Of a stretch of 64,000 nucleotides of DNA, positions 1 to 64,000 are shown piece by piece. The notes beneath the pieces were generated by a model. The model was not told the DNA's origin, made no database searches, and saw only the letters and a list, made by a program, of their open reading frames with translations. This DNA comes from Haladaptatus caseinilyticus (GTDB taxonomy: Archaea; Halobacteriota; Halobacteria; Halobacteriales; Haladaptataceae): positions 62,001 to 126,000 of the forward strand of contig NZ_CP111036.1 in the NCBI RefSeq assembly GCF_026248685.1. The letters are read 5' to 3'. Position 1 is the first letter of the stretch. Each line of letters opens with the position of its first letter. A program made the translations under genes and the position numbers.

Positions 1-2274
1 CAGGGGGCTAGAGAAGGGGCGACGTTGGCGCAACGACAGGGCGTCACCATCAGTCAGCAACAACGACAGGCCGCGGTTCAGGGTGCTGTACAATCAGTGT
101 CGCAGAATCAACAGGCGAGCGTAAAGCAGGTACAAGCCGCCGCTCGCGGCGCAGCACACGGAACACTGCTCCAGAGTCAAGACGTCGATGCTCGACAAAT
201 ACAGGTGGCAACACAGGGGGCGACGACCGGTGCGACCACACAAGTACAGCGTGCAGACGTCAAACAGGTACAAGCCGCGGCGTTCGGTGCTGGACACGGT
301 GCAGTCGCACAGAGCCAGCAGGTAAGCGTGAAGCAAGTGCAGGTCGCAGCACGCGGTGCCGCGAACGGTGCCGCAACCGGTGCGGTCCAACGACAGGAAG
401 CCAGTGTTTCACAGATTCAGGAGGCTGCGCAGGGTGCGGCTTTCGGCGCACTCGACCAGCGTCAGCAGGTCGCCGTCAAACAGATACAGTTCGCGGCGCA
501 AGGGGCTGCCACGGGTGCGCTTCAATTTCAGCGTGCGAACGCAAAACAAGTACAAGTGGCCGCGTTGGGGGCGGCAAAGGGTGGCGTGACGCAGGCCCAA
601 CGCGTCACTGTTCGACAGGTGCAAGCGGCCTGCCAGGGTGCGGCGGCGGGTGCGATTTCCCAGAGTCAGCAGGTGAGCATCGTCCAGATTCAGGAGGCTG
701 CGCAAGGTGCGGCGAAGGGCGGTATCGTGCAATCACAGCAAGCGACCGTTAAACAGGTGCAAGCGGCTTGCCGGGGCGCGGCGGTGGGGGCATTGAGTAT
801 CACCCAGATTCAGATCGTGAACATCGTCCAGATACAGGTCGTCGCACAAGGCGCGTCACAGGGCGCAATTCAGGGTGCCGTCCAGAAGCAAGTCGCCGAC
901 GTGAAACAGATACAGGCCGCCGCGAAGGGGGCCGCCCGAGGTGGAATCACACAAGTTCAGACCGTGCGAATACGACAGGTCCAGGCTTCGTCTCTGGGGG
1001 CCGCCGCGGGTGCCGTCACGCAGAGCCAACAGGCGAGTGTGGTCCAAGTACAGGCCGCCGCACAGGGTTCGGCGACGGGCGGGGTGACCGCAAGTCAGAC
1101 GCAACAAGCCACCATCCAGCAGGTGCAAGCCGCGACGCGCGGTGCGGCGACTGGCGCGGTTTCCCAAAGTCAGCAGGCGAACGTCATCCAGATTCAATCC
1201 GCCGCACGTGGTGCGGCGACCGGCGGCATCACGCAGATACAGCAGGGAACGGTCGAACAGGTGCAGGCGGCGTCCGTCGGGTCCGCGGCCGGTGCGGCAC
1301 AAGCCGCGGCCGAGCAGAACGTAAACGATGCGAGCCAGATTCAGCAGGCAGCCCGTGAAGGAACGGCACGGGCGAGCGACCGAATCGCCACGACGGAGGG
1401 CGTTGCGCCACAGGAGATTCAATCGGTCGCACAGAACGAGGCGAGCCAGATCACGGAGGTGACGACGACCCAACCGCCCGCCACGACGCAACCCCGTGTA
1501 ACCACTGCACAACAGCCGGAGACGACACAACAGCCGACGACTGTGAGAACGACGAACGTTACGACGACGGCTCAGACGCAGACGACGAGTGCAACGAACG
1601 CTACGCCCGCGCCGCCCGTCACGACGACTCAGATTGGCACGACGACGGCGAACGCTACTGCTGAGCCCACAACGGCACCGGCTACGACGACGGTGAACGC
1701 TACGACCAGCCCTAACATCACGACCACACCCAATGTCACGACCACAGCGAACGCTACGACCACAGCGACGCCACCTGCCGAGCTGACGGCCGATCTGTCT
1801 TGTACCGAAGTATCGGCCAGCACGACGCAACCGCAGGACGTCCAACTGGTGGCAGTGCTGGTCGACGCCTCGAACCCCGAATCGGGAATCCAAGTCACGC
1901 GGAACGTTTCCGCGAACGACTTCGAGCAAGCACCGGACGGGACCTTCACGTGGACGAACACGACCGCCGACCTCGACGCCGAAGGATTCGTCTTCCTCAA
2001 CGCGACGTTCGTCGACGCGAACGGCGAAGAGGTCACAACGGTCGAACAGGACGACGTGCAGGCGTGTATCGACCAAGCAACCGGACAACGGACGCCTGTC
2101 GGTCAGACACCGCAGGCACCACCGACCACGGCACTACCGACGGCGCAGGTGACGGGACAACAAACGACCTTCGGCGGAACGACCACCGTCGGAACCACTA
2201 CGATCGCGACGACGACGCCGCTTTTCGGAACGAATACAGGACCGCCACCGACCGTGACGACGCAGTTCAGCTAG
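1..2274 (+). CDS. Gln-rich 23-residue-repeat protein with Thr-rich tail, 5' truncated
   Basis: The frame is open from base 1, and the bases before the first possible start (TTG at 25) already encode repeat-like residues, so the true start lies outside the window. About 17 clear tandem copies of a unit near 23 residues follow (consensus xVxQ[VI]QxAAxGAAxG plus a QSQQ-type tail), ending around residue 445 counted from the TTG. Next come a Thr/Pro/Asn-rich mucin-like linker (roughly 480-585), a compact domain of about 100 residues rich in Val/Asn/Asp with two Cys, and a second Thr-rich tail. The linker type is common in haloarchaeal surface proteins. No signal peptide can be seen because the N-terminus is missing. 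Function is unknown; an extracellular fibrous or adhesive role is only inference. The gene ends convergently with the fbp gene. Confidence 0.85.
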   Translation, partial: QGAREGATLAQRQGVTISQQQRQAAVQGAVQSVSQNQQASVKQVQAAARGAAHGTLLQSQDVDARQIQVATQGATTGATTQVQRADVKQVQAAAFGAGHGAVAQSQQVSVKQVQVAARGAANGAATGAVQRQEASVSQIQEAAQGAAFGALDQRQQVAVKQIQFAAQGAATGALQFQRANAKQVQVAALGAAKGGVTQAQRVTVRQVQAACQGAAAGAISQSQQVSIVQIQEAAQGAAKGGIVQSQQATVKQVQAACRGAAVGALSITQIQIVNIVQIQVVAQGASQGAIQGAVQKQVADVKQIQAAAKGAARGGITQVQTVRIRQVQASSLGAAAGAVTQSQQASVVQVQAAAQGSATGGVTASQTQQATIQQVQAATRGAATGAVSQSQQANVIQIQSAARGAATGGITQIQQGTVEQVQAASVGSAAGAAQAAAEQNVNDASQIQQAAREGTARASDRIATTEGVAPQEIQSVAQNEASQITEVTTTQPPATTQPRVTTAQQPETTQQPTTVRTTNVTTTAQTQTTSATNATPAPPVTTTQIGTTTANATAEPTTAPATTTVNATTSPNITTTPNVTTTANATTTATPPAELTADLSCTEVSASTTQPQDVQLVAVLVDASNPESGIQVTRNVSANDFEQAPDGTFTWTNTTADLDAEGFVFLNATFVDANGEEVTTVEQDDVQACIDQATGQRTPVGQTPQAPPTTALPTAQVTGQQTTFGGTTTVGTTTIATTTPLFGTNTGPPPTVTTQFS

Positions 2275-2318
2275 TGTCGAACTGACGAACAAAATATCGA
2301 TTTTCGAAAAAGAGCCGA

Positions 2319-3155
2319 CTACAGCGTCGATTCGAGTCGGTCGATGAGATCATCGTTACCGAGGTGAACCGGAACCCGCTGGTGAAGGCTCTCGGGTTCG
2401 ACGTCGAGGAGCGACTGCTCGCCGTCAGACGACCGGCCACCCGCCGATTCGAGGATGTACGCCATCGGGTTCCCCTCGAACTGGAGGCGGAGCTTTCCTT
2501 CCGGACGCGACTGGAGTCCGGGGTAGGCGAACACGCCGCCGTAGGTCAGCACCTGATTGATGTCACCGATCATCGCACCTCCGTACCGGAGTTTGAGTTC
2601 GTCCTCGATTTCATCGACATAGTCGGCAAAGCCGTCGGTCCAGTCCGGGACACGACCACCAAACCCGTACACGACTGGGTCGTGGGGAAGCGTCAGGTCC
2701 TTTTTCACCGGTCGGAGGTTACCGTCTTCGACGACGTACTCCGTCACGGTTCCCGCTCGGGCGACCACCATCGTCGTAATCGGGCCGAACAGGACATAAG
2801 CCGACGCGACGAGGTCTCTCCCCGATGCGGGGAGGGGTGCGTCGTAGACGCCGACGATGGTTCCCATCGAGTTGTTCGATTTGATGTTCGACGAGCCATC
2901 GAGCGGGTCGATCGCGACCGAGAGGCCCTCTCCGCAGTCGATGACGTCCTCACGTTCCTCGCTGGCGAACTCGCCGACGCCCTCGATTGCCGTTAGTTCG
3001 CTCTCGAGGTACTCGTCGGCCCAGACGTCCGCCGCCATCTGGGTTTCCCCGCTAGGGTTTTCCTCGTCAGCCTTTCGACGACGACCGGCGAGTCCGCCCC
3101 GAATGTCCGGGGCGGAAGCCGCAACGACGTCGATGATTTTGTCGAGCGTTTCCAT
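2319..3155 (-). CDS. fbp: Fructose-1,6-bisphosphatase (class I)
   Basis: Hydrolyses fructose 1,6-bisphosphate to fructose 6-phosphate, the committed step of gluconeogenesis, in the cytosol. The 278-residue protein carries the metal-binding inositol-phosphatase/FBPase signature DPLDGSS at residues 83-89, an acidic SEERED cluster near 66-71, and a substrate-side FEGNPMAY motif near 226-233, all placed as in class I FBPases. It is the second gene of a two-gene operon: its ATG shares one base with the stop codon of the upstream aldolase gene, so translation is probably coupled. Length and motifs fit the family. An inositol monophosphatase is less likely given the FBPase-like C-terminal half. Confidence 0.93.
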   Translation of the reverse strand: METLDKIIDVVAASAPDIRGGLAGRRRKADEENPSGETQMAADVWADEYLESELTAIEGVGEFASEEREDVIDCGEGLSVAIDPLDGSSNIKSNNSMGTIVGVYDAPLPASGRDLVASAYVLFGPITTMVVARAGTVTEYVVEDGNLRPVKKDLTLPHDPVVYGFGGRVPDWTDGFADYVDEIEDELKLRYGGAMIGDINQVLTYGGVFAYPGLQSRPEGKLRLQFEGNPMAYILESAGGRSSDGEQSLLDVEPESLHQRVPVHLGNDDLIDRLESTL

Positions 3156-3946
3156 TATTCGAGCGCTTCGTCGGCGGTCGCGTCCTCGAAGATTACCTTT
3201 TCGAGTGCGTCGAGGATGCGCTCCGGGTCCTCGCGTTGCCAGACGTTACGTCCGACTGCGAGTCCTGCTCCGCCCGCGTCCATTACGGCTTCGACGCTGG
3301 AGAGGAACTCGTAGTCGCTGGTCTTCGAACCGCCGCTCATGACGACCGGCATGTCCGCGGCGGACTTCACGGCCCACTCCATGGATTCGCGGGAACCGGG
3401 GTACTTGACCTTCGCCATGTCCGCACCGATTTCGAGCGCGATCCGTGTCGCATAGGCGATGGTGCTCTCTTTGGTGTCGTTTTTGAGCCCCTGTCCGCGC
3501 GGATACGACCACATGACGACGGGCATATCATACTCGCGGTGTGCTCGCTCCTGCACGTCGCGGAAGTCCTCGTACATCTTCGTCTCGTGGTTCGAACCGG
3601 AGTAGACGGTGTACCCGACGGCGTCCGCACCGAGTTCGGCGGCGTAATCGACGGTCCAATTCTTCGGCGAGTAGGGTTCTCCCATCCAGAGGTTGCTCGT
3701 CCCGTTGAGTTTGGCGAGCAGGTTCACGTCGTCGTCGTAGGATGGGTAGTACGTCTCTGCGACACCTTTCTGTACCGCGAGACAGGTCACTGCGTCGTGG
3801 GTCGCGGTTTCGAAGATCTTCTCCGGGTCGAGTGTGTCCGGAACGGAGCTAAAGTCAGCAGAGGGGCCGTGCTCCAGACCGTGGTCCATTGCGAGAATAA
3901 GTGCTTTGCCGTCTCGCGTGACTTGCGAGTCAGTCAGCGGAATCAT
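3155..3946 (-). CDS. Class I (DeoC/FbaB-type) fructose-bisphosphate aldolase
   Basis: Archaeal class I aldolase, joining or splitting glyceraldehyde 3-phosphate and dihydroxyacetone phosphate. Seen: MDHGLEHGP near residues 20-28, the KVKYPG strand with the candidate Schiff-base lysine (K179 or K181), and phosphate-binding GGSK (about 205-208) and GRN (232-234) loops. I start at ATG 3946 (263 residues) rather than TTG 3967, because a TATA-like box at 3966-3975 lies 20-29 bases before the ATG and overlaps the TTG. The paralogous family of 2-amino-3,7-dideoxyheptulosonate synthases is an alternative, but the one-base overlap with fbp downstream argues for gluconeogenesis. Confidence 0.88.
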   Translation of the reverse strand: MIPLTDSQVTRDGKALILAMDHGLEHGPSADFSSVPDTLDPEKIFETATHDAVTCLAVQKGVAETYYPSYDDDVNLLAKLNGTSNLWMGEPYSPKNWTVDYAAELGADAVGYTVYSGSNHETKMYEDFRDVQERAHREYDMPVVMWSYPRGQGLKNDTKESTIAYATRIALEIGADMAKVKYPGSRESMEWAVKSAADMPVVMSGGSKTSDYEFLSSVEAVMDAGGAGLAVGRNVWQREDPERILDALEKVIFEDATADEALE

Positions 3947-3965
3947 CGTTCCGAACTGCACCGAC

Positions 3966-3975
3966 AAAATATATG
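3966..3975 (-). promoter_or_regulatory. TATA box of the aldolase-fbp operon
   Basis: The minus strand reads CATATATTTT, 20-29 bases before ATG 3946. That is the spacing expected if transcription begins at or next to the start codon (leaderless mRNA, usual in haloarchaea). It decides the start codon choice for the aldolase. Confidence 0.6.
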
Positions 3976-4065
3976 AGTCTACTGGTACCGCGCGAGTCTA
4001 AAAGCCCGTATTCATAGCCCTCGATATGTCTATTGTCCATTCTTTGAACTACGATCGTAGTAAAA

Positions 4066-4671
4066 TTACAGCAGATCGCGGGCGGCGTTTCGCCAGTCGT
4101 TGACCCGTTCGTGATCGAACGATAGCGAGTCGGCTACCCGTTCCGGGTCGGCGATAGCCATGCTTCGAACCGACGTGATACCCGCTTCCGCGAGTTCCGT
4201 CGCCACGCTTTCGTTTACTTCCGGCACGTAGGTTACCGGGTCGGGACGACTCCGGTCGCGCCACGCGGCCTCCTCGGCCTCGGTATCGCCGCTTCCGTCA
4301 GTCGTGGCGGTTTCGGCGGCCCGTAGTTCCCAATCGCCGGAACTGGCAGCGATCCATGCTCGTTCGTCGTCCTGCAAGCCACGGATCTGACTCGACCGGT
4401 CAGTGAGGTCGGTGCCGGATTCGAACGACCACGACAGGGAGTGTTCCCGTCGAAGGCGACCGGCAACCCCCGGGTTGACGCCTGCCTCGCGTAGCATTTC
4501 GTACGAGACATCTCGACGCCGGATATCCTCGGCGTCGAACGGTGCTTCCTCGATTATCGTTGCCGTCGCTGGCCCGACGTGCTGTACGTCAGTCGGACGA
4601 GTGCATGCAGTTTCTCTCCCTGAAGTGTCGTTTTCGGTCACTACCCTCACCGACTTGTTTTTGCCTCTCAC
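4066..4671 (-). CDS. Haloarchaeal helix-hairpin-helix-type protein
   Basis: A 201-residue acidic protein. The segment starting VGPATATIIEEAPFDAEDI resembles a helix-hairpin-helix: a hydrophobic G-x-A turn between short helices, as in DNA-binding or radA-type HhH domains. A second such element appears near the C-terminus (VNESVATELAEAGITSVRSM). A conserved-looking core (REAGVNPGVAGRLRREHSL, then ERAWIAASSGDWE) matches, from memory, a widespread haloarchaeal family (DUF7409-like). The listed start is GTG at 4671; a GTG at 4641 giving a protein starting MTENDTSG is equally possible. It is monocistronic, and function is unknown beyond possible nucleic-acid binding. Confidence 0.75.
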   Translation of the reverse strand: MRGKNKSVRVVTENDTSGRETACTRPTDVQHVGPATATIIEEAPFDAEDIRRRDVSYEMLREAGVNPGVAGRLRREHSLSWSFESGTDLTDRSSQIRGLQDDERAWIAASSGDWELRAAETATTDGSGDTEAEEAAWRDRSRPDPVTYVPEVNESVATELAEAGITSVRSMAIADPERVADSLSFDHERVNDWRNAARDLL

Positions 4672-4828
4672 TCAGTTATCTTGAATGTTTCGTCACCCGA
4701 CTTATCTACTTGGTTACTATCTTCGAAGATGGACAGTTCGGTAGTTCCTGTCCGCGACCGTGGCTAGTTCGACGAGGGTTCGCCCGCGTTCCGCTATCCT
4801 TACAACCGTTCCCGGAGCAGTCACCGAC

Positions 4829-5686
4829 ATGCGTACGCTCTCCGACATCGACAGCATCGGCGTAATCGGCGCAGGTACCATGGGTAGCGGCATCGCGCAG
4901 GTAGCCGCCACGAATGGGTTCGACGTGGTCATGCGCGACATCAAAGACGAGTTCGTCGAGAACGGCTTCGATACCATCGAGAGTAGCCTCGACCGCTTCG
5001 TCGGCAAGGACGAGATGAGTCGAGCGGAGGCCGACGAGGCCGTCGGTCGAATCACGGGCACGACCGACCTCGATGATCTCGCGGATTGTGATTTGGTAAT
5101 CGAGGCCGCCGTCGAGAACATGGACATCAAACAGGACATCTTCGCGGAGTTGGACGAGGTGCTCCCCGACGACGTGGTGCTCGCGACGAACACCAGCACG
5201 CTCTCGATCACGACGATCGCAAGCGTAACCGACCGCGAAGAACTCATCGTCGGTCTCCACTTCATGAACCCCGTACCAATCATGAAGGGCGTCGAACTCG
5301 TCGTCGGCGAGAAGACCGACGACGAAGTGGTCTCCCTTGCACACGACATCGCGGAAGCGCTCGGCAAGGGAACGTGGCAGTCCGATGACAAACCCGGATT
5401 CGTCACCAACCGCATCCTCATGCCGTGGATCAACGAAGGTATCCGGGCCTACGACGAAGGTGTCGCCAACAAGGAGGACATCGACAAGGGGATGACCCTC
5501 GGAACGAACGTCCCGATGGGACCACTCACGCTCGCGGACCACATCGGACTGGATATCTGTCTCGACGCCAGCGAAACGTTGTTCGAGGAGTTAGGCGACC
5601 GATACAAACCGGCTTATTTGCTGAAGCGGAAAGTCGATGCTGGTGACTTGGGGAAAAAGACCGGAAAGGGCTTCTACGAGTACTGA
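4829..5686 (+). CDS. 3-hydroxyacyl-CoA (3-hydroxybutyryl-CoA) dehydrogenase
   Basis: NAD-dependent oxidation of 3-hydroxyacyl-CoA to 3-ketoacyl-CoA, a beta-oxidation or butyrate-type step. The 285-residue protein has the Rossmann GAGTMG at residues 14-19, an ATNTSTLSI stretch, a [17 protein letters not shown] segment holding the catalytic His, and the C-terminal domain ending in the family hallmark [10 protein letters not shown] use ATG 4829 because the dinucleotide fold starts directly after it; the longer reading frame from 4760 adds only non-conserved residues. A CTTACAA stretch 25-31 bases upstream could be its TATA element. It is monocistronic. The acyl-CoA dehydrogenase at 41-42 kb would supply an earlier step of the same pathway. 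Confidence 0.92.
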
Positions 5687-5790
5687 AACGGGTGCTGTTC
5701 GCACTCACCGCGGATAGCCACTGATTCGGTAGCGTTTGCTCCCATTCAGTATTCCGAAAACAGCGGCAGTGAAAGGGGCGATTACATCAG

Positions 5791-6855
5791 TTACGCGCGA
5801 TGGAACGGTCGTTCCGCAATCGTTCGGCGCAGTTCGCCGAGCATGTCGCGGTCAACGCCACCCGACAGAGATGTGATGAGTGCGTGTACTTCTTCCCGCG
5901 ATACTTTGATTCCGGCGCGTCGAAGGGCGTCTTCCGGTCGTTTTCGGACTTCACGAAGGGTACCGACCGCGAGAAGGTAGGGAATCGTCCACGCGACGAG
6001 ACGGTTTCCGTTCGTTCGGGGCATACTCTCCAAGTAGGTTTGGGCGTCGTCGGCGAACCCGTCGGCGTGTTCTGCGGTACGTGCGACGACCGCCGCGACT
6101 TCATCGTGGTGTTCCGGGTCACAGAGTTCGTCTTGGGGGACGCCTTCGTCGCCCAGCCACGTTGCCGGGAGGTACACGTTGTTCTCGTCGTGGTAGTCGA
6201 CGTAGACGTCCTTCGAGACGTTGACGAGTTGGAGGAGGAGGGCGAACGACTCCGAATTCTCCCGGAGACGGTCGGCTTGGTCTTCATCAGCACTGCGACA
6301 GACGAGGTTCGTAATGAGCTTTCCGACCGTCCCGGCGACGTAGTAACAGTACTCTTCGAGTTCCGGAAGGGTCCGGATTCGAAGGCCATCCGTGTCCTCG
6401 TACCGTTCGACGAACATCGCCATCCCACCGACGAGTTCCTGAACCGGTGGTCTGACCGCTTGCCGAACCGACTGCGGACAGGTTGCAAACGTCTCGACGA
6501 CTCGCGGGGCGTGTGTGACGACAGCCCAGTCATCACCGCCGTCGTCGGGAATCCACTCTTTGGCATCCGCATGAAATTCGTCTACTGTCGTCGGGTCATC
6601 GGGGTCGAGAACATCGTTGTACTGTCGGAGCAGGTGTGCCTGCTCTTCCGGTGGGATATGACCTGCGTCCTCTATCGTGTCGGCAACCCGACACAAGAGA
6701 TAGCCGACGCAGATGGCGTCCGCCATCGGCTGGTCGAGCAGGTCGATAGTGATAGCGAACGTCCGGGAAACCCCCTGGACCGCCTGATGACACCAATCGA
6801 GGTCGGCTCGGGATGGCTGGTCGGAACTCGCGGGAGTCGGTGGATGGCTGTCCAT
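5791..6855 (-). CDS. Squalene/phytoene synthase family protein
   Basis: Head-to-head condensation of two prenyl diphosphates (farnesyl to squalene, or geranylgeranyl to phytoene). The 354-residue protein has both Asp-rich Mg-diphosphate motifs: DTIED at 59-63 and DVYVD at 216-220, the latter followed by YHDENNVYLP. The N-terminal SRTFAITI motif is the family's first signature. The second-motif context looks closer to haloarchaeal squalene synthases than to CrtB phytoene synthases, so squalene is my preferred product, but this cannot be settled by eye. No carotenoid gene lies next to it. Confidence 0.87.
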   Translation of the reverse strand: MDSHPPTPASSDQPSRADLDWCHQAVQGVSRTFAITIDLLDQPMADAICVGYLLCRVADTIEDAGHIPPEEQAHLLRQYNDVLDPDDPTTVDEFHADAKEWIPDDGGDDWAVVTHAPRVVETFATCPQSVRQAVRPPVQELVGGMAMFVERYEDTDGLRIRTLPELEEYCYYVAGTVGKLITNLVCRSADEDQADRLRENSESFALLLQLVNVSKDVYVDYHDENNVYLPATWLGDEGVPQDELCDPEHHDEVAAVVARTAEHADGFADDAQTYLESMPRTNGNRLVAWTIPYLLAVGTLREVRKRPEDALRRAGIKVSREEVHALITSLSGGVDRDMLGELRRTIAERPFHRA

Positions 6856-7016
6856 TCTGTTACTGAACCTTCTGGCCCTTCGAGTTGTAACGTGAAAACC
6901 CCTTGGGCTTACCTGTCGTGTTTACTTCGAGAGGCAAATCCCTTCCGAATCCGACGAACGGGAACGAGCCGAGTCGCAAACGCCAAGTCTCGCGGTCTCC
7001 GAGCATCGCACGAACG

Positions 7017-7721
7017 ATGTACGAGAGCGTCCACGCCGTCCCCGACGGGGACAGCACCGTCGCGCGCTTCGCGGCCACGGCCACCGAGTACGGATTCGAC
7101 GGCATCGTCGTCCGAAATCACGGCGATTCCCGAACGGAGTTCGATGCCGACGGAGTGAGCGACGTGTACGGCGTGGATGTGGTGAACGGTCTCGAAATCC
7201 GCGCAGACAACCCCTCGCAGGCCAGTGGGCACGTGGGCAACTTCCGACCTAAAACGACGATCCTCCTGTTTCACGGTGGTACGTCGAAGCTCAACCGGTT
7301 CGCCGTCGAGGAGGAGCGAATCGACGTGCTTGCCCATCCCATGCAGGGACGCGGCGACTTCAACCACGTGCTGGCGAAGGCCGCCAAAGAAAACGGCGTC
7401 AGGGTGGAGTTCAATTTCTCTCGCATCCTCCGGGCCGACGGCGGCAGACGGGTGCAGGCCATCAAGGACCTGCGGAAACTGCGCGAAATCGTTACGAAGT
7501 ACGACACCCCCTTCGTGGTCAGCGCGGACGCACACTCACACCTGCAACTGCGTGGCCCCCGCGAACTGTTGGCAATCGGGGAAACGATCGGGTTCTCGTC
7601 CGAGCAAATCGAAACCGGACTCCGGGAGTGGGGCCGACTCGCCGAACGAAATCGTGAGATTCGCTCCGACGATTTCATAGCGCCGGGCGTGAAACGTGGT
7701 CCGTATGAAGAAGACGATTGA
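7017..7721 (+). CDS. rnp3: Ribonuclease P protein component 3 (Rpp30)
   Basis: Protein subunit of archaeal RNase P, which matures tRNA 5' ends; it pairs with the Pop5-like Rnp2 encoded about 1 kb downstream. The protein has 234 residues. The PHP-like TIM-barrel of Rpp30 is visible as MYESVHAVPDG at the start, a YGFDGIVVRNH strand, GLEIRA, DVLAHPM, VRVEFNFSRIL and the late FVVSADAHS segment. ATG 7017 is chosen because family homology starts there; the frame extends upstream to 6903 with unrelated sequence. It is the first gene of the rnp3 - methyltransferase - rnp2 - psmA - sbds run and overlaps the methyltransferase gene by 17 bases. Confidence 0.92.
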   Translation: MYESVHAVPDGDSTVARFAATATEYGFDGIVVRNHGDSRTEFDADGVSDVYGVDVVNGLEIRADNPSQASGHVGNFRPKTTILLFHGGTSKLNRFAVEEERIDVLAHPMQGRGDFNHVLAKAAKENGVRVEFNFSRILRADGGRRVQAIKDLRKLREIVTKYDTPFVVSADAHSHLQLRGPRELLAIGETIGFSSEQIETGLREWGRLAERNREIRSDDFIAPGVKRGPYEEDD

Positions 7722-8319
7722 GGAACACGCGGACCGTTTTTCGGAGATCGCTGGCGACTACGACGACGATCAGGACAGCGACGAGTATCGTGCCTGCGTG
7801 AGTCTCGTCGTGGAGCACGCCGACCCGAACGCCGACGATACGGTCCTCGATTTGGGTACCGGAACGGGCGCAATCGCCCTCGCGCTGGCACCCGACGCAA
7901 AGCGAGTCGTCGCCCGCGATATCAGCGAGGGAATGATGGACGAAGGTCGAAAGAAGGCCGACGAGCAGGGGCTAGAGAACGTCGAGTTCGGTGAGGGTCG
8001 TTTCAGGGGACCGAACGTCGATAACGAGGACGTCGATATCGTGGTCTCCAACTTCGCCATGCATCACCTCTCGGACGACGAAAAGCGCGAGGCGATCGAA
8101 GTGATTGCCGGACTGGGTCCGCGAAAGTTCGTGCTGGGAGACGTGATGTTCTTCGGCAGCCCGGACCCCGACGAGCCGTTTTACAGCCCCGAAGTCGATG
8201 ACCCATCGACCGTTGGCCATCTGGCGGACGTGCTTACGGATAACGGGTTTTCGCTGACCGCGGTGGAGCGCGTTCACGAGCAGGTCGGCGTATTGGTTGC
8301 GGAGCGATACGGCGAATAG
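7705..8319 (+). CDS. SAM-dependent methyltransferase (class I)
   Basis: A 204-residue Rossmann-type methyltransferase. Motif I VLDLGTGTG is at 48-56, an acidic residue ending beta-2 lies in the VVARDISEGMM stretch, and motif IV-like VSNFAMHHL follows. The substrate is not evident. Its location between the two RNase P protein genes and its 17-base overlap with rnp3 suggest an RNA or translation-related target (inference from context). ATG 7705 is preferred over GTG 7696 because the conserved EEHADRFSEIAGDYD segment follows it directly. Confidence 0.85.
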   Translation: MKKTIEEHADRFSEIAGDYDDDQDSDEYRACVSLVVEHADPNADDTVLDLGTGTGAIALALAPDAKRVVARDISEGMMDEGRKKADEQGLENVEFGEGRFRGPNVDNEDVDIVVSNFAMHHLSDDEKREAIEVIAGLGPRKFVLGDVMFFGSPDPDEPFYSPEVDDPSTVGHLADVLTDNGFSLTAVERVHEQVGVLVAERYGE

Positions 8320-8735
8320 TCGCGAGTTCGTCGGTAGCGAAGGGTCGATTTCCGTTCGGTCGATACCTTTCGGTTAGGGTTGCTTTACTACGTCCTGGCC
8401 GATCGTGCCCGAAACGTCTCGTCAGTGCGCGCCATATCGCTTGCATCTTGCTAGAAGGCTTCGCCAGCGGATTGCACGAGTAGCAAATGGGGTGAGCTAC
8501 GAGTGCACATCCACACTGGCGGGGAGGTGTGGGGACACTGGTAGTGCGGTGGCGGCTCGATTGCTGCCGTGATACCGACGCGCTCGTCCCTCCTGTTTCC
8601 TTTCGTTACCCAGCCGAACGTCGTTTCTCGTGTACCGTCGAACAGTGCAAACCGGACGCTATCACGTCGATCTCCCTGCCAGGAGAACGCACGATTCAAA
8701 CCCTCCGACGACCAACCCACGAATCAGAGCCTCGA
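8320..8735. other. 416-base intergenic gap inside the RNase P gene run
   Basis: No credible gene is seen on either strand: the open frames here lack recognisable motifs and overlap one another. I looked for tRNA arms, and for the conserved cores of RNase P RNA and SRP RNA as I remember them, and found none. The gap is long for this otherwise compact cluster and may hold the promoter of rnp2-psmA. Confidence 0.4.
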
Positions 8736-9215
8736 ATGAAACATCTCCCCAAACATCTTCGACCGCACTGGCGCTACCTCGCGGTCGGTCTCGAAGGCTG
8801 GCCCGACGCTGACATCGACCGTAGAGCGTTCCAGCGAAGTCTCTGGTTTTCGGCACAGAACCTCATCGGCGATGCCGGGAGCGCGGACGCCGACCTGACG
8901 GTGTACAACTTCGAGTTCGAGGACGGCGAGGGCGAGGCACTGGTTCGGGTCCGGCGCGGATACACCGACGATGCGAGAGCAGCGTTGGCATGCATCGACG
9001 AGGTACACGGCGACCCGGTCGGCGTCTTCGTCCGCGGTATAAGCGGGACGGTACGGGGTTGTGAAGAAAAGTATTTAGGTCGTCGTAGGGAACTTTCGGG
9101 GGAGAGAAGCGTCGTGTTTGCGGACGCGAAACGACCGGCCGTCGTTCGGGACGGTATCTTCGACGTACGGGTCGATAACGCGTTCGTCGGCGCGGCGGAA
9201 CTCGATTTCGAGTGA
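8736..9215 (+). CDS. rnp2: Ribonuclease P protein component 2 (Pop5)
   Basis: Pop5-type subunit that forms a complex with Rnp3 (Rpp30) in RNase P. The 159-residue protein starts MKHLPKHLRPHWRYLAV, the typical Pop5 opening. It continues with the FQRSLWFSAQNLIGD helix and the ferredoxin-like fold ending in VRGISGTVRGCEEKYL, all family hallmarks. ATG 8736 is the only start that keeps this N-terminus clean; the frame upstream to 8529 is non-homologous. Only 4 bases separate its stop codon from the proteasome alpha start, so the two genes are almost certainly co-transcribed. Confidence 0.92.
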   Translation: MKHLPKHLRPHWRYLAVGLEGWPDADIDRRAFQRSLWFSAQNLIGDAGSADADLTVYNFEFEDGEGEALVRVRRGYTDDARAALACIDEVHGDPVGVFVRGISGTVRGCEEKYLGRRRELSGERSVVFADAKRPAVVRDGIFDVRVDNAFVGAAELDFE

Positions 9216-9219
9216 TACT

Positions 9220-9978
9220 ATGCAGGGACAAGCCCAACAGCAGGCGTACGACCGCGGGATTACGATTTTCTCCCCGGACGGCCGTCTCTACCAAGTCGAA
9301 TATGCACGGGAGGCCGTCAAACGAGGGAGCGCCAGCATCGGCGTTCGAACGGAAGGCGGCGTCGTTCTCGCCGTCGATAAACAGACACGCTCGCCGCTTA
9401 TGGAGCGCACGAGCGTCGAAAAGCTACACAAGACCGACGACCACATCGGTATCGCCAGCGCGGGCCACGTCGCTGACGCTCGTCAGCTCATCGATTTCGC
9501 ACGCCGTCAATCGCAGATCAACCGACTGCGCTACGGCGAACCCATCGGTGTCGAGACGCTGACGAAGGAAGTCACCGACCACATCCAGCAGTACACGCAG
9601 GTCGGCGGCGCACGACCGTTCGGTGTCGCGCTCATCATCGGGGGTATCGAGAACGGCGAACCACGACTGTACGAGACGGACCCGTCCGGAACCCCGTACG
9701 AGTGGAAAGCGCTCGCAGTCGGTGCGGACCGCGGCGAGATTCAGGATTACCTCGAAACGAACTACAACGAGGGAATGGACCTCGACGGCGGTATCGACCT
9801 CGCACTCAGCGCGCTCGGGACGGTCAACGACGACCAGCTCTCCCCGACAGGTGTCGGTCTCGCCACCGTCGATGTCGAGAGTGAGCGATTCCGAATGCTC
9901 GACGACGAGGAGGTCGAGGGATACCTCGACGAGCTCGGTATCCTCGAAGACGAGGACGACGACGAGTCGGACGAGTAA
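9220..9978 (+). CDS. psmA: Proteasome alpha subunit
   Basis: Forms the outer rings of the archaeal 20S proteasome, which gate substrate entry. The 252-residue protein has the alpha-type N-terminal helix region (AYDRGITIFSPDGRLYQVEYA) with the YDR gate motif. RGSASIGVRTEGGVVLAVD and GIASAGHVADARQLIDFAR follow, both diagnostic of alpha subunits. There is no processed catalytic Thr, as expected. The C-terminus is a highly acidic haloarchaeal tail. The start is ATG 9220, 4 bases after the rnp2 stop. A beta subunit is not encoded in this window. Confidence 0.95.
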   Translation: MQGQAQQQAYDRGITIFSPDGRLYQVEYAREAVKRGSASIGVRTEGGVVLAVDKQTRSPLMERTSVEKLHKTDDHIGIASAGHVADARQLIDFARRQSQINRLRYGEPIGVETLTKEVTDHIQQYTQVGGARPFGVALIIGGIENGEPRLYETDPSGTPYEWKALAVGADRGEIQDYLETNYNEGMDLDGGIDLALSALGTVNDDQLSPTGVGLATVDVESERFRMLDDEEVEGYLDELGILEDEDDDESDE

Positions 9979-10032
9979 TTTCGACGTTTTTGCCGGGAAA
10001 CATCTTTTAGGTACGCGCGTTTACCTCCGGGT

Positions 10033-10758
10033 ATGATATCACTCGAAGAGGCGGTGACGGCGCGTCTCGAATCACACGGCGCGCGTTTCGAAGTGTTGGT
10101 AGACCCCGACGCGGCGCTCGCCATCAAACGCGGCGAGTTCGACGGCGATATCGAGGACGTCATCGCCGCGGAGGACGTGTTCGAGAACGCGAGCAGGGGC
10201 GACCGACCCGCCGAAGAGGATTTGGAGACGGTCTTCGAGACGACCGATCCGTTGAAAATCATCCCCGAGGTCATCACGCGTGGGGAGATTCAGATCACGG
10301 CGGAACAGCGCAAGGAGATGCAAGAACAGAAGCGCAAACAGTTGGTAAACCGCATCACGCGCAACGCCGTCAACCCGCAGATGGACAACGCTCCCCATCC
10401 GCCGGAGCGAATCGAAAACGCGTTGGATGAGGCAGGCTTTTCCGTTGACCCGATGGAACCGGTCAGCCAGCAGGTCGACGACGCACTCGATGCCCTTCGG
10501 CCGGTCATCCCGATTCGGTTCGACGAGGTGACCATCGCGGTGCAAGTGCCAGCGAACTACGCCGGGAGTGCACAGGCCCGAATTCGACAGTTCGGTGATT
10601 TGGAGCGTGAAGAATGGCAAAACGACGGTTCGTGGGTTGGAGTCATGACGTTCCCGGCAGGGATGCAAAACGAATTCTACAACCTCGTCAACGAACACAC
10701 GAGCGGCGAGGCCGAGACGCGAATCATCAAGGACGAAGACGACTTGCAGACGCGGTAG
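10033..10758 (+). CDS. sdo1: Ribosome maturation protein SBDS (Sdo1)
   Basis: Archaeal homologue of the Shwachman-Bodian-Diamond protein, needed to release eIF6 from new 60S/50S subunits. The 241-residue protein has the three-domain layout: N-terminal FYSH domain (MISLEEAVTARLESHGARFEVLVDP), a middle helical domain containing EQRKEMQEQKRKQLVNRITRNAVNP, and a ferredoxin-like C-terminal domain with PIRFDEVTIAVQVPANYAGSA. It lies 54 bases after psmA, in the same direction, closing the RNase P/proteasome gene run. Its 3' neighbour is not FUN14, which in the haloarchaeal gene orders I remember usually follows; FUN14 is found about 7.8 kb further on. Confidence 0.94.
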   Translation: MISLEEAVTARLESHGARFEVLVDPDAALAIKRGEFDGDIEDVIAAEDVFENASRGDRPAEEDLETVFETTDPLKIIPEVITRGEIQITAEQRKEMQEQKRKQLVNRITRNAVNPQMDNAPHPPERIENALDEAGFSVDPMEPVSQQVDDALDALRPVIPIRFDEVTIAVQVPANYAGSAQARIRQFGDLEREEWQNDGSWVGVMTFPAGMQNEFYNLVNEHTSGEAETRIIKDEDDLQTR

Positions 10759-10769
10759 TTCGTTCGAAC

Positions 10770-11729
10770 CTACTCGGCTTCCTCTTTTGGCGGCACGAAC
10801 GGTCCGACTGAGACGGTGTAGCGAGCGATGGTTGCGACGCGAAGGATGTACGAGATGAGCACTGCGAGTGGACTGACGATGACACCAAAACCGAGGATGA
10901 CGACGATGGTGAGTTCTGGTTGACCGATGTACGCGCCCGAGCTCGACTTGTAAAGGAGCGTGAGACAGATGGTTGTCACGAACGCGGTGAGACCGGAGTA
11001 GGCGACGAATCGTGATAGTCGAGCGAGGTCCTGCTGGATGGCGAGCGTCTTGAAGTACTGCCGAGCGATCGCGATCGATTTGAGCAGTTCGAGCACGTCT
11101 TCCAACCCGGACTGTGCGGAATCGGAGACGTCGTCACCGAACTCGTTTTGGACGTGTCGGGTCGACGCCATAAACTCGGCGTACTCGGTTCCGAGAATTC
11201 GTGTGAGTACACCGACCATATCGTCCTCGTTCTTCACTCGCTCGCTGAGGGTGTCCGTGTAGGAGGCGAGTTGTGACTGATATTCGCCCGTCTCGTCCGC
11301 AACACCCGAGAGATCGAAGTCGGTGATTCGGTCGTGAATCGTTTGAAAGACGAGGGCTAGAAAGTCCGTCGGGTCGGTGGGACTCGACGAGCGTCCTGCG
11401 ATCTCCTCGACGATGCGACGAAATTCGAGCGTCCCGTCGAGTCTGTCGGAGAGTTCGTTTGGCGAGCCAAAGACCCGTGAGAGAATGAGCTGATTGATCG
11501 AGAGTGCCACCGTGATGAGCGTGAGCAGTCCGGAGGCGATACCGCTCGACAACAGGCTGCGAACAGAACTCTTGAGCCCGACCGAGATTATTCCGGTGAC
11601 GGTCAGCACCGCGAGGATCGCAACGACCGCGACACAGATTCCAGCAGTGAGAACGAACCGATTGCCGGAGAGGAGCACCCACTCCGCGATTCCCCCATCG
11701 TCGTCCGTCACGACAGATTCATCTAACAT
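10770..11729 (-). CDS. Uncharacterised four-helix membrane protein
   Basis: A 319-residue protein with two predicted membrane segments near the N-terminus (FVLTAGICVAVVAILAVLTV, and the LLTLITVALSINQL region) and two near the C-terminus (FVAYSGLTAFVTTICLTLLY, and LTIVVILGFGVIVSPLAVLI). Between them is a soluble domain of about 130 mostly helical residues, probably cytosolic. I do not recognise a named family. It converges on sbds with only 11 bases between them and sits at the left edge of the block that contains the gas vesicle genes. Confidence 0.7.
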   Translation of the reverse strand: MLDESVVTDDDGGIAEWVLLSGNRFVLTAGICVAVVAILAVLTVTGIISVGLKSSVRSLLSSGIASGLLTLITVALSINQLILSRVFGSPNELSDRLDGTLEFRRIVEEIAGRSSSPTDPTDFLALVFQTIHDRITDFDLSGVADETGEYQSQLASYTDTLSERVKNEDDMVGVLTRILGTEYAEFMASTRHVQNEFGDDVSDSAQSGLEDVLELLKSIAIARQYFKTLAIQQDLARLSRFVAYSGLTAFVTTICLTLLYKSSSGAYIGQPELTIVVILGFGVIVSPLAVLISYILRVATIARYTVSVGPFVPPKEEAE

Positions 11730-12025
11730 CCTTCAGTACTACCCATCGTTCTGTGAAAAGTCGAATGGCCGGAAAAACCGACCTGTCACCGAACGCGAAG
11801 GGTTCTTCGGCAGATCGCCGATCCGGACGATATTGCGACTGCCTCGAAAGTCTGGTGTGCTCGCCCCGATTGTCGGTGTCCCCTTCGGGTAGTCGGCGGA
11901 TATCGCTATCGGAGACTTCCTCGTTTGAAGCAAAATGACTGCATAGCCGTTGCTCGGGTTCGAGCGCACGGAAAACAGTAGTCGTTTTCAGCCGCGTGGG
12001 TGCGGCGAAAAGCGCAATATGGCGG
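11730..12025. other. 296-base intergenic region, no gene seen
   Basis: The short overlapping frames here on both strands (for example 76 residues at 11739-11969 minus) show no motif, no acidic haloarchaeal composition and no promoter spacing. I see nothing else in it. Confidence 0.4.
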
Positions 12026-12265
12026 TTAGTGGTTCAGTCGGATTTCGTCGTCCGTGACCGACTGGACCATCTCGTCCTGCAACGGGTAGGTATCCTCGTC
12101 CGCGTCGCCCCAGCCGAGCTTCGATTTCAGCTTGTCGGTGAGACCCGGGTTCGGGTTGACGTGGGCCGTCCCGTGCTGAACGTCCGAGACGATACCGACT
12201 TCGTCGCCGTTCTGGTCTACGACTTTCTTCCCCTCGTCGTCGTCGGTGATTTGAGTTGCTGCCAT
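12026..12265 (-). CDS. PRC-barrel-like small protein
   Basis: A 79-residue acidic protein. A beta-barrel pattern is visible: KKVVDQNGDEVGIVSDV, then GTAHVNPNPGL, as in haloarchaeal PRC-barrel proteins ("set properties, then regulate" small folds), followed by GWGDADEDTYPLQDEMVQSV and a short tail. Such proteins are often stress-linked or partner adaptors, but the role here is unknown. It lies between the membrane protein gene and gvpM, reads in the same direction as the gvp operon, and ends the strip just upstream of the gvpM 3' end. Confidence 0.75.
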   Translation of the reverse strand: MAATQITDDDEGKKVVDQNGDEVGIVSDVQHGTAHVNPNPGLTDKLKSKLGWGDADEDTYPLQDEMVQSVTDDEIRLNH

Positions 12266-12353
12266 TGCAGTCGTGTTTCAGCGTGTCCGTGGGTAGGCGT
12301 CGTGGTTGCCAATGCAGGTCAGTTATCCGTCTTCCGCGGGAGTACGTTTGGCC

Positions 12354-12602
12354 TCAATCCTCGTTCGGAAGCAGTGGATGGTCGTCCGGTGCGCGCGCGA
12401 GTTGTCGTTGGACCGTATCCCACTCCTCGAAGTAGCCGTAGTCGGTCATCGTGGACATTCCGGCGATTGCGGCGCGAAGGCTCAGGCCGACCAGCGGAAT
12501 GTCCGCAACGGTGATGACCACGTCGGCCTGAATGATGGCCCCATCTCGAAGGAGTACGTCGAGCAAATCGACCACTGCGTGGTCGTCTTTCGTCGGTTTC
12601 AT
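12354..12602 (-). CDS. gvpM: Gas vesicle protein GvpM (GvpA-like)
   Basis: Small minor gas vesicle protein of the GvpA/J/M family, thought to act in nucleation of the vesicle. The 82-residue protein has a DLLDVLLRDGAIIQADVVITVADIPL core closely paralleling the GvpA helix-beta-beta-helix, then a short divergent tail. ATG 12602 is preferred because it overlaps the gvpL stop as ATGA; an upstream in-frame start at 12638 would invade gvpL. Last gene of the gvpFGHIJKLM operon. GvpM is one of the eight proteins reported as essential for haloarchaeal vesicle formation. Confidence 0.88.
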   Translation of the reverse strand: MKPTKDDHAVVDLLDVLLRDGAIIQADVVITVADIPLVGLSLRAAIAGMSTMTDYGYFEEWDTVQRQLARAPDDHPLLPNED

Positions 12603-13429
12603 GCGTCTAACTCCGGGGCGAAGGAGTACGGCGGCCACGGGCCAGTGAACCGCACTTCGATACCCGGTTCCGCCGCGATGTCGTCCAATACGGTTCCGAT
12701 GTCCGCTTCTCGCTCCTCGTGTGCGAGAAACGCGACTTGTACCACTTCGTCGGACGAACCCTCTCCGAGCACGTTTTGGTGCGAATCGAGTACATCTATC
12801 TCTCGAACGAGCGGTTCGAGGTTCTCGCGGAGGCGACTCGTCAACGACTCTTTGCGGGCCTGTCGAAGGTCTCGAATCCGGCTGTCGTACTGCTTTTCCA
12901 GCAGGAAGGCGGTTCCCTCACTTGCCTCGTCGATTCGGTCGCGTAGGTCGGCCAACTCGTCGTCGCTCGATTCGAGTTCCTCCCGGACGAGTTCGCCGTC
13001 CCACGCTACGCCGACGCGATACTCCCAGTGTCCGGCGAAGTCCGCGAGATGCGTTTCGAGCGTCTCGCGCTGGTCGGTCAACCACGTCCGAACGCGGTCG
13101 TCATCACCCTTCAGAATCGTATCGAACCGAAACGGAAGCGGCGTTCCGAACGTTTCTCCAGCGGCATCGACGACTTCCTGATGCGTGAGCAACCAATCCC
13201 GCACTAGTTCGAGGTCGTCCGTGTCGTAGGGCGATTCGCAGGATTGGACGACTGCGCCGATACCGTTTTCCGCGACCACCGACACCGTTTCGTCGTCGAT
13301 TCCCGCCATCGAAAACGGTTCGCCCGTTTCACTCGTGGCGTCGGCATCGACGACACAGTAGAGGTAGCGCCCCTCCTCGAACGCCTCAACCACCGAACCC
13401 CTCCAGTTCGGGTTCACGCTTTGCGACAT
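12599..13429 (-). CDS. gvpL: Gas vesicle protein GvpL
   Basis: Member of the GvpF/L family. GvpL interacts with many minor Gvp proteins and is essential for vesicle assembly. The 276-residue protein has an N-terminal RYLYCVVDAD strand, a TPLPFRFDTIL segment, a long helical region and the family-typical end EVRFTGPWPPYSFAPE, which parallels the end of GvpF in the same operon. Listed from ATG 13429, it overlaps gvpK by 44 bases. GTG 13393 would reduce the overlap to 8 bases, matching the other junctions of the operon, and is a serious alternative. Confidence 0.9.
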   Translation of the reverse strand: MSQSVNPNWRGSVVEAFEEGRYLYCVVDADATSETGEPFSMAGIDDETVSVVAENGIGAVVQSCESPYDTDDLELVRDWLLTHQEVVDAAGETFGTPLPFRFDTILKGDDDRVRTWLTDQRETLETHLADFAGHWEYRVGVAWDGELVREELESSDDELADLRDRIDEASEGTAFLLEKQYDSRIRDLRQARKESLTSRLRENLEPLVREIDVLDSHQNVLGEGSSDEVVQVAFLAHEEREADIGTVLDDIAAEPGIEVRFTGPWPPYSFAPELDA

Positions 13430-13703
13430 CGACCAGCGCATCGGTCAGCAGGTCGTCCAAATCGCCGCGGAGGGTTTCGACCTCGCGCTCGATTCCCTCA
13501 GATTCCTTCAACCGTTCGAGTTCGTCCTCCAGCGCCGCCAACTGTGCGCCGAGTCGCTCGATTTCCTCCGGCGAGAGGTCGTCGTGTTCCATCCGGCGAA
13601 CCGCTTCGCGTTCCAGCGCATCGACCAGGAGTTCGACCACCGTGATGACCAGGGAGATGAGTCCCTTGCCGGCGTCGTCCTCGTCTATCTCAATCGCCGT
13701 CAT
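13386..13703 (-). CDS. gvpK: Gas vesicle protein GvpK
   Basis: Minor gas vesicle assembly protein of 105 residues. The GvpK core is visible: GLISLVITVVELLVDALEREAVRRME followed by the LSPEEIERLG motif and a long coiled-coil-like helix (residues about 55-90). The start is ATG 13703; longer in-frame starts would read through gvpJ. It overlaps gvpJ by 14 bases. GvpK belongs to the essential haloarchaeal set A, F, G, J, K, L, M, O. Confidence 0.9.
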   Translation of the reverse strand: MTAIEIDEDDAGKGLISLVITVVELLVDALEREAVRRMEHDDLSPEEIERLGAQLAALEDELERLKESEGIEREVETLRGDLDDLLTDALVDVAKREPELEGFGG

Positions 13704-14073
13704 GCTTCGCCTCCGCTTTTTCTGCGTCTTCGTCCGCCTCCGACGCTTCCTCTGCTTCCTCGTCGTTTTCTCCATCGTCGTTCGCTTCCGAACTTCCGCC
13801 GCCGGATTCGACCGGAACGGTCTCTTCTTCGGCGAGTTCTTCGACACCGGCGGCGTCCTCGACGCGTTTCATGTCGGTGCCTTCCGGAAATTCGAGGCCG
13901 TACTTCGCGGCCGTCTCGAACGAGGCGATGGCAGCCCGGAGTTTCACGCCGAGCAGTTCCGTCTCCCCGACGGTCACTGCGATGTCGGCGTTGATGACGA
14001 CACCCTTGTCCAACAGGAGTTCGAGCATCTCCGCGAGGTCCGATTGACTCCGCGTCGGTCCGGTTTCACGCAT
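13690..14073 (-). CDS. gvpJ: Gas vesicle protein GvpJ (GvpA-like, acidic tail)
   Basis: GvpA-related minor protein of 127 residues. The core LAEMLELLLDKGVVINADIAV, then ELLGVKLRAAIASFETA, is the GvpA-like fold. After about residue 75 comes an unusually acidic tail rich in Glu/Asp/Ala/Ser, ending in a few Lys/His residues. ATG 14073 overlaps the upstream gvpI stop by 8 bases, which is the reason for this start. GvpJ with GvpM is thought to be placed at tips or seeds of the vesicle. Confidence 0.89.
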   Translation of the reverse strand: MRETGPTRSQSDLAEMLELLLDKGVVINADIAVTVGETELLGVKLRAAIASFETAAKYGLEFPEGTDMKRVEDAAGVEELAEEETVPVESGGGSSEANDDGENDEEAEEASEADEDAEKAEAKHDGD

Positions 14074-14839
14074 CGTCCTCCTCCTCGAATCGATCCCCGT
14101 AGATTCGTTTCGAGTTCGGTGCCGAGGAGTGCCACCCCTCCTTTGGAACGGTCGAAAACCGCGTCGAGTTTCCGATATCGCGGCGTGAACCCGGTATGGT
14201 GGAGTACGCCGTGGGATTGCGGGAGTTCGGTTGGCCCGCCCCGCCCTTCGACTCGTTCTCCCGTTTGATTTCGGCGAGTTGGTCGCGAGTTTCGAGCAGT
14301 TTTTCCCGGAACGACTCGACGCTTTCGTGCAGTTCCGACTGAACCTTCGACTGATACAGTTCCGACTGCATCTCGCCGTCGATACCGGAACCGTCCACGT
14401 CGGCGTCGACGCCGGATAGCATTCCGCTTTCTTCGTCGGCATCGCTCCCCCCGTCGAGGAACTCGTCGAACGCGTCGTCGAACTCCCGTGTTTCGCGCCA
14501 TAGTTCCCGCATGTCGGTGGAGTCCCATAGTTCGCGAAGCTTGACTGCCTTGATGAGTCCCCACGTATCGATGGCCTGTTTCGGGTCGCCGTCCGAAATC
14601 GCGTCCGGAAGGTCTCCGAACTCGATGGCATCGGGGATGCGCTTTGCATTGACGACATCCGGTAGGTCGGCGAGATCGATTTCGTCGAGAACGTCCTCTC
14701 CCTCGTCCATCACGTCCCAGAGGTTTTCCGCTTCAGCCGAGACGTCCTCGAAGGAGTCGGACGACTCGAACGCCGATTCGAGCGCGTCTATCCCGGACTG
14801 TACATTTTTCGTGAATTCGTCGAGTCGGTCGCTATCCAT
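14066..14839 (-). CDS. gvpI: GvpI-position protein, unusually long
   Basis: A 257-residue protein between gvpH and gvpJ, the place of gvpI in haloarchaeal operons. Its last 60 residues carry spaced YSTIP, FSTVP and HSSAP motifs and end near NSKRIYGDRF, which looks like a GvpI-type C-terminus. The first 190 residues are acidic and helical and include DLPDVVNAKRIPDAIEFGDL. I recall GvpI as a basic protein of about 140 residues, so this would be a fused or extended version. It is named by position and tail only. The start at ATG 14839 overlaps gvpH by 8 bases. Confidence 0.6.
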   Translation of the reverse strand: MDSDRLDEFTKNVQSGIDALESAFESSDSFEDVSAEAENLWDVMDEGEDVLDEIDLADLPDVVNAKRIPDAIEFGDLPDAISDGDPKQAIDTWGLIKAVKLRELWDSTDMRELWRETREFDDAFDEFLDGGSDADEESGMLSGVDADVDGSGIDGEMQSELYQSKVQSELHESVESFREKLLETRDQLAEIKRENESKGGAGQPNSRNPTAYSTIPGSRRDIGNSTRFSTVPKEGWHSSAPNSKRIYGDRFEEEDDA

Positions 14840-15239
14840 CCTGTGTTGCTCCTCCGATACGCAATTCGAGTATCTGGTTGTTGTACGTCGCTTCCCTGAC
14901 CACCGCATCGCTCCATCGCAGTCCGAGGCGCTTTATCGTGTGGCCCGCGTCCCGAATCACGATCGTACTCGTCTCCTCGTCGAACGTCACCGAAAGGTCG
15001 TCGTCCGACACGCCCGGCAGGTCCACCGTCACGACGAGTTCGTCGCCCGCTTTCCGAACGTCAGTCAGGTATCTCGGTCGGTGTTCTCGCTGCTGGGTGT
15101 GCCCCGTCCCGACTGAGTCGAGCGTCACCGCGTAGTTGATCCGCCCGCTGACGCCGTTGATTTCTCCGGTGTGTGTTCTACTCGTGTCCTCTTCGGACAG
15201 CGCGTTCGCCAATCTAACCAACTGATCGATGAGTCCCAT
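14832..15239 (-). CDS. gvpH: Gas vesicle protein GvpH (Hsp20-like)
   Basis: Small heat-shock-like protein of 135 residues. An alpha-crystallin domain is visible from about residue 65: DELVVTVDLPGVSDDDLSVT, then STIVIRDAG, then a C-terminal ILELRI strand in place of the canonical IxI. GvpH is thought to bind other Gvp proteins, including GvpI, and prevent aggregation. It is shorter than the GvpH proteins I remember (about 180-190 residues), mostly in the N-terminal half. Its first base overlaps the gvpG stop. Confidence 0.85.
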   Translation of the reverse strand: MGLIDQLVRLANALSEEDTSRTHTGEINGVSGRINYAVTLDSVGTGHTQQREHRPRYLTDVRKAGDELVVTVDLPGVSDDDLSVTFDEETSTIVIRDAGHTIKRLGLRWSDAVVREATYNNQILELRIGGATQDG

Positions 15240-15493
15240 TATCGTTTCACCTCGATTTTCCCGTTCCGCAATCGTTCGTGCGCTTCTTCCGCGACTTCCA
15301 ATCGTGTTTCGAGGGCTGCTTTCTGTTGCTCATACTCCTCGTGTGATAGCTCACCGAGTTCATAGAGCAGATGTGTCTCTTTGAGTTCGTCTTGAATCCC
15401 CGCAACGTCGTACAGCTCACTGACCGCCAGCGAATGCAGTACGTCCGCTATCGACACCAGCGGTCTCATCAGCAGGTCGTCTACGAGAATCAT
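15239..15493 (-). CDS. gvpG: Gas vesicle protein GvpG
   Basis: An 84-residue minor assembly protein. MILVDDLLMRPLVSIADVLH and the following ELYDVAGIQDELKETHLLYE helix, then LGELSHEEYEQQKAALETRL, are the complete GvpG pattern with a short coiled coil. ATG 15493 overlaps the gvpF stop by 4 bases. It belongs to the essential set for haloarchaeal gas vesicles. Confidence 0.92.
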   Translation of the reverse strand: MILVDDLLMRPLVSIADVLHSLAVSELYDVAGIQDELKETHLLYELGELSHEEYEQQKAALETRLEVAEEAHERLRNGKIEVKR

Positions 15494-16116
15494 CGCTGTG
15501 CACCGATGTGAATATCGACGAAGTTGTACGGCGCCCACGGCCCGGTGTACTGGACGGTGAGGTCGTCGTACGCTTCGCGCACGTCGGCAACTGTTTCGTC
15601 GAACGCCTCCTTGTCGCTGACGGAAACGAGATACGAGCGGTTCAGTACGAGACGGTCACTGAACAGGTCATCGTCGGTCTCGCTCTCGGCGAGCTTCGAC
15701 AGTCGCGAACCGATTTCGTCCCGAATCTCCTCCCGTTGGAGGTCGGCATCCTCTTCGGCGACGAGTTTGACGCCGAGCTCCACATGGCCGTCCACCTCGC
15801 GGAGGGCTTTCGTGAACGCTCGGCGCGCGCTTCGAAGAACGGTTTTCAGCGCACGGTTGTCTTTGAACGCCATTCCGAACTGCATCGGAACGACGGCGCT
15901 GACGTCATCTCGTTCGAGCACCTGTCGGAGCACCTCGTCGTGCCTCCTACTGTCTTCGTCCGTTCGTTCTGGGTCGGTCGTGTCGATGTCCGAGACGACT
16001 GCGGAGAGCGTCCGGTAGTTTACAGTGTACACTCGGTCCGCGCCAGCAACCGCGTCGGCATCGAATTCGAAGTCATTGCTTTCGACGACTCCGTAGACGT
16101 ATCGGTTTGAACTCAT
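15490..16116 (-). CDS. gvpF: Gas vesicle protein GvpF
   Basis: GvpF/L-family protein of 208 residues and the first gene of the minus-strand gvpFGHIJKLM operon. Seen: N-terminal YVYGVVES strand, SAVVPMQFGMAF segment, paired helices with many Glu/Asp, and the family end VQYTGPWAPYNFVDI. GvpF reportedly binds GvpA and other minor proteins. The upstream region to gvpA is a 188-base divergent promoter. No gvpD or gvpE regulator gene precedes it, unlike the textbook DEFGHIJKLM arrangement. Confidence 0.92.
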   Translation of the reverse strand: MSSNRYVYGVVESNDFEFDADAVAGADRVYTVNYRTLSAVVSDIDTTDPERTDEDSRRHDEVLRQVLERDDVSAVVPMQFGMAFKDNRALKTVLRSARRAFTKALREVDGHVELGVKLVAEEDADLQREEIRDEIGSRLSKLAESETDDDLFSDRLVLNRSYLVSVSDKEAFDETVADVREAYDDLTVQYTGPWAPYNFVDIHIGAQR

Positions 16117-16304
16117 CGTTGTAGGCGGGGCTGGTCCCTCGACTGTGACACGACGGTGGGTGCATTAATAAGTTGTGTGGCGGAAACTGCAAGCACGCGT
16201 CCCCATTCTTCGTCAAACGTTGGGTACAGCCGTGGAGCGTCCCTAATTATCCCACGAACACTCAGGTGCCTGCATCCCGTACTCGGTCTGTGGGATGGTA
16301 GACA
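16117..16304. promoter_or_regulatory. Divergent gvpF/gvpA promoter region
   Basis: Two TATA-like boxes face outward: ATTAATAAG at 16164-16172 (48-56 bases from the gvpF start) and TAATTAT at 16244-16250 (55-61 bases from the gvpA start). Both imply leaders of roughly 20-30 bases, so unlike many genes here these mRNAs are probably not leaderless. Activator sites between the boxes cannot be assigned, because no gvpE is present in the window. Confidence 0.5.
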
Positions 16305-16547
16305 ATGACACAGCAAACGCCACAGAGTTCGAGTCTGGCGGCGGTACTGGACAGAATCCTCGATAAAGGTGTCGTCACCGACGTATGGGCGCGTATCGCC
16401 GTCGTCGGACTCGAGCTGATCACGATAGAAGCACGGATCGTCGTCGTTTCCGTCGATACGTTTCTGCACTACTGTGCGGAAATCGGTGCAATCGAGGCCG
16501 GGACGGTGCCGGACGACTCACAACGAGCGGTTTCGGTACCGGCCTGA
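16305..16547 (+). CDS. gvpA: Gas vesicle structural protein GvpA, divergent copy
   Basis: GvpA is the amphipathic shell protein of gas vesicles. This 80-residue copy has the conserved core VLDRILDKGVVTDVWARIAV, a second strand-helix region with TIEARIVVVSVDTFLHY, then a short tail. It differs from the usual highly conserved GvpA at several places: Thr where Val/Ile is normal after GVV, Val for Ala in the VVVSVDTF stretch, and a Cys in HYCAEI. It opposes gvpF across a divergent promoter and converges on the gene at 16562-17152. It may be a specialised second shell protein. Confidence 0.9.
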   Translation: MTQQTPQSSSLAAVLDRILDKGVVTDVWARIAVVGLELITIEARIVVVSVDTFLHYCAEIGAIEAGTVPDDSQRAVSVPA

Positions 16548-16561
16548 CGGGCAACCATTCG

Positions 16562-17152
16562 TTATGCTGTTTTTCTCTGTTCGAGCTCGGTGAGTAGGTC
16601 GTCCGCCAGCGACTGGAGATCATCGTCCGATAGTTCGTCCAACGAGAGTTGGTCTTCCGATTCGTCCGTGGTTTCGGATTCGCTTTCGTCGTCCCGTTTA
16701 GCGTCATCTACTTCTTCCTCTTCCTCGGTTTCATCCTCGGCTTTCGTTTCCGCGTCTTCGGTGGGCTCCGCGTCGCTTTCCTCGGTCGATTCGTTCTCCT
16801 CGTCATCGTCGTCGAGGATGTTCGCGTTGGCAACTATCTGCTTTGCCTCTTCCTTGCTCACCTCGAAGGCGTCCTGTACGCGCTGCCGAACGAGCTGTTT
16901 TCGCGACGGTTCCTCCTCTCCCCCGAACCGTCCTTCGAGTCGCGTTCCCAACGACTCGCCGACCTTTCGACCGGCGAGCATCCCTAATCCGCATCCGACC
17001 ACGCCACCGAGGTTTCGTCCCAACGAGTCGCCGTTCTTTCGTTCGAGTTTGGTGAGTTCGTCGAACAACTGTTCGACACCCATCTCCTCCTGTACTGTTT
17101 TTTCGAGCAGTTCCTGCATCGACCGTGTTGTATCGTCTTCGTTATCGCTCAT
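16562..17152 (-). CDS. Unrecognised glycine-zipper/acidic protein in the gvp locus
   Basis: A 196-residue protein I cannot assign to any Gvp family. Layout: an N-terminal helix (MQELLEKTVQEEMGVEQLF); a Gly-rich zipper-like stretch at about residues 44-70 (LGRNLGGVVGCGLGMLAGRK, then VGESLG) that could insert into or line a membrane or vesicle surface; a basic patch with VRQRVQDAFEVSKEEAKQIV; then about 60 residues of nearly pure Asp/Glu/Ser/Thr. A short amphipathic helix near the C-terminus (DLQSLADDLLTELEQ) closes it. It follows gvpO by 13 bases on the same strand, so it is probably co-transcribed with it. Candidate new gas-vesicle accessory protein (inference). Confidence 0.75.
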   Translation of the reverse strand: MSDNEDDTTRSMQELLEKTVQEEMGVEQLFDELTKLERKNGDSLGRNLGGVVGCGLGMLAGRKVGESLGTRLEGRFGGEEEPSRKQLVRQRVQDAFEVSKEEAKQIVANANILDDDDEENESTEESDAEPTEDAETKAEDETEEEEEVDDAKRDDESESETTDESEDQLSLDELSDDDLQSLADDLLTELEQRKTA

Positions 17153-17165
17153 TGTCGTTCCCCAC

Positions 17166-17597
17166 TTAGTGTTCGTTCGCGGCGATAGCCTCGCGTTGGT
17201 GGTCGAAACTCGCCCGCCGATATCGTCCAGCACGACCGTACCCGAGAACGGTTCCCGACGTATCGAGACTGATGACATACCTTCCGATGATGTCCTGCGT
17301 ATCGGGAATCGAACTCCGTTCGATCACTTCCGCGACGACGCGCCAGCCCTCACCGTCCTCGTGTTCGACCTCGACGATTCCGTCGAGCGGCGACCCGGTC
17401 AGCTCCTCCGCCACGTCTCGACACGCGTCGCGCGCGCCCCGAACGTCGATTTTTTCGTTCGAATCGGTGCGTGCCGGTTCGCCGTTCATCTCGGATCGTT
17501 CGTGAGACGTCTCGTTCCGTGTTGCATCGACCGCTTCTTCGAGTTTACCGAGCAGTACGTCGAACTCCCTATCTGCGTGGTTCGATTGTTCGCTCAT
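17166..17597 (-). CDS. gvpO: Gas vesicle protein GvpO, copy 1
   Basis: GvpO is required for gas vesicle formation. The 143-residue protein carries the family core: DACRDVAEELTGSPLDGIVE followed by GWRVVAEVIERSSIPDTQDI and GRYVISLD, ending in YGRAGRYRRA. The hydrophilic first 45 residues are variable. The start is ATG 17597; an upstream in-frame start at 17612 adds only five residues. It reads away from gvpA copy 2 and towards the unrecognised gene downstream. It is the minus-strand partner of the plus-strand gvpO at 18107. Confidence 0.87.
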   Translation of the reverse strand: MSEQSNHADREFDVLLGKLEEAVDATRNETSHERSEMNGEPARTDSNEKIDVRGARDACRDVAEELTGSPLDGIVEVEHEDGEGWRVVAEVIERSSIPDTQDIIGRYVISLDTSGTVLGYGRAGRYRRASFDHQREAIAANEH

Positions 17598-17844
17598 CCG
17601 TCCCCCCTGCAAACAGGTCGAGGCGAAGGATGATAACTCGTGTGCCTCTCTGAGGTGCGTTACATCCCATCACCTCGACGAACGCCGATAAGTGGGATTT
17701 TCGACCGCGAGAGGCGATCTGGAACGTTATCTCCGATCTCCCTCCGCATCCTTCTTTAAAAATGACTTGCATCGGCGGCCCCAACCGTGATATAGACCCC
17801 TGCACGATTACGTACCATCGGGAGCAGACTCCCGTCGATAATCA
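17598..17844. promoter_or_regulatory. Divergent gvpO1/gvpA2 promoter with leader hairpin
   Basis: For gvpA copy 2, GATATAG at 17789-17795 lies 50-56 bases before the ATG, the same spacing as at gvpA copy 1. A TTTAAAAA stretch near 17754-17763 is a second candidate. In the leader, 17819-17834 forms a perfect 6-bp hairpin (CGGGAG, loop CAGA, CTCCCG) ending 10 bases before the ATG. No equivalent hairpin is seen ahead of gvpA copy 1. Confidence 0.45.
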
Positions 17845-18093
17845 ATGGTACAAGCAGGACCTGACACCTCCAGTCTCGCGGACGTATTAGACCGCATCCT
17901 CGACAAGGGCGTCGTCATCGACGTGTGGGCACGCATTTCCGTCGTCGGTATCGAAGTACTGACGGTCGAAGCACGCGTGGTCGTCGCGTCTGTCGATACG
18001 TTCCTCCACTATGCGAAGGAAATGTCCAGGATAGAACAAGCAACGGCATCCGACGACACCAGTCTCGAAGAAGTAGAGGTCACACCGTCGTAA
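17845..18093 (+). CDS. gvpA: Gas vesicle structural protein GvpA, canonical-like copy
   Basis: An 82-residue GvpA with the canonical core VLDRILDKGVVIDVWARISV, VGIEVLTVEARVVVASVDTF, LHYAKEM and an acidic tail. It is closer to the usual haloarchaeal GvpA than the copy at 16305, so it is the better candidate for the main shell protein. It lies 13 bases upstream of gvpO copy 2, in the same direction, forming an A-O pair with no gvpC or gvpN between, unlike the classical gvpACNO operon. Confidence 0.93.
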   Translation: MVQAGPDTSSLADVLDRILDKGVVIDVWARISVVGIEVLTVEARVVVASVDTFLHYAKEMSRIEQATASDDTSLEEVEVTPS

Positions 18094-18106
18094 TCACGAC
18101 GTGACC

Positions 18107-18592
18107 ATGTCGGATGCAGAAGAGCAGTGCCGGGCGCTCACCGAGGACGGCGAGCGGTGCACCCGTCCGGCACAGGACGACGGCTTTTGTTATCAGCACG
18201 ATTCGGACGACGAGACGATAGATGACTCCGATGAAGAACAAACGGACGGCGAAAACGAGGAAGACGTGAGCCAGGAGACCGAACAGGACGAAAGCGAATC
18301 GAATTCCGATGAAGGGGCGGCGGAACAAAACGGTGAGTTCGACGTCATGGACGTCCGAGAGACGATAGAGGACGTCGCAACCGAACTCGTAGGCCATCCG
18401 CTGGACGGTATCATCGAGATCGCCCCCGAAGACGACGGTTGGGAAGTCGTCGTGGAGATGGTCGAACGGAGTTCGATTCCCGACACGCAGGACATCCTCG
18501 GGCAGTACGCGGTGTCGTTGGACGAATCTGGGGATGTAACCGGGTATCGACTGCGGGAACGATATCGACGCGGAGACGACCGAGAACGCTAA
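18107..18592 (+). CDS. gvpO: GvpO copy 2 with N-terminal Cys/His zinc-finger
   Basis: A 161-residue GvpO. Residues 1-35 form a compact metal-binding motif: CRALTEDGERC, then CYQH about ten residues later (C-x7-C-x10-C-x2-H spacing). An acidic linker of about 50 residues follows, and then the GvpO core: VATELVGHPLDGIIEI, GWEVVVEMVERSSIPDTQDI, GQYAVSLD, YRLRERYRRG. The motif ERSSIPDTQDI is shared with copy 1. ATG 18107 is used; GTG 18101 adds two residues. The metal-binding extension is absent from copy 1, so the two GvpO proteins are likely not interchangeable. Confidence 0.88.
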   Translation: MSDAEEQCRALTEDGERCTRPAQDDGFCYQHDSDDETIDDSDEEQTDGENEEDVSQETEQDESESNSDEGAAEQNGEFDVMDVRETIEDVATELVGHPLDGIIEIAPEDDGWEVVVEMVERSSIPDTQDILGQYAVSLDESGDVTGYRLRERYRRGDDRER

Positions 18593-18593
18593 C

Positions 18594-18914
18594 CTACCCT
18601 TTTCTGAAGCCGAGCATGAAGCCGCCGACGAAGCCCGCGCTCACCGAGAGCGTCGAGAGAAGCGTCGTCACCCACGATGGTGGCGCGCCGCTCTGTGCCG
18701 CTTCGGTCGATTTGAGCATTCCTGCCGTGAGTTTGTCCCAATCGACGGACAGTATTCCGCGCGATTCCAGGAATTTGAACAGGGCGAGCTCGAGGCCGAC
18801 GATGACGGCGACGAGTTTGGCGACCTTCTTCGCCGCAAATCCGATGATACCGCCGATGAGAGCACCGCCTCCGAATTCCGGTAAGAGTTGTTGAGGTTCG
18901 ATCCCGAATTGCAT
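18594..18914 (-). CDS. FUN14 family membrane protein
   Basis: A 106-residue membrane protein of the FUN14/FUNDC1-like family. Two to three hydrophobic segments are visible: GGGALIGGIIGFAAKKVAKL with a glycine-rich face, VAVIVGLELALFKFLES, and a C-terminal SAGFVGGFMLGFRKG signature. In the haloarchaeal gene orders I remember, FUN14 sits close to sbds and hflX. Here it is separated from sbds by the gvp block and lies on the opposite strand to gvpO copy 2, with 1 base between their stops. Molecular role in archaea is unknown. Confidence 0.85.
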   Translation of the reverse strand: MQFGIEPQQLLPEFGGGALIGGIIGFAAKKVAKLVAVIVGLELALFKFLESRGILSVDWDKLTAGMLKSTEAAQSGAPPSWVTTLLSTLSVSAGFVGGFMLGFRKG

Positions 18915-19162
18915 TATCCGATTCAGTAGAGCGACAGGTTAAGAGTTTTGTGGTCTAGCTGAGATGACCAGTCTCATTCGTGCACCGTTACGTTGGGCGG
19001 CCATCATTGCCAAGCGACACATGGGGACGAAACGGGAATAATTAACATTTTTTCGAAAGGAAACCGATGCCGATATCGATGTGGGCGGGAGATTGAATAA
19101 CGAGCGCGGCTTACGGTCGACCGTGTACGGAAACGCGGCACGAACCGGAGTGAAGGCCCGGC

Positions 19163-19537
19163 ACGGCTGACGTAGTCGGCATCGACATCAGCGGCCGTCA
19201 CGAAGAGGACGGCGACTACCTGATGGTAGCCGCCGCCGTCCACGCAACCGTCGGAACGACGCGCGTTCGATGCATTCGGGGGATGGGATACGCAGTTAGT
19301 CACGAAAAACCGACGCTGTCCGCTATCATGGAACTGGTTTCGGACGCAGTCGGTGACTTGCCGGAACCGACAGACGGCCCTGTCGTCGCCGAACGTGGCG
19401 AGTTTTACGAAGAGCCCGAGTGGATGGTCGAACAGCATCTCGAACCTGAATTTAAGTACGTCGAGAGCATAGCAGAACGTGAAACCGTGCAGGCCGCACA
19501 CCACGCCGCGTACGCCGCCCGCAAACTACTCCTATGA
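19163..19537 (+). CDS. DUF2209-type protein, canonical start codon lost
   Basis: Family-like N-terminal residues begin well upstream of the first ATG (19223): codons 19163-19222 read T-A-D-V-V-G-I-D-I-S-G-R-H-E-E-D-G-D-Y-L, which looks like the conserved beginning of this RNase H-like archaeal family. There is no ATG, GTG or TTG between the stop at 19151 and ATG 19223, but ACG at 19163 sits exactly where an ATG would give M-A-D-V-V-G-I-D. So either ACG is used, a T-to-C change has removed the start, or only the shorter 104-residue form is made. The 3' end overlaps hflX by 4 bases, typical of translational coupling. Confidence 0.65.
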   Translation, partial: TADVVGIDISGRHEEDGDYLMVAAAVHATVGTTRVRCIRGMGYAVSHEKPTLSAIMELVSDAVGDLPEPTDGPVVAERGEFYEEPEWMVEQHLEPEFKYVESIAERETVQAAHHAAYAARKLLL

Positions 19538-20829
19538 AAGCGATACTGGCAAAACGAGTAGACGCTGGAACTGCTCACACGGACGAACTACGGGACCTTA
19601 CCCGCGCCGCTGGCTACGAAATCGCGGGCGAACTCACACAGTCGCGTGAAGAGGACGCCGCATTCCAGTTCGGCGAGGGCAAGGTCGCGGAACTCGTACA
19701 GACCGTGACTGCAACGGAGGCCGAGTTGGTCGTCTTCGACAACCAACTCGGCCCGTATCAGACCTACAATCTGGGCCAACGGTTGCCTGACGGAACCAAA
19801 GTGATCGACAGATTTCGGCTCATCCTCGAAATCTTCGGTCAGCGTGCACAGACACGCAAGGCACAGTTACAGGTGGAGCTGGCCGAACTCCGGTACGAAC
19901 TCCCCCGGGTCGAGGCGAAAACGAGTCTCGCGAAACGTGACGAGCGTCCGGGGTTCATGGGGCTGGGCGAGTACGACGAGAGTCACGAACAGGACATCAA
20001 AGACCAGATCAGCAGGATCAAGAACGAACTCGACGCCATCGCGGACAAGGAAGCGGACCGCAGGCAGAAACGTCGGGAATCCGGATTCGACCTCGTCGCT
20101 CTCGCCGGATACACCAACGCCGGTAAGTCCACGCTCCTGCAGCAGGTCGCGGAGGATCTAGAGATCGGCGCGAACGAAGAACTCCATCCCGACCTCGACC
20201 CTACGGCGGAGGCGGAAGACCGCCTCTTTACCACGCTTGGGACGACGACGCGAAAGGCGGCGATCGACCGCCGTGACGTGCTCGTCACCGACACCGTCGG
20301 ATTCATCAGCGAACTTCCCCACTGGCTGGTCGAATCGTTCAAATCCACGTTGGATGCGGTGTACTATGCCGACCTCGTTCTTCTGGTCGTGGACGTAAGC
20401 GAACCGATAGACGAGATTCGGGAGAAACTGGTTACCTGTCACGACACGCTGTACGAGCGAAACCAGGCACCCATCGTGACGGTATTAAACAAAATCGACG
20501 CCGTGAGCGACGAGGAACTCGCGGAAAAGCGGGACGCGCTGTCCGCACTCGCACCGAGTCCGGTCGCTATCAGCGGACAGGATGGCCTGAACATCGACGA
20601 ACTGAAGCGGCGTATCGATATCGAACTTCCCGACTGGGAGTTCGAACGACTCGTCATGCCGATGACCGAGGAAACGATGAGTGTCGTCTCGTGGGTGCAC
20701 GACCACGGACGCGTCGAGGACGTAACGTATACCGACGACGAAGTCGTCGTCGAGTTCGAGGCTCGGCCGTCCATTATCCAGCAGTCGCGGGCAAAAGCAA
20801 GCGACTTGACGACAGCACCGTCGGCTTAA
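19534..20829 (+). CDS. hflX: GTPase HflX
   Basis: Ribosome-associated GTPase that splits or rescues stalled ribosomes. The 431-residue protein has the HflX N-terminal domain with YNLGQRLPDGTKVIDRFRLI, a coiled-coil linker around 105-180, and the G domain: G1 GYTNAGKS at 192-199, G2 region around TTLGTTTRK, G3 DTVG at 253-256, G4 NKID at 319-322. The archaeal C-terminal domain ends with FEARPSIIQQSRAKASDL. It overlaps the preceding DUF2209-type gene by 4 bases, and its 3' end overlaps a small minus-strand gene by 3 bases. Confidence 0.94.
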   Translation: MKAILAKRVDAGTAHTDELRDLTRAAGYEIAGELTQSREEDAAFQFGEGKVAELVQTVTATEAELVVFDNQLGPYQTYNLGQRLPDGTKVIDRFRLILEIFGQRAQTRKAQLQVELAELRYELPRVEAKTSLAKRDERPGFMGLGEYDESHEQDIKDQISRIKNELDAIADKEADRRQKRRESGFDLVALAGYTNAGKSTLLQQVAEDLEIGANEELHPDLDPTAEAEDRLFTTLGTTTRKAAIDRRDVLVTDTVGFISELPHWLVESFKSTLDAVYYADLVLLVVDVSEPIDEIREKLVTCHDTLYERNQAPIVTVLNKIDAVSDEELAEKRDALSALAPSPVAISGQDGLNIDELKRRIDIELPDWEFERLVMPMTEETMSVVSWVHDHGRVEDVTYTDDEVVVEFEARPSIIQQSRAKASDLTTAPSA

Positions 20830-20987
20830 ATCATCGAAGAAAGCGATACAGGCTCGTCCGAGCGAATCCACGCGGTATGATTCTTCTGGTCGTAGATAAG
20901 GACGGAATCGTCCTGCACCGCCAGCTCGGCGTATCGGTCGTCGTCCCGCCGTCGGGAATCGTCTTCTTCGTGTTTGCTCGGAGTCAT
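20826..20987 (-). CDS. 53-residue acidic haloarchaeal protein
   Basis: A minus-strand frame of 53 codons plus stop, too short for most gene finders. It encodes MTPSKHEEDDSRRRDDDRYA followed by ELAVQDDSVLIYDQKNHTAW and a short SDEPVSLSSMI end. The pattern (charged N-terminus, then RYAELAVQDD, then LIYDxxNHTAWIRSD) matches, from memory, a widespread small haloarchaeal family (DUF7331-like). Its stop overlaps the hflX stop region by 3 bases, convergently. The opposite plus-strand frame shows no motif. Function unknown. Confidence 0.7.
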   Translation of the reverse strand: MTPSKHEEDDSRRRDDDRYAELAVQDDSVLIYDQKNHTAWIRSDEPVSLSSMI

Positions 20988-21270
20988 GCCATTGGGTAGC
21001 GTGTCGTTATCGACTTACTCTACAGTAGTAGGTACCATTCGGTCACTGATAAATGTTACCTATTGTCAAAGTAACTCGGTATCCGCTAGGCGGCAGTCGG
21101 ATTAGAAGTTTTCGGTGAAAGATCATCTTCCGTCAATTCGGTTTGTCACGGGAGGAGGAAGAACGAAAATCGTTTACGTGGGTCCTCGACGAATCGTTCT
21201 TGTTCGATTACAAGTGGTAACTCGATTTCATAACGTAACTTTTTGCCGGTCGAGTACCGTAGAAGCCTAC
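20988..21270. promoter_or_regulatory. HxlR regulator promoter region with palindromic half-sites
   Basis: GTTAC (21055-21059) and GTAAC (21071-21075) form an inverted repeat with an 11-base spacer; further GGTAAC and CGTAAC half-sites occur near 21215-21240, closer to the start codon. This resembles an autoregulatory operator for the winged-helix HxlR protein encoded next, but I cannot show binding. No other gene is seen in the gap. Confidence 0.35.
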
Positions 21271-21645
21271 ATGACCAACGAATCGGAACAGTTGTCGATG
21301 TGGTGTGCCGGGGAGGAGTGGTGTCCGATTACCACGACGGCGGACCTCGTCGGGAAGAAGTGGCACCCGGTTATCGTGCATCGACTGCTACAAAACGGGC
21401 CGCTGGGATTTAATGCCCTCAAAGAGGAAGTAGACGGGATTTCGAGCAAGGTACTCTCGGACAGTTTGGGTGATCTGGAGCAAAAACGGCTCGTCGACCG
21501 CGAAATCGTGAGCGAGAAACCGGTCCGTGTCGAATACTCCCTCACTCAGACGGGGAAGTCACTTCAACCGGTTATCCATGCCATGCGCGATTGGGGACTG
21601 GAGTATCTCGAACCCGCCGAGAACAAAAACTCGTCTATCGCGTGA
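21271..21645 (+). CDS. HxlR-family winged-helix transcriptional regulator
   Basis: A 124-residue DNA-binding regulator. N-terminal Cys-containing segment EEWCPITTTADLVGKKWHPV is the HxlR hallmark (Cys plus the KKW helix). The wHTH GPLGFNALKEEVDGISSKVL, then LSDSLGDLEQKRLVDREIV, and a wing with VRVEYSLTQTG follow. The single conserved Cys suggests possible redox or electrophile sensing as in other HxlR proteins (inference). ATG 21271 is used because the family starts there. Its 3' end overlaps moaC convergently by 11 bases. Confidence 0.9.
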   Translation: MTNESEQLSMWCAGEEWCPITTTADLVGKKWHPVIVHRLLQNGPLGFNALKEEVDGISSKVLSDSLGDLEQKRLVDREIVSEKPVRVEYSLTQTGKSLQPVIHAMRDWGLEYLEPAENKNSSIA

Positions 21646-22156
21646 TCGACCGCTTTTCCTTTTCCACCACCCGAACGTTTCGAATCGCGGTGTCGGGATA
21701 ACTCCCATCCTCGCTCTTTTCGGCGGCTTTTACCATATCCCAGACGACGTTCAAGCCCGTCGTGACGCCTTCGAGCGCCTCCATCTCACAGCCGGTTTTG
21801 CCGGTCGTCTCGACGGCGACGGTGAGTTCGACGCGGTCGTCGTTCATCACGAAATCCGTATCGACGTTCGTGATCGGTATCTGGTGACACATCGGAATCA
21901 TCTCCCATGTGTGTTTGACTGCCTGTACCGCGCCGATACGTCCGGTCGCCAGTACGTCCCCCTTTTTCAAATCGTTGTCTCGAATCGCCAGGATGGTCGA
22001 TGGCCGAAGGTGAATCTCACCCGCCGCAACCGCCCGTCTGGCAGTGTCGGGCTTCTCCCCCACGTTTACCATCTGCACCTCGCCAGCATCGTCGGTGTGG
22101 GTCAGGGTGTCAGCAGGCGATTCGTCGGTGGATTCGTCCGCCGGTTTCTTACTCAT
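21635..22156 (-). CDS. moaC: Cyclic pyranopterin monophosphate synthase MoaC
   Basis: Converts 3',8-cyclo-7,8-dihydro-GTP to cyclic pyranopterin monophosphate in molybdenum cofactor synthesis. The 173-residue protein has VQMVNVGEKPDTARRAVAAG, a GRIGAVQAVKHTWEMIPMCH stretch (with the M-C-H active-site motif), TGCEMEALEGVTTG and WDMVKAAEK with the conserved Lys. The first 30 residues are an acidic haloarchaeal extension. ATG 22156 overlaps the upstream nnr stop by 8 bases, so the two form an operon. Confidence 0.94.
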   Translation of the reverse strand: MSKKPADESTDESPADTLTHTDDAGEVQMVNVGEKPDTARRAVAAGEIHLRPSTILAIRDNDLKKGDVLATGRIGAVQAVKHTWEMIPMCHQIPITNVDTDFVMNDDRVELTVAVETTGKTGCEMEALEGVTTGLNVVWDMVKAAEKSEDGSYPDTAIRNVRVVEKEKRSITR

Positions 22157-23573
22157 CGCTCTCACCCCAGATTGCGACCGGCACCGTCTCCAATATGTCG
22201 GAAGCGAGCAGACCCTCTCCTCGCTCGTCGTACAGCAGGTCTCCCGCTCGTCCGTTGACGTAGGACCCGACACAGGCGGCGTCGAAGGCGTCCGCGGTTC
22301 CGAACAGTCCGGCCACGATGCCGGCGAGCACGTCGCCCGTCCCACCGACTTTCATTCCCGTATTGCCCGTTCGAACGATTCGGGTCCGTTCGCCGTCCGA
22401 AATCACGTCGGTCGCGCCCTTCGCAAGCACGACGTGGCCGAGGTCGTCGGCGAGGCGTTCTATTTCGTCGGTAACCTCCCGCAGGTCGTTCGTTTCCGGC
22501 CCACCCAGCTCCGTGAGTTCCTTGCGGTTCGGGGTACAGACCAACGTCGCTTCCGTATCGAGGTCGGGAATCGCGGGAAGCGCGTCGGCATCGACCACTG
22601 CACGGCCCGAAAACGATTCGAGAAATCGGACTGCGGCCTCGATAGTCTCGTCGGCATTTCCCAGCCCAGGTCCGAGGACGACCGTGTCGTCGTACGACGC
22701 CGCCGTTTCGACCAATCCATCTACCTGTTCGGGTGTGAGTCGGTCGCCCTCGTAGGGTTGAACGATGAGGTCCTCGGCGTATCCTTGAATCTCGCTCGCC
22801 ACGGTGTTCGGTGCGGCGACGAACGAGAGGTCCGCACCCGCCCGCAAAGCGGATTGTCCGGCGAGCGCTGGCGCGCCCGTGTACGGCCCGCCACCGATGA
22901 CGAAGACGCGACCGCCCACGTCGCCGCGAACGTTATCGAGGTCACCCGGCCCGACGAATCGCTCGGCGGCGGCGGGAATTCCGATGTCCGCGACCGTCAC
23001 TTTACAGTCCAAACCTTCGAGTCCGGGTTTCGTGTCGTGGAAGGTGACGACCCGGTCCGCCTCGACCGCCGCTCCGTCCGATTCACCGGTATCGGCGTTT
23101 ACGCCGGACGGGACGTCCACCGCGAGAACTGTCGTATTCGAATCGTTGATCCGTTTCGCCGCAGTCGCCTCGGGTTCACGGAGCGCGCCAGTCACGCCGG
23201 TTCCGAGCATGGCGTCCACGATAACGTCTGCCTCGGGAAGATCGAAGTCACGAGAATCCGTCACTTCCGTCGTCTCGTACTCCCCGTCCTGCAATGCAAC
23301 CCAGTTCTCGCGAGCGATGTCCGTCCCGATCGTTTCGGCCCGACCGAGGAGGTGTATCGACACGTCATACTCGTCCAAAAACCGAACCGCGACGAACGCA
23401 TCTCCGCCGTTGTTTCCCCGACCGGCAACGACGGCGATTGTCGCGCCCGACGACGCGAGTTCGCGCACCTCGCGGGCAATGGCGTTGCCACTCGATTCCA
23501 TCAACTGTTTGCGCGGCACACCGAGCGCCTCGGCGTTTCGGTCCACTGCGGCCATCCTTTCTGCGCCAATCAT
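22149..23573 (-). CDS. nnr: Bifunctional NAD(P)H-hydrate epimerase/dehydratase
   Basis: Repairs hydrated NADH/NADPH: the N-terminal YjeF_N domain epimerises NAD(P)HX, and the C-terminal ribokinase-like domain dehydrates it using ADP. In this 474-residue protein the N-domain shows AVVAGRGNNGGDAFVAVRFL and AVDVPSGVNADTG. The C-domain starts near residue 225 and shows VLGPGLGNADET, CTPNRKEL and NTGMKVGGTGDVLAG, with the catalytic Asp in GTGD. ATG 23573 is chosen over the long frame reaching 23780, which overlaps the divergent gene's region and is not homologous. Upstream partner of moaC. Confidence 0.93.
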   Translation of the reverse strand: MIGAERMAAVDRNAEALGVPRKQLMESSGNAIAREVRELASSGATIAVVAGRGNNGGDAFVAVRFLDEYDVSIHLLGRAETIGTDIARENWVALQDGEYETTEVTDSRDFDLPEADVIVDAMLGTGVTGALREPEATAAKRINDSNTTVLAVDVPSGVNADTGESDGAAVEADRVVTFHDTKPGLEGLDCKVTVADIGIPAAAERFVGPGDLDNVRGDVGGRVFVIGGGPYTGAPALAGQSALRAGADLSFVAAPNTVASEIQGYAEDLIVQPYEGDRLTPEQVDGLVETAASYDDTVVLGPGLGNADETIEAAVRFLESFSGRAVVDADALPAIPDLDTEATLVCTPNRKELTELGGPETNDLREVTDEIERLADDLGHVVLAKGATDVISDGERTRIVRTGNTGMKVGGTGDVLAGIVAGLFGTADAFDAACVGSYVNGRAGDLLYDERGEGLLASDILETVPVAIWGESDE

Positions 23574-23730
23574 ACGCGGCACTTCGCCCGGATTCGGGGT
23601 TAACGTTGTGGGTAAACGGGACGACGAACGCGACCCTTGACGCCACGAAAGCATCGCCACGACATGACGACATGCCGTGTCCAACACGTCAGGGAGTGAC
23701 GTAAAGTTCCCAAGCGTTGAACGAAGATGT

Positions 23731-24660
23731 ATGCGAGTACTCATCGTCGGTGGCACCGGATTCGTCGGAACCGCTCTCACGAAGGAACTCGACGCGCGTG
23801 GATACGACGTGACCGTGCTCGCGCGCTCCCCGGATGACGCTGCCCTTCCAGCGGACGTAGAAACCGTTTCTGGCGACGTGACCGACTACGGTTCCATCGA
23901 AAACGCGTTCGACGGACAGGAGGTCGTGGTCAACCTCGTCGCGCTCTCCCCGCTATTTCAGCCATCCGGCGCGAGCCACGAGGACGTTCACCTCGGCGGT
24001 ACCGAGAACGTCGTCCGGGCGTGTGAGGAACGTGCCGTCCCGAAACTCGTCCAGATGAGCGCCCTCGGCGCGGACCCGGACGGCCCAACCGCCTACATCC
24101 GTGCCAAGGGGGAGGCCGAAAACGTCGTTCGGGATTCCTCCCTCGAGTGGGTTCTGGTTCGTCCCTCCGTCGTGTTCGGCGACGGCGGCGAGTTCGTCTC
24201 GTTCACGAAAGTCCTGACTACACCCTACGTCACGGGGCTTCCCGGCGGCGGCGAGACACGTTTCCAACCCATCTGGGTGGGCGACCTCGCGCCGATACTG
24301 GCCGACTGCGTCGAGGATGAATCGTACATCGGGCGGACGGTCGAACTCGGTGGACCCGAAGTGCTCACCCTCGCTGACGTAACGAAACTCGCCTATCGTG
24401 CGGAAGGTAAATCGGTCGTCATCCTCCCGATTCCCATGCCACTCGCTGGAATCGGCCTGGCCCTCGCCGACCCGCTACCGTTCGTCCCTATGGGGGGCGA
24501 CCAGTATCGCTCCCTGAAGTTCGACAACACGGTCGCGGAGAACGACGTAGGATCGTTCGGCCGCGATCCGAGTGACCTCCGAACTCTGGCGAACTACCTC
24601 GGGATAGAGGAGTCCTCGGGAGCGACTGCGACGGGCGGGACGACGCCGAGAACTGCGTAA
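23731..24660 (+). CDS. NAD(P)-dependent epimerase, NDUFA9/complex I 39 kDa-like
   Basis: Extended short-chain dehydrogenase of 309 residues. Rossmann motif VGGTGFVG near residues 6-13, a VVVNLVALSP strand, and a YIRAKGEAENVV segment, in which the Y-x3-K pair is displaced or atypical, as in the NDUFA9-like subfamily. RPSVVFGDGG and FQPIWVGDLA follow. This group includes quinone-linked and isoprenoid-related reductases; the substrate is unknown. ATG 23731 directly precedes the Rossmann fold. Divergent from nnr. Confidence 0.83.
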   Translation: MRVLIVGGTGFVGTALTKELDARGYDVTVLARSPDDAALPADVETVSGDVTDYGSIENAFDGQEVVVNLVALSPLFQPSGASHEDVHLGGTENVVRACEERAVPKLVQMSALGADPDGPTAYIRAKGEAENVVRDSSLEWVLVRPSVVFGDGGEFVSFTKVLTTPYVTGLPGGGETRFQPIWVGDLAPILADCVEDESYIGRTVELGGPEVLTLADVTKLAYRAEGKSVVILPIPMPLAGIGLALADPLPFVPMGGDQYRSLKFDNTVAENDVGSFGRDPSDLRTLANYLGIEESSGATATGGTTPRTA

Positions 24661-24794
24661 ACCGGCGTCCTTCATCCGGTTCGGCTCCTTCTCGAAGCAT
24701 CGAACCGGCGTTCGAGGATCGAACCAAAAACCGTTCAAGCCGGTACTGCAAACGTTCGGAGTGATACCCATATAGGGCATCGGACACCCGATTC

Positions 24795-25946
24795 ATGAGT
24801 CTGAATTCATCGAACGCCGTGCGTACCTTCGTTCGTCGAACTGCACAGGTCACAACGCTCGTCGCAAGTGCCGCCGTCGGATTTCCGGTCGCGGCCGCTC
24901 ACAGCGGGACGACGCATGCCGGAACGCCACACTGGTTGCTGCTTCTGTTCGTGATCACGGGACTGGGCGTCCTCGGTCTGAGTAGTATGGGGGTTCGACG
25001 CGCGTGGGTAGTCGGACGTGTCGGTATCGTCGGTGTTTTTCTCGGTGGTCTGCTGGCGATGTTCGGTGGAATCGGCCTCGTCGAAATCCAAGTCGTCGCC
25101 CCTGCAGGCCCGAGCAGGGGATTCTACCGCTGGTACCCCCTCGCCAGCCTCTTCATCGGATCGATCACCTTGGTCGGGAGCTTCGTCATCGTTCGGTTGC
25201 GATGGCCGGACCGCCCACGGTATGCCATGCTGGGTGGGTTGCTTGGCGCGTGGATTAGCTATCCGGTGGTGCTCCCCAACAACGGGGTGACGAACCCGAT
25301 CGGCTACCTACTGGTTCTGAGCGTCGTACTGCTAACGGGGTATATCATCCGGCACGATGCGAAGCCGCTCCTCTCTCGCCTTCGTACGAGCCGGCTCGTA
25401 TCGGGTGTTGGAGTGCTTTCGGGCGTCCTTTTCATGATTTTCTTCGCGTTCTCGGCAGGGACGCTGAGCACGAATCCGGATGCGGGAATCGGAATGCCGG
25501 AGACGCGAACGATAACGACGGTGATGCTCGCGGATCCACTCGTCTCCTGGCCTGCTGTCGAGTTTTATTTTCCGAGTATCCCCCTCTCGGGATTCGTTTC
25601 GGTCGGGACGGTTCTGCTGTTCGGATTCATCGGGTCGCTCGTCGGACTGAACGCGGCCTTCGTCGCAAATCAATGGGAGCGAGCATCCGATACCGGTTCG
25701 AGTTCGGTGTTCGCCGGTTCCCTCGCGGCGTCGGGGGCGACGGCCTGTTGTTGCTGTGCACCCGCGATGTACGGTGTCGTCAGCGCGGTAATGGGTGTGG
25801 CCGCGAGTCCGATCTACTGGGCATTCATGGATCCAACCTCACCCGTCGGCGGGACGTTCTTCGCGGTGAGCGTTCTACTGTTGACGTCCAGTCTCGTTCG
25901 GTCCGCCGACGAGATCGCCTGTGAACCCCGACGTAGTATCGACTGA
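24795..25946 (+). CDS. Polytopic membrane protein with His-rich N-terminus and CCCC motif
   Basis: A 383-residue protein with a Sec-type signal or first helix (residues about 17-35), directly followed by H36-S-G-T-T-H41-A-G-T-P-H46, a spaced His cluster that would face outside. Seven to nine further membrane segments follow. In the C-terminal half, four consecutive Cys (318-321) sit at the start of a helix (ATACCCCAPAMYGVVSAVMG). Both motifs suggest a metal or redox role, perhaps copper, but I do not recognise the family. Monocistronic; the CYTH-family gene follows after 66 bases. Confidence 0.75.
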   Translation: MSLNSSNAVRTFVRRTAQVTTLVASAAVGFPVAAAHSGTTHAGTPHWLLLLFVITGLGVLGLSSMGVRRAWVVGRVGIVGVFLGGLLAMFGGIGLVEIQVVAPAGPSRGFYRWYPLASLFIGSITLVGSFVIVRLRWPDRPRYAMLGGLLGAWISYPVVLPNNGVTNPIGYLLVLSVVLLTGYIIRHDAKPLLSRLRTSRLVSGVGVLSGVLFMIFFAFSAGTLSTNPDAGIGMPETRTITTVMLADPLVSWPAVEFYFPSIPLSGFVSVGTVLLFGFIGSLVGLNAAFVANQWERASDTGSSSVFAGSLAASGATACCCCAPAMYGVVSAVMGVAASPIYWAFMDPTSPVGGTFFAVSVLLLTSSLVRSADEIACEPRRSID

Positions 25947-26012
25947 TCGTGCGCACGCGTTACGAGCAACGGTCCCGCGCATCTTTTCACTGTAGCGCTC
26001 ATCCCCTCGAAC

Positions 26013-26558
26013 ATGTACGAGGTCGAAGTGAAGGTTCGTGCCGACCACGAGGCGGTTCGTGACCGCCTCAACGAGCTCGGTGCACGAGCGCTCGGGACGG
26101 TTACACAGGAGGATTTCTACTACGACGCCCCTCATCGTGACTTTGCGAAAACCGACGAAGCGCTCCGGATCCGTCAGGAGGCCGGTGAGGACGAAACCGT
26201 CGAGGTCGTGACGTATAAGGGACCGTTGGTCGAGGAGGAGTCCAAGACCCGAAAGGAACACGAAACCGTCGTAGGGGACAGTGAGACGGTGGACGCGTTG
26301 TTGTCCGCGCTCGGCTTCGAGGCGACGGAAACGGTTCACAAGGAGCGAGAACGGTACGAACTCGACGGGTACGTCGTCACCTTGGATTCGGTGACGGGAC
26401 TCGGCGAATTCGTGGAAGTCGAGGCGGCGGCGAAAGCGGACGATGTGGAGTCGGTTCGGGAGGGTGCCTTCGACGTGCTCGTCGATTTGAATCTCGATCC
26501 GAACGAACAAGTCCGAACGTCGTACCTCGGTCTGTTACTCGAAGATACACGGGAGTAA
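26013..26558 (+). CDS. CYTH-domain (class IV adenylate cyclase/ThTPase-like) protein
   Basis: A 181-residue CYTH protein. It starts YEVEVKVRAD, the characteristic E-x-E-x-K motif binding triphosphates and metal. Then come a DFYYDAPHRDF strand with YYD, an ALRIRQEAG segment, TYKGP, KERERYELDGYVVTLDSVTG and FVEVEA; Arg/Lys/Glu residues line the tunnel as in CyaB. In archaea the activity may be triphosphatase rather than cyclase; the sequence cannot tell. It lies 56 bases upstream of the SAM synthetase gene, in the same direction. Confidence 0.9.
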   Translation: MYEVEVKVRADHEAVRDRLNELGARALGTVTQEDFYYDAPHRDFAKTDEALRIRQEAGEDETVEVVTYKGPLVEEESKTRKEHETVVGDSETVDALLSALGFEATETVHKERERYELDGYVVTLDSVTGLGEFVEVEAAAKADDVESVREGAFDVLVDLNLDPNEQVRTSYLGLLLEDTRE

Positions 26559-26614
26559 TACAGACACGGCAGACCGTTTCCGCAAGTTATAGAATCCGTG
26601 ACTGAGAACCAGAT

Positions 26615-27817
26615 ATGATGACAGAGCGGAACATTCAGGTCGAACCGATCGACCGTCGGGCAGTCGAAGATCAGGATATCGAAATCGTCGAGCGAAAGGG
26701 AATCGGTCATCCTGACTCTATCTGTGACGGTATCGCGGAAGCGGTTTCTAGCGCACTTTCGCAGGCATATCTCGACCGTGTCGGAAAAGTGCTCCACTAC
26801 AATACGGACGAAACGCAACTCGTCGCAGGCAGTTCGAATCCGGAGTTCGGCGGCGGCGAAATGGTGGAACCCATCTACATTCTTCTCACCGGACGTGCGA
26901 CGAAGGAGTACGAGGGAACCAAAATCCCGACCGACACCATCGCACTGGAAGCGGCGCGTAACTACCTGAACGAGAACATTCCGGAACTCGACGTCGGCAC
27001 GGACGTCATCCTCGACGTCAAACTCGGTGAGGGTAGTGGCGACCTCCAGAGCGTCTTCTCCGAGGATGGCGCGACGGTCCCGATGGCGAACGACACGAGT
27101 TTTGGCGTCGGACACGCCCCCCTCAGCGAAACCGAGCAAATCGTCCTCAACGCCGAACAGCGGCTCAACAGCGAATTCGTCGCGGACTACCCTGCGCTCG
27201 GCCCGGACGTGAAAATCATGGGCAAACGCGAACGGGACACCATCGACGTGACCGTCGCCGCCGCGATGGTGGATACCTACATCGACGACCGGAACGACTA
27301 CGACACGATGGTCGAAAACGTCCGCGAATACGTTCTCGACGTCGCCGAGGAGTACACCGACCGCGAGGTGAACGTTCACGTCAACACCGCCGACGCGGAC
27401 GACAGCATCTATCTCACCACGACCGGAACGAGCGCCGAGATGGGTGACGACGGCTCCGTCGGACGCGGGAACCGCGCGAACGGTCTCATCACGCCGAACC
27501 GCTCGATGAGTATGGAAGCCACGAGCGGGAAGAACCCCGTCAATCACATCGGGAAGATTTACAACCTGCTCAGCACCAGCATCGCCGAAACCGTCGTCGC
27601 GGAAGTCGATGGCATCCGAGACATGCGGATTCGCCTGCTCTCGCAAATCGGCCGGCCGATCGACAAACCGCACGTCGCGGACGCGCAAGTCGTCACGGAA
27701 GCGGGAGTTTCACTGGCGGATATCGAGGACGATATCGTCGCCATCGTGGACGAAGAACTGGCAAACGTTACGAACATTACGGAACGCGCGGTCAACGGCG
27801 ACGTAACGACGTTCTAA
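26615..27817 (+). CDS. mat: Archaeal S-adenosylmethionine synthetase
   Basis: Makes SAM from methionine and ATP. The 400-residue archaeal-type enzyme (distinct from bacterial MetK) shows [78 protein letters not shown] and [14 protein letters not shown]. Length and motif order are full and normal. The frame starts ATG ATG, so the first or second Met may be used. It supplies the methyl donor for methyltransferases such as the one at 7.7 kb. Confidence 0.95.
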
Positions 27818-27861
27818 TCGCCTTCGACACTCGTTTATTGCGGCCACTGTTATGCCCGTCT

Positions 27862-29031
27862 ATGCACCCGTCGGGAGCCGATACCGTCCTCGTCCGACAC
27901 GGGGACGTGGGCGTGAAAAGTGGGAAAGTGCAGACGGAGATGGAGCGACGGCTCCGCGACAACATGGCGGCGATACTCGAAGACCGCGGCATCGACGCGG
28001 AGGTCGAACGTCGCTGGTCCCGCCTGCTCGTCCACACGGACGAAGAATTGGTCGAGGACGCGACGACTGCGGCGGCGGACACGTTCGGCGTGCAATCCGC
28101 CAGTCCGGCGGTCGTCGTCTCGCCGGAACAGGAACATATCGAGGAAACGCTCGTCGATGCCGCTCGCGAACACTATAACGGAGGAACGTTCGCCGTTCGC
28201 GCCCGTCGCTCGTCGAAAGACCACCCCTTCACGAGCGAAGACCTCGAACGTGACGGCGGAACTGCTATCTGGGACGCGGTCGAACGTCCGGAAGTCGATT
28301 TGGACGACCCGGACATCACCTTCTCCGTCGAAGTCCGCAAGACCGAAGCGTTCGTCTTCGTCGAAAAACGCGACGGGCCGGGCGGTCTCCCACTCGGTAC
28401 GCAGACGAAACTCGTCTCGTTGATCAGCGGCGGTATCGACTCCCCCGTCTCGACATGGGAGGTGATGAAACGCGGGAGTCCAGTGATTCCCGTCTACCTC
28501 GAGTTGGGGGACTACGGCGGACTCGACCACGAAGCGCGGGCAATCGAGACGGTTCGCAAACTCCAAAAATACGCACCGAACAAGGATATGCGGGTTCGAA
28601 AGGTCCCTGCGGGGGAGGCCATGAACCGCCTCGCGGACGAAGTCGGACCGGCTCGGATGTTGACTTTTCGGCGGTTCATGTATCGCGTCGCGGAGCACAT
28701 CGCCCGAGAGGAATCCGCCCACGGCATCGTCACCGGGGAGGCTATCGGGCAGAAATCGAGTCAGACCGCACGCAATCTCGGCGTCGTCAGCGCAGCGACG
28801 ACCATGCCCGTCCACCGACCGCTCCTCACGATGGACAAAAGCGACATCGTGGCCCGCGCCCGGAAAATCGATACGTTCGACGATTCTACGATTCCGGCGG
28901 GATGCAACCGAATCGCGCCGGACTATCCCGAGACGAACGCAACCCTGGAAATCGCGCGAGACGCCGACCCGGACGACTTGTTCGAACTGGCGAAAGAAGC
29001 CGCCGAAAACGTCGAAATCGTGGAACTCTGA
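27862..29031 (+). CDS. thiI: tRNA 4-thiouridine synthase ThiI
   Basis: Sulfur transfer enzyme forming s4U in tRNA and supporting thiamine-thiazole synthesis. The 389-residue protein has an N-terminal ferredoxin-like domain with VRHGDVGVKSGKVQ, a THUMP domain (TFAVRARRSSKDHPFTSEDL), and a PP-loop adenylation domain with SLISGGIDSPVSTW and a later GEAIGQKSSQTARNL. There is no C-terminal rhodanese domain; the conserved Cys in IPAGCNRIAPDYPETN may act instead. ATG 27862 fits the family start better than 27838. Confidence 0.92.
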   Translation: MHPSGADTVLVRHGDVGVKSGKVQTEMERRLRDNMAAILEDRGIDAEVERRWSRLLVHTDEELVEDATTAAADTFGVQSASPAVVVSPEQEHIEETLVDAAREHYNGGTFAVRARRSSKDHPFTSEDLERDGGTAIWDAVERPEVDLDDPDITFSVEVRKTEAFVFVEKRDGPGGLPLGTQTKLVSLISGGIDSPVSTWEVMKRGSPVIPVYLELGDYGGLDHEARAIETVRKLQKYAPNKDMRVRKVPAGEAMNRLADEVGPARMLTFRRFMYRVAEHIAREESAHGIVTGEAIGQKSSQTARNLGVVSAATTMPVHRPLLTMDKSDIVARARKIDTFDDSTIPAGCNRIAPDYPETNATLEIARDADPDDLFELAKEAAENVEIVEL

Positions 29032-29113
29032 GCATTCCTCGACCAGCCGATTACAATATCCCGGTGTCGTACCGTGGGAAACAACAATAGTTCTCGATAC
29101 CGTTCGTATCGAT

Positions 29114-29488
29114 ATGAGCACCGACGATAGAACCCGTGTCAAAGATATGATGTCGACACCGTTAATGACGATTTCACCGGACGCGACTGTTACAGACGCC
29201 GCGAAAGTAATGCGGGAAAACGATATTAGTGCACTCGTCGTGACGACCACCCCGCGATCGATCATCAGTAGTTCCGACGTGCTCGATGCCGCTGCCGACG
29301 GTCTGGATCCGACCGATTTACGGGTTTCTGATGTAATGACGACAGATGTCGAGACCGTTACTCCCGACCTTTACATGGAGGAGGTAGCCGCGATGATGAC
29401 TACCTTCGGTATCAAACACCTACCCGTCGTCGACGGCGATTACGTCGGAATGGTTTCATCGACCGACGTTACCACCCTCCTCTCCTGA
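29114..29488 (+). CDS. CBS domain pair protein
   Basis: A 124-residue protein consisting of one Bateman module: CBS1 (VKDMMSTPLMTISPDATVTD, then ENDISALVVTT, then SSSDVLDAAA) and CBS2 (VSDVMTTDVETVTPDLYMEE, then FGIKHLPVVDGDYVGMVSSTD). Such modules bind adenine nucleotides or SAM and act as energy or osmotic sensors. CBS1 has an ill-fitting turn TTTPRSII where a G-hydrophobic-hydrophobic loop is normal. No effector domain is attached. Monocistronic. Confidence 0.92.
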   Translation: MSTDDRTRVKDMMSTPLMTISPDATVTDAAKVMRENDISALVVTTTPRSIISSSDVLDAAADGLDPTDLRVSDVMTTDVETVTPDLYMEEVAAMMTTFGIKHLPVVDGDYVGMVSSTDVTTLLS

Positions 29489-29568
29489 GGGGGCACCGAA
29501 GCCGATATCCTCACTTCTCACCGATAGAAGACGAAATCGATTTAGTCAGCCACTCCAACCCAGAAACA

Positions 29569-30033
29569 GTGACCCGCGTCCTGCTCGTCGGTTCGGAGGA
29601 GGTCGATTTACGCGCCGAACTGTTCTCCCGGGAGACGGCGCGAGACGCCCTCGCAACGTTCCAACTCCGCGAACCGTACCAAAACTGCCTCGAACTGGAA
29701 ACCATCAGCGTCGGTTCCGCGACCTCGCTGTTGAATGATCTGAACTGGTATCTCGTCCGCTTCGTGGACGAGGCGCTCGTCCTCGAACCGAGTATCAGCG
29801 ACGACGAGTGGCTATCGCGCAAACTCGCCGCCAGGGTTCGGGACGGGGATCTCGAACCCGCCGAAACCGACCCGCTGCTCAAAATTTACGGTGTAGAGAA
29901 GGACGAATCCGGTACGACACTCGTGGAGCCGATGTATGTAGCGCGGACCGTGGACGGGGTTCCGGAGTACGACCTGCGCGAGGTGGACGAGACGATGGTA
30001 GTCCGCGTGACTGAAGACGAATTTCGGTCGTAA
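29569..30033 (+). CDS. Conserved haloarchaeal protein (DUF5804-like)
   Basis: A 154-residue protein starting at GTG 29569. Features: MTRVLLVGSEEVDLRAELFS opening, a LNDLNWYLVRFVDEALVLEP helix-strand region and a C-terminal beta-rich half. I recognise the pattern from a broadly conserved haloarchaeal family (DUF5804, from memory), for which no function is established to my knowledge. It sits 62 bases ahead of another conserved unknown gene in the same direction. Confidence 0.8.
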   Translation: MTRVLLVGSEEVDLRAELFSRETARDALATFQLREPYQNCLELETISVGSATSLLNDLNWYLVRFVDEALVLEPSISDDEWLSRKLAARVRDGDLEPAETDPLLKIYGVEKDESGTTLVEPMYVARTVDGVPEYDLREVDETMVVRVTEDEFRS

Positions 30034-30095
30034 GCTCGGCGGCTACCTGCGACCACCGACGCAACCCTTTTCGACGTTCTCGGCGAGTGGAACGT

Positions 30096-30569
30096 ATGGT
30101 GGGGGTAATCGGCGAAGAGCAGGTCATCGCGTGGCTCGACGGGAAAGTCGTCAACGACGTTCAGCGCGTAACCGACGACGAGACCGAGTTCAACATCGAG
30201 CTTCGGCTCGCACGACTGCCGCTTCACGTCATCAAAGAGGAGACGAGGGGACCGATTCGGCTGGTCAGTAACACCGGGTTCGACACCGAGCGCACTCGGA
30301 ATCTCATGGAAAGCGACGAGGACAGAAACGAACTACTGACCCGAATAGGACCAGTCTTGGCGGTGACGCCGGGATTCTACACGTTCCTCGACGGGGAGGG
30401 TACCTCGTGTGAGTTTACGGACGCACACTCGATTCAACTCGAACACAGGATCTATCCCGACGGCGCGAGCAGACAGGCGATGATGGAAGGGCTGATGAGT
30501 CTCGCGACCGCCATGCGATATCTCCAAAATACGGTCACGATGCTGCTCGAAGCCCGTCAAAATGGGTAG
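30096..30569 (+). CDS. Conserved archaeal hypothetical protein (possibly DUF2299-like)
   Basis: A 157-residue protein. Alternating beta strands (TEFNIELRLARLPLHVIKEE, PIRLVSNTGFD) are followed by two helices, the last with MMEGLMSLATAMRYLQNTVT. The layout of a small sandwich followed by helices reminds me of type III secretion chaperone-like/DUF2299 proteins, but I am not certain. ATG 30096 is used because GTG-type starts upstream add no conserved residues. Co-directional with the preceding unknown gene. Confidence 0.72.
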   Translation: MVGVIGEEQVIAWLDGKVVNDVQRVTDDETEFNIELRLARLPLHVIKEETRGPIRLVSNTGFDTERTRNLMESDEDRNELLTRIGPVLAVTPGFYTFLDGEGTSCEFTDAHSIQLEHRIYPDGASRQAMMEGLMSLATAMRYLQNTVTMLLEARQNG

Positions 30570-30871
30570 GGGGTACTGTCAGTGGAGGAGTGGGCCGAGC
30601 GTCAGTGGGTTGTCAATGGATGGGTTGGGTCGTGCTCGAACCCGTTTGGCTGGAGCCACGCCGGGGTAAAAATACCAGTTCGTCGTTCCCGGTTCGTGAA
30701 AATGGTGGTGTATCGGACCCAGTTTCGCCGTTATCGGCCCCCCCGCGTAATTCAACTCGGATGCGTGTCTGTTGACTCGAAAGTCGCGTTCGACCCATCG
30801 TCCGCCGAGAGTTCGAGTTCCCTAGTCCGGAGCGATATGGTTATTTACGGACATCGACGATATTAGAGATA
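30570..30871. other. 302-base intergenic region
   Basis: Only motif-less overlapping frames are seen. A TTATTTA box at 30841-30847, 25-31 bases before ATG 30872, is a likely promoter for a leaderless transcript of the next gene. A run of seven C near 30737-30743 is the only other oddity. Confidence 0.45.
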
Positions 30872-31174
30872 ATGTCCTCCAACTCGTCCGATATCCGAGT
30901 CCGAAAGGCCGTCGGTCCGATACGAATTCGGGACACGACGCTTCTGTTCCAACTCGTCGGACTCTTTTTTGCGTTCGTCGGCGTACAGGTGTTGTCATTC
31001 GGATTCGACCTGCTTCAGTTGCCGCTCACTCTCGACGAGTTGGTCCGGTTGCCGTCGAACGTTTCCGGAGTAAGTCGCTCACCGATGTCCGCGGCCTATC
31101 ACCTCGGACTCGGATGCTTTTTCATCTGTAGTGGACTCGGAATCGGCGGGGTTCGAATCCGATTCGCCGAGTGA
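30872..31174 (+). CDS. Small two-helix membrane protein
   Basis: A 100-residue protein with two hydrophobic segments (LLFQLVGLFFAFVGVQVLSF near 24-43, and YHLGLGCFFICSGLGIGGV near 76-94) joined by a loop containing LDELVRLPSNVSG. The N-terminus is hydrophilic and basic. No family recognised. The TATA-like box 25-31 bases upstream supports the start. Confidence 0.6.
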   Translation: MSSNSSDIRVRKAVGPIRIRDTTLLFQLVGLFFAFVGVQVLSFGFDLLQLPLTLDELVRLPSNVSGVSRSPMSAAYHLGLGCFFICSGLGIGGVRIRFAE

Positions 31175-31225
31175 CGAATCCGGAGCGAACCAACTATTTA
31201 TTTCAGACCATCGTTCTGTCGAGCG

Positions 31226-32059
31226 ATGACCGACGTCGTTTCGACCGTTGCTAACTGTGCTGGGCTCAAAGTTCACTACCGCTCCGCAGGCACCCCTGAA
31301 AACCCACCGGTCGTCCTGCTACATGGTGGCGGTTTCGACTCGGCAGGTCTTTCGTGGAAGCACACGATTCCAGCCCTCGCGGACGATTTTCGAGTCATCG
31401 CACCCGACTTGCCGGGATACGGAGGGAGCGACCCACCCGACGCCTCAGTCTCCATGGAGTATTACGTCTCCGTCCTCGGCAGGTTTCTCGACGCGGTCGC
31501 CATCGACACGACCGCTCTCATCGGCATCTCGATGGGTGGCGGAATCGCCCTCGGATTCGCCCTTGACGATCCGGACCGTGTTTCCAAACTGGTGCTGGTC
31601 GATAGCTACGGCCTCGGTGGAACAGTTCCGGGGGGACCGCTTGGCTACGCCTTCACCCGACTTGGCCTGACCGGCCTCACGTTTTCCCTCCTCTCCCGAA
31701 GTCGAACGATGACTGCCCTCGCGCTTCGCAGCGTCATCGAGGGCAAACCGGACGACGTACTCGTTTCCGAGGCGTTCGCCGGACTTCGACGCCACGACGG
31801 AACGACATGGGACGCGTTTCAGAAAAACGAAGTCGGACCCTGGGGCCTTCGAACGAACTACATCGGTCGTCTACCCGACCTCGCGGTACCGACGCTGGTG
31901 GTTCACGGTGAACACGATCCGATCGTGCCCGTTTCGTGGGCGGTACGGGCAGGGACCTTGATTCCTGACGTAAAAGCCCGTCTCATACCGAACTGCGGCC
32001 ACATGCCACCCCGTGAAAAACCGACGGAGTTCAACGAACTCGTTCGTGAGTTCTGCTGA
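31226..32059 (+). CDS. Alpha/beta hydrolase
   Basis: A 277-residue alpha/beta-hydrolase fold enzyme. HGGGF oxyanion segment near 33-37, nucleophile Ser102 in GISMGG, acidic residue in VHGEHDPIVP, catalytic His in NCGHMPPREKP. The cap region between LLVDSYGLGGT-like and RLPDLAVPTL segments is short. The substrate is unknown; esterase, epoxide-hydrolase-like or C-C hydrolase activities share this pattern. It converges on the cysteine synthase gene with 18 bases between stops. Confidence 0.9.
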   Translation: MTDVVSTVANCAGLKVHYRSAGTPENPPVVLLHGGGFDSAGLSWKHTIPALADDFRVIAPDLPGYGGSDPPDASVSMEYYVSVLGRFLDAVAIDTTALIGISMGGGIALGFALDDPDRVSKLVLVDSYGLGGTVPGGPLGYAFTRLGLTGLTFSLLSRSRTMTALALRSVIEGKPDDVLVSEAFAGLRRHDGTTWDAFQKNEVGPWGLRTNYIGRLPDLAVPTLVVHGEHDPIVPVSWAVRAGTLIPDVKARLIPNCGHMPPREKPTEFNELVREFC

Positions 32060-32077
32060 TCGAACCGAAGCGACTCT

Positions 32078-33088
32078 TCAATCGAACATCCCGGTCGAGA
32101 GGTATCGTTCGCCGCTGTCCGGGAAGAGAGTGATGACGAGGGGACAGTCGTCGTATCCCTGTTCGACCCCGCCGTCGGACGTCACCGGAGATGGCGAGTC
32201 GAATTCACCGCCTTCCATCATCTCGCTCCATTCCTCGGGCATCTCCGGACAGTTGAGGTCGGGTTGAGCGAGTCGCTCGGCGACGCGGTAGGCGGCGACG
32301 CTCGCTGCACCGCTGGACTGACCTACCAGGATCCCTTCCTCGCGAGCGAGTCGGCGAGCCTCTTCTTCGGCCGCCTCCAACGAAACGGTCTCGACCGAAT
32401 CGAGGAGGTCGGTGTCGAGGAGGTCGCTGACGAATCCGGGTCCCATGCCCTGATACTCGTCCTCGCCCGGCTCTCCCGTCGAGAGGACTGCGTTTCGTTC
32501 CGGTTCGACTGCGACAATCTCCATGTCGGGGTACTCCTCCAATAGGCGTGTTGCGGTCCCAGTGATCGTTCCACCCGTACCGACACCTGCGACGAGGGCG
32601 TCGATTTCCCGTCCCTCGACCTGTTCGATGATTTCCTCCGCAGTCGTTCGGTAGTGTGCCTCCGCGTTGGCTCGGTTTTCGAACTGCCCGAGTTGTATCG
32701 TATTCTCGGACTCGGTGAGTTCGTCCGCCCGTGTGCGGGCCGATTCCATGTTTCCACTCACGAGTTCGAGGTCCGCCCCGTACGCTTTGAGAAGTTGCCG
32801 ACGCTCCGGGGATTTCGATGCGGGCATGACGATGGTGAGGTCGTAGCCTCTCGCCGCGCAGACGACGGCCAAACCGATACCCGTATTCCCGCTGGTCGGT
32901 TCGACGATTCGGTCGCCGGGTTGCAACTCGCCCGCCCGCTCCGCGGCTTCGACCATCGCCAACGCCGGACGGTCTTTGGCCGACCCGCCGGGATTGAACG
33001 ACTCGATTTTCGCGGCGACGGTCGCACCCTCTGGCGAGCGCACGTGGACGAGCGGTGACCCCACGGCATCGAGGATGGACGATTTCAT
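32078..33088 (-). CDS. Cysteine synthase family PLP enzyme
   Basis: Beta-replacement enzyme forming cysteine (or a relative such as O-phosphoserine- or cystathionine-forming homologues). The 336-residue protein has the PLP-Lys in FNPGGSAKDRPA, the substrate loop EPTSGNTGIG, the phosphate loop GVGTGGTITG, and GILVGQSSGAA near the end of the core. It has an acidic C-terminal extension with DLNCPEMPEEWSEM. ATG 33088 is chosen because family homology starts at once (MKSSILDAVGSPLV). Divergent from the thioredoxin-like gene, a suggestive sulfur/thiol pairing. Confidence 0.9.
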   Translation of the reverse strand: MKSSILDAVGSPLVHVRSPEGATVAAKIESFNPGGSAKDRPALAMVEAAERAGELQPGDRIVEPTSGNTGIGLAVVCAARGYDLTIVMPASKSPERRQLLKAYGADLELVSGNMESARTRADELTESENTIQLGQFENRANAEAHYRTTAEEIIEQVEGREIDALVAGVGTGGTITGTATRLLEEYPDMEIVAVEPERNAVLSTGEPGEDEYQGMGPGFVSDLLDTDLLDSVETVSLEAAEEEARRLAREEGILVGQSSGAASVAAYRVAERLAQPDLNCPEMPEEWSEMMEGGEFDSPSPVTSDGGVEQGYDDCPLVITLFPDSGERYLSTGMFD

Positions 33089-33188
33089 ATCCGGCAAATA
33101 CGGTTTCCACACCTAAACCCCTACTGGACTCCGGCAGGAGATGCCGGAAGAAAGAGTGGTTTATCGTGTCCCGGCCCAAGCCACGACT

Positions 33189-33560
33189 ATGGAATCAACC
33201 GAACCAACACCGACGTGGGATGCGAACGCACACAGCGAGACCGTCAGCGCGATCGAAGCGGCCATCGGCGAAGTAACGTACCGGGTCTGGGGCGCGGACT
33301 GGTGTGTCGACTGCCGGAACGCACTCCCGGACTTCTTCGCCGCGTTGGACGCCGCAGGCGTCCCCGACGACCAAGTGCACGTATACGAGGTAGACCGAGA
33401 CAAGAACGGCGAACAGACCGAGGAGTACGACGTGACGCTCATTCCGACCATCGTCGCGGAACGTGATGGTGACGAAGTCGCTCGATTCGAGGAGAGCGAA
33501 CAACTCCCAGCCGCGGAGTTCGTCGCCGAAAAATTGCTCGAAAGCGACGTCTCTGCCTAG
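33189..33560 (+). CDS. Thioredoxin-family protein
   Basis: A 123-residue protein with a thioredoxin fold and redox-active C39-V-D-C42 in WGADWCVDC, followed by DVTLIPTIVAERDGDEVARF containing the cis-Pro (IPT). The CVDC dipeptide is unlike the usual CGPC, so its redox potential and partners may differ. ATG 33189 is used; the frame to 33141 adds unrelated residues and would overlap the promoter. It is divergent from cysteine synthase and converges on a YyaL-type gene. Confidence 0.87.
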   Translation: MESTEPTPTWDANAHSETVSAIEAAIGEVTYRVWGADWCVDCRNALPDFFAALDAAGVPDDQVHVYEVDRDKNGEQTEEYDVTLIPTIVAERDGDEVARFEESEQLPAAEFVAEKLLESDVSA

Positions 33561-33584
33561 TACTCCCGACCGACCCCGTCGAAT

Positions 33585-35702
33585 CTATTCGGGCGCGAGG
33601 TCGTCCGCCCACTCCAGCCCGGCGTCGATATCCGTTACCGGCGGTGAACAGGTGAACGACCGACAGACGTAGAGCGTCGGTTCGTCCTCTGCGTCCCTGT
33701 TCGCCCAAATCGATGGCACGTCGTCTAGTTTCAGTTTCTCACACCACTCCACGACACCCTCCTCCGTCGGCGGGCGACGCGCCAGAATCCGCGTCGGCAG
33801 ATACGTTTCCGCGAGTCGACCGCGCCACGCTTCGGGGAGTTCGTCACCGGCGACCGTCAGTTCTAGCGACCCCGTGGCGTGACGGTCCGCGGCGAGCGTG
33901 AGCGTGGCGTACTGGAAGGGATTCGACTCGATGGTTTTCGCGTGGGTTTCGAGCACCGATTCGGCGACGTCGCCGAATCGGTCGTGCGGAGCGAACTCCG
34001 AGAGGGAGAGGAGAAGGTCCGTCGCGACCCCCAAACTCGACGGCGTGGACTGATCGGCGAGTTCCTGCGGGCGAGCGACAAGCCGCTCGCCGCTCTCGGG
34101 CGTGAAGTACAGGGTCTTTCGCTCGTCGTCCCAGAACTCGCGCACCATTGCCCGCGTGAGGTCGAGTGCGAACCCGAGATTGTCGGGATTGCCGGTTACC
34201 TGATACAGATCGAACGCACCCCGTGCGAGGAAGGCGTAATCTTCGAGATAGCCGTCGATCGCGACATCACCATCCTTGAACCGCCGCGAGAGCGTTCGGT
34301 CGTCGGCGTCCCACAGTCGTTCCCGAACGAAATCGAGCGCCGACTCGGCGAGGTCGATATACTGGGCGTCGAGAACGAGACCACCCTCCGCGAGCGCGGA
34401 AATCAGTAGACCGTTCCATCCCACGAGAATCTTTTCGTCCCGTAGCGGACGCTTGCGCTCTTCGCGCGCTTGGAAAACGTGTCTTCGGGCGTCGTCCAGT
34501 AGTTCCCGTACTTCGCTTTCGTGAAGGTCGTACTCGTCGGCGAGGTCCGGAACGCTTCCGTTCAGCGTAAGTACCGTCTTCCCCTCGAAGTTACCCGATT
34601 TCGTGATTCCGTACCGATCACAGAAAAGGTCGGCGGCGGTTTCGTTGTTCACTACGTTATGAATCTCGTCGGGCGTCCAGACGTAGAACGTGCCTTCCTC
34701 GCTTTCGCCCTCCTCGTCCTCGCTTCTGGCATCGAGCGTGCTGTAGAAACCGCCATCCGGATGGCGCATCTCCCGATTGAGGAATGCGAACGTCTCGCGG
34801 ACGAGGTCGGCGTACCGTTCGTTGCCGGTGACTTGATAGCCTGCGAGATAGATTCGCGACAGCTCCGCGTTGTCGTAGAGCATCTTCTCGAAATGTGGAA
34901 CCGTCCAACCCCGGTCGGTAGCGTAGCGGTGGAACCCGCCGCCGACGTGGTCGTACAGGCCGCCGTTCGCCATCGCATCGAGCGTTTCGACGGATACATC
35001 GGCAAACTGATTGGCACCGGTTCGGTCGAACGCTCGAAGGAGCACATCGAGCCGAGCGGGTTGTGGGAACTTCGGTCCACCCTGCCCGAACCCGCCGAAT
35101 TCGCGGTCCGCACTCCTGACGACTTGCGAAGCCGCGCTGTGCAGTAGTTCGGAACTGGGTGCGTCGCCCGATTCCGGTGTCGATTCCAGTTCGCCCTCGA
35201 TGGCGCTCGTCCACTGTTCGGCTCGATTTTCCATCTCCTCACGGTCGGTTCGCCACGAGTTACTGATGTTTTGCAGGAGGTCGATGAACCCGGGACGGCC
35301 CTGCCGGGAGCGTTTGGGGAAGTAGGTCCCGACGTAGAACGGCTTTCCATCCGGCGTGAGCCACGCCGAGAGGGGCCACCCCCCTCCGCCGGTGACTTGC
35401 TGGCAGATGCTCATGTAGATCGAGTCGATATCCGGTCGTTCCTCGCGGTCTACTTTTATCGGAACGAAGTTCCCGTTCAACAGTTCCGCCACGTCTTCGT
35501 CCTCGAAACTCTCCTCTTCCATCACGTGACACCAGTGGCAGGCCGAGTAACCGATGGAGAGGAAAATCGGCACGTCGCGCTCGCGTGCCGATTCGAGGGC
35601 GTCCTCGTCCCACGGTTGCCAGTGCACGGGGTTGTCGGCATGCTGGCGAAGGTACGGACTCTCCTCCTCGTCGAGGCGATTACTCCGCGTCGGGTCGCTC
35701 AT
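33585..35702 (-). CDS. YyaL/SSP411-type thioredoxin-domain protein (DUF255)
   Basis: A 705-residue two-part protein. The N-terminal thioredoxin-like domain (1-165) starts NRLDEEESPYLRQHADNPVH with WQPWDEDAL and the GYSACHWCHVMEEESF motif (CxxC form C-H-W-C). A long (alpha/alpha)6-barrel region follows, containing GGLYDHVGGGFHRYATDRGW, VPHFEKMLYDNAEL and GWNGLLISALAEGG. Homologues occur from archaea to mammals (SPATA20); the biochemical role is not established. Normal full length. Confidence 0.93.
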   Translation of the reverse strand: MSDPTRSNRLDEEESPYLRQHADNPVHWQPWDEDALESARERDVPIFLSIGYSACHWCHVMEEESFEDEDVAELLNGNFVPIKVDREERPDIDSIYMSICQQVTGGGGWPLSAWLTPDGKPFYVGTYFPKRSRQGRPGFIDLLQNISNSWRTDREEMENRAEQWTSAIEGELESTPESGDAPSSELLHSAASQVVRSADREFGGFGQGGPKFPQPARLDVLLRAFDRTGANQFADVSVETLDAMANGGLYDHVGGGFHRYATDRGWTVPHFEKMLYDNAELSRIYLAGYQVTGNERYADLVRETFAFLNREMRHPDGGFYSTLDARSEDEEGESEEGTFYVWTPDEIHNVVNNETAADLFCDRYGITKSGNFEGKTVLTLNGSVPDLADEYDLHESEVRELLDDARRHVFQAREERKRPLRDEKILVGWNGLLISALAEGGLVLDAQYIDLAESALDFVRERLWDADDRTLSRRFKDGDVAIDGYLEDYAFLARGAFDLYQVTGNPDNLGFALDLTRAMVREFWDDERKTLYFTPESGERLVARPQELADQSTPSSLGVATDLLLSLSEFAPHDRFGDVAESVLETHAKTIESNPFQYATLTLAADRHATGSLELTVAGDELPEAWRGRLAETYLPTRILARRPPTEEGVVEWCEKLKLDDVPSIWANRDAEDEPTLYVCRSFTCSPPVTDIDAGLEWADDLAPE

Positions 35703-35782
35703 GATCGGTGGTTGGCCACCGAATCACGTAAAGGTCCGGACTACCGCACGACTGATACTGACCGGAACCGTACTCTGTCAGC

Positions 35783-36204
35783 ATGTCTGAAACGGGCATC
35801 GCGGACGAATTCGCTGACGAACTCGTCACGACCTGCCGGACTGGAGTCGGGGACACCCTTCGGAGCGTCATCTACTTCACACCGAAAGAGTTCGACCTGC
35901 TCTACCTCCGAAGCGATCTCTATGGGGGGCAACAAAGCTCGAGCACGGGAATTGAAACCCGTCTTCGTCGACAACAGCGACTCGGCTTCGAGACGAACAA
36001 GCGTATGGACGACTCGCGGAACGGGGTAGGGAACCGGCGATCGGTGAGTACGGATTCACCGTTCGTGCGTTCTCGGACGGTTTCGTCAGTCGCGTTATCG
36101 TCGGCGAGCACGGCGTTCTGCTGACCAGCGAGCAACTCCACATCGCCGACTTCGAGGAAGTAGCAGTTTCGCTTCGGAAGATGTTGACCGAGTACGACGA
36201 ATAG
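35783..36204 (+). pseudogene. Conserved haloarchaeal gene broken by three 1-base frameshifts
   Basis: The frame opens at ATG 35783 (MSETGIADEFADELVTTC, ending LYLRSDLYGG) and goes wrong at a run of six G (35924-35929). With one G fewer it continues NKARARELKPVFVDN. One base is then missing near 35976 (restoring E-R-L-G-F-E-T-N) and another near 35999, after which AYGRLAERGREPAIGEYGFT and SRVIVGEHGVLLTSEQL run to a stop at 36202. The rebuilt protein of about 140 residues matches, from memory, a haloarchaeal family (DUF7522-like). Uncorrected, the frame yields 113 residues with a nonsense tail. Either a true pseudogene or clustered sequencing errors. Confidence 0.75.
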
Positions 36205-36276
36205 TATCCACAGACGTGTATAGTTACATATTGGACAACGACAACCTTTACACTTCTGTGTCTATATTTTCCCGGT

Positions 36277-37566
36277 ATGAGCGAAACCGTGCTGCTGGTC
36301 GGTGGCGGCGGTCGTGAACATGCGATCGCTCGGTCACTGGCAGACAGCGACGCCACACTCTACGCCTGTGCGGGTAATCGAAACCCCGGAATCGTCGACC
36401 TCACGGACGGCTTCGAAACGCTGGAGATCACCAATACGACGGCCGTCGTCTCATACGCGGAGGACGTAGACGCGACCCTCGCCGTCGTCGGGCCGGAGGC
36501 ACCACTCGCAGCAGGTATCGTGGACGCGCTGGAAGATGCCGGAATTTACGCCTTCGGACCGTTCGAATCGGACGCCCGAATCGAGACGGACAAGGCATTC
36601 CAACGGCGGTTCATGCAGAACCACGACATTCCAGGCTGTCCGGACTTCGAGACGTTCGAGGATGTGGAGGATGCTTGTGCGTACATCGACGAATACGACG
36701 GCGACCTCGCGGTCAAACCCGCCGGACTGACGGGTGGAAAGGGCGTCAAAGTTATCGGCGACCAAGTGACCACCGAAGGGGCCAAAGAGTACCTCCGCGA
36801 CAGCGACTATGACCGAGTCGTTCTCGAAGAACGACTCGTCGGCGAGGAGTTTACGGTCCAGGCACTCGTCGCCAACGGACAACTTCGCGTCACGCCTGCC
36901 ATCCAAGACCACAAGCGGGCCTACGAGGGCGACGAGGGACCGAACACGGGTGGGATGGGAAGTTACAGCGATGCGAGCCTTGAACTCCCGTTTATGACGG
37001 AAGACGACTATCACGAGGCGGTGGACGTGCTGAAAGCCACCGTCGATGCCCTCGACGACTATCGAGGGGTTCTATACGGCCAGTTCATGCTCACCGCCGA
37101 CGGCGTGACAGTCATCGAGTTCAACGCCCGCTTTGGCGACCCGGAGGCCATGAACACCCTGCCTGTGTTGACGACCGATTTCCTCGACGTGTTGGTCGCG
37201 GCCCGTGACGGGGACGATCTGCCGAAACTCACCTTCGAATCGCGAGCGACGGTATGTAAGTACGGAGTTCCTGCGGGCTATCCGACCGATCCTGAATCCG
37301 GTGCGAAATTACGAATAGACGAACAGAGCGCGGGCGACGCCACTCTGTTTTACGCCAGCGTGGACGAACGTGACGACGGTATCTACACGACTACGTCGCG
37401 TTCCTTCGCCGTCGTCGGACTCGGAGAGACCATCTCGGAGGCGGAAAAAATCGCGGAGGAGGCGCTCTCAGTTGCGGGTGAGGAGGGGTTGCATATGCGC
37501 CACGACATCGGAACCAAGAGCCTCATTCAGCGCCGCATCGACCACATGAAGGAACTGCGTAACTAA
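36277..37566 (+). CDS. purD: Phosphoribosylamine-glycine ligase (GAR synthetase)
   Basis: Second step of purine synthesis: phosphoribosylamine + glycine + ATP to GAR. The 429-residue ATP-grasp enzyme has LLVGGGGREHAIARSL at the N-terminus, VVGPEAPLAAGIVD, PAGLTGGKGVKV (P-loop-like), EDDYHEAVDVLKATV, and the metal/ATP-binding end VIEFNARFGDPEAMNTLPVL. Full normal length. No other purine gene is adjacent. Confidence 0.95.
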   Translation: MSETVLLVGGGGREHAIARSLADSDATLYACAGNRNPGIVDLTDGFETLEITNTTAVVSYAEDVDATLAVVGPEAPLAAGIVDALEDAGIYAFGPFESDARIETDKAFQRRFMQNHDIPGCPDFETFEDVEDACAYIDEYDGDLAVKPAGLTGGKGVKVIGDQVTTEGAKEYLRDSDYDRVVLEERLVGEEFTVQALVANGQLRVTPAIQDHKRAYEGDEGPNTGGMGSYSDASLELPFMTEDDYHEAVDVLKATVDALDDYRGVLYGQFMLTADGVTVIEFNARFGDPEAMNTLPVLTTDFLDVLVAARDGDDLPKLTFESRATVCKYGVPAGYPTDPESGAKLRIDEQSAGDATLFYASVDERDDGIYTTTSRSFAVVGLGETISEAEKIAEEALSVAGEEGLHMRHDIGTKSLIQRRIDHMKELRN

Positions 37567-37635
37567 GCGTAGCCCCTCCTTACCTGAACTGTCAATCAGC
37601 CCATAACCAAGTCATACACCCCTGATACAATTCAC

Positions 37636-37932
37636 ATGGATACCGAACTGACGGTTGACCAAATATTCGACGCGCTCGGACATACTCATCGGCGGCACGC
37701 TATTTCGGCCTTGCTCGATTGTCGCGACGGCACGACCATCGCGGAACTCGCCGAGAAGACGGGTCGCAGAGCCGACGCAAATCCCGGACGAATCGAGACG
37801 GGGCTCCATCATTCGCACCTCCCCCGACTCGAAGGGATGGGTGTAGTGGAGTACGACATCGATGCTGGAACCGTGACGTTGACCGACGCCGCCACCGATC
37901 TCGAACCGTTCGTGGAACTGGCGGAAGAGTAA
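37636..37932 (+). CDS. DUF7344-type winged-helix regulator
   Basis: A 98-residue HTH protein. DQIFDALGHTHRRHAISALL is followed by GTTIAELAEKTGRR, a recognition helix region with GRIETGLHHSHLPRLEGMGV and a wing VEYDIDAGTVTLTD, the pattern of haloarchaeal DUF7344/ArsR-like regulators. There is no sensor domain. It is followed 31 bases later by an acyltransferase gene in the same direction, a possible target or partner. Confidence 0.85.
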   Translation: MDTELTVDQIFDALGHTHRRHAISALLDCRDGTTIAELAEKTGRRADANPGRIETGLHHSHLPRLEGMGVVEYDIDAGTVTLTDAATDLEPFVELAEE

Positions 37933-37963
37933 GTTCAAGCTATCAGGGCACAAATCCCGCCAC

Positions 37964-38485
37964 GTGAGCGACGATACGACCCGCCGCCACGATCGAATCA
38001 CGCACCATTCGACGCCGGGCGGTTTGAACTCCCTCCAGTACTGGACGACGGCCCGCAGTCCGCTTCGGGTCGCAATGCAGTACCTCGTTATCTGGCTCGT
38101 CCGGATCAACCCGAGCCTTCGGCTGAAGAACTGGCTGCTGCGACGAATCGGCGTCACGGTCGGACGGGGCGTGTCGTGGGGACTCGAATCGACGCCGGAC
38201 GTGTTCTGGCCCGACCTCATCACCGTCGAGGATCACGCCATCATCGGCTACAACGCGACGATTCTCTGCCACGAGTTTCTGCAGGACGAGTACCGAACCG
38301 GCGAAGTCGTCATTGGCGAGCGAGCGATGATTGGCGCCGGGGCCGTCATCCTCCCGGGCGTCGAAATCGGTGCGGGGGCGCAAGTGGCCGCAAACTCGTT
38401 GGTGACCAGGGACGTTCCGCCGGGCGAGACGGTTGCGGGCGTCCCGGCGACGGCGATGTCGAGCGAGGAAGTGGATTCCGAGTAG
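37964..38485 (+). CDS. Hexapeptide-repeat acyltransferase (LbetaH)
   Basis: A 173-residue protein starting at GTG 37964. The C-terminal half holds left-handed beta-helix hexapeptide repeats: ITVEDHAIIGYNATILCHEF, VVIGERAMIGAGAVILPGVE, IGAGAQVAANSLVTRDVPPG and the typical end VAGVPATAM. The segment near 40-55 (YLVIWLVRINPSLRLKNWLL) is amphipathic and could attach it to the membrane. Similar to maltose/galactoside O-acetyltransferases; acceptor unknown. Possibly in an operon with the upstream HTH gene. Confidence 0.87.
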   Translation: MSDDTTRRHDRITHHSTPGGLNSLQYWTTARSPLRVAMQYLVIWLVRINPSLRLKNWLLRRIGVTVGRGVSWGLESTPDVFWPDLITVEDHAIIGYNATILCHEFLQDEYRTGEVVIGERAMIGAGAVILPGVEIGAGAQVAANSLVTRDVPPGETVAGVPATAMSSEEVDSE

Positions 38486-38545
38486 GTTGGCTCGTCAGTG
38501 AAAACGCACGACTCTTTCGGCCCGGTAGATAGACCCTCCCGAGTA

Positions 38546-39322
38546 TCAGTTCCGAAGCCGAACCGCGCCCTTTCGCATGACGAGGTGGTTCGGCAGGATG
38601 AACTCCTCGCCGTCGTTCTCGATATGGGTGACGAACATATCGACCTCTTGGACGATTCCCTGATTGCCAGCGACGCGGATCTCGTCGCCGATGCCGTAGG
38701 GCTGGTTGAGAAGGAGGTAGATTCCCGCCGCGGACGAACGGAGCAAGTCCCAGGACGCAACCGCGCCGAAAACGATGACGGCGAGGACGTACGCGCCGAA
38801 GAGCACGAGGAGTGTCAACACCGCGATACCGATTTGACTGAGCGCGATGAGTGTAGAGACGTAGACGATGCTATATTTGACGATTCGTGGGATGAGGCTT
38901 ACTTCCGGGAGCTTGACGCTCCGAAGGCGTTCGCTGACCAGCAGTTCGGCTTTGTCGGCGATGACGAAGCCGACGATGAACACCAACGCCGCGACGAACA
39001 GTTGCGGTGTGAAGAGGATGATTTGCCAAAACAACTGCGTGCTAAGCGGCAACTCGGCGGTGTTCAGCGCGAGCAAAATCGCGACGCCGTAGATGAACCA
39101 CGACGTGAGCCGAGCGATGAGCGACACCGTGGTGGTTCCGAGACTCCGAGCAGTACGCTCGAAGGGCGTTCCCTCGACGACTTCGTGAACTCCTGCAGCA
39201 CGGAGAATACGTCGGTTCAGTCGGCCGAGAAGATATCCCGCGATGCCACCCACGACGAGAATGAGTATCGCGAGGACGATTCGGTATTCCTCACGGAGGA
39301 GTACTTGCCACTCGGGTTGCAT
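38546..39322 (-). CDS. Short MscS-type mechanosensitive channel
   Basis: A 258-residue membrane protein with about five hydrophobic segments (first IVLAILILVVGGIAGYLLG). The MscS pore-lining and beta domains follow: AVASWDLLRSSAAGIYLLLN, then QPYGIGDEIRVAGNQGIVQE and VTHIENDGEEFILPNHLVMR. It ends right after the beta domain, so the large C-terminal cytosolic vestibule of E. coli MscS is absent. Its ATG directly abuts the dacZ stop codon (no gap, no overlap), giving a two-gene operon. Confidence 0.9.
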   Translation of the reverse strand: MQPEWQVLLREEYRIVLAILILVVGGIAGYLLGRLNRRILRAAGVHEVVEGTPFERTARSLGTTTVSLIARLTSWFIYGVAILLALNTAELPLSTQLFWQIILFTPQLFVAALVFIVGFVIADKAELLVSERLRSVKLPEVSLIPRIVKYSIVYVSTLIALSQIGIAVLTLLVLFGAYVLAVIVFGAVASWDLLRSSAAGIYLLLNQPYGIGDEIRVAGNQGIVQEVDMFVTHIENDGEEFILPNHLVMRKGAVRLRN

Positions 39323-40135
39323 CTAATACTCCTCCGGATCGAGTTCGAGAATGATTTCACCGCCTTTGAACGATCGGACGAGACCGTCGCTCTCGGAGAG
39401 AACGATGGCCGTGGCGTTCGTATCGCGGGTAATCGCACCTGCCGCCATATGTCGTGCACCGAGTCCTTTCGGGATATCGACGCCTTCTGCGGACGGTTCG
39501 AGATATCGGTAGGCAGAGACGATCTTCCCCGAGTCCGAGATGACGAACGCGCCGTCCAATCGAGAGAACTCCTTCAGCATGACGTTCACGATCGGGTCGC
39601 CAACGTGGACGTGCGACTTCTCGAACGGGTTGTACGAGAGCGGACGGGACTTGTTCATCACTTTTCCCGCGTCGCCGACGACGAACAGCGCGCCGACGGG
39701 TTTGCCTTTCTGTCCCTTTTTCCCCAACTCGATGGCGACTTCGAATACGTCGCGAATGACGCCGGGGTCGGCCCGCGAGTTGGCGAACAGGTCGTAGATT
39801 CCCGAATGGGCCTCCTCGTTCGCTCGAACACGGGTCGCGGTATCGAGTCCGTCGCCGAACATGCTGGCGACACAGACGAGTTCGTCGCCGTCTTCAGCAA
39901 GTCCGTGGTCGATGGCCCCTTCGATACCGAACCTGATCCGGTCTTTGACGTTTTCGAACTCCAGCGGAAGTTCGACGAAATCACTCGCGCTGACGTGGTT
40001 ATCGGGTGCGACGACCACCACGTCGGGGCCGTCCACGTCCGCGAACCGCTCGTAGTACGACCCGCTTGGAGAGAAGAGGAACACTGCGTCGACGCCTGCG
40101 ACGAGGTCCTCGAGAAGTTCGCTCAGCTCGGTCAT
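39323..40135 (-). CDS. dacZ: Diadenylate cyclase (archaeal c-di-AMP synthase)
   Basis: Makes cyclic di-AMP from two ATP. The 270-residue protein has a DAC (DisA_N) domain in the C-terminal half: SRLDGAFVISDSG with the catalytic D194-G-A motif, and GLGARHMAAGAITRDTNATA containing R228-H-M, where RHR is the common form. The N-terminal half with FLFSPSGSYYERF and DNHVSASDF is the archaeal DacZ extension. ATG 40135 is used. c-di-AMP controls osmotic balance in haloarchaea and bacteria, and the abutting MscS channel gene fits that role. Confidence 0.92.
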   Translation of the reverse strand: MTELSELLEDLVAGVDAVFLFSPSGSYYERFADVDGPDVVVVAPDNHVSASDFVELPLEFENVKDRIRFGIEGAIDHGLAEDGDELVCVASMFGDGLDTATRVRANEEAHSGIYDLFANSRADPGVIRDVFEVAIELGKKGQKGKPVGALFVVGDAGKVMNKSRPLSYNPFEKSHVHVGDPIVNVMLKEFSRLDGAFVISDSGKIVSAYRYLEPSAEGVDIPKGLGARHMAAGAITRDTNATAIVLSESDGLVRSFKGGEIILELDPEEY

Positions 40136-40269
40136 TATAGAAGGGCACTCAATCACCGGAGAAAAGGTTTGCGGGGGTATATGTCATCGCCCATCCCTAT
40201 TTGTGGAGCTGTCATCCATCACGGACTGCTACGGTTTTCGCGGTTCGAAAACGCGATCAGTAACTAGGG

Positions 40270-40539
40270 TCACATACCCATGTCCGCAGCGGGTTCGGGA
40301 ACGGGCAGATCGCCGGGGGGGACCCCGAGCAGTTCCGCCGCGTGGTCGAGGGCCATGTCGAAACCGTAGTAGCGCTCGATTTCCGGACTCTCCGGGGTGT
40401 CTCTTACTTTGAGCATGCCGTATCCCTCGCGGTTCTGTGCGACCGCGGCAGTGTTCCCCTTCCGCGAAAATTCGAGGACGCGCTCGTGGTCGGTTTCGAA
40501 ATACGTCGCCGCGATTCCGTTTTCCGAAAGCGTGGTCAT
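40270..40539 (-). CDS. Conserved haloarchaeal hypothetical protein
   Basis: An 89-residue acidic protein (MTTLSENGIAATYFETDHER, then EFSRKGNTAAVAQNREGYGM, then YYGFDMALDHAAELLGVPPG and PEPAADMGM). The regular beta-hairpin followed by a helix suggests a small alpha/beta fold. I do not recall a function. It is divergent from the PadR-like gene with 100 bases between starts. ATG 40539 is the first start after that promoter region. Confidence 0.72.
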   Translation of the reverse strand: MTTLSENGIAATYFETDHERVLEFSRKGNTAAVAQNREGYGMLKVRDTPESPEIERYYGFDMALDHAAELLGVPPGDLPVPEPAADMGM

Positions 40540-40639
40540 GGACGGAGGTTCGAAGGCAGGACAGTCGAAGGTATCGGTTCGAGGGCGGAACTGGCGGGAA
40601 AGGGAAAGGCAGGTATCGTGGGGGCGTCTCGATCGCATC

Positions 40640-40930
40640 ATGACGCGATGGCATCAGAGCGGCACCCGGCGCGACGTTTGTATCCTCCTCGCGGAGGGTG
40701 GTGAACTCCGCGGGCAGCGACTCAAATCCCGACTCGAATCGCACTACGACAAGCAACTCGACCCCAAGCGATTCTACAACACGCTGAGCAGGCTGGTCGA
40801 GAGCGGGCACGTCGAGAAACGAGTCGAAGGGCTGTACGACGTGTATTCGCTGACCGAGGTAGGGGAAAAACGATTGTCGGACCAGTTCGAATGGATGCGA
40901 GGAAAGGTTGAACGTTCGGTATCAAATTGA
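40640..40930 (+). CDS. PadR-like winged-helix regulator
   Basis: A 96-residue HTH protein. RRDVCILLAEGGELRGQRLK, then SRLESHYDKQLDPKRFYNTL, SRLVESGHVEKRVEGLYDVY and SLTEVGEKRL give the PadR-type wHTH with its wing. There is no C-terminal dimerisation helix beyond a short tail, so it is a minimal PadR. ATG 40640 is chosen; the frame to 40397 overlaps the divergent gene and is not homologous. It may regulate the neighbouring minus-strand gene. Confidence 0.82.
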   Translation: MTRWHQSGTRRDVCILLAEGGELRGQRLKSRLESHYDKQLDPKRFYNTLSRLVESGHVEKRVEGLYDVYSLTEVGEKRLSDQFEWMRGKVERSVSN

Positions 40931-41107
40931 GATTCGGAGTGGCGCGTGCATCGGCAGGCCAGAGTGCGTTCCAAAGGACTGCCGACTATCACGCGGGGGA
41001 TGACTGAACGAAAGGAGCGATGGAATCGGTTGGGGAGGACGTGGTGCGGTGTGTGGAGTCGTGACTTGCTACGACACCATACTATCGAACGGCAGTGAGC
41101 AAATCCC

Positions 41108-41123
41108 GGCTTCGAACGAAGCC
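41108..41123. terminator. Inverted repeat 3' of acyl-CoA dehydrogenase
   Basis: GGCTTCG-AA-CGAAGCC is a perfect 7-bp inverted repeat about 28 bases beyond the stop of the minus-strand acyl-CoA dehydrogenase gene. It has no T-run, so a terminator role is only possible. Confidence 0.3.
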
Positions 41124-41150
41124 CGCGAAAGGGCGGCCAACGTTCCCCGT

Positions 41151-42293
41151 TCAGTCCAGCATCTGGGCCGCGATCGTGTTCCGGAGCACTTCGCTCGTTC
41201 CCTCGTAGATCTCGTTCAGTTTGGCGTCGCGATAGTAGCGTTCCGCGTCGAAATCGGTGGTGTAGCCGTAGCCGCCGTGAATCTGGATGCCTTCGTTTGC
41301 GACCTCACGGGAGATTTCGCTGGCGTACAGTTTGGCCTGTGCGGCCTGTTTGATGTAATCCTCGCCGCGGATCTTGCGGTCCGCGGCCTGGTGCATGAGC
41401 AGTTTCGCGGCGCTGATTTTCGTGTCCATATCAGCGAGCTTGTGTTGGATGGTCTGGAAGTCGCTGATCGGGCGGTCGAACTGTTCGCGCTGTTGGGCGT
41501 ATTCGAGCGCGTCGTCCCTCGCGGCCCGGGCCAGTCCGATACTACGCGCCGCGATGGTGATACGGCCGCCGTTCAGCGTCTTCAAGGCGTGGACGAACCC
41601 GCGACCCTCTTCCCCGAGCAGGCGGTCTTCGGGGATTCGCATGTCGTCGAATCGGAGTTCGGCGGTCGGACAGCCTTTGTCGCCGAGTTTGTGCTCCGTG
41701 CCCTCGACGAAGAAGCCGTCGTCCTCCCCGGGTCGGACGACGAACGACGAGATACCCTTGTTGCCCGCTTCGGGGTCGGTCTTGGCGAAGACGGTGACCG
41801 TCTCGGCGACCGAACCGTTCGAAATCCATAGTTTGCCGCCGTTCAGGACGTACTCGCTACCGTCCTGCTCCGCGGTGGTGTCCATCGCCGGTACGTCGCT
41901 CCCGGCACCGGGTTCGGATAGCGCAAAGGCACCGATGTCGGTTCCTTCGTTGAGCGGCGTGAGGAACTCCTGTTTCTGTTCTTCGTTGCCGAACTCGTAG
42001 AGCATGTTGCCCGCGAGGCTGGTGTGCGCCGCGACGATGGTGCCGAGGCCGCCAGAACCCCGCGAAATCTCCTCGAGTCCGATGGCGTAGGAGTGGTAGT
42101 CGAGCCCGGCCCCACCGTACTCCTCCGGGAAGGGCATTCCCATCAGACCGAGGTCGGCCATCTCGCTGACGAGGTCCGCGGGGAACTCGTCGGTTTCGTC
42201 GATCTCTGCGGCACGAGGCTTGATCTCCTCGTCAACGAACTCCGCGACCATGTCCCGGATCTGTTTCTGCTCTGCGGAGAGACTGAAGTCCAT
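41151..42293 (-). CDS. Acyl-CoA dehydrogenase
   Basis: FAD enzyme introducing the alpha-beta double bond in acyl-CoA (beta-oxidation or branched-chain catabolism). The 380-residue protein has MDFSLSAEQKQIRDMVAEF at the start, MGMPFPEEYGGAG, the FAD/substrate signature AFALSEPGAGSD, LWISNG, and the C-terminal GGYGYTTDF and YEGTSEVLRNTIAAQML, the last holding the family's usual catalytic Glu. Exact chain length is not predictable. ATG 42293 is used; an upstream start at 42332 adds 13 non-conserved residues. Confidence 0.94.
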   Translation of the reverse strand: MDFSLSAEQKQIRDMVAEFVDEEIKPRAAEIDETDEFPADLVSEMADLGLMGMPFPEEYGGAGLDYHSYAIGLEEISRGSGGLGTIVAAHTSLAGNMLYEFGNEEQKQEFLTPLNEGTDIGAFALSEPGAGSDVPAMDTTAEQDGSEYVLNGGKLWISNGSVAETVTVFAKTDPEAGNKGISSFVVRPGEDDGFFVEGTEHKLGDKGCPTAELRFDDMRIPEDRLLGEEGRGFVHALKTLNGGRITIAARSIGLARAARDDALEYAQQREQFDRPISDFQTIQHKLADMDTKISAAKLLMHQAADRKIRGEDYIKQAAQAKLYASEISREVANEGIQIHGGYGYTTDFDAERYYRDAKLNEIYEGTSEVLRNTIAAQMLD

Positions 42294-42368
42294 ACTCGAA
42301 AATGCGGGTAGTAAATCCTTTACTTTTCCCATCGCCGCCCGATCCGGTCGTGTCGTCCTCGCGTGATC

Positions 42369-42626
42369 CTACCGGAACCGCTTGCGAAGGTCGTCTATCG
42401 TGATCGCGCCCTGCACGAGGTACGACAGTTTGCGGTGTTTCGGCGCGATCGTCGCCGCACCGAGCAAGATCGCACCTTTCATCGGCTGCCCCTTTCGGAA
42501 GGCGTTCCCGGCCTGTGCGAGCAGTGAAATGACGTTCAGTTTGTCCAGCGAGTTGTTTCCGGCAGGGGCGGCCGATGACAGTAGTCGGAAACCGGATTGC
42601 ACGACGCCGAGTAGCGTTCGAAGCAT
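42369..42626 (-). CDS. Small haloarchaeal hypothetical protein
   Basis: An 85-residue protein, basic for this genome. MLRTLLGVVQSGFRLLSSAA is followed by a LDKLNVISLLAQAGNAFRKG helix, a hydrophobic MKGAILLGAATIAPKHRKLS stretch and YLVQGAITIDDLRKRF. It might associate with membranes through its first and third segments. No family recognised. ATG 42626 is selected because upstream residues of the frame look random. Divergent from the gene at 42755. Confidence 0.6.
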   Translation of the reverse strand: MLRTLLGVVQSGFRLLSSAAPAGNNSLDKLNVISLLAQAGNAFRKGQPMKGAILLGAATIAPKHRKLSYLVQGAITIDDLRKRFR

Positions 42627-42754
42627 AGACAGATAACAGGAGCTACAACACCCTAAAGATGCTGGGCGAACTCGAAAGTCCGTAAAAAGTCGCCGGTCGG
42701 AGGCCACGGTCGGCGTCCGAAACCGATTACCCGAACGAACCCAACTATCGAACC

Positions 42755-43579
42755 ATGTATGGCGTGGTGACGCGGAACCCGGAAGAACTCGACTGGCCCG
42801 AATTCGAATGGGGATTCTACGAGATGAAGGACGTCACGGGACGTGCGACGGAACCAGTCGAATCTGGCGTGAACATGATATCCTGTTTCGGCGACAGCAA
42901 TGCGGCCGCAAACGACCCATCGCTGGTCCCGGTGAGCGACGACGGCGAACTGGCGACCCGCGAGCAACCGTACTTCGATTGGGGATACATCTGCCCGACC
43001 CGAAAATCATACCGCGAAGGCTTGTTGGAGATGATTTCCGACGCCGCAGCGGCGAATTCGGACGTTCGATTGGACGACGTTGGCTTCCCGCGTGCGGAAT
43101 ACTGCCATTGCGACCAGTGCGAGTCGGAATTCGACAAAAGTGAGTACGACGACTGGCAGGCCTGGCGGGCGAACGTCATCACGGAGTTCGTGGCGGAAGC
43201 GACCGACCGAATACCCGGCAAAACGTATCTCACCCTCTACCCTGACCCGTATCCGGGACACCTGTACCGACGCGCTGGATTGGATTTGGACGCCCTTTCG
43301 GAGTACGTCGATGAGTTCGTCGTCCCGTTGTACGACATGGCCTACTCGACGACCTACTGGCTCGAAGTGATCGCGACCGGGTTCGAAGATGCCCTCGATG
43401 TTCCGTTCAGTATCGAACTGTACGCCGTAGACATCGACATCGATAACTTGATTCACGCGACGGAAGTCGCGGACGCCTACGCGAAGGACGTGTTTTTCGG
43501 ATACGAATCGAGCAACGCTCGCGGCGCGATTCGACGGATGGACGCGGATTCGCGCGAAGGTGTTTCACACGGGAACTGA
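42755..43579 (+). CDS. Putative TIM-barrel glycoside-hydrolase-like protein
   Basis: A 274-residue protein with a pattern typical of putative glycoside-hydrolase-like (GHL) TIM barrels: WGYICPTRKSYREGLLEMIS, a VRLDDVGFPRAEYCHCDQCE strand and motif, YLTLYPDPYPG, EFVVPLYDMAYSTTYWL and FSIELYAVD. The CHCDQC segment may bind metal. In other GHL families the D-x-x-(D/E) strand ends carry catalytic acids. Substrate unknown. The start at ATG 42755 follows a long gap from the divergent gene. Confidence 0.75.
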   Translation: MYGVVTRNPEELDWPEFEWGFYEMKDVTGRATEPVESGVNMISCFGDSNAAANDPSLVPVSDDGELATREQPYFDWGYICPTRKSYREGLLEMISDAAAANSDVRLDDVGFPRAEYCHCDQCESEFDKSEYDDWQAWRANVITEFVAEATDRIPGKTYLTLYPDPYPGHLYRRAGLDLDALSEYVDEFVVPLYDMAYSTTYWLEVIATGFEDALDVPFSIELYAVDIDIDNLIHATEVADAYAKDVFFGYESSNARGAIRRMDADSREGVSHGN

Positions 43580-43619
43580 GCAGTCGAAGTCGAACGGATG
43601 CCGGATTCGTGGTCCGAAA

Positions 43620-44174
43620 TCAGAACCGGCCGTCCCGCCACGCCAGCAGCTGTTCGCGGTCGCGAGTATTTTCGGGAAGGTCCACGAACCACTTCGCGTC
43701 GGTAATTTCTCCGTCGGGGTCTTCGACGGTCAGGCTCGTCGTTTCGGCCTGCGCTTCGAACACCGGAAGGATACCCCACGTCGAATAGTCCCCGCACCGA
43801 ATCGCGGTCCGTGTAGCGATCGCCAACCCTTCGTAGGTGGCTTCGATGCCCGCCTCCTCACCCAACTCTCGCTCGGCCGCTTCACGATACGTTTCCCCGT
43901 CGTGGATACCGCCGCCGGGGAGGACCCACATATCGACACCGTCGTGCCAGACGAGCAGCAACTCTCCCGACGGTCGATACACTGCCGTGTGTGCGCCGTA
44001 CGGTGCGCCGCTCTCGGACACCCTGCGGGCGAGCGTTCGGAACCGCCGTCGCGAAACCTCGTACGTGCGGGAGAACTCCAGAAACTGAGTGTGTGCGTTC
44101 GTTAGACCATGGTACGCCTGTTCGGCGCGTTGTTCCGCCTCGGTGGCGAGAAACCAGAGGTCATCGAGCGTCAT
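43620..44174 (-). CDS. Nudix hydrolase
   Basis: Hydrolyses a nucleoside diphosphate linked to another moiety. In this 184-residue protein the Nudix box G-G-G-I-H-D-G-E-T-Y-R-E-A-A-E-R-E-L-G-E-E-A-G-I is complete (Gx5Ex7REUxEExGU), near residues 100-123, inside VLPGG...EAGIEATYEG. The first 60 residues form a helical N-terminal extension (LWFLATEAEQRAEQAYHGLT), a haloarchaeal addition. ATG 44174 is used. Substrate unknown. Confidence 0.92.
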   Translation of the reverse strand: MTLDDLWFLATEAEQRAEQAYHGLTNAHTQFLEFSRTYEVSRRRFRTLARRVSESGAPYGAHTAVYRPSGELLLVWHDGVDMWVLPGGGIHDGETYREAAERELGEEAGIEATYEGLAIATRTAIRCGDYSTWGILPVFEAQAETTSLTVEDPDGEITDAKWFVDLPENTRDREQLLAWRDGRF

Positions 44175-44321
44175 CGCTCGCTCGGCATGAACGCACCTGT
44201 GGTCTCGTGAGAGGTGGCGTCTGCGCAGGCGGGCAAAAGTCCGCAACGAGTGTAATCATGTGCCACGGTATTTCGGCAATCGGAATAAGCCTTCGGTCAC
44301 CGACATTCCCGAATCGGTCGC

Positions 44322-44327
44322 TTTTTA
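44322..44327 (+). promoter_or_regulatory. TATA box for the DUF1918-like gene
   Basis: TTTTTA at 25-30 bases before ATG 44352 in a 177-base gap: a leaderless-type promoter. Confidence 0.45.
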
Positions 44328-44351
44328 CCACCGGACGGGTTACTCGGCGGT

Positions 44352-44540
44352 ATGAGCTTCGAGGAAGACGACCACGTCATCCTGCACGACAAGCACAGCG
44401 ATTACGACGGCGAAACGGGCACGGTCACCCAAGTCGTCGAGAGCATGTTCGGCGATGCGACGTACACGATTAGCTTCGACGACGGGCAGGAAACGGGAAT
44501 CCCCGAGGACTCGCTCGAAGCCGTCGAAGACGAAGAGTAA
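44352..44540 (+). CDS. DUF1918-like small protein
   Basis: A 62-residue acidic protein: MSFEEDDHVILHDKHSDYDG, a GTVTQVVESMFGDATYTISF strand pair and DDGQETGIPEDSLEAVED. It reads as a compact SH3-like barrel of the DUF1918/KOW-like type. Function unknown. It lies 29 bases upstream of the RNA-binding protein gene in the same direction, and the two are probably co-transcribed. Confidence 0.82.
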   Translation: MSFEEDDHVILHDKHSDYDGETGTVTQVVESMFGDATYTISFDDGQETGIPEDSLEAVEDEE

Positions 44541-44569
44541 CTTTTCTTTCTCCGATTCGTACACCTATC

Positions 44570-44989
44570 ATGGCCAGCGTCCCGTTCCACTACATCGACC
44601 TGCGAACGTTCTGTTACGCAACCGAAGACGACCAGCGCGTCGAAACCGCGCTGGACACCTATCTCCCCGACGAGTTCGAAATCCAGCGCATGGAAAGCGA
44701 GGGACACCACGGCGACCGCATCATCGTCCTTTCTGCACGTGTCGAGACCGCCGACGAGATGCGTCACGTTCTCGGCAAACTCCGCGAGCTCGGTGACATC
44801 GACCAAATACGCGACGAACTGGACCAGCGTGTGGATGATAACTGTTCGTTTTTCGTCTCGCTGGACAAACAGTCGGCGTACCGCGACACGGTCGAACTCG
44901 GTGAGGGGATCACCCTTCGCGCGAAAGTCGAGGCATACCCAGCGAAGAAAGAAGCCGCGGTCGACAACGCCCGCGAAGCCCTCGCTTGA
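44570..44989 (+). CDS. Archaeal RNA-binding protein, exosome-associated type (COG1325)
   Basis: A 139-residue protein. PFHYIDLRTFCYATEDDQRV, IIVLSARVETADEMRHVLGK, a DDNCSFFVSLDKQSAYRDTV segment and GITLRAKVEAYPAKKEAAVD match the small archaeal family annotated as RNA-binding/exosome-subunit-like (related to L5/L18-type or Rpp38 folds). A role in RNA processing is family-level knowledge; no partner gene is adjacent except the DUF1918-like gene. Confidence 0.85.
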   Translation: MASVPFHYIDLRTFCYATEDDQRVETALDTYLPDEFEIQRMESEGHHGDRIIVLSARVETADEMRHVLGKLRELGDIDQIRDELDQRVDDNCSFFVSLDKQSAYRDTVELGEGITLRAKVEAYPAKKEAAVDNAREALA

Positions 44990-45147
44990 GGGTTGATTTC
45001 GTGCGTCCGACCGCCGCTCGTCTTCGGTCGTGAAGCGGTAGTAATCCGTACTTAATTTACACCTTCTTCGAATAATCCGACACAAAGTATATCATGGTTC
45101 CCACTGTGTTGTTGGACGTTACCACGCGACGAGCGTGAGTGAGTATC

Positions 45148-45303
45148 ATGCAAGAGTGTCCATACTGTAATTCTGAACTACTCGGCGGTAGTACTTCCCA
45201 AACGACTCGAAACGGAAACCCAACCGGTCACAAGAGTACCGGGACGGAAATGGTGTCGTGCCCGGATTGTGGCGGCGTTATCGACGGTTTCACCGCACAT
45301 TAA
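45148..45303 (+). CDS. 51-residue zinc-ribbon micro-protein
   Basis: A frame of 51 codons plus TAA: MQECPYCNSELLGGSTSQTT, a Gly/Thr-rich middle, then EMVSCPDCGGVIDGFTAH. Two CPxC knuckles (CPYC and CPDC) about 33 residues apart give a one-zinc ribbon of the CPxCG type, common among very small haloarchaeal proteins. There is no overlap with a better gene. Function unknown; such proteins are reported to affect stress and biofilm phenotypes. Confidence 0.75.
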   Translation: MQECPYCNSELLGGSTSQTTRNGNPTGHKSTGTEMVSCPDCGGVIDGFTAH

Positions 45304-45551
45304 ACGCTCGGCGTGCTGAACGGCGACGATTTTTCCACGTTTTCACCGGTCGCTCTGCAGATCGTGACTCGCAGGATTCGAATCTGCTCGTCTCAGTCCT
45401 GCCGCTCGCGGGTTTGCTCGTCGCAAAATATACGGGACCGGCTTCGAACCACGCCGAGTCGTTCCGGATCGCTTCGCTTCCCGGGCGTGCGTCCCCTCTA
45501 CGTCGAATCCGCTGAACACAGTCTCCGCTCACGAACGTCGTTCATTGAGAA
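45304..45551. repeat. Region with decayed tRNA 3'-end copies
   Basis: Two stretches resemble the T-arm/3' end of the adjacent tRNA-Leu. At 45433-45450, CGGGACCGGCTTCGAACC matches the tRNA sequence at 45556-45573 in 17 of 18 positions. Near 45371-45387, GCAGGATTCGAATCTGC is another T-arm-like palindrome. Neither folds into a full tRNA. They may be left-over attachment sites of integrated elements. No gene is seen in the gap. Confidence 0.45.
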
Positions 45552-45636
45552 TGTGCGGGACCGGATTCGAACCGGCGGACCTCTACAGGACAGCGTCCTA
45601 AGCGCTGCGCCGTTGGCCTAGCTTGGCTACCCGCAC
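45552..45636 (-). tRNA. tRNA-Leu (anticodon UAG)
   Basis: An 85-base type II tRNA on the minus strand. Acceptor GTGCGGG pairs with CCCGCAC, discriminator A. A D-arm with GCCAAGC and GGCCAAC segments, anticodon stem CAGCG/CGCTG with loop CTTAGGA (anticodon TAG), a long variable arm and T-arm CCGGTTCGAATCCGG. CCA is not encoded. No intron is apparent. Confidence 0.93.
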
Positions 45637-45692
45637 GCAACATCAACTTTCGAACTCTGCGATAAGAACCTGTCGCTCTCGTCGGACGAGCG

Positions 45693-45700
45693 TTTATATC
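45693..45700 (+). promoter_or_regulatory. TATA box of TFB-like gene
   Basis: TTTATATC, 23-30 bases before GTG 45723. The spacing supports a leaderless transcript and decides for the GTG over the in-frame-shifted ATG 45703. Confidence 0.6.
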
Positions 45701-45722
45701 GGATGGGGCGCTACCTCGTGTC

Positions 45723-46043
45723 GTGTATCGGGCACGTGATCAAGTCGAAAACGAAGCGTGGCTTGCCGAACTCCAACAGGCCGCCGACCGTCTCGAACTC
45801 GAAACGAGGGCTCGCTCCCGTGCTGCCGACCTCTTCCTCACCACGATTTCCGACGTGGACGACCCAGAAGACAGGTCGAAACGCGCGGTTGCGGCGGCAA
45901 GCCTCTATGCCGGATCGCTCATCGAGGGCGACCAACGCTCACAGAAGGCGGTCGCCGACGCAGTCGGCGTCGCTCGCCTGACGATTCAACAGCGCTGGAA
46001 AACGATTCTCGAGGAAGCAGGACTTCAACCGCCGTCGTGGTAA
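45723..46043 (+). CDS. Truncated TFB-like (cyclin-fold) protein
   Basis: A 106-residue protein corresponding to about one cyclin-like repeat of transcription factor B. VENEAWLAELQQAADRLELE and RSRAADLFLTTISDVDD are followed by KRAVAAASLYAGSLIEGDQR with the TFB-typical AAASLY motif, and a recognition-helix-like SQKAVADAVGVARLTIQQRW. It lacks the zinc ribbon, B-finger and one cyclin repeat, so it cannot replace TFB. It could be a regulator modulating initiation or a bare DNA-binding relic. Confidence 0.8.
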   Translation: MYRARDQVENEAWLAELQQAADRLELETRARSRAADLFLTTISDVDDPEDRSKRAVAAASLYAGSLIEGDQRSQKAVADAVGVARLTIQQRWKTILEEAGLQPPSW

Positions 46044-46079
46044 ACCGTTGCGGATGCGATGAATTAGCCGTACGATAGC

Positions 46080-46559
46080 TCAGCTACGTCCGTCGCGAGC
46101 GGGGGTCAGGTTACCGTGTTCGTCTATTTCTCCCTCGACGATTCGTGTACTGGAGATGATGTCACCGTCCTCCGCTTCGACGTGCGGGACGACCACGATT
46201 TCGAGCGAGCCGAACCCGCGTTCCTCCCGGATTTCGTTGATTCGCTCGCCGCCGTTTTTGGTTTCCGGCGAGACGATGAGAACGTCGAATTTCTCCTCAG
46301 TGGCGATACCGGTCGGTTCGGTCAGTTTTCGAACGTCGAATTCGCGGTCGTGTTCCTCGGCGAACGGCCTGAGTTCGGATTCGAGATCACGCTTTCGGTC
46401 CTCGAACGACCGAACGGTCCGGTCTACGTTACGGGTTTTCGGCGCGAGGTCGTCGCTCGTCAGTCCAACAGTTACGTCTCCGAGTTCGAACGCTCGCTCG
46501 AACAACGCCCGGTGACCATCGTGCACCGGGTCAAACGTCCCACCCAACGCCACGTCCAT
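46080..46559 (-). CDS. coaD: Phosphopantetheine adenylyltransferase (archaeal CoaD type)
   Basis: Transfers AMP to 4'-phosphopantetheine, giving dephospho-CoA. The 159-residue nucleotidyltransferase has the HxGH motif H13-D-G-H16 in GGTFDPVHDGHRAL, a VGLTSDDLAPK segment and the late ISSTRI motif (ISSTx family signature). Archaeal PPATs are divergent from the bacterial kind, so symbol coaD is used in a broad sense. ATG 46559 directly precedes the strand with GGTFDP. Confidence 0.88.
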   Translation of the reverse strand: MDVALGGTFDPVHDGHRALFERAFELGDVTVGLTSDDLAPKTRNVDRTVRSFEDRKRDLESELRPFAEEHDREFDVRKLTEPTGIATEEKFDVLIVSPETKNGGERINEIREERGFGSLEIVVVPHVEAEDGDIISSTRIVEGEIDEHGNLTPARDGRS

Positions 46560-46609
46560 ACTCCGGCGAATGGTTCGGCGTGGTTTATCACCTTCGGAAC
46601 AACCCGCGG

Positions 46610-47374
46610 TCATCCGATGGCTGACGAACGATCACGATATCGCCGATACAGGGTCTCCGCCCACTCCAGGAACTCGGGATGGTCACATTCGAGCACTGCT
46701 TGGAGTTGTCCAGCGTCGTCGTACGCGCGCGCAAACGCCCACTCGTCGCCGATCGTAAGACCAAATTCGACCACTCCGTCGTGTTCGTAAATATCGATGA
46801 CGCGGCTGACGAGTCGGAACTCGAGCGGGTTGCTCGACCGGGCGGTTTCGATTCGCCCCGGAGACATGATCAGTTCCGTCTCGACGCCCGATAGAACGAG
46901 TTCGGCGTGTGCATCGTGATACAACCGACTCAACACCGGGGCAAGCATCCGAATCGTTTCGGTTCCTCGTGTGCGCAATCGGTTCACGTAGTGGCTCACG
47001 GGTGCCTGTGGTTGGTCCGGGGATGCGGTAACGACCGTCGCGTCGGCAACCCACGCGAGGTCCGGCGCGTGGGTCGGGTCGGGGAGGTGTCTGAAGAAGG
47101 AATCGAACTCCGAAATCACACCGAGTGTTTCGACGTAGTTCGCGTGGGTTCGCGCGACGAGGTCGCCGCTGGTGGTGAGTTCGTAGACGCCGTTGCGTTT
47201 TTCTACCCACTCCCGCTCGGCGAACTCCGAGAGGTTCCGTTGAACGCTCCGGTGAGAAACGTCCGTTGCCTCCGCCACATCCCGCGGGGAGCCTGGCTGT
47301 TCACGAAGATGGGTGAGCAAGCGAAGTCGCTCCGGCGACCCCGCGAGGAACGCGACGCTCTCCGGCACATCCAT
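46610..47374 (-). CDS. HTH transcriptional regulator with C-terminal sensor-like domain
   Basis: A 254-residue protein. N-terminal wHTH: FLAGSPERLRLLTHLREQPG, SPRDVAEATDVSHRSVQRNL, VEKRNGVYELTTSGDLVA. A roughly 160-residue alpha/beta domain follows (TETIRMLAPVLSRLYHDAHA, ETELIMSPGRIETA and FGLTIGDEWAFARAYDDAG), resembling the C-terminal domains of haloarchaeal IclR/TrmB-like regulators (PLD-like fold). No ligand can be inferred. Divergent from the FKBP gene. Confidence 0.87.
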   Translation of the reverse strand: MDVPESVAFLAGSPERLRLLTHLREQPGSPRDVAEATDVSHRSVQRNLSEFAEREWVEKRNGVYELTTSGDLVARTHANYVETLGVISEFDSFFRHLPDPTHAPDLAWVADATVVTASPDQPQAPVSHYVNRLRTRGTETIRMLAPVLSRLYHDAHAELVLSGVETELIMSPGRIETARSSNPLEFRLVSRVIDIYEHDGVVEFGLTIGDEWAFARAYDDAGQLQAVLECDHPEFLEWAETLYRRYRDRSSAIG

Positions 47375-47468
47375 CGGACGAAACTACTCGGAGGGGTGAT
47401 GTAAACGTCCCCCTTCATCTCGCGGGCGAAACGTGATTCTTAAGGGGCGAACGGGTGTCGTTTCGTGT

Positions 47469-48374
47469 ATGAGTGACGAACAAGAGGCAGAAGTAGCCGA
47501 CGAAGAAGAGACAGAATCGCAGGACGGACTGCAAGAAGGGGACTTCATCAGTCTCGATTACACCGCGCGAACCGTCGAAGACGGTGACCTGGTGGATACG
47601 ACGAGCGAAGACGTCGCCGAAGAGGAAGGCGTCGAAGCCGAAGGCCGAGAGTTCGGTCCGCGCACCATCGTTCTCGGTGCGGGTCACATCTTCGAGGATG
47701 TCGAAGAAGACATCTACGGCAAAGAGGCTGGTGCAGAGGGCGACGTGACGGTCGAACTCGCGTTCGGCGAGTACGACAACGAAGAGGTTCGAACCGTCAG
47801 CGCCGACAAGATTGATGAGGACGACCGCTACCCCGGTGCGCGCGTCAACGTCGACGGTCAGCAGGGCTACGTCGAGACCATCATCGGTGGGCGCGCGCGC
47901 GTGGACTTCAACCACCCGCTCGCAGGAGAGGACATCGAATACGAGTACGAAGTGCTCGAAGAGGTCGAAGACCAGGACGAGAAGGCCAAAGGCCTGTTCT
48001 CGATGTACATCGACGCCGACCTCGACATGTGGATTCAGACGGACGAAGTCGAGGAAGAGGACGAAGATGACGAAACCGAGACGGTCGAAAAGGAGACGCT
48101 CTACATCGAGGCGACACCACAGCTCTCGATGAACCAGCAGTGGATGTTCCAGAAACAGCAGATCGCACAGGACGTTATCGACCGACTCGACCTCGACCGT
48201 GTCATCGTCCAGGAGACCATCGACGGCGCTGGTGCCGGAATGATGGGCGGAATGGGCATGGGCGGCATGGGCGGTGCTGACCTCGAAGAAGCGCTCGAAG
48301 ACGCCGACATCGACGAGGACGAAATCGTCGAGGAACTCGAAGCGGACGACGAAGCCGAAGACGTCGAAGAATAG
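47469..48374 (+). CDS. FKBP-type peptidyl-prolyl isomerase (SlyD-like)
   Basis: A 301-residue archaeal long-type FKBP. The FKBP domain is split by an insert-in-flap: GDFISLDYTARTVEDGDLVD, FGPRTIVLGAGHIFEDVEED, KEAGAEGDVTVELAFGEYDN, then VNVDGQQGYVETIIGGRARV and DFNHPLAGEDIEYEYEVLEE. The extra C-terminal domain has acidic and Met/Gly-rich stretches (GAGMMGGMGMGGMGG at about 256-270), a flexible and possibly metal-binding segment. It catalyses proline isomerisation and probably chaperones folding. ATG 47469 is used. Confidence 0.93.
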   Translation: MSDEQEAEVADEEETESQDGLQEGDFISLDYTARTVEDGDLVDTTSEDVAEEEGVEAEGREFGPRTIVLGAGHIFEDVEEDIYGKEAGAEGDVTVELAFGEYDNEEVRTVSADKIDEDDRYPGARVNVDGQQGYVETIIGGRARVDFNHPLAGEDIEYEYEVLEEVEDQDEKAKGLFSMYIDADLDMWIQTDEVEEEDEDDETETVEKETLYIEATPQLSMNQQWMFQKQQIAQDVIDRLDLDRVIVQETIDGAGAGMMGGMGMGGMGGADLEEALEDADIDEDEIVEELEADDEAEDVEE

Positions 48375-48390
48375 TCCCCTACGCGAACAG

Positions 48391-48396
48391 TTTTTT
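48391..48396 (+). terminator. T-run after the FKBP gene
   Basis: TTTTTT 17 bases after the stop. Haloarchaeal transcripts often end at oligo-T without a stem. It also lies 23-28 bases before ATG 48419, so a promoter role for the next gene is possible. Confidence 0.35.
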
Positions 48397-48418
48397 GACA
48401 GGTCGACGACTATCGGGT

Positions 48419-49048
48419 ATGCATACCCCGACGAGACTGTTCCATCTTCACTTCAACACGCCAGACGTACGAGGAGCGGAACGCCGACTGGCGAACTGCG
48501 GTCTACCGCTGAACAATCGGTTCGGCTACGTCGATGGCGAATTTCACGCGTTGGATGCAGACGACCGGGTTCCTGAGAATTTTCGCCTTCGTCTTCAGGA
48601 CGCAGAGAGAGGCTATGCGAACATTACGCTCGCACCCGGACAACGTCCGCACTTCGACCATCTCGGACTTTGTACGAGTGCGTTCGATGTGATTTGTAAC
48701 CGTGCCGAGGACGCGGGTTGGTCGGTTCGTGACCGGGATGGGAGACGAACGTTTATCATGACGCCGTGGCGTTTCCGGGTCGAACTACAACCGTATGGGA
48801 GCGACGTGGAGGACGCTCTCGGGGCGTGGGACGACGCACATTTCGAAACGGTCGAACTCACGATCCCGACTACGGACGAGGACGAGAACGCGACCCACGA
48901 ATTCGAGAGCGTGTTCGGAGATGTCCCCGGGGTTATGATTCGACAGGGAGATGATGCTTGGATTCCCAGATTCCGACTGGCGGGTAGTGCGTTTTCAGAC
49001 GATACGCGAACCACTGAGCCACGTATCGAAACAGCGGACCTGCTTTAG
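48419..49048 (+). CDS. Glyoxalase/VOC-like protein
   Basis: A 209-residue protein with two beta-alpha-beta-beta-beta halves as in the vicinal-oxygen-chelate superfamily: LFHLHFNTPDVRGAERRLAN opening, HFDHLGLCTSAFDVICNRAE and a FETVELTIPTTDEDENATHE half. Candidate metal ligands are the His of HLHF and HFDHLG. No substrate is assignable. The 3' end overlaps the next minus-strand gene by 4 bases. Confidence 0.75.
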   Translation: MHTPTRLFHLHFNTPDVRGAERRLANCGLPLNNRFGYVDGEFHALDADDRVPENFRLRLQDAERGYANITLAPGQRPHFDHLGLCTSAFDVICNRAEDAGWSVRDRDGRRTFIMTPWRFRVELQPYGSDVEDALGAWDDAHFETVELTIPTTDEDENATHEFESVFGDVPGVMIRQGDDAWIPRFRLAGSAFSDDTRTTEPRIETADLL

Positions 49049-49812
49049 TCGTCCGAATTGGAACCGTTTTCGGGTGGGTTCGTCACGACGTCCTGACTCA
49101 CCGTTCCCCTATCGACCTCGTTCGCCGACCACTCTCCAGCCGTCGCGTTTCGAACAGCCGCAGATTCGGCAGTTCCGTTCTGGATTACGACCGCGGGTCT
49201 CGGTGCTGAAGCGGGGTCCGTTACTCCAGGCCCCACGGGCGATCGGTCGGAGTCCTCCGGAACGTCCGTGTTCCGAACGGTCATGTTCCGTACGACCAAC
49301 GTGTCGAGGTTCGAACCTTCTACGACGACGTTAGCGAGCACCGTCCGTTCGATGACGCGGTCCCTGACGCCCGGATCGAAGAGATCGCCTCCCGGAACGT
49401 CGAAGATGGTGCGGTTTCGGACGACGATCCGTCGTGCAGTCACGTTCCGCAAGGTCCCGTTGTCGATTTCGAGGGTGGCAATATCGACGTCTCGAAGGGT
49501 GACGTTCCGGCGAACCTCCCCGTCTGTCCGAAGTCTCCGAACGCGGACGGTATCGACGGTTGCGTTCCGTACCGTCACGTTTCGCAGTGCCCACGTTCGA
49601 ATCGTCGTATTGTCGACGGATACCTTGTACTGTCCGAGTTGTCCAAACTGTTCGACGTGGCTGTTCGCTTGCACATCGGGTCCAAGGTTCGTTTTCGAAC
49701 CCGGCTTTGAATCGACACTGCCCGCCAGCGGTAAAACTCCGGAGAAGACGAGGAGAAACGACAAGACGACAGCCGAAACGACTGCGCCGCGCCGGCCGAT
49801 TAGGGTTCTCAT
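49045..49812 (-). CDS. Secreted beta-solenoid-like repeat protein
   Basis: A 255-residue protein with an N-terminal signal peptide (RRGAVVSAVVLSFLLVFSGV followed by LPLAGS). The body consists of short regular repeats of about five residues such as ALRNVTVRNATVDTVRV, NVTLRDVDIATLEIDNGTL and NVTARRIVVRNRTI, alternating polar and aliphatic, as in pentapeptide/beta-helix solenoids. Many N-x-T sites are potential N-glycans. Residues after about 200 are polar and low complexity. Export is likely; function unknown. Without a lipobox it is probably secreted or anchored elsewhere. Confidence 0.72.
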   Translation of the reverse strand: MRTLIGRRGAVVSAVVLSFLLVFSGVLPLAGSVDSKPGSKTNLGPDVQANSHVEQFGQLGQYKVSVDNTTIRTWALRNVTVRNATVDTVRVRRLRTDGEVRRNVTLRDVDIATLEIDNGTLRNVTARRIVVRNRTIFDVPGGDLFDPGVRDRVIERTVLANVVVEGSNLDTLVVRNMTVRNTDVPEDSDRSPVGPGVTDPASAPRPAVVIQNGTAESAAVRNATAGEWSANEVDRGTVSQDVVTNPPENGSNSDD

Positions 49813-49889
49813 ACACGTCCACGAATTCGAGTGACGACATAAACCGGCCCGACCGTTTCCATCAGTTTGGCGGGTTAGGCCGCCATTTC

Positions 49890-50351
49890 TTACTTCACAC
49901 TGATATGCGCAGCCAGGTCATCACGGATGATCGTCTCGCAGTACTCACATCTGACGCCGTCTTCCAACACTTCGAACTTCGACTCGACGGGTTCGTTTTT
50001 CGTCGTGATACAGTTGCTATTCGGACAGGAGAGTACACCGATAACTTCCACGGGGCGTTCTAAGCGGTGCTTTTCCGCGACTTCGTATTCACGAATGATG
50101 TTGATGCTCGCATCGGGTGCGATGAGCGAGAGTACGTCTACCTCGTTCTGGCTCAACTCTTTGCCTTCGACCTTCACGATGTCCTTTCGGCCCATTCGGT
50201 CGCTCGGAACGTTCATCCCGACGCTTATCGCCTCGCCATCACTGCCGTCGATGCCAAGGATTGCGAGGACGTTGAGTGCCTGTCCGGCGCGAATATGGTC
50301 GATAACCGTGCCGTTTCGAATCTTACTGACGCGGAGTTCGTGATCGCTCAT
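49890..50351 (-). CDS. pyrI: Aspartate carbamoyltransferase regulatory subunit
   Basis: Binds nucleotides and the catalytic trimers of ATCase. The 153-residue protein starts [20 protein letters not shown] with the allosteric domain. The zinc domain has four Cys in CPNSNC and CEYC, as required for the c-r contact. ATG 50351 overlaps the pyrB stop by 4 bases (operon pyrB-pyrI). Normal length. Confidence 0.95.
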
Positions 50352-51259
50352 TGTTCCTCCAGCATGGAATCCAGCAGTGCCATGCGCACCGGGACTCCGT
50401 TGTGTGCCTGTTCGAAGTAGGTCGAATACTCGGTGTCGTCCACTTCCGGCGCGATTTCATCGACGCGCGGAAGCGGATGCATGATTGTCAAGTCGTCGTT
50501 CGCGTTTTCGAGCGTTTCCATGTCGATGCGGTACTCACCAGCGACCTCGCGATATTCGTTCTCGTCCGGGAAGCGCTCTCGCTGAATCCGCGTGACGTAC
50601 AGCACGTCCAGGTTTGGAAGCACGTCCTCGAGATCGGTGTGCTCGCGGACACTCGCACCCGACTCGTGGAGGTCATATCGGACGCTTCGTGGGAGTTGCA
50701 AGCTTCCGGGGCTGATGAAATGCTGGCGTACGTCGAAATTCGTCAGCGCGTGTGCGAGCGAATGCACCGTCCGTCCATACTTCAGATCACCCATGATACC
50801 GATCGTGATGCCGTCCAGTCCGGCGTTCTCCCGAATCGTATAGAGGTCGAGCAAGGTTTGCGTTGGATGATGGCCCGCTCCGTCGCCAGCATTGAGTAAG
50901 GGGACATCGACGAAATCGCTCACCATCTTCGCCGCACCCTGACTCGGGTGGCGAAGGACGAGCGCGTCAGCGTAGCCTTCGACGACTCGGGTCGTGTCGG
51001 CGAGGCTTTCGCCCTTTTTCACGCTGGAGGATTCGACGGAGCCCATGTCGACGACGTCTCCGCCAAGGCGCTTCATCGCGGTTTCGAAGCTCATCTTCGT
51101 CCGCGTGCTCGGCTCGTAAAACATCAGGCCGAGAAGCTTCCCCATATGTCGGTCCGCGAACGCCGTCGGGTCAGCGTCGATCTCGGCCGCGCGGTCGAGA
51201 ACGTCCTCGATGTCCACGCGAGAGAGTTGTTTCGTGTCGATGAGGTGATCGTGCCGCAT
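50348..51259 (-). CDS. pyrB: Aspartate carbamoyltransferase catalytic subunit
   Basis: First committed step of pyrimidine synthesis. The 303-residue protein has [20 protein letters not shown] (carbamoyl phosphate site S-T-R-T), a [20 protein letters not shown] stretch, [38 protein letters not shown] and a C-terminal [16 protein letters not shown] 51259 ([13 protein letters not shown]) fits the family; ATG 51262 or 51277 would add one to six residues. Translationally coupled to pyrI by a 4-base overlap. Confidence 0.94.
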
Positions 51260-51341
51260 CATGTAGACACGAGTCATCGCCAGTCTTGAAAGGCACGGGT
51301 CGTCCCCGAAGTTTAAACGGGAGAACGGAACCAGTTCCGCT

Positions 51342-51980
51342 ATGCTTGCCATCGCTGGTGGAAAAGGGGGATGCGGCAAGACGACGACTACTCTCGGACT
51401 CGCCGGTGCACTCGGTCGGACACGCCGAACGGTACTCGCGGTGGACGCGGATATCGATATGCCGGATTTGCATCTGCTCGCCGAAGTGAATGGCAGTCCC
51501 GGACTTCCGACGATCGAACAGGGCGGGCGCGTCGAAGACGCCACGCATCCCCCACAATCCCTCTCGGGCGTCGAAATCGTTCCAGCGCCACAGTCCGCGA
51601 ACGAGGGCGTCCATCTTCCCACCGCACTCACTCGACTGACTGGCTACGCGGATCACGTTCTCGTAGACTGTCCCGCCGGAGCGGGACCCGATGCGGCGAC
51701 GCCACTTCGAGTCGCGGAACACGTGTTGCTCGTGACGACGCCTGACCCAGCAAGCCTCCGCGATACCGCGAAAACGGCCGCGATGGCACGCACGCTTGAC
51801 ACGACCATCATCGGTTGTGTTCTCACCCGTGCGGACTCTGTCCCATCCGGCGTCGAGCGACTGCTCGACTGTCCGGTTTTGATAACGGTTCCACCGACGA
51901 AAACCCCCGTCCTCCCCGAAGAATCGGTCGCTCGGGCATACGACGCCCTCGCCTCGACGATCCTGTCCAAACACTTATGA
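51342..51980 (+). CDS. MinD/ParA-like ATPase
   Basis: A 212-residue SIMIBI ATPase. Deviant Walker [17 protein letters not shown] at about 6-21, switch-like [18 protein letters not shown] (with DAD), [15 protein letters not shown] (Walker B) and [20 protein letters not shown]. Proteins of this kind in haloarchaea position chemosensory arrays, archaella or plasmid-like cargo; this one is short. Its stop overlaps the next gene as ATGA, so the two are a translationally coupled pair. Confidence 0.9.
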
Positions 51981-52627
51981 ACGCTGTCGGAGTTGTCGAA
52001 TTTATGGGAACGCGACTTTCGACTGGTATTCCGGTCCTCGACCGGAAACTCGACGGTGGACTTCCGCCGGGATGTACGGTGGCCCTTTGTGCCCCGCCTG
52101 CCAGTCAGGCGGAACTCCTCTTGTCGGAGTTCACCGTCAGTCGCCCCACACTATACCTCACGACCGACCGCGACGAGGAGTCCGTAAGCGCGGGATTCCG
52201 TCGCGCACCCGGTCGGCGAACGCCCGAAGTGCGTTATATTCCCGGTGATGCGCCGCTCGACCACGCACGACGGCTGTTCCGACGACTACCGAGCGACTCG
52301 ACACTCGTCGTTGACCCGGTAAACCTGCTCGAACGGGAGGATGCGACTCGGTACCGTAATTTCCTCCACGACCTTCAAGGACACGTTCGCGGTACCGACA
52401 GCCTTGCCGTTCTTCACTGTCTCGACGGGCGAAGCGTTCCCGAGCAACGCGACATCACTGAACACGCCGTCGATATCGTGTTCCAACTGCACACCGAAAT
52501 TTCGGGCGACCGGGTCGAAAACCGACTGACAGTGCCGAAGTTCCGTGGCGGACGTGCGCTCCCCGAGACCATCAAACTCGAACTCACCGAATCGGTCGCT
52601 ATCGACACCAGTCGGGATATCGCGTGA
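51977..52627 (+). CDS. RecA-superfamily (KaiC-like) protein with degenerate P-loop
   Basis: A 216-residue protein of RecA/KaiC shape: MGTRLSTGIPVLDRKLDGGL is the classical opening, but where the Walker A GKT should follow it reads PPGCTVALCAPPASQAELLL, so ATP binding is doubtful. LVVDPVNLLERED resembles a Walker B strand. Haloarchaeal annotations call similar genes HTR-like proteins (from memory). The start at 51977 is chosen for the 4-base overlap with the MinD-like gene; ATG 52004 is possible. Confidence 0.8.
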   Translation: MNAVGVVEFMGTRLSTGIPVLDRKLDGGLPPGCTVALCAPPASQAELLLSEFTVSRPTLYLTTDRDEESVSAGFRRAPGRRTPEVRYIPGDAPLDHARRLFRRLPSDSTLVVDPVNLLEREDATRYRNFLHDLQGHVRGTDSLAVLHCLDGRSVPEQRDITEHAVDIVFQLHTEISGDRVENRLTVPKFRGGRALPETIKLELTESVAIDTSRDIA

Positions 52628-52648
52628 AGTCTCGACGAATACAGTGAC

Positions 52649-53560
52649 CTATCGACGCTCGTCTATCCGACGCATCTGTTCTCGGTGGAGCGTCACTATC
52701 ATATCCGAAAGGACGCCGAACATGAGCAACTGCACGCCGAAAATGATCGACACTCCGGCGACGACGGCGATAACTTCGTGCGAGACGCGGGGCGGGATGA
52801 ACCACTCGACAGCGACGTACGCCGCCAGAATCACGCCGAGGAGACCACTGAGTACCCCCATGCTTCCGAAATAAAACAGTGGGTTGTTCGTCTTCGCGAG
52901 TTGATAGAGCGTCATGATGATATCCCCACCGTCCCAGACGGGATGGAGGTTCGTCTCCGATTCGTCCGGACGCTCCTCGTAGGTGATCGGCACGACTGTC
53001 GTCGGAACGCTGTGTTTCACGCATTCGACCGCCAGTTCGGTTTCGACGCCGAACCCGTCCGACGTTAGATATGCTCGTTCCACGGATTTTCGGGAAAACG
53101 CACGATACCCACTCAGAATATCCTGAAAATCCTGTCCGTGAATGACGGCAAATGCCTTATTGATCAGCCGATTACCGAAGCGATTCAGCCGCGTCATCGA
53201 CCCGTTTTCCATGTTCGCGAACCGGTTGCCGATGACGTGTCTAAACCCGTTATCGAGTGGTTCGAGCATCAGATCTGCGTCTCCGGGTTTGTACGTTCCA
53301 TCCCCGTCGAGCATCAGGATGTATTCCGTCTCGATGTTCTCGATTCCTTCACGAACTGCCTGCCCCTTACCGACTCCCGACTGTTCGATGACGCGAGCAC
53401 CGTGAGACTCCGCTACGTCCTGCGTCTCGTCTTCGGAACTGCCGTCCACGACGAGAACGTTCGAGAAGCCCTGCTCTTGAAAACCGTCGATAACGTTGCC
53501 GATAGTTTCGGCTTCGTTCAACGTCGGAATGAGCACGCACACGTCCTCGGAGTCGGGCAT
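52649..53560 (-). CDS. aglJ: S-layer glycoprotein N-glycosyltransferase AglJ
   Basis: GT2 enzyme adding the first sugar to dolichol phosphate in haloarchaeal N-glycosylation. The 303-residue protein has VCVLIPTLNEAETIGNVIDG, VVDGSSEDETQDVA, MLDGDGTYKPGDADL (D-x-D-like metal motif) and GYRAFSRKSVERAYLTSDGF. Two C-terminal transmembrane segments follow (SMGVLSGLLGVILAAYVAVE, VSHEVIAVVAGVSIIFGVQL). ATG 53560 (MPDSEDVCV) fits AglJ. It reads away from the other agl genes. Confidence 0.9.
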   Translation of the reverse strand: MPDSEDVCVLIPTLNEAETIGNVIDGFQEQGFSNVLVVDGSSEDETQDVAESHGARVIEQSGVGKGQAVREGIENIETEYILMLDGDGTYKPGDADLMLEPLDNGFRHVIGNRFANMENGSMTRLNRFGNRLINKAFAVIHGQDFQDILSGYRAFSRKSVERAYLTSDGFGVETELAVECVKHSVPTTVVPITYEERPDESETNLHPVWDGGDIIMTLYQLAKTNNPLFYFGSMGVLSGLLGVILAAYVAVEWFIPPRVSHEVIAVVAGVSIIFGVQLLMFGVLSDMIVTLHREQMRRIDERR

Positions 53561-53637
53561 TGTCGGGGAGATAGACACGGGGGGCTAAAAGCCCCACCTT
53601 TTCCTCTCGGATTTCCGAACCGGACAATCCATAGATG

Positions 53638-53644
53638 TTTAAAA
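53638..53644 (+). promoter_or_regulatory. TATA box of the second GT2 gene
   Basis: TTTAAAA lies 21-27 bases before ATG 53665 and immediately after the in-frame ATG 53635, so the later ATG is the better start. Confidence 0.55.
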
Positions 53645-53664
53645 CGAACCGCCCAACCACCGAT

Positions 53665-54807
53665 ATGAACCGGCTTGCGAAAGCGTCCGCGGTCGTTATC
53701 GCGGTCGCCGCAGTTCCGTATTTCGTGTTTCTCGCATTGTACGGGTTGATACGCCCGTCGGGGTCACCCGCACGGAAACGGGACGATAAACCGAGCGTGA
53801 GTATCGTGCTTCCGACGTACAACGAAGCGGACATCATCGAGAAAAAACTGGACGACCTTCTCGAACTGGACTACCCGATGGAAGCGATCGAACTCGTCGT
53901 CGTCGATTCGAGCGACGACGAGACCCCCTACCTGATTCGTGACTATCTCGCCGACCACGAACACCCGTCGTTGAATCTCATCGAAGAGGAGGAGCGCCGC
54001 GGCCTCGCTCCTGCGCTCAACGACGCCTACGCCGCGGCAGCAAACGAGATGGTGGTCAAAACCGACTGCGACTCGTTCGTGGCGAACGACGCGCTCCACG
54101 TTGCGGCGACGAACCTCGCAGACCCGGACGTCGCTGCAGTGACCGGGCAGAACGCCGAAGTGCTCGGCGGGAGCGAAGTCGAGGAAGGGTACCGCGGCAT
54201 ACAGGCCCATATCCAGACGCTCGAATCCCACCTCGATTCGACGCTCATCTTCCACGGTCCGTTCTCGGCGTTCGAAAACGACGCCATCGTTCCTCTCGAC
54301 CCGAACTCGCTCGCGGACGATACCGAACTCGCACTGAAGATACGTCGCAACGGAAAGCGTGTCGTCTTCGACCCGAACATCCGGTACAGCGAGGCATCCC
54401 ACTCCGATTTCACGAAGCGCAGATTGCAGAAAGACCGGCGTGGAATGGGGTTGATTCGACTGTTGGTGCAACATCGGGATGCACTCGGCCGGTATGGAAA
54501 GTACGGTGGGCTCGTACTTCCGTTCAACTGGTGGTTCATGATCGTCTCGCCGTGGCTGGTGGCGCTGTCGATCGGGCTGTTGACGGGCGCTGCGCTGGTT
54601 GCGGCCGGGCCGTTCGGGCTCGTCGTTCCTGCAGGGCTCGGGCTGTTCGTTCGACTGGGCGGGAGTGATCGGTTGGGTTCGCTGCAACCGTTGTACGCTA
54701 TTTTCGACGCGCAAGTCTCGTTGTTCCGAGCCAGCCTGGAGTTGTTGCGCGGAGACGGTGATGGGACATGGGAGATCGATGAAGAACTGCGGGAAGCTTT
54801 TGAGTAA
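53665..54807 (+). CDS. Membrane GT2 glycosyltransferase
   Basis: A 380-residue glycosyltransferase. An N-terminal membrane segment (VVIAVAAVPYFVFLALYGLI) is followed by the GT-A domain: SVSIVLPTYNEADIIEKKLD, VVVDSSDDETPYLI, VKTDCDSFVANDAL (D-C-D metal motif), VTGQNAEVLGGSE, then FENDAIVPLDPNSLADDTEL and a basic RRLQKDRRGMGL (Q/RxxRR-like). Two or three C-terminal membrane helices complete it. It is a processive-GT2-type layout, probably acting on a lipid carrier. It lies next to aglJ. Confidence 0.88.
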   Translation: MNRLAKASAVVIAVAAVPYFVFLALYGLIRPSGSPARKRDDKPSVSIVLPTYNEADIIEKKLDDLLELDYPMEAIELVVVDSSDDETPYLIRDYLADHEHPSLNLIEEEERRGLAPALNDAYAAAANEMVVKTDCDSFVANDALHVAATNLADPDVAAVTGQNAEVLGGSEVEEGYRGIQAHIQTLESHLDSTLIFHGPFSAFENDAIVPLDPNSLADDTELALKIRRNGKRVVFDPNIRYSEASHSDFTKRRLQKDRRGMGLIRLLVQHRDALGRYGKYGGLVLPFNWWFMIVSPWLVALSIGLLTGAALVAAGPFGLVVPAGLGLFVRLGGSDRLGSLQPLYAIFDAQVSLFRASLELLRGDGDGTWEIDEELREAFE

Positions 54808-54903
54808 ACACGATACTGAATAACTGTGTCATTTCACCCGATACTTTGAGTGAAGTGAGTGAGAAAGCTTATGTATTCAAAGAGGACTGAAAGGTCATAA
54901 GGA

Positions 54904-56025
54904 ATGTCGGATGATTCACCCTCGGTCGCTATCCTGCACGATCGATTTCCGCAAATCGGCGGCGGCGAGAAGTTCGCCATCGAGGCGGCCCGGACGCTTG
55001 ATGCGCCGATTTACACGATGTACGTCTATCCTGGAACAGAGATTCCGGATGATGTACGTGTTGTTCCGATCAAACAAGGGAAGTACGCACGAGGGTTGTC
55101 GAAACATATCCTGGCGTGGAAAAACGAAGGGTCGAACCCACTAGAGACACTCTCCGTGGCGATGGATATGACCGACGCACATCCAGAACTCACTGAATAC
55201 GATGTAATTCTGGGGAGTGCTCCGTTGTCCAAGCATTATATTCCGACAGTCGATCAGACGATTATTCACTATCCACATAGTCCGCCTCGGTGGTTGTACG
55301 ACCTTTATCGTGATCGAATGGAATCGTTCGACTATCCTGGTGTTCGTTTCGTGTTGAAAGCCTACGCGAAGTGGTGGCGCGCACTGGACAAGGAAGCGAA
55401 CGACTACGTGGACACATTTGTCGCAAATAGCGAACTCATCCGCGACCGAATTCGACGATACTATCATCGCGACGCGGAAGTCGTCTATCCCCCCGTCACC
55501 GGTGATTGGCGCAACGAAGGCGACGAGGGCTATTTTGTGACGTGGTCACGACTCGCTCCGGAAAAAAGGATGCCGCTCCTTGCGGAGGCGTTCACCGAAT
55601 TGGATGAACGCCTTATCATCGCCGGGGATGGTGCAGATAGGGAGAAAGTCGAACGCATCGCACGTGATCACGATAACATCGAGATACTGGGATTCGTAGA
55701 GGATATCGAGTCGCTCGTTGCTCGTTCGACAGGTGTGATTTACGCACCAGTGCAGGAAGACTTCGGACTCGTAGGTGCGGAGGCATTGATGGCTGGAAAG
55801 CCGCTCCTTGGCGTAAATGAGGGTTTTACGAAGTATCAGGTCGAGGAAGGTGTGACTGGCGAGTTGTTTGAACCGGCGGTTGAATCGATTCGAGATGAAG
55901 TCCGGAAATTCGATTCGGGCAAGTATGACTGCGATGTGATTCAGAAGTATGCTGAAAAATACCGACATGATGCGTTTCAAGAAGGACTTCAAAACGTCGC
56001 CGGATATGTTCCCGAGGATGAATGA
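54904..56025 (+). CDS. GT4 family glycosyltransferase
   Basis: A 373-residue GT-B enzyme. It starts VAILHDRFPQIGGGEKFAIE (G-G-x-E-K opening), has FVANSELIRDRIRRYYHRDA, VVYPPVTGDW and the donor-site motif WSRLAPEKRMPLLAEAF, with a C-terminal E-x7-E-like APVQEDFGLVGAEALMAGKP. The gene begins the AT-richer stretch of the agl locus. Its 3' end overlaps the next GT gene by 4 bases. The sugar is not predictable. Confidence 0.9.
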   Translation: MSDDSPSVAILHDRFPQIGGGEKFAIEAARTLDAPIYTMYVYPGTEIPDDVRVVPIKQGKYARGLSKHILAWKNEGSNPLETLSVAMDMTDAHPELTEYDVILGSAPLSKHYIPTVDQTIIHYPHSPPRWLYDLYRDRMESFDYPGVRFVLKAYAKWWRALDKEANDYVDTFVANSELIRDRIRRYYHRDAEVVYPPVTGDWRNEGDEGYFVTWSRLAPEKRMPLLAEAFTELDERLIIAGDGADREKVERIARDHDNIEILGFVEDIESLVARSTGVIYAPVQEDFGLVGAEALMAGKPLLGVNEGFTKYQVEEGVTGELFEPAVESIRDEVRKFDSGKYDCDVIQKYAEKYRHDAFQEGLQNVAGYVPEDE

Positions 56026-56705
56026 CGATTGAAAAACCCATTTCGTCCGATAAGCCGATAATTTCTGTCGTTATACCGACAATTCCGTCGAATAGTCACA
56101 CGGATGTCATCGAGTGTCTCGAAACACAAACGATGAATTCATTCGAAGTCATCGTGGTAAACGATGCGAACCTCGATATCTGTGAAGCACGAAACGCCGG
56201 TATCAAGGTTGCTTCCGGTGACGTGGTAGCACTCACTGATGACGACTGTCGACCGGGTCCAGAGTGGTTAACGAACATCTGGACGGAATTTGAGAGGAAT
56301 TCGGATCTCGTCTGTTTGGAAGGGGCAGTACAAGGAGGACGAACTTATACGGGAACGCGAAAATATGTAGGATGTAACCTTTCGTTTGACCGTGAGACGG
56401 CGCTCATGATTGGAGGATTTCGAAGCGAATATGCTGGATGGCGAGATGACACCGAATTCGGTTGGCGAATGGAGCGGGACACAGATGGTCGCAGTCAGTT
56501 TTGTGCCGCAGTCCGGATGAGCCATCCGGACCATCCCCGCGCAAATATCGACGAAGATCTCGAACGGAAACTCAGAGCAGAGTATCCAATTCGATATAAA
56601 AAAATCCTTGTTCCAGATACAATTATCGGCAAACTGAATGACTGGCTCTGGAGGCGCGGAATTTGGGATTACGTCGACAGCGCTAGAGACGGAGGATTGA
56701 AATAA
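56022..56705 (+). CDS. GT2 family glycosyltransferase
   Basis: A 227-residue GT-A enzyme. PIISVVIPTIPSNSHTDVIE, VVNDANLDICEARNAGIKVA, VVALTDDDCRPGPEWLTNIW (D-D-D/C metal motif), and GWRDDTEFGWRME (ED/DDTE acidic catalytic region). There are no membrane segments, so it would act on a membrane-bound acceptor from the cytosol. It overlaps the preceding gene by 4 bases and shares one base with the next start. AT-rich compared with aglJ. Confidence 0.88.
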   Translation: MTIEKPISSDKPIISVVIPTIPSNSHTDVIECLETQTMNSFEVIVVNDANLDICEARNAGIKVASGDVVALTDDDCRPGPEWLTNIWTEFERNSDLVCLEGAVQGGRTYTGTRKYVGCNLSFDRETALMIGGFRSEYAGWRDDTEFGWRMERDTDGRSQFCAAVRMSHPDHPRANIDEDLERKLRAEYPIRYKKILVPDTIIGKLNDWLWRRGIWDYVDSARDGGLK

Positions 56706-58021
56706 TGACAAATATAGCAGTAGTCGTTCTGGATACGCTCCGAAAGGACGCATTCGATAAACATTTCGAATGGCTGCCGGGGAAACGTTTCGAGAATGCA
56801 TGGAGTACCAGCCACTGGACAGTACCGGCACATGGGTCGCTATTTACCGGCAAATATGCGAGCGAGGCTGGTGTCTATAGGCATGCAGAAATGCTTAATT
56901 GCGATGATTCTGTTCTTGCGGAACGCCTTCGTAACACAGGATATACCACACGAGCGTTCAGCGGAAACCCAAATATCTCACGACAGTTCGAGTTCCATCG
57001 CGGGTTCAGCCAGTTTGAAGGGAGTTGGCGACTTCAGGCAATAGACCGAAATCTGTTCGATTGGGACAAATTCATTGCAAAGACCGAACGAATGGGTCCA
57101 CAACGGTTTCCGCTCGCGCTCTGGAAATGCATTAGCGGCGACTGCAGTACAGTACCGTCGTTGCGGCGGGGAGTCATTCTTAAGCTCCGTGATATGGGAT
57201 ACGGTAGCAAAAGCGTCGACGACGGTGCGCGTGAAGCACTATCGTTCGTCCAAGCTACCGAGTTCGGCGAACAGGAATTCCTATTTTTGAATCTAATGGA
57301 AGCGCACTCCCCGTACTCCGCTCCAGAGGAGTATCAAACCGTGACACCGCCGAATATCAGTGGTTTGAATGCGACAATGGATGAACCCACAGACGACCCG
57401 GACCGAATACGCCAAGCGTACGACGACGAGGTCAGATATCTGTCCAATATGTACAGAAGGATATTTGAGGAGTTGAAAAAAGAGTTCTCAGTTATTATCA
57501 CGCTAAGCGACCACGGAGAACTGCTGGGGGAACACGACGCCTGGGAACACATGTACGGGATCTATCCCGAGCTGACTCATGTCCCTCTGTGCGTGTACAA
57601 GGGGGAGAACGATACGACCTCCAGTGATGAGACGGTCAGCATTCTAGACGTCCACAGGACAGTTCTAGAAGTAGCAAAAATCGATGCCGATAGCCGTGGT
57701 CGTGACCTCCGAAAGCCAATCGAAGCAAGGGAGGTTCTTACCGAGTATCACGGCCTTTCTGATCGTCATTACTATGCTTTGAAAAATAATGGATACGAGG
57801 ACATCGACTATCTCAAAACCGAACTGCGTGGTTTCGCAAAGGATGGGTATTACGGACATCAAACGTTCGATGGGTTCGAAGAACACGGGAGTGGAGTAGA
57901 AGGGGACCCACGCGATCGACTCAAAGACCTCATAACACAACTTGCCGTGATAGAGACACGAGACGACGTCGACCTTTCGGATTCGGTGAAACAACAGTTG
58001 GAAGATTTGGGATACGCCTAA
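56705..58021 (+). CDS. Sulfatase-like hydrolase/transferase lacking the formylglycine motif
   Basis: A 438-residue alkaline-phosphatase-superfamily enzyme. Metal-binding IAVVVLDTLRKDAF at the N-terminus (D10), then WTVPAHGSLFTGKYASEAG. In sulfatases this position reads C/S-x-P-x-R; here it is T39-V-P-A-H43, so no formylglycine can form, and a Thr nucleophile as in phospho-transferases/phosphodiesterases is more likely. A second metal site is seen in VIITLSDHGELLGEHDAWEH. Its location in the glycosylation cluster suggests modification of a glycan or lipid-linked sugar, perhaps with a phospho group (inference). Confidence 0.85.
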   Translation: MTNIAVVVLDTLRKDAFDKHFEWLPGKRFENAWSTSHWTVPAHGSLFTGKYASEAGVYRHAEMLNCDDSVLAERLRNTGYTTRAFSGNPNISRQFEFHRGFSQFEGSWRLQAIDRNLFDWDKFIAKTERMGPQRFPLALWKCISGDCSTVPSLRRGVILKLRDMGYGSKSVDDGAREALSFVQATEFGEQEFLFLNLMEAHSPYSAPEEYQTVTPPNISGLNATMDEPTDDPDRIRQAYDDEVRYLSNMYRRIFEELKKEFSVIITLSDHGELLGEHDAWEHMYGIYPELTHVPLCVYKGENDTTSSDETVSILDVHRTVLEVAKIDADSRGRDLRKPIEAREVLTEYHGLSDRHYYALKNNGYEDIDYLKTELRGFAKDGYYGHQTFDGFEEHGSGVEGDPRDRLKDLITQLAVIETRDDVDLSDSVKQQLEDLGYA

Positions 58022-58040
58022 AACTGACAATATATTCAAC

Positions 58041-59513
58041 ATGTCGACAGACGCATCCGAAGTCAGCTTTGGCGGTGAAACGGTAAACGCAACAGTTGCC
58101 AAGTTCGCAATGGCGGCGAGTGGGTTCGTGGGGACCATCCTATTTGCCCGATTGCTCGATCCCACGTTGTTAGGCGGGTTTTACCTGCTTCTGGGGTTAG
58201 TGAAAATAGCGGACAGACCGATCCATGGATGGGCAATCGCCGCAAAAAAGCGATTTTCGGAGCACGATGTTCGGGATGAGTCTATCGTGGGCGCACAAAT
58301 CGTATTCATTATAGTTTGGCTCGTTTTCGTCGCCGCAATCTCGTTTTTCCTCTCTGGTTGGTTGAGAGAATATACGAAACTGACGACCGCACCGCTATTA
58401 TTTCTGCTCCTCTTAGCGTCCGAACCGCTGTACGAACCCTTCGAAAAGTTGCTACAGGCACGTGGTCAAATCGGTGTTGCCACTTGGCTCGATACGCTTC
58501 GCTCCTATCTCACGCTGCCATTTCAGATTTGGTTAGTTCTCGCCGGTTTCGGTACAGCAGGACTAGTTTATGGATTGGCTGGTGCAACCGTGTTATCCCT
58601 TCCTGCGATATTCTATTATCTTCACACACCGCCGGCTCTTCCCACGATATCCGTTCTGCGAAGTCTTTGGCGATATGCCAAATATAGCGTTCCATCGAGT
58701 TTCTTCGGCACTATCTACGACCGGTTCGACGTATTGTTACTCGGTCTACTGCTGACGCCGACCGCCGCGGGATATTACGAGGTTGCTGCGAAACTAACGC
58801 TTCCCGCGATATTCGTCGGCAACGCCGCCGCCAGCGGGTTGATGGCACGTGTGAGCAACCGTCGAAGTAAGAACCAGGACGTTTCGGCGGATGTGTATAA
58901 TGCCTTGTCGTTTACGAGCATACTCGCTATTCCAATATTTTTCGGGGCACTTGCCCTGTCACAATCTCTAGTCGTTACGTTTTATGGACCGAGGTATGCA
59001 CCGGCAGGAGCGTTACTGATCTTTATCGCTGCCTACCGCTTGCTTAAATCCCAGAATGCACCCCTCACACAGACTATAAACGGGTTGAATAGTCCGGAGA
59101 CTACGATGCGTATTTCGGCTGGCACGCTCGCGATCAACATCGTTCTAGGTGTAGTATTGGTACTACAGATTGGAGCAGTCGGGGTCGCTGTTGCCACGTT
59201 AATTGCCGAAGGCGCACGCTATCTATCGCTTTTGACGGTAGTTCGAGGGCGCATCCCCGGCGTTAGATTCCTCCCCCGGACACTTCTGGAACAGTTCAGC
59301 GCCGGAGTGATCATGTTTCTCATCGTTTCATTGGCTCATCGAATAGTTCCCGTTCGGTCGTGGCCTGACCTCTTCACGTTGCTCGCTATCGGCGCAGCTA
59401 TCTATATATTGACACTCCTTCTCGTCAGCTCGCGATTACGACAAACAATCGGAAGCGTTCTTCGTGGCTCCCAAATCGAACGGTTTGTGCCACATCAAAT
59501 ATTGGACTGGTGA
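58041..59513 (+). CDS. Wzx-type flippase (polysaccharide/oligosaccharide exporter)
   Basis: A 490-residue polytopic protein with 12-14 hydrophobic segments (e.g. FAMAASGFVGTILFARLLDP, LSLPAIFYYLHTPP, LAIPIFFGALALSQSLVVTF, INIVLGVVLVLQIGAVGVAV), the MATE/MOP flippase pattern including LARLLDPTLLGGFYLLLGLV. It probably flips the lipid-linked glycan to the outer face, as AglR is thought to in Haloferax. It starts 19 bases after the sulfatase-like gene and is the last gene of the AT-rich island before aglB. Confidence 0.9.
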   Translation: MSTDASEVSFGGETVNATVAKFAMAASGFVGTILFARLLDPTLLGGFYLLLGLVKIADRPIHGWAIAAKKRFSEHDVRDESIVGAQIVFIIVWLVFVAAISFFLSGWLREYTKLTTAPLLFLLLLASEPLYEPFEKLLQARGQIGVATWLDTLRSYLTLPFQIWLVLAGFGTAGLVYGLAGATVLSLPAIFYYLHTPPALPTISVLRSLWRYAKYSVPSSFFGTIYDRFDVLLLGLLLTPTAAGYYEVAAKLTLPAIFVGNAAASGLMARVSNRRSKNQDVSADVYNALSFTSILAIPIFFGALALSQSLVVTFYGPRYAPAGALLIFIAAYRLLKSQNAPLTQTINGLNSPETTMRISAGTLAINIVLGVVLVLQIGAVGVAVATLIAEGARYLSLLTVVRGRIPGVRFLPRTLLEQFSAGVIMFLIVSLAHRIVPVRSWPDLFTLLAIGAAIYILTLLLVSSRLRQTIGSVLRGSQIERFVPHQILDW

Positions 59514-59574
59514 TATAGATCGACTCGTTGCGCTATCATAAGGCTTATCCCCACTTTGACAGACCTTTCACTCG

Positions 59575-62500
59575 ATGAGCCAAGGTACAGAACAGGTCGA
59601 GGAATCCTCCAATATCGCCGATTCCGTCCTCGATCAGATAGAAGACTGGTATCATGTCCCTGCACTCGCACTTCTGTTGGGATTCATGTTGTGGGTACGG
59701 CTGCAATCCTACGACAGATTCATCGTCAACGGAGAGGTATTTTTCTCCGGAAACGACGCGTGGTACCACCTCCGTCAAGTACAGTATACAGTCAACAACT
59801 GGCCCGCGACGATGCCGTTCGATCCGTGGACGTTCTATCCCTTCGGAACGAGTGTCGGTCAGTTCGGCACGCTCTATGACCAACTCGTCGCTACTGCCGC
59901 GCTGATCGTCGGCCTCGGCGACCCATCGCAGAAAACGGTCGCACTGACGCTATTGGTTGCTCCAGCAGTGTTCGGAACGCTCGTCGCCATCCCGACCTAC
60001 TTCGTCGGAAAGCGACTTGGCGGCCGTCTCGGCGGGCTATTCGGAGTTCTCGTGCTGGTACTGATTCCGGGCGAGTTCCTCCGTCGTGGCTTGGTCGGGT
60101 TCTCCGACCACAACATCGTCGAGCCGTTCTTCCAGACGCTCGCCGTGCTGGCGATGATGGTTGCGGTCTCCGTCGCCGAACGGGAACGTCCGGTTTTCGA
60201 ACTGCTGGCTGACCGTGATTTCGACTCGGTTCGCCGGCCGCTAGGATATAGCGTTCTCGCGGGTATCGCGACCGCTCTCTACCTTTGGACGTGGCCTCCG
60301 GGCGTCCTCCTCATCGGTATTTTCGGCGTATTCTTCCTGCTGAAACTGACCGCGGACTACGTTCGTGGTATCAGCCCGGACCACCTCGCGTTCGTCGCGT
60401 CGGTCAGCATGGGCGTGACGGGACTCCTCTTGTTCGTTCCGCTCGGAACCGTTTCGTTCAGCGCGACGAAGTTCTCCCTGCTCCAACCGTTCATGGCCTT
60501 CGCCATTTCCGTCGGCGCAGGGTTCATGACGTGGCTGGCCCGTGAGTGGGACGACCGTGACCTCTCGACGGCGCTCTATCCCGTTGCAATCTTTGGGATT
60601 CTCGCCGTGGGTACGCTCGTCGTCTACGTCGCGCTTCCGAGGTTGTTCGGCCTCATTCAAACCAACCTCGTCAGGTTTGTCGGGTTCAACGCGGGCGCGG
60701 CCCAGCGGACCATCGGTGAAGCACAACCGTTCTTGCAGAGTGGACAGTCGCTCGCGTCTGCGGTCATCCCACAGTACGGCCTGACCTTCTTCACCGCCAT
60801 CATCGGCGCGCTGGTGATGGTTTGGCGTTCCGTTTCGGCCGACGAGCACCAAGCCGAAAAGCTTCTCGTGCTGGTTTGGGCGGCCTTCATCACGGCCGCC
60901 GCGTTCACACAGGTTCGATTTAACTACTACCTCGCCGTTCCGGTCGCGGTGCTGAACGCCTACCTCCTCGGCTGGGTTCTCGGCTTCGTCGGATTCGACA
61001 GTTCGTCGCGTGAAGCGATTCAGAACGTCGAAATCTACCAGGTGCTGGCAGTCGTTTTCGTCATCATGCTCGTTATCCCGGGACTGGTCATGCCCGTCCA
61101 GGTGGGTAATACGCGGACGGCAACCGCGACCCAGATGGGTAACAGCACTGCTCCCGGCGACGTGACGCAGTGGGATGGCACTCTGAACTGGATGCAGACG
61201 AACACGCCGCAGGAAGGCAACTACGGCGGTGCCGGAAACTCGATGAAGTATTACGGCACCTACACCGAAGATGACGGTGATTACGACTATCCAAAGGGAA
61301 GCTACGGCGTCATGTCGTGGTGGGACTACGGTCACTGGATTACGGTCGAAGGTGAGCGGATCCCGAACGCCAATCCGTTCCAGGAGGGCGCGATCACGGC
61401 CGCGAACTACCTGCTCGCCCAGAACGAGTCCGAGGCAAATCAAATCCTGAACACCCTCGGCGATAAGAGCGAGCAGACGCGCTACGTCATGGTCGATTGG
61501 AAGATGGTCGAAACCCGTGGACGATCGGGTAACGCGAAGTTCTTCGCGCCGACGGTGTTCAACAAAAACGTCTCACAATCGACGTTCACCGACTACATCG
61601 TGCTCGGACAGAACCAGTATATCGTACAACACAAACAGCCGTACTACGAGAGCATGATGGTTCGACTGTACCAGTATCACGGGAGCGCGGTCGAGCCGAA
61701 ACCCATCGTTCTCGACTGGAATTCTCAATCCTATCGACAGAACGGTCAGACGCTATCGTACAAGACGGCACCGCCGAACGCGACCGTCGTGAAAAAGTTC
61801 GATACGATGCAGGAGGCCAGAGAGTACGTCAAAAACGATCCGACGTCACAGATCGGCGGAATCGGACCGTATCCGAGCGAGCGCGTTCCGGCGCTCGAAC
61901 ACTACCGCGTCGTGAAAGAGAGTCAATCACAGGCGACACAAGACCCGTCGCACGTTCAGATCCTCCGTCAGCGACTGGGGCTGCTCCAACAGGCGGGAGC
62001 TACGGGGCAGGATTACTTCCGTACTTCGCCATCGTGGGTGAAGGCGTTCGAACGAGTCCCCGGTGCGACGGTGAAGGGGACGGGCCCGGCTAACACTACC
62101 ATCACGGCCTCCGTGCAGATGAAAGCGGACACGGGAAGCACGTTCACTTACACGCAGAAAGCCAAGACGGACGGCAATGGTGAGTTCACGATGACCGTGC
62201 CGTACTCCACGACGGGCTACGATGAATGGGGAACAGAGAAGGGGTACACGAACGTCAGCGTCCGCGCAACCGGTCCGTACGAGTTCCGAACGCCGACGAA
62301 GGCCGGTGGCGATGGGTTCCAGTTCACCAACGGAACGGCACAGGTCTCGGAAGGACAAGTGCTCGGCGAGAACGATAACCCCGTCACGGTCTCGGTTGAC
62401 CAGCAGCAGACGATTCCGGTCGAAGGCGCGAACAACTCCACCGGAAACGACTCCGCAGGCCCAACGATGCCCGGCAACGGAACGAACGGCAACTCGTCCG

Positions 62501-62634
62501 CCGGAAACGGGTCGGTCGGTAACAACTCGACGGGTAACGAGTCGAATTCGCTTCCCAGCCCTGCATCGCCCTTGACCCGAGTCGGCCTCGTCGGTGCATA
62601 CGCCGCAACGTTGGTCGTCGCACGCCGCGACTGA
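59575..62634 (+). CDS. aglB: Dolichyl-phosphooligosaccharide-protein glycotransferase AglB
   Basis: Oligosaccharyltransferase that transfers the glycan from dolichol phosphate to Asn-x-Ser/Thr of surface proteins. In this 1019-residue protein, about 13 transmembrane segments fill residues 20-515, with the first external loop DAWYHLRQVQYTV and FPYGTS-like FDPWTFYPFGTS carrying metal and acceptor residues. The catalytic WWDYG is at 582-586. The C-terminal globular domain has beta-sandwich segments, then a Gly/Asn/Ser-rich tail (about 970-995) with a final hydrophobic helix RVGLVGAYAATLVVA. Full haloarchaeal length. Confidence 0.96.
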   Translation: MSQGTEQVEESSNIADSVLDQIEDWYHVPALALLLGFMLWVRLQSYDRFIVNGEVFFSGNDAWYHLRQVQYTVNNWPATMPFDPWTFYPFGTSVGQFGTLYDQLVATAALIVGLGDPSQKTVALTLLVAPAVFGTLVAIPTYFVGKRLGGRLGGLFGVLVLVLIPGEFLRRGLVGFSDHNIVEPFFQTLAVLAMMVAVSVAERERPVFELLADRDFDSVRRPLGYSVLAGIATALYLWTWPPGVLLIGIFGVFFLLKLTADYVRGISPDHLAFVASVSMGVTGLLLFVPLGTVSFSATKFSLLQPFMAFAISVGAGFMTWLAREWDDRDLSTALYPVAIFGILAVGTLVVYVALPRLFGLIQTNLVRFVGFNAGAAQRTIGEAQPFLQSGQSLASAVIPQYGLTFFTAIIGALVMVWRSVSADEHQAEKLLVLVWAAFITAAAFTQVRFNYYLAVPVAVLNAYLLGWVLGFVGFDSSSREAIQNVEIYQVLAVVFVIMLVIPGLVMPVQVGNTRTATATQMGNSTAPGDVTQWDGTLNWMQTNTPQEGNYGGAGNSMKYYGTYTEDDGDYDYPKGSYGVMSWWDYGHWITVEGERIPNANPFQEGAITAANYLLAQNESEANQILNTLGDKSEQTRYVMVDWKMVETRGRSGNAKFFAPTVFNKNVSQSTFTDYIVLGQNQYIVQHKQPYYESMMVRLYQYHGSAVEPKPIVLDWNSQSYRQNGQTLSYKTAPPNATVVKKFDTMQEAREYVKNDPTSQIGGIGPYPSERVPALEHYRVVKESQSQATQDPSHVQILRQRLGLLQQAGATGQDYFRTSPSWVKAFERVPGATVKGTGPANTTITASVQMKADTGSTFTYTQKAKTDGNGEFTMTVPYSTTGYDEWGTEKGYTNVSVRATGPYEFRTPTKAGGDGFQFTNGTAQVSEGQVLGENDNPVTVSVDQQQTIPVEGANNSTGNDSAGPTMPGNGTNGNSSAGNGSVGNNSTGNESNSLPSPASPLTRVGLVGAYAATLVVARRD

Positions 62635-62706
62635 ACCGCCTTCGTTTCCGTCCTCTTTTAAACTCCTCCCCTATCCTCATATTCACGCCCCACGTAGCGA
62701 GGAACA

Positions 62707-63720
62707 GTGACGGGAGACGAGCGAGAACGCGCCGGTGTTGAAGACGGATGGGAATCGTTTTTTGGCTGGCCCGGAAACTCGGGAGCGATGCGTTCCCTGT
62801 TGACCATTTACCTAAAGGGCGTCTGTATGGGTGCCGCCGACGCGGTCCCCGGCGTCTCAGGCGGAACGATCGCCCTCATCACGGGGATTTACGAGCGACT
62901 CATCTCGGCAGTCGCGTCGTTCGATCCCAGAATCGTGACGAGTGCCCTCCAAGTCCACAAACCGGAAGAACGTGCGAAAGTTCGGGAGATGCTCGCGGAA
63001 ATGGATCTGCCGTTTCTGCTCGCGCTCGGTGCGGGGATCGCAACCGCGATCATGACCGTAACGGGATTAGTGACGGCCGCGAGCGAACGGGTTCCCGTGC
63101 TCCTCTTTGCGTTTTTCTTCGGCCTCATCGCGGCATCGGCTATCGTCCTCTACGACGAGGTTTCGGTCGAGACGCCGGGACAGGTCGGTGCTGCCATCGC
63201 GGGATTCGCTCTCGCGTTCTTCGTGGCCGGTGCAGTCGAGCAAGGTGGCGGGTCGCCACCACTGCCGCTCGTTTTTTTCACCGGCATGATTGCCATCAGC
63301 GCGATGGTGCTTCCGGGTATCTCCGGAGCGCTCATCCTCTATCTCCTCGGACAGTACGAGTACCTTTCGCGCAACCTGCATGGGTTCAAAGATGCCGTCG
63401 TGGCTCTGCTTGAGGGCGGCAGTTTTGACGCCCTCATCGCCTCCGGGACGGTCGTTATTACGTTCGTACTCGGCGCTGGTGTCGGCGTTTTGACGATCTC
63501 GAAAATCGTTTCGTGGGCGCTCGACCACTACCGGGCGGCGACGCTCACGTTCCTCGTTAGTCTGATGGTCGGCGCACTTCGGTTCCCAGTCGAGGAAATA
63601 TTCCGGGCAGATGCGTTCGCGTGGACGCCAACGGTACTCGGCAGTGCAGTCCTCGCGGCAATCGTCGGCGGCGGTGCGGTGCTCCTTCTCGACCGTTACA
63701 CCGACGACCTCGATTACTGA
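62707..63720 (+). CDS. DUF368/PopT-type polyprenyl-phosphate transporter
   Basis: A 337-residue membrane protein with the DUF368 signature LKGVCMGAADAVPGVSGGTI followed by LITGIYERLI, and a second inverted-repeat element MVLPGISGALILYLLGQYEY. About eight to ten membrane segments. Bacterial homologues (PopT) were reported to return undecaprenyl phosphate to the cytosolic face. Its position 73 bases after aglB, same direction, fits recycling of dolichol phosphate after glycan transfer (inference). The frame starts at GTG 62707; an internal ATG at 62788 is an alternative. Confidence 0.88.
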   Translation: MTGDERERAGVEDGWESFFGWPGNSGAMRSLLTIYLKGVCMGAADAVPGVSGGTIALITGIYERLISAVASFDPRIVTSALQVHKPEERAKVREMLAEMDLPFLLALGAGIATAIMTVTGLVTAASERVPVLLFAFFFGLIAASAIVLYDEVSVETPGQVGAAIAGFALAFFVAGAVEQGGGSPPLPLVFFTGMIAISAMVLPGISGALILYLLGQYEYLSRNLHGFKDAVVALLEGGSFDALIASGTVVITFVLGAGVGVLTISKIVSWALDHYRAATLTFLVSLMVGALRFPVEEIFRADAFAWTPTVLGSAVLAAIVGGGAVLLLDRYTDDLDY

Positions 63721-63814
63721 CGCGATTTAGATCGCACCGACCCGACGTTTCAGCGAGGACCACTGTTCAACTGAGAATCAGAGTTAACTGGGTTCCCGGC
63801 GTAACTCCTCTGAG

Positions 63815-63931
63815 ATGACTGCAACCTACGAATGTGAAAGCTGTGGCAACCGGGTGAGTGCACTGCAGCACCCTGGAGAGTGTCCGGAATGTGGTGGCGA
63901 GATGCGGAACGTCAGCGTTTCGCGCGAGTGA
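63815..63931 (+). CDS. 38-residue rubrerythrin-like zinc ribbon
   Basis: A 38-codon frame plus TGA: MTATYECESCGNRVSALQHP followed by GECPECGGEMRNVSVSRE. CxxC pairs (CESC and CPEC, 12 residues between) form the single-zinc rubredoxin/rubrerythrin-type ribbon known in haloarchaea as very small proteins (DUF7129-like, from memory). No iron centre domain is attached. The remaining bases to the window end hold no recognisable gene. Confidence 0.8.
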   Translation: MTATYECESCGNRVSALQHPGECPECGGEMRNVSVSRE

Positions 63932-64000
63932 GTTCGGGGCTGGCTGACCGTTCGCAATCAGTCGACTCCGCGGGGGTGTGGCGGGAGAGTGCTTCGATGC

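Follow-up and report, generated by a model that had tools for sequence, protein, structure and literature searches.

Conserved pairing of a predicted diadenylate cyclase gene with a tail-less MscS-type channel gene in Halobacteria

Introduction

The gene pair considered here has a published counterpart in Haloferax volcanii, where dacZ (HVO_1660) and mscS2 (HVO_1659) were reported to form an operon that is found in all halobacteria (Braun et al., 2019; PMC6741144). Synthesis of c-di-AMP has been demonstrated for H. volcanii DacZ, and the gene is essential in that its deletion proved impossible (PMC6741144). Deletion of mscS2 is viable and results in slightly reduced growth in 1.8 M NaCl (hypo-salt), and cells of a strain with lowered c-di-AMP are larger in hypo-salt (PMC6741144). 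The authors of that study argue that the MscS2 channel is not a main target of c-di-AMP, and also mention that bacterial DacA/CdaA cyclases have transmembrane domains of their own (PMC6741144). The pair that we have analysed is located in the 4.8 Mb genome of the haloarchaeon Haladaptatus caseinilyticus, in a stretch of 64,000 nucleotides referred to as the window, and is identical to the H. volcanii pair in genes and gene order. The dacZ-mscS2 gene pair as an operon is thus known already (Braun et al., 2019; PMC6741144). What looks new, in that it was not found in the literature searched, is the conserved tail-less form of the channel, the exclusivity of the pairing, its joint loss, and a ribosome-binding site embedded in dacZ. 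The words vestibule, truncat, and shorter are absent from the main text of PMC6741144, neither translational coupling nor a quantification of the exclusivity nor the joint loss was found in the available portion of that paper, and no other newer paper among the matches listed uses the term mscS2.

Channels of the MscS superfamily with a similarly short C-terminus have been described elsewhere. TcMscS from Trypanosoma cruzi is a heptameric mechanosensitive channel that conducts and is without the C-terminal alpha/beta domain and side portals (Nat Commun 2025; PMC12334622). Like MscS2, it terminates after the beta domain, but it is protozoan and has two membrane-embedded helices compared to the five predicted in MscS2. 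To our knowledge, no cyclase partner of TcMscS has been described. Another tail-less MscS, of 171 amino acids, is represented by PDB entries 9sdg, 9sdb, and related ones; it aligns to residues 107–255 of MscS2 and ends approximately 12 residues later, with an N-terminus that is approximately 90 residues shorter than that of MscS2, a form that may be natural or engineered. No relevant publication for the 9sd/9se entries was found among the matches listed. E. coli MscS shares TM1–TM3 and the beta domain with MscS2, but has two fewer TM helices and a vestibule that extends from past residue 180 to residue 286. In bCNG channels, the cyclic-nucleotide-gated members of the MscS superfamily, a cyclic-nucleotide-binding domain sits after the channel part.

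A connection between c-di-AMP and an MscS protein is also seen in Bacillus subtilis, where a gain-of-function change in YfkC aids glutamate export in a c-di-AMP-free strain (PMC7857571). Unlike the case of MscS2, this link is genetic only, and the available portion of PMC7857571 does not speak of a cyclase gene linked to yfkC. CmpX (PMC10965496, available in part) was considered as an analogue and dropped for want of sequence evidence, and the available portions of PMC8646023 and PMC10117811 revealed nothing further on a cyclase-linked channel.

Results

Both genes are encoded on the minus strand of the window, dacZ at 39323–40135 and mscS2 at 38546–39322. With the ATG at 40135 taken as its start, dacZ encodes a protein of 270 amino acids with DACZ_N and DAC domains (191.8 bits against PF19294 and 72.2 bits against PF02457) and with the DGA and GARH motifs in its translation. 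It scores 501.5 bits against NCBIfam NF041371 over residues 1–270, which is full-length and above the equivalog cut-off of 430, and the H. caseinilyticus protein is a predicted diadenylate cyclase by domains and equivalog score. The mscS2 gene encodes a channel protein of 258 amino acids that belongs to the MscS superfamily by its matches to PF00924 and PF05552 and by an AlphaFold model, with five predicted TM helices and a beta domain. The genes meet at 39320–39325 (minus strand), where the dacZ stop codon (TAG, 39325–39323) is followed by the mscS2 start codon (ATG, 39322–39320) with 0 intervening bases. A sequence-only reading of the window had placed dacZ directly against the channel gene at this site and on this strand, and it was right on both adjacency and coordinates. 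Just downstream of mscS2, a convergent gene on the plus strand (37964–38485 of the window) encodes a protein that we take to be acyltransferase-like from its repeats; its family is the commonest neighbour of the pair (33 of 57 genera).

The conservation of the pair was analysed in 58 genera, of which 57 have dacZ and are represented by one genome each, the 58th being that of genome G129 (see below). The channel gene adjoins dacZ in 57/57 representatives. When the ATG closest to the dacZ stop was preferred within an interval of −30 to +60 nt, the offset between the dacZ stop and the channel start was −1 to +5 nt in 56 of the 57 genera and +11 in one, with ATG as the start codon in 56 and GTG in one. 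Similarly, dacZ is directly upstream of the channel gene, at an offset of −1 to +4, in all 80 named genomes that were retained as the best 80 of 283 candidate loci from a profile search; the closest channels among these 80 are from Haladaptatus, at 93% identity. At the level of the class, DACZ_N is present in 144/145 genomes and a channel homologue at an E value of 4e-64 or better is likewise present in 144/145, the exception (G129) being the same in both cases. A second DACZ_N match was seen in one genome, G635, of a wider class sample (391 genomes; see below).

Chance neighbourhood is ruled out as an explanation by the counts of 57/57 genera and 80/80 named genomes (best 80 of 283), and so is the retention of the pair merely as part of a conserved region, given that the flanks vary: the six commonest clusters of flanking families occur in 33, 28, 28, 26, 25, and 21 of the 57 genera, rough counts that are based on single-linkage clusters of mechanical ORFs within approximately 5 kb. 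Conservation of the pair had been proposed as a check in the sequence-only reading, and the adjacency in 57/57 genera and 80/80 named genomes (best 80 of 283) speaks in its favour. Channel homologues unlinked to dacZ, named there as evidence to the contrary, were sought inside the class and none was found.

The final codons of dacZ (P-E-E) contain a Shine-Dalgarno-like GGAGGAG (39329–39335, minus strand). In the 20 nt that precede the channel start, GGAGG is present in 49/57 genera compared to 49/2165 control windows, the controls being non-overlapping 20-nt windows of the dacZ body and the junction counts, here and below, being from related genomes and therefore not independent. The motif usually begins 12 or 14 nt before the channel start, is found at the dacZ end in 80/80 named loci (best 80 of 283), and presumably acts in these archaea as a Shine-Dalgarno sequence. 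It is encoded by codons of the DacZ C-terminus, DPE-x-Y, in which position x is variable (E, A, D, V, G, and once N) and its codon starts with G in 56/57. For the Pro of DPE, the codon CCG is used in 50/57, compared to 308/562 elsewhere in dacZ. The G-starting x codon and the CCG bias suggest selection on the DNA beyond that on the protein alone, and point to the ribosome-binding site at the dacZ-mscS2 junction itself as the element under selection.

A Pfam scan of MscS2 resulted in matches to PF05552 (TM-helix, two stretches) and PF00924 (beta domain) and in no match to a third domain. The PF00924 match reaches profile position 58 of 68 and the stop comes 10 residues later, whereas seven further PF00924 genes in the same genome encode 108–144 residues beyond the beta-domain match, in agreement with the earlier notion that the channel ends after this domain. 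The beta domain (residues 207–245, PYGIGD...GIVQEV...PN; 38588–38704, minus strand) is followed by 13 C-terminal residues, counted after the last PN (38549–38587, minus strand), where the vestibule would stand. In 57/57 genus representatives, 12–14 residues follow the beta-domain PN. In 79 of 80 named channels (best 80 of 283 candidate loci), 13–14 residues follow the last PN, and the remaining one counts 253 by this string measure because its PN is not so spelled at the usual place. An artefact or a truncated gene is ruled out by the presence of the short form in 57/57 genera. Thus, the "missing" tail is not gene damage; the short form is the channel family's own conserved form.

The Pfam scan of the 57 channel members gave a PF00924 match in all of them and no further domain in any, i.e., neither the C-terminal alpha/beta vestibule with side portals nor a nucleotide-binding domain was found, and MscS2 in this respect differs from bCNG channels, the cyclic-nucleotide-binding domain of which has no counterpart in these 57 sequences. 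The last eight residues include at least two R/K in 49/57. Judged from its domains, MscS2 is a vestibule-free variant inside the MscS superfamily, with TcMscS as the known precedent.

The AlphaFold single-chain model of MscS2 (51 sequences; mean pLDDT 87.2, pTM 0.65) has five long helices and a beta domain. In fold comparisons, MscS chains rank at the top (Foldseek and VIA rows ranked below the MscS group were left out), with model residues 96–258 superimposing on residues 19–180 of E. coli MscS (7onl) at a Z score of 13.5 and an rmsd of 3.7 over 159 residues, and with T. cruzi MscS at a Z score of 11.1 and an rmsd of 4.0 over 120 residues. Since the match to E. coli MscS extends only to residue 180, MscS2 appears to stop where the MscS vestibule would start. 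Helix order and charge predict five TM segments, an external N-terminus, and an internal C-terminus. The mean number of R+K is 3.96 and 3.72 around the loops assigned to the inside, and 0.56, 0.23, and 0.05 on the outside.

Among the 57 sequences, mean entropy is 1.05 bits in loop 43–64 (EGTPFERTA; 39131–39196, minus strand), which the positive-inside pattern predicts to be cytoplasmic, 0.93 bits in loop 123–140, and 0.93 bits in the beta domain, compared to 1.28–2.11 bits in the TM helices with TM1 as the most variable (2.11). Of the 39 positions of the beta domain (207–245), 14 are conserved at 95% or more, and invariant positions are found in the pore helix and the beta domain. The predicted cytoplasmic loops are thus the best-conserved part of the channel outside the beta domain and the helix preceding it. 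Conservation of loops 43–64 and 123–140 at the predicted inner face fits a contact with a cytoplasmic partner as well as one with lipid, and singles out neither.

In a wider sample, DACZ_N is present in 388/391 class genomes, and the three genomes without dacZ (G129, G627, and G688) are also without the channel; their best channel matches are partial and to generic MscS, at 2.9e-8, 8.7e-10, and 5.2e-9. Two of them, G627 and G688, are draft assemblies (89% complete; 360 contigs), in which joint absence may be an assembly gap. G129 is a single contig at 98% completeness and is the sole informative case of joint absence. A genome of the same family, G136, has the pair, and the state of G129 accordingly looks like a loss. 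G129 retains two copies of another DAC-domain gene with DGA and GARH-type motifs. If this gene makes c-di-AMP, this one case would at most hint that the channel tracks the DacZ protein and not the nucleotide.

Outside of the class, no comparable arrangement was seen. Scored against a profile of the 57 channels, the 294 phylum genomes sampled separate into 53 class genomes at 308–417 bits and the remainder, which does not exceed 87.6 bits. The best outside-class matches either cover approximately residues 105–257, as do ordinary MscS proteins, or the TM part only (approximately 15–192). The latter are short proteins, in open frames from approximately 224 codons, and the restriction of these matches to the TM part suggests that this part may have a separate role. 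An MscS-type frame was found near 0/43 outside-class DAC loci with flanks up to approximately 4 kb, using the same profile that gives 57/57 inside the class. These loci comprise three DACZ_N loci and 40 DAC loci picked across families from the matches listed, drawn from approximately 170 outside-class genomes with a match, such that rarer pairings could be missed. The three DACZ_N loci belong to another family of the phylum (G151, G160, and G169) and are without MscS2. As sampled, the dacZ-channel pairing is a feature of Halobacteria.

Discussion

We propose, at approximately even odds (a probability of about 0.5), that dacZ-mscS2 is an operon for hypo-osmotic protection, in which the channel serves as a vestibule-free valve gated by tension. 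DacZ would make c-di-AMP, and c-di-AMP would restrain the uptake of K+ and other osmolytes, a direction of the osmotic effect that we infer from bacterial systems and from the swelling of c-di-AMP-poor H. volcanii at low salt. The genes would share a single transcript, and MscS2 would be translated off the dacZ message by re-initiation at the Shine-Dalgarno sequence inside the final dacZ codons. MscS2 would be an active channel that opens under tension and vents solute upon membrane stretch, with a pore that leads straight into the cytoplasm without a side-portal vestibule and with no other part required. The proteins would then be tied by dose and task, and not by ligand gating. In support of an operon are the unbroken pair in 57/57 genera, with flanking families in at most 33/57, the GGAGG enrichment and codon bias at the junction, and the published low-salt phenotypes of both genes (PMC6741144). 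The match to the MscS fold and the cage-less precedent of TcMscS support a valve. Against the proposal, the phenotype of the mscS2 deletion is slight, and the seven other PF00924 genes in the genome would make an additional valve largely redundant. Co-expression by itself is also a poor explanation for an unsplit pair in 57 genera, and for the conservation of loops 43–64 and 123–140 at approximately the level of the beta domain. Of the osmotic feedback module suggested from the window's sequence, the osmotic part is retained on the basis of class-wide linkage, as sampled, and of the low-salt genetics (PMC6741144); the feedback through the nucleotide is considered below.

A bolder possibility, which we consider unlikely, is that MscS2 serves the soluble DacZ as its membrane partner and tension sensor, such that tension alters c-di-AMP synthesis or DacZ holds the pore closed. 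DacZ would dock beneath the beta ring or at the conserved loops on the cytoplasmic side and replace the vestibule. Partners of this kind would be expected to stay together, as does the pair in 57 genera and 80 named genomes (best 80 of 283), and to be made in 1:1 dosage, as likely translational coupling would provide. Apart from the beta domain and the helix before it, no part of the channel is more conserved than the loops predicted to be cytoplasmic, and the bacterial DacA/CdaA cyclases bear transmembrane domains of their own (PMC6741144). G129, without dacZ, is also without the channel despite two other DAC-domain copies, as expected if the channel requires the DacZ protein rather than the nucleotide; however, this is a lone example that could stem from one event deleting the operon. 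Moreover, mscS2 can be deleted and dacZ is essential (PMC6741144), which argues that the essential output of DacZ is independent of the channel. Somewhat more doubtful still is a single DacZ-MscS2 membrane complex with the cyclase in the vestibule position, in which tension is read directly as c-di-AMP synthesis. Such a complex, if it exists, would couple an essential second-messenger cyclase to a mechanosensor. The pairing bears on how c-di-AMP synthases sense the osmotic state. In every haloarchaeal locus examined, the gene of an essential soluble cyclase is kept together with that of a putative membrane mechanosensor, and H. volcanii dacZ-mscS2, with its published mscS2 deletion strain, offers a genetically tractable system in which to ask whether tension acts on the cyclase or the cyclase on the valve. 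MscS2 also adds a natural family of prokaryotic proteins, and a large one, to the cage-less members of the MscS superfamily.

Direct gating of MscS2 by c-di-AMP as its ligand, as put forward in the sequence-only reading, is improbable. The dacZ-mscS2 linkage as such would fit, as would the basic residues near the C-terminus (at least two R/K among the last eight in 49/57), but the Pfam scan of the 57 members revealed no known nucleotide-binding domain, G129 has lost the channel yet keeps other DAC-domain genes, and the authors of PMC6741144, in the portion available, argue that the channel is not a main target. The same reading had the nucleotide or its target gate the channel or take the place of the missing domain, a view that finds no support, the mscS2 deletion being viable (PMC6741144). 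TcMscS functions without the alpha/beta domain (PMC12334622), so the gap at the tail of MscS2 needs no filler.

Finally, an ancestral two-gene operon that was never split and is without present function, or a short protein that is not a channel, would agree with a family seemingly confined to one class and with best outside matches to the TM part (approximately 15–192) of short proteins, but is very improbable given that the flanking genes were exchanged (best 33/57) and the pair was not, that the junction has a Shine-Dalgarno-like motif and codon bias, and that invariant positions lie in the pore helix and beta domain.

Several observations concern other DAC-domain genes. Haloarchaea have a second, orphan DAC-domain family of approximately 190–200 amino acids (e.g., L071, 1444–2046, minus strand; L224–L227), found in 54/145 class genomes at E values up to 1e-6. 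The copies examined keep the DGA and G[AS]RHMSA motifs and score at most 13.4 bits against the NCBIfam model and 27.6 bits against the Pfam DAC model. H. volcanii has been described with a single DAC, and the orphan family may thus be an accessory cyclase. DAC domains in unusually long open frames of approximately 550–680 codons, possibly fused to other domains, occur in a family that belongs to the phylum but not to the class (G219, G309, G285, G204, and G317). At the three outside-class DACZ_N loci (L129, L130, and L131), the cyclase gene lies downstream of a thiC-like gene. In L131, the cyclase is followed by a frame that we take from its motifs to be a presenilin-like membrane protease, and a similar frame is found approximately 2 kb further in L130.

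Follow-up and report, generated by a model that had tools for sequence, protein, structure and literature searches.

Pairing of aglB with a DUF368 gene in Halobacteria: a candidate lipid-carrier recycling step in haloarchaeal N-glycosylation

Background

Bacterial mutants in DUF368 genes build up C55-P at the cell surface, and members of this family are regarded as candidate C55-P translocases (PMC9876793). The same study noted the enrichment of DUF368 in Halobacteria, named dolichol phosphate as an implication, and reported that the Haloferax volcanii homologue HVO_RS12060 partly complements a Vibrio cholerae mutant, a species in which DUF368 and DedA proteins are conditionally redundant (PMC9876793). 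The other system that concerns us here is haloarchaeal N-glycosylation. The donor glycans of the oligosaccharyltransferase AglB ride on dolichyl monophosphate in H. volcanii, one pyrophosphate-linked glycan has also been described in Halobacterium, and AglR has been implicated for dolichyl-phosphate mannose (PMC3871713). The described Haloferax agl cluster spans aglJ to aglM (PMC5867893). The open-access descriptions of archaeal N-glycosylation consulted here give no protein for the recycling of the lipid carrier, and DUF368 was not found as an Agl component in those pathway descriptions.

The aglB-DUF368 locus of Haladaptatus

We analysed a 64,000-nucleotide stretch of the Haladaptatus caseinilyticus genome (hereafter the window, whose own numbering is used throughout). 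An earlier note on this DNA had read positions 59575-63720 as aglB followed by a co-directional DUF368 gene, and both genes are confirmed there on the forward strand (TIGR04154, PF04018; Table 1). The first product scores 961 bits against TIGR04154 (archaeo_STT3, cut-off 450), exceeds the cut-off of each of PF02516 (STT3), PF22627 (AglB core) and PF18079 (AglB_L1), and carries GND at 59, DHNIVE at 178, WWDYG at 582 and DWK at 641, which we take to be the catalytic and sequon-binding motifs of the family.

Table 1. Features of the aglB-DUF368 region, in window positions
Feature	Position	Strand	Basis
GT2	53635-54807	+	Pfam match
GT4	54904-56025	+	Pfam match
GT2	56022-56705	+	Pfam match
Sulfatase-like protein	56705-58021	+	Pfam match
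Wzx/MATE-like polysaccharide flippase, 5' of aglB	58041-59513	+	PF13440, 4.5e-15
aglB, archaeal oligosaccharyltransferase, 1019 aa, ATG start	59575-62634	+	TIGR04154, PF02516, PF22627, PF18079
Intergenic gap aglB/DUF368, 72 bp, includes TTTTAAA	62635-62706	.	Stop-to-start distance
DUF368/VCA0040-like (PopT-type) membrane protein, 337 aa, GTG start	62707-63720	+	PF04018

The DUF368 protein matches PF04018 (VCA0040-like) with 210.2 bits against a gathering cut-off of 26, and the gene ending at 63720 is the single copy in the Haladaptatus genome. Its scores against the two NCBIfam equivalogs of the characterised PopT/VCA0040 set, NF052563 (79.1 bits) and NF052564 (184.9 bits), both fall below their cut-off of 400; on these profile scores it is classed as a member of the PF04018 family and not as a named PopT/VCA0040 equivalog. 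The protein consists of two homologous halves (BLASTP of one half against the other, E 9e-5), each with one PG(V/I)SG motif (P48-G49-V50-S51-G52 and P203-G204-I205-S206-G207), whose residues are mostly invariant in an alignment of 45 sequences. When aligned with bacterial and other archaeal sequences, the Haladaptatus protein retains the family-invariant positions; bacterial members, at about 36-42% identity, have these invariant motifs in common with it. In the AlphaFold2 model (pLDDT 88, pTM 0.83), the helix breaks contain both motifs. No relative was found in the PDB either by sequence (best E 0.31) or by fold (best E 0.056), and the nearest named relatives, at 82-87% identity, are from Haladaptatus itself.

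The Wzx/MATE-like protein encoded just 5' of aglB is a candidate for flipping the lipid-linked glycan outwards, and the sequence cluster to which it belongs has members close to aglB in 19 of the 64 genera. The glycan-assembly genes upstream of aglB have a G+C content of 0.50-0.55, compared with about 0.60 in the surrounding DNA. This low-G+C run (53635-59513) stops at aglB and looks like an exchangeable glycan island beside a conserved anchor.

Linkage across Halobacteria

Our survey covered 194 genomes of Halobacteria, each at least 90% complete; DUF368 was found in 192 of them, and a TIGR04154 match over the cut-off likewise in 192. Linkage, defined as DUF368 lying downstream of aglB and co-directional with it, was scored in the 191 genomes where both genes could be placed. 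It was found in 133 of them (123 within 800 bp, which we call adjacent, and 10 within 5 kb), no other close arrangement of the two genes occurred in any of the 191, and in the remaining 58 they are unlinked. The linked genomes cover 46 of the 64 genera and nine of the ten family codes. With position and strand taken as random, about 0.02 genomes (191 x 800 / (2 x 3.6 Mb)) would be expected to have the pair within 800 bp, against the 123 observed. Linkage is thus far above chance; given the shared ancestry of these genomes, the informative point is its retention amid the turnover of neighbouring genes, not the raw count. The haloarchaeal survey that the earlier note had proposed is therefore strongly positive, and a lack of conserved linkage is excluded.

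A few genomes deserve separate mention. At least one of those counted as unlinked may simply reflect an assembly break: in G162, aglB and DUF368 are on separate contigs, and 254 bases lie between DUF368 and a contig end. Neither gene was found in G187, a fragmentary assembly of 180 contigs. As far as the data go, G021 is a real exception to DUF368 retention: this 1.9 Mb, 98% complete genome has aglB (locus L045) and DedA and is devoid of DUF368. The reverse holds for G118, where DUF368 and DedA are present and a full-length TIGR04154 AglB is absent (best E 1.3e-22). In a second, named collection, every haloarchaeal DUF368 locus retrieved has an AglB match just upstream, a sample biased towards close relatives of the Haladaptatus protein that served as the query; it includes Halobacterium salinarum, whose strain DSM 3754 has a gap of 2 bp between the two genes.

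Clustering of all open frames in 70 aglB loci (64 genera) identified DUF368 as the most conserved neighbour of aglB, being present in 44 genera and downstream and co-directional in 47 of 47 loci. The runners-up, GT2 (36 genera), GT4 (32) and sulfatase (26), occur in either orientation and at no fixed distance. Across the 47 genus-level loci the median gap between aglB and DUF368 is 6 bp, with 24 loci at 6 bp or less and 15 in which the genes abut or overlap; since each gap is taken up to the earliest start codon that the frame allows, these values may be too low. The 24 gaps of at most 6 bp suggest that the two genes may share a single transcript. Gene order around the pair changes freely: G004 and G005, from the same genus, match in their downstream genes, and DUF368 lies next to aglB in G005 only. 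Where a gene intervenes between the two, it is in four of five loci (L040, L057, L098 and L108, on either strand) a UDP-glucose dehydrogenase of the AglM cluster, whose representative scores 754 bits against NF041297 (cut-off 670); aglM is itself an N-glycosylation gene. One locus with an intervening gene holds an extra nucleotidyltransferase-like gene.

On the 3' side of the pair, the opposite-strand genes for GlpA, GlpB and GlpC (anaerobic glycerol-3-phosphate dehydrogenase) persist in several families, for example at L032, L050 and L087.

Evolutionary history of the pair

In our DUF368 tree, which comes from a short search with SH-aLRT values as its only support, the Halobacteria form a single clade (support 100) whose base is held by linked copies. 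Most of the sampled unlinked copies (24/28) fall into one derived clade of f3 and f4 genomes (support 96) that branches from among linked copies of the f5 family (support 99); f3 is probably Haloarcula-like and f4 Natrialbaceae-like. Both DUF368 types co-occur in some genomes (G005, G107). AglB proteins of f3, f4 and f5 mostly group by family in the AglB tree. The simplest reading of these two trees would be that the linkage is ancestral in Halobacteria, and that a DUF368 gene of f5-like origin spread and took the place of the native one in some f3 and f4 lineages, their AglB staying native. As the native DUF368 would have been replaced by a xenologue in some lineages and AglB not, what connects the two proteins is probably a lipid pool that they share, rather than an obligate complex specific to AglB.

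The derived f5-like copies (L063, L064, L065 and other unlinked loci) sit at varying chromosomal sites, and no conserved context of unlinked DUF368 genes was found beyond small lineage-specific groups.

Outside the class, DUF368 occurs in only 28 of the roughly 165 other Halobacteriota genomes sampled, STT3 was found in 36 of the 39 tested, and the DNA surrounding 20 DUF368 loci of other Halobacteriota contained no AglB match. Since DUF368 is mostly missing there and the pairing was not found, this would be a haloarchaeal solution and not a general archaeal one. Two weaker cases were not counted as linkage. In family f29, STT3 lies 12-14 kb from DUF368 (three genomes), with chaperonin, TiaS, uracil phosphoribosyltransferase and permease genes around and between them; in Thermoplasmatota there are two loci only, with STT3 2-3 kb upstream and AMMECR1 and amidohydrolase genes between.

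The two Thermoplasmatota MAGs (L159:1362-11072 and L173:1196-11110) have a run of genes in common: PRPP synthetase, STT3, AMMECR1, amidohydrolase, DUF368, an inositol monophosphatase-like gene, a PcrB-like gene and a flavoprotein.

A role in carrier recycling

We propose that AglB would move the glycan from dolichyl phosphate onto asparagine at the outer face of the membrane, that dolichyl phosphate would thereby be left outside, and that the DUF368 protein would carry it back to the cytoplasmic face, where cytoplasmic glycosyltransferases would reload it. The earlier note had AglB leave dolichol phosphate or pyrophosphate; the monophosphate stands for H. volcanii and the pyrophosphate does not, though one such glycan is described from Halobacterium (PMC3871713). 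As the H. volcanii donor is a monophosphate, the product of AglB there would directly be dolichyl phosphate, and a pyrophosphatase would not be needed. We consider aglB and DUF368 to be, with a probability of roughly 0.7, an ancient haloarchaeal pair that joins the final N-glycosylation step to the resetting of its lipid carrier, DUF368 being the protein that returns dolichyl phosphate. The substrate, the inward direction of transport and the service to AglB in particular are all points that we infer; of the roles considered for the DUF368 gene, recycling for AglB has the best support, which comes from family function and gene context. A further-reaching reading, to which we would give even odds, is that haloarchaeal N-glycosylation has had DUF368 as its dedicated dolichyl-phosphate translocase from the ancestor onwards, which would make it an unrecognised Agl component; the xenologue swaps would then show that the step is needed and the partner not fixed.

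The 58 genomes that hold DUF368 apart from aglB, the ability of a xenologue to take over without a change of AglB, and the retention of DUF368 without a full-length AglB in G118 are what would be expected if the protein serves all dolichol-dependent glycans (glycolipids, exopolysaccharide, AglS-type mannosylation) and adjoins aglB as AglB is the largest consumer. Adjacency to aglB was, however, held class-wide while nearly all other neighbours changed, and we place such a general role slightly below an even chance. It extends the recycling role for AglB rather than contradicting it, and our confidences in the two overlap.

Less probable, though still a serious competitor, is a division of labour in which DedA does most of the haloarchaeal dolichyl-phosphate recycling and DUF368 is a conditional second translocase for high pH or high sodium. 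DedA (PF09335) is present in 194 of 194 Halobacteria genomes, with four copies in that of Haladaptatus, and also in control archaea that lack DUF368, and its conditional redundancy with DUF368 in V. cholerae (PMC9876793) fits such an arrangement. Yet the DedA family was not found among the labelled neighbour clusters around aglB, where DUF368 is fixed, and the retention of DUF368 in 192 of 194 genomes further argues against a dominant DedA. The suggestion of the earlier note that DUF368 is a candidate for the missing recycling step of archaeal N-glycosylation survives as the best-supported reading in Halobacteria, where the ubiquitous DedA is a rival; for archaea at large it fails as a general solution, given the many other Halobacteriota without DUF368.

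An outward flippase for the glycan-loaded lipid would also be at home beside the enzyme that consumes the flipped lipid, and a universal haloarchaeal flippase for lipid-linked glycans is not established (AglR is implicated for dolichyl-phosphate mannose; PMC3871713); we nevertheless think this role improbable for DUF368, as 19 genera have Wzx-like flippases close to aglB, the Haladaptatus locus included, and what the bacterial homologues handle is bare C55-P (PMC9876793). That the linkage is neutral leftover synteny devoid of functional meaning is the least credible explanation, for although a single ancestral event could account for every linked genome and the downstream GlpABC genes likewise persist in several families, in 44 genera DUF368 has kept its place, its orientation and its very small distance from aglB amid turnover on both sides, and lineages without it beside aglB still carry it elsewhere.

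The conserved linkage makes DUF368 the best candidate for carrier recycling, a role that would extend the bacterial finding on C55-P recycling to dolichyl phosphate. This is the lipid class used by eukaryotes. For Halobacterium and related genera, the pair offers a specific target that is often single-copy and accessible to genetics, and the xenologue-bearing lineages amount to natural replacement experiments. The DUF368 family and its probable activity were known already. We found no published link between aglB and DUF368 in the open-access literature, most subscription journals lying outside the search; within that literature the pairing, its ancestral status and the xenologue displacement appear to be unreported.

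Comparison with known systems

The DedA/UptA translocases (PF09335) have been put forward for this task in bacteria and are universal in Halobacteria; they differ from DUF368 in belonging to a separate Pfam family and in not being found as a conserved neighbour of aglB. The likeness to the haloarchaeal Agl pathway (AglB, AglM, AglF, AglJ and others) lies in the full AglB, in the variable glycosyltransferases and the flippase upstream of it, as in described agl clusters, and in the AglM-type genes that sometimes stand between aglB and DUF368. With the PF04018 translocases (DUF368/PopT/VCA0040), the Haladaptatus protein has in common its family match and the invariant motifs, and the H. volcanii member partly replaces its V. 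cholerae counterpart (PMC9876793). Compared with PopT and VCA0040, the lipid handled by the haloarchaeal protein would be dolichyl phosphate instead of C55-P, and its gene is tied to aglB.
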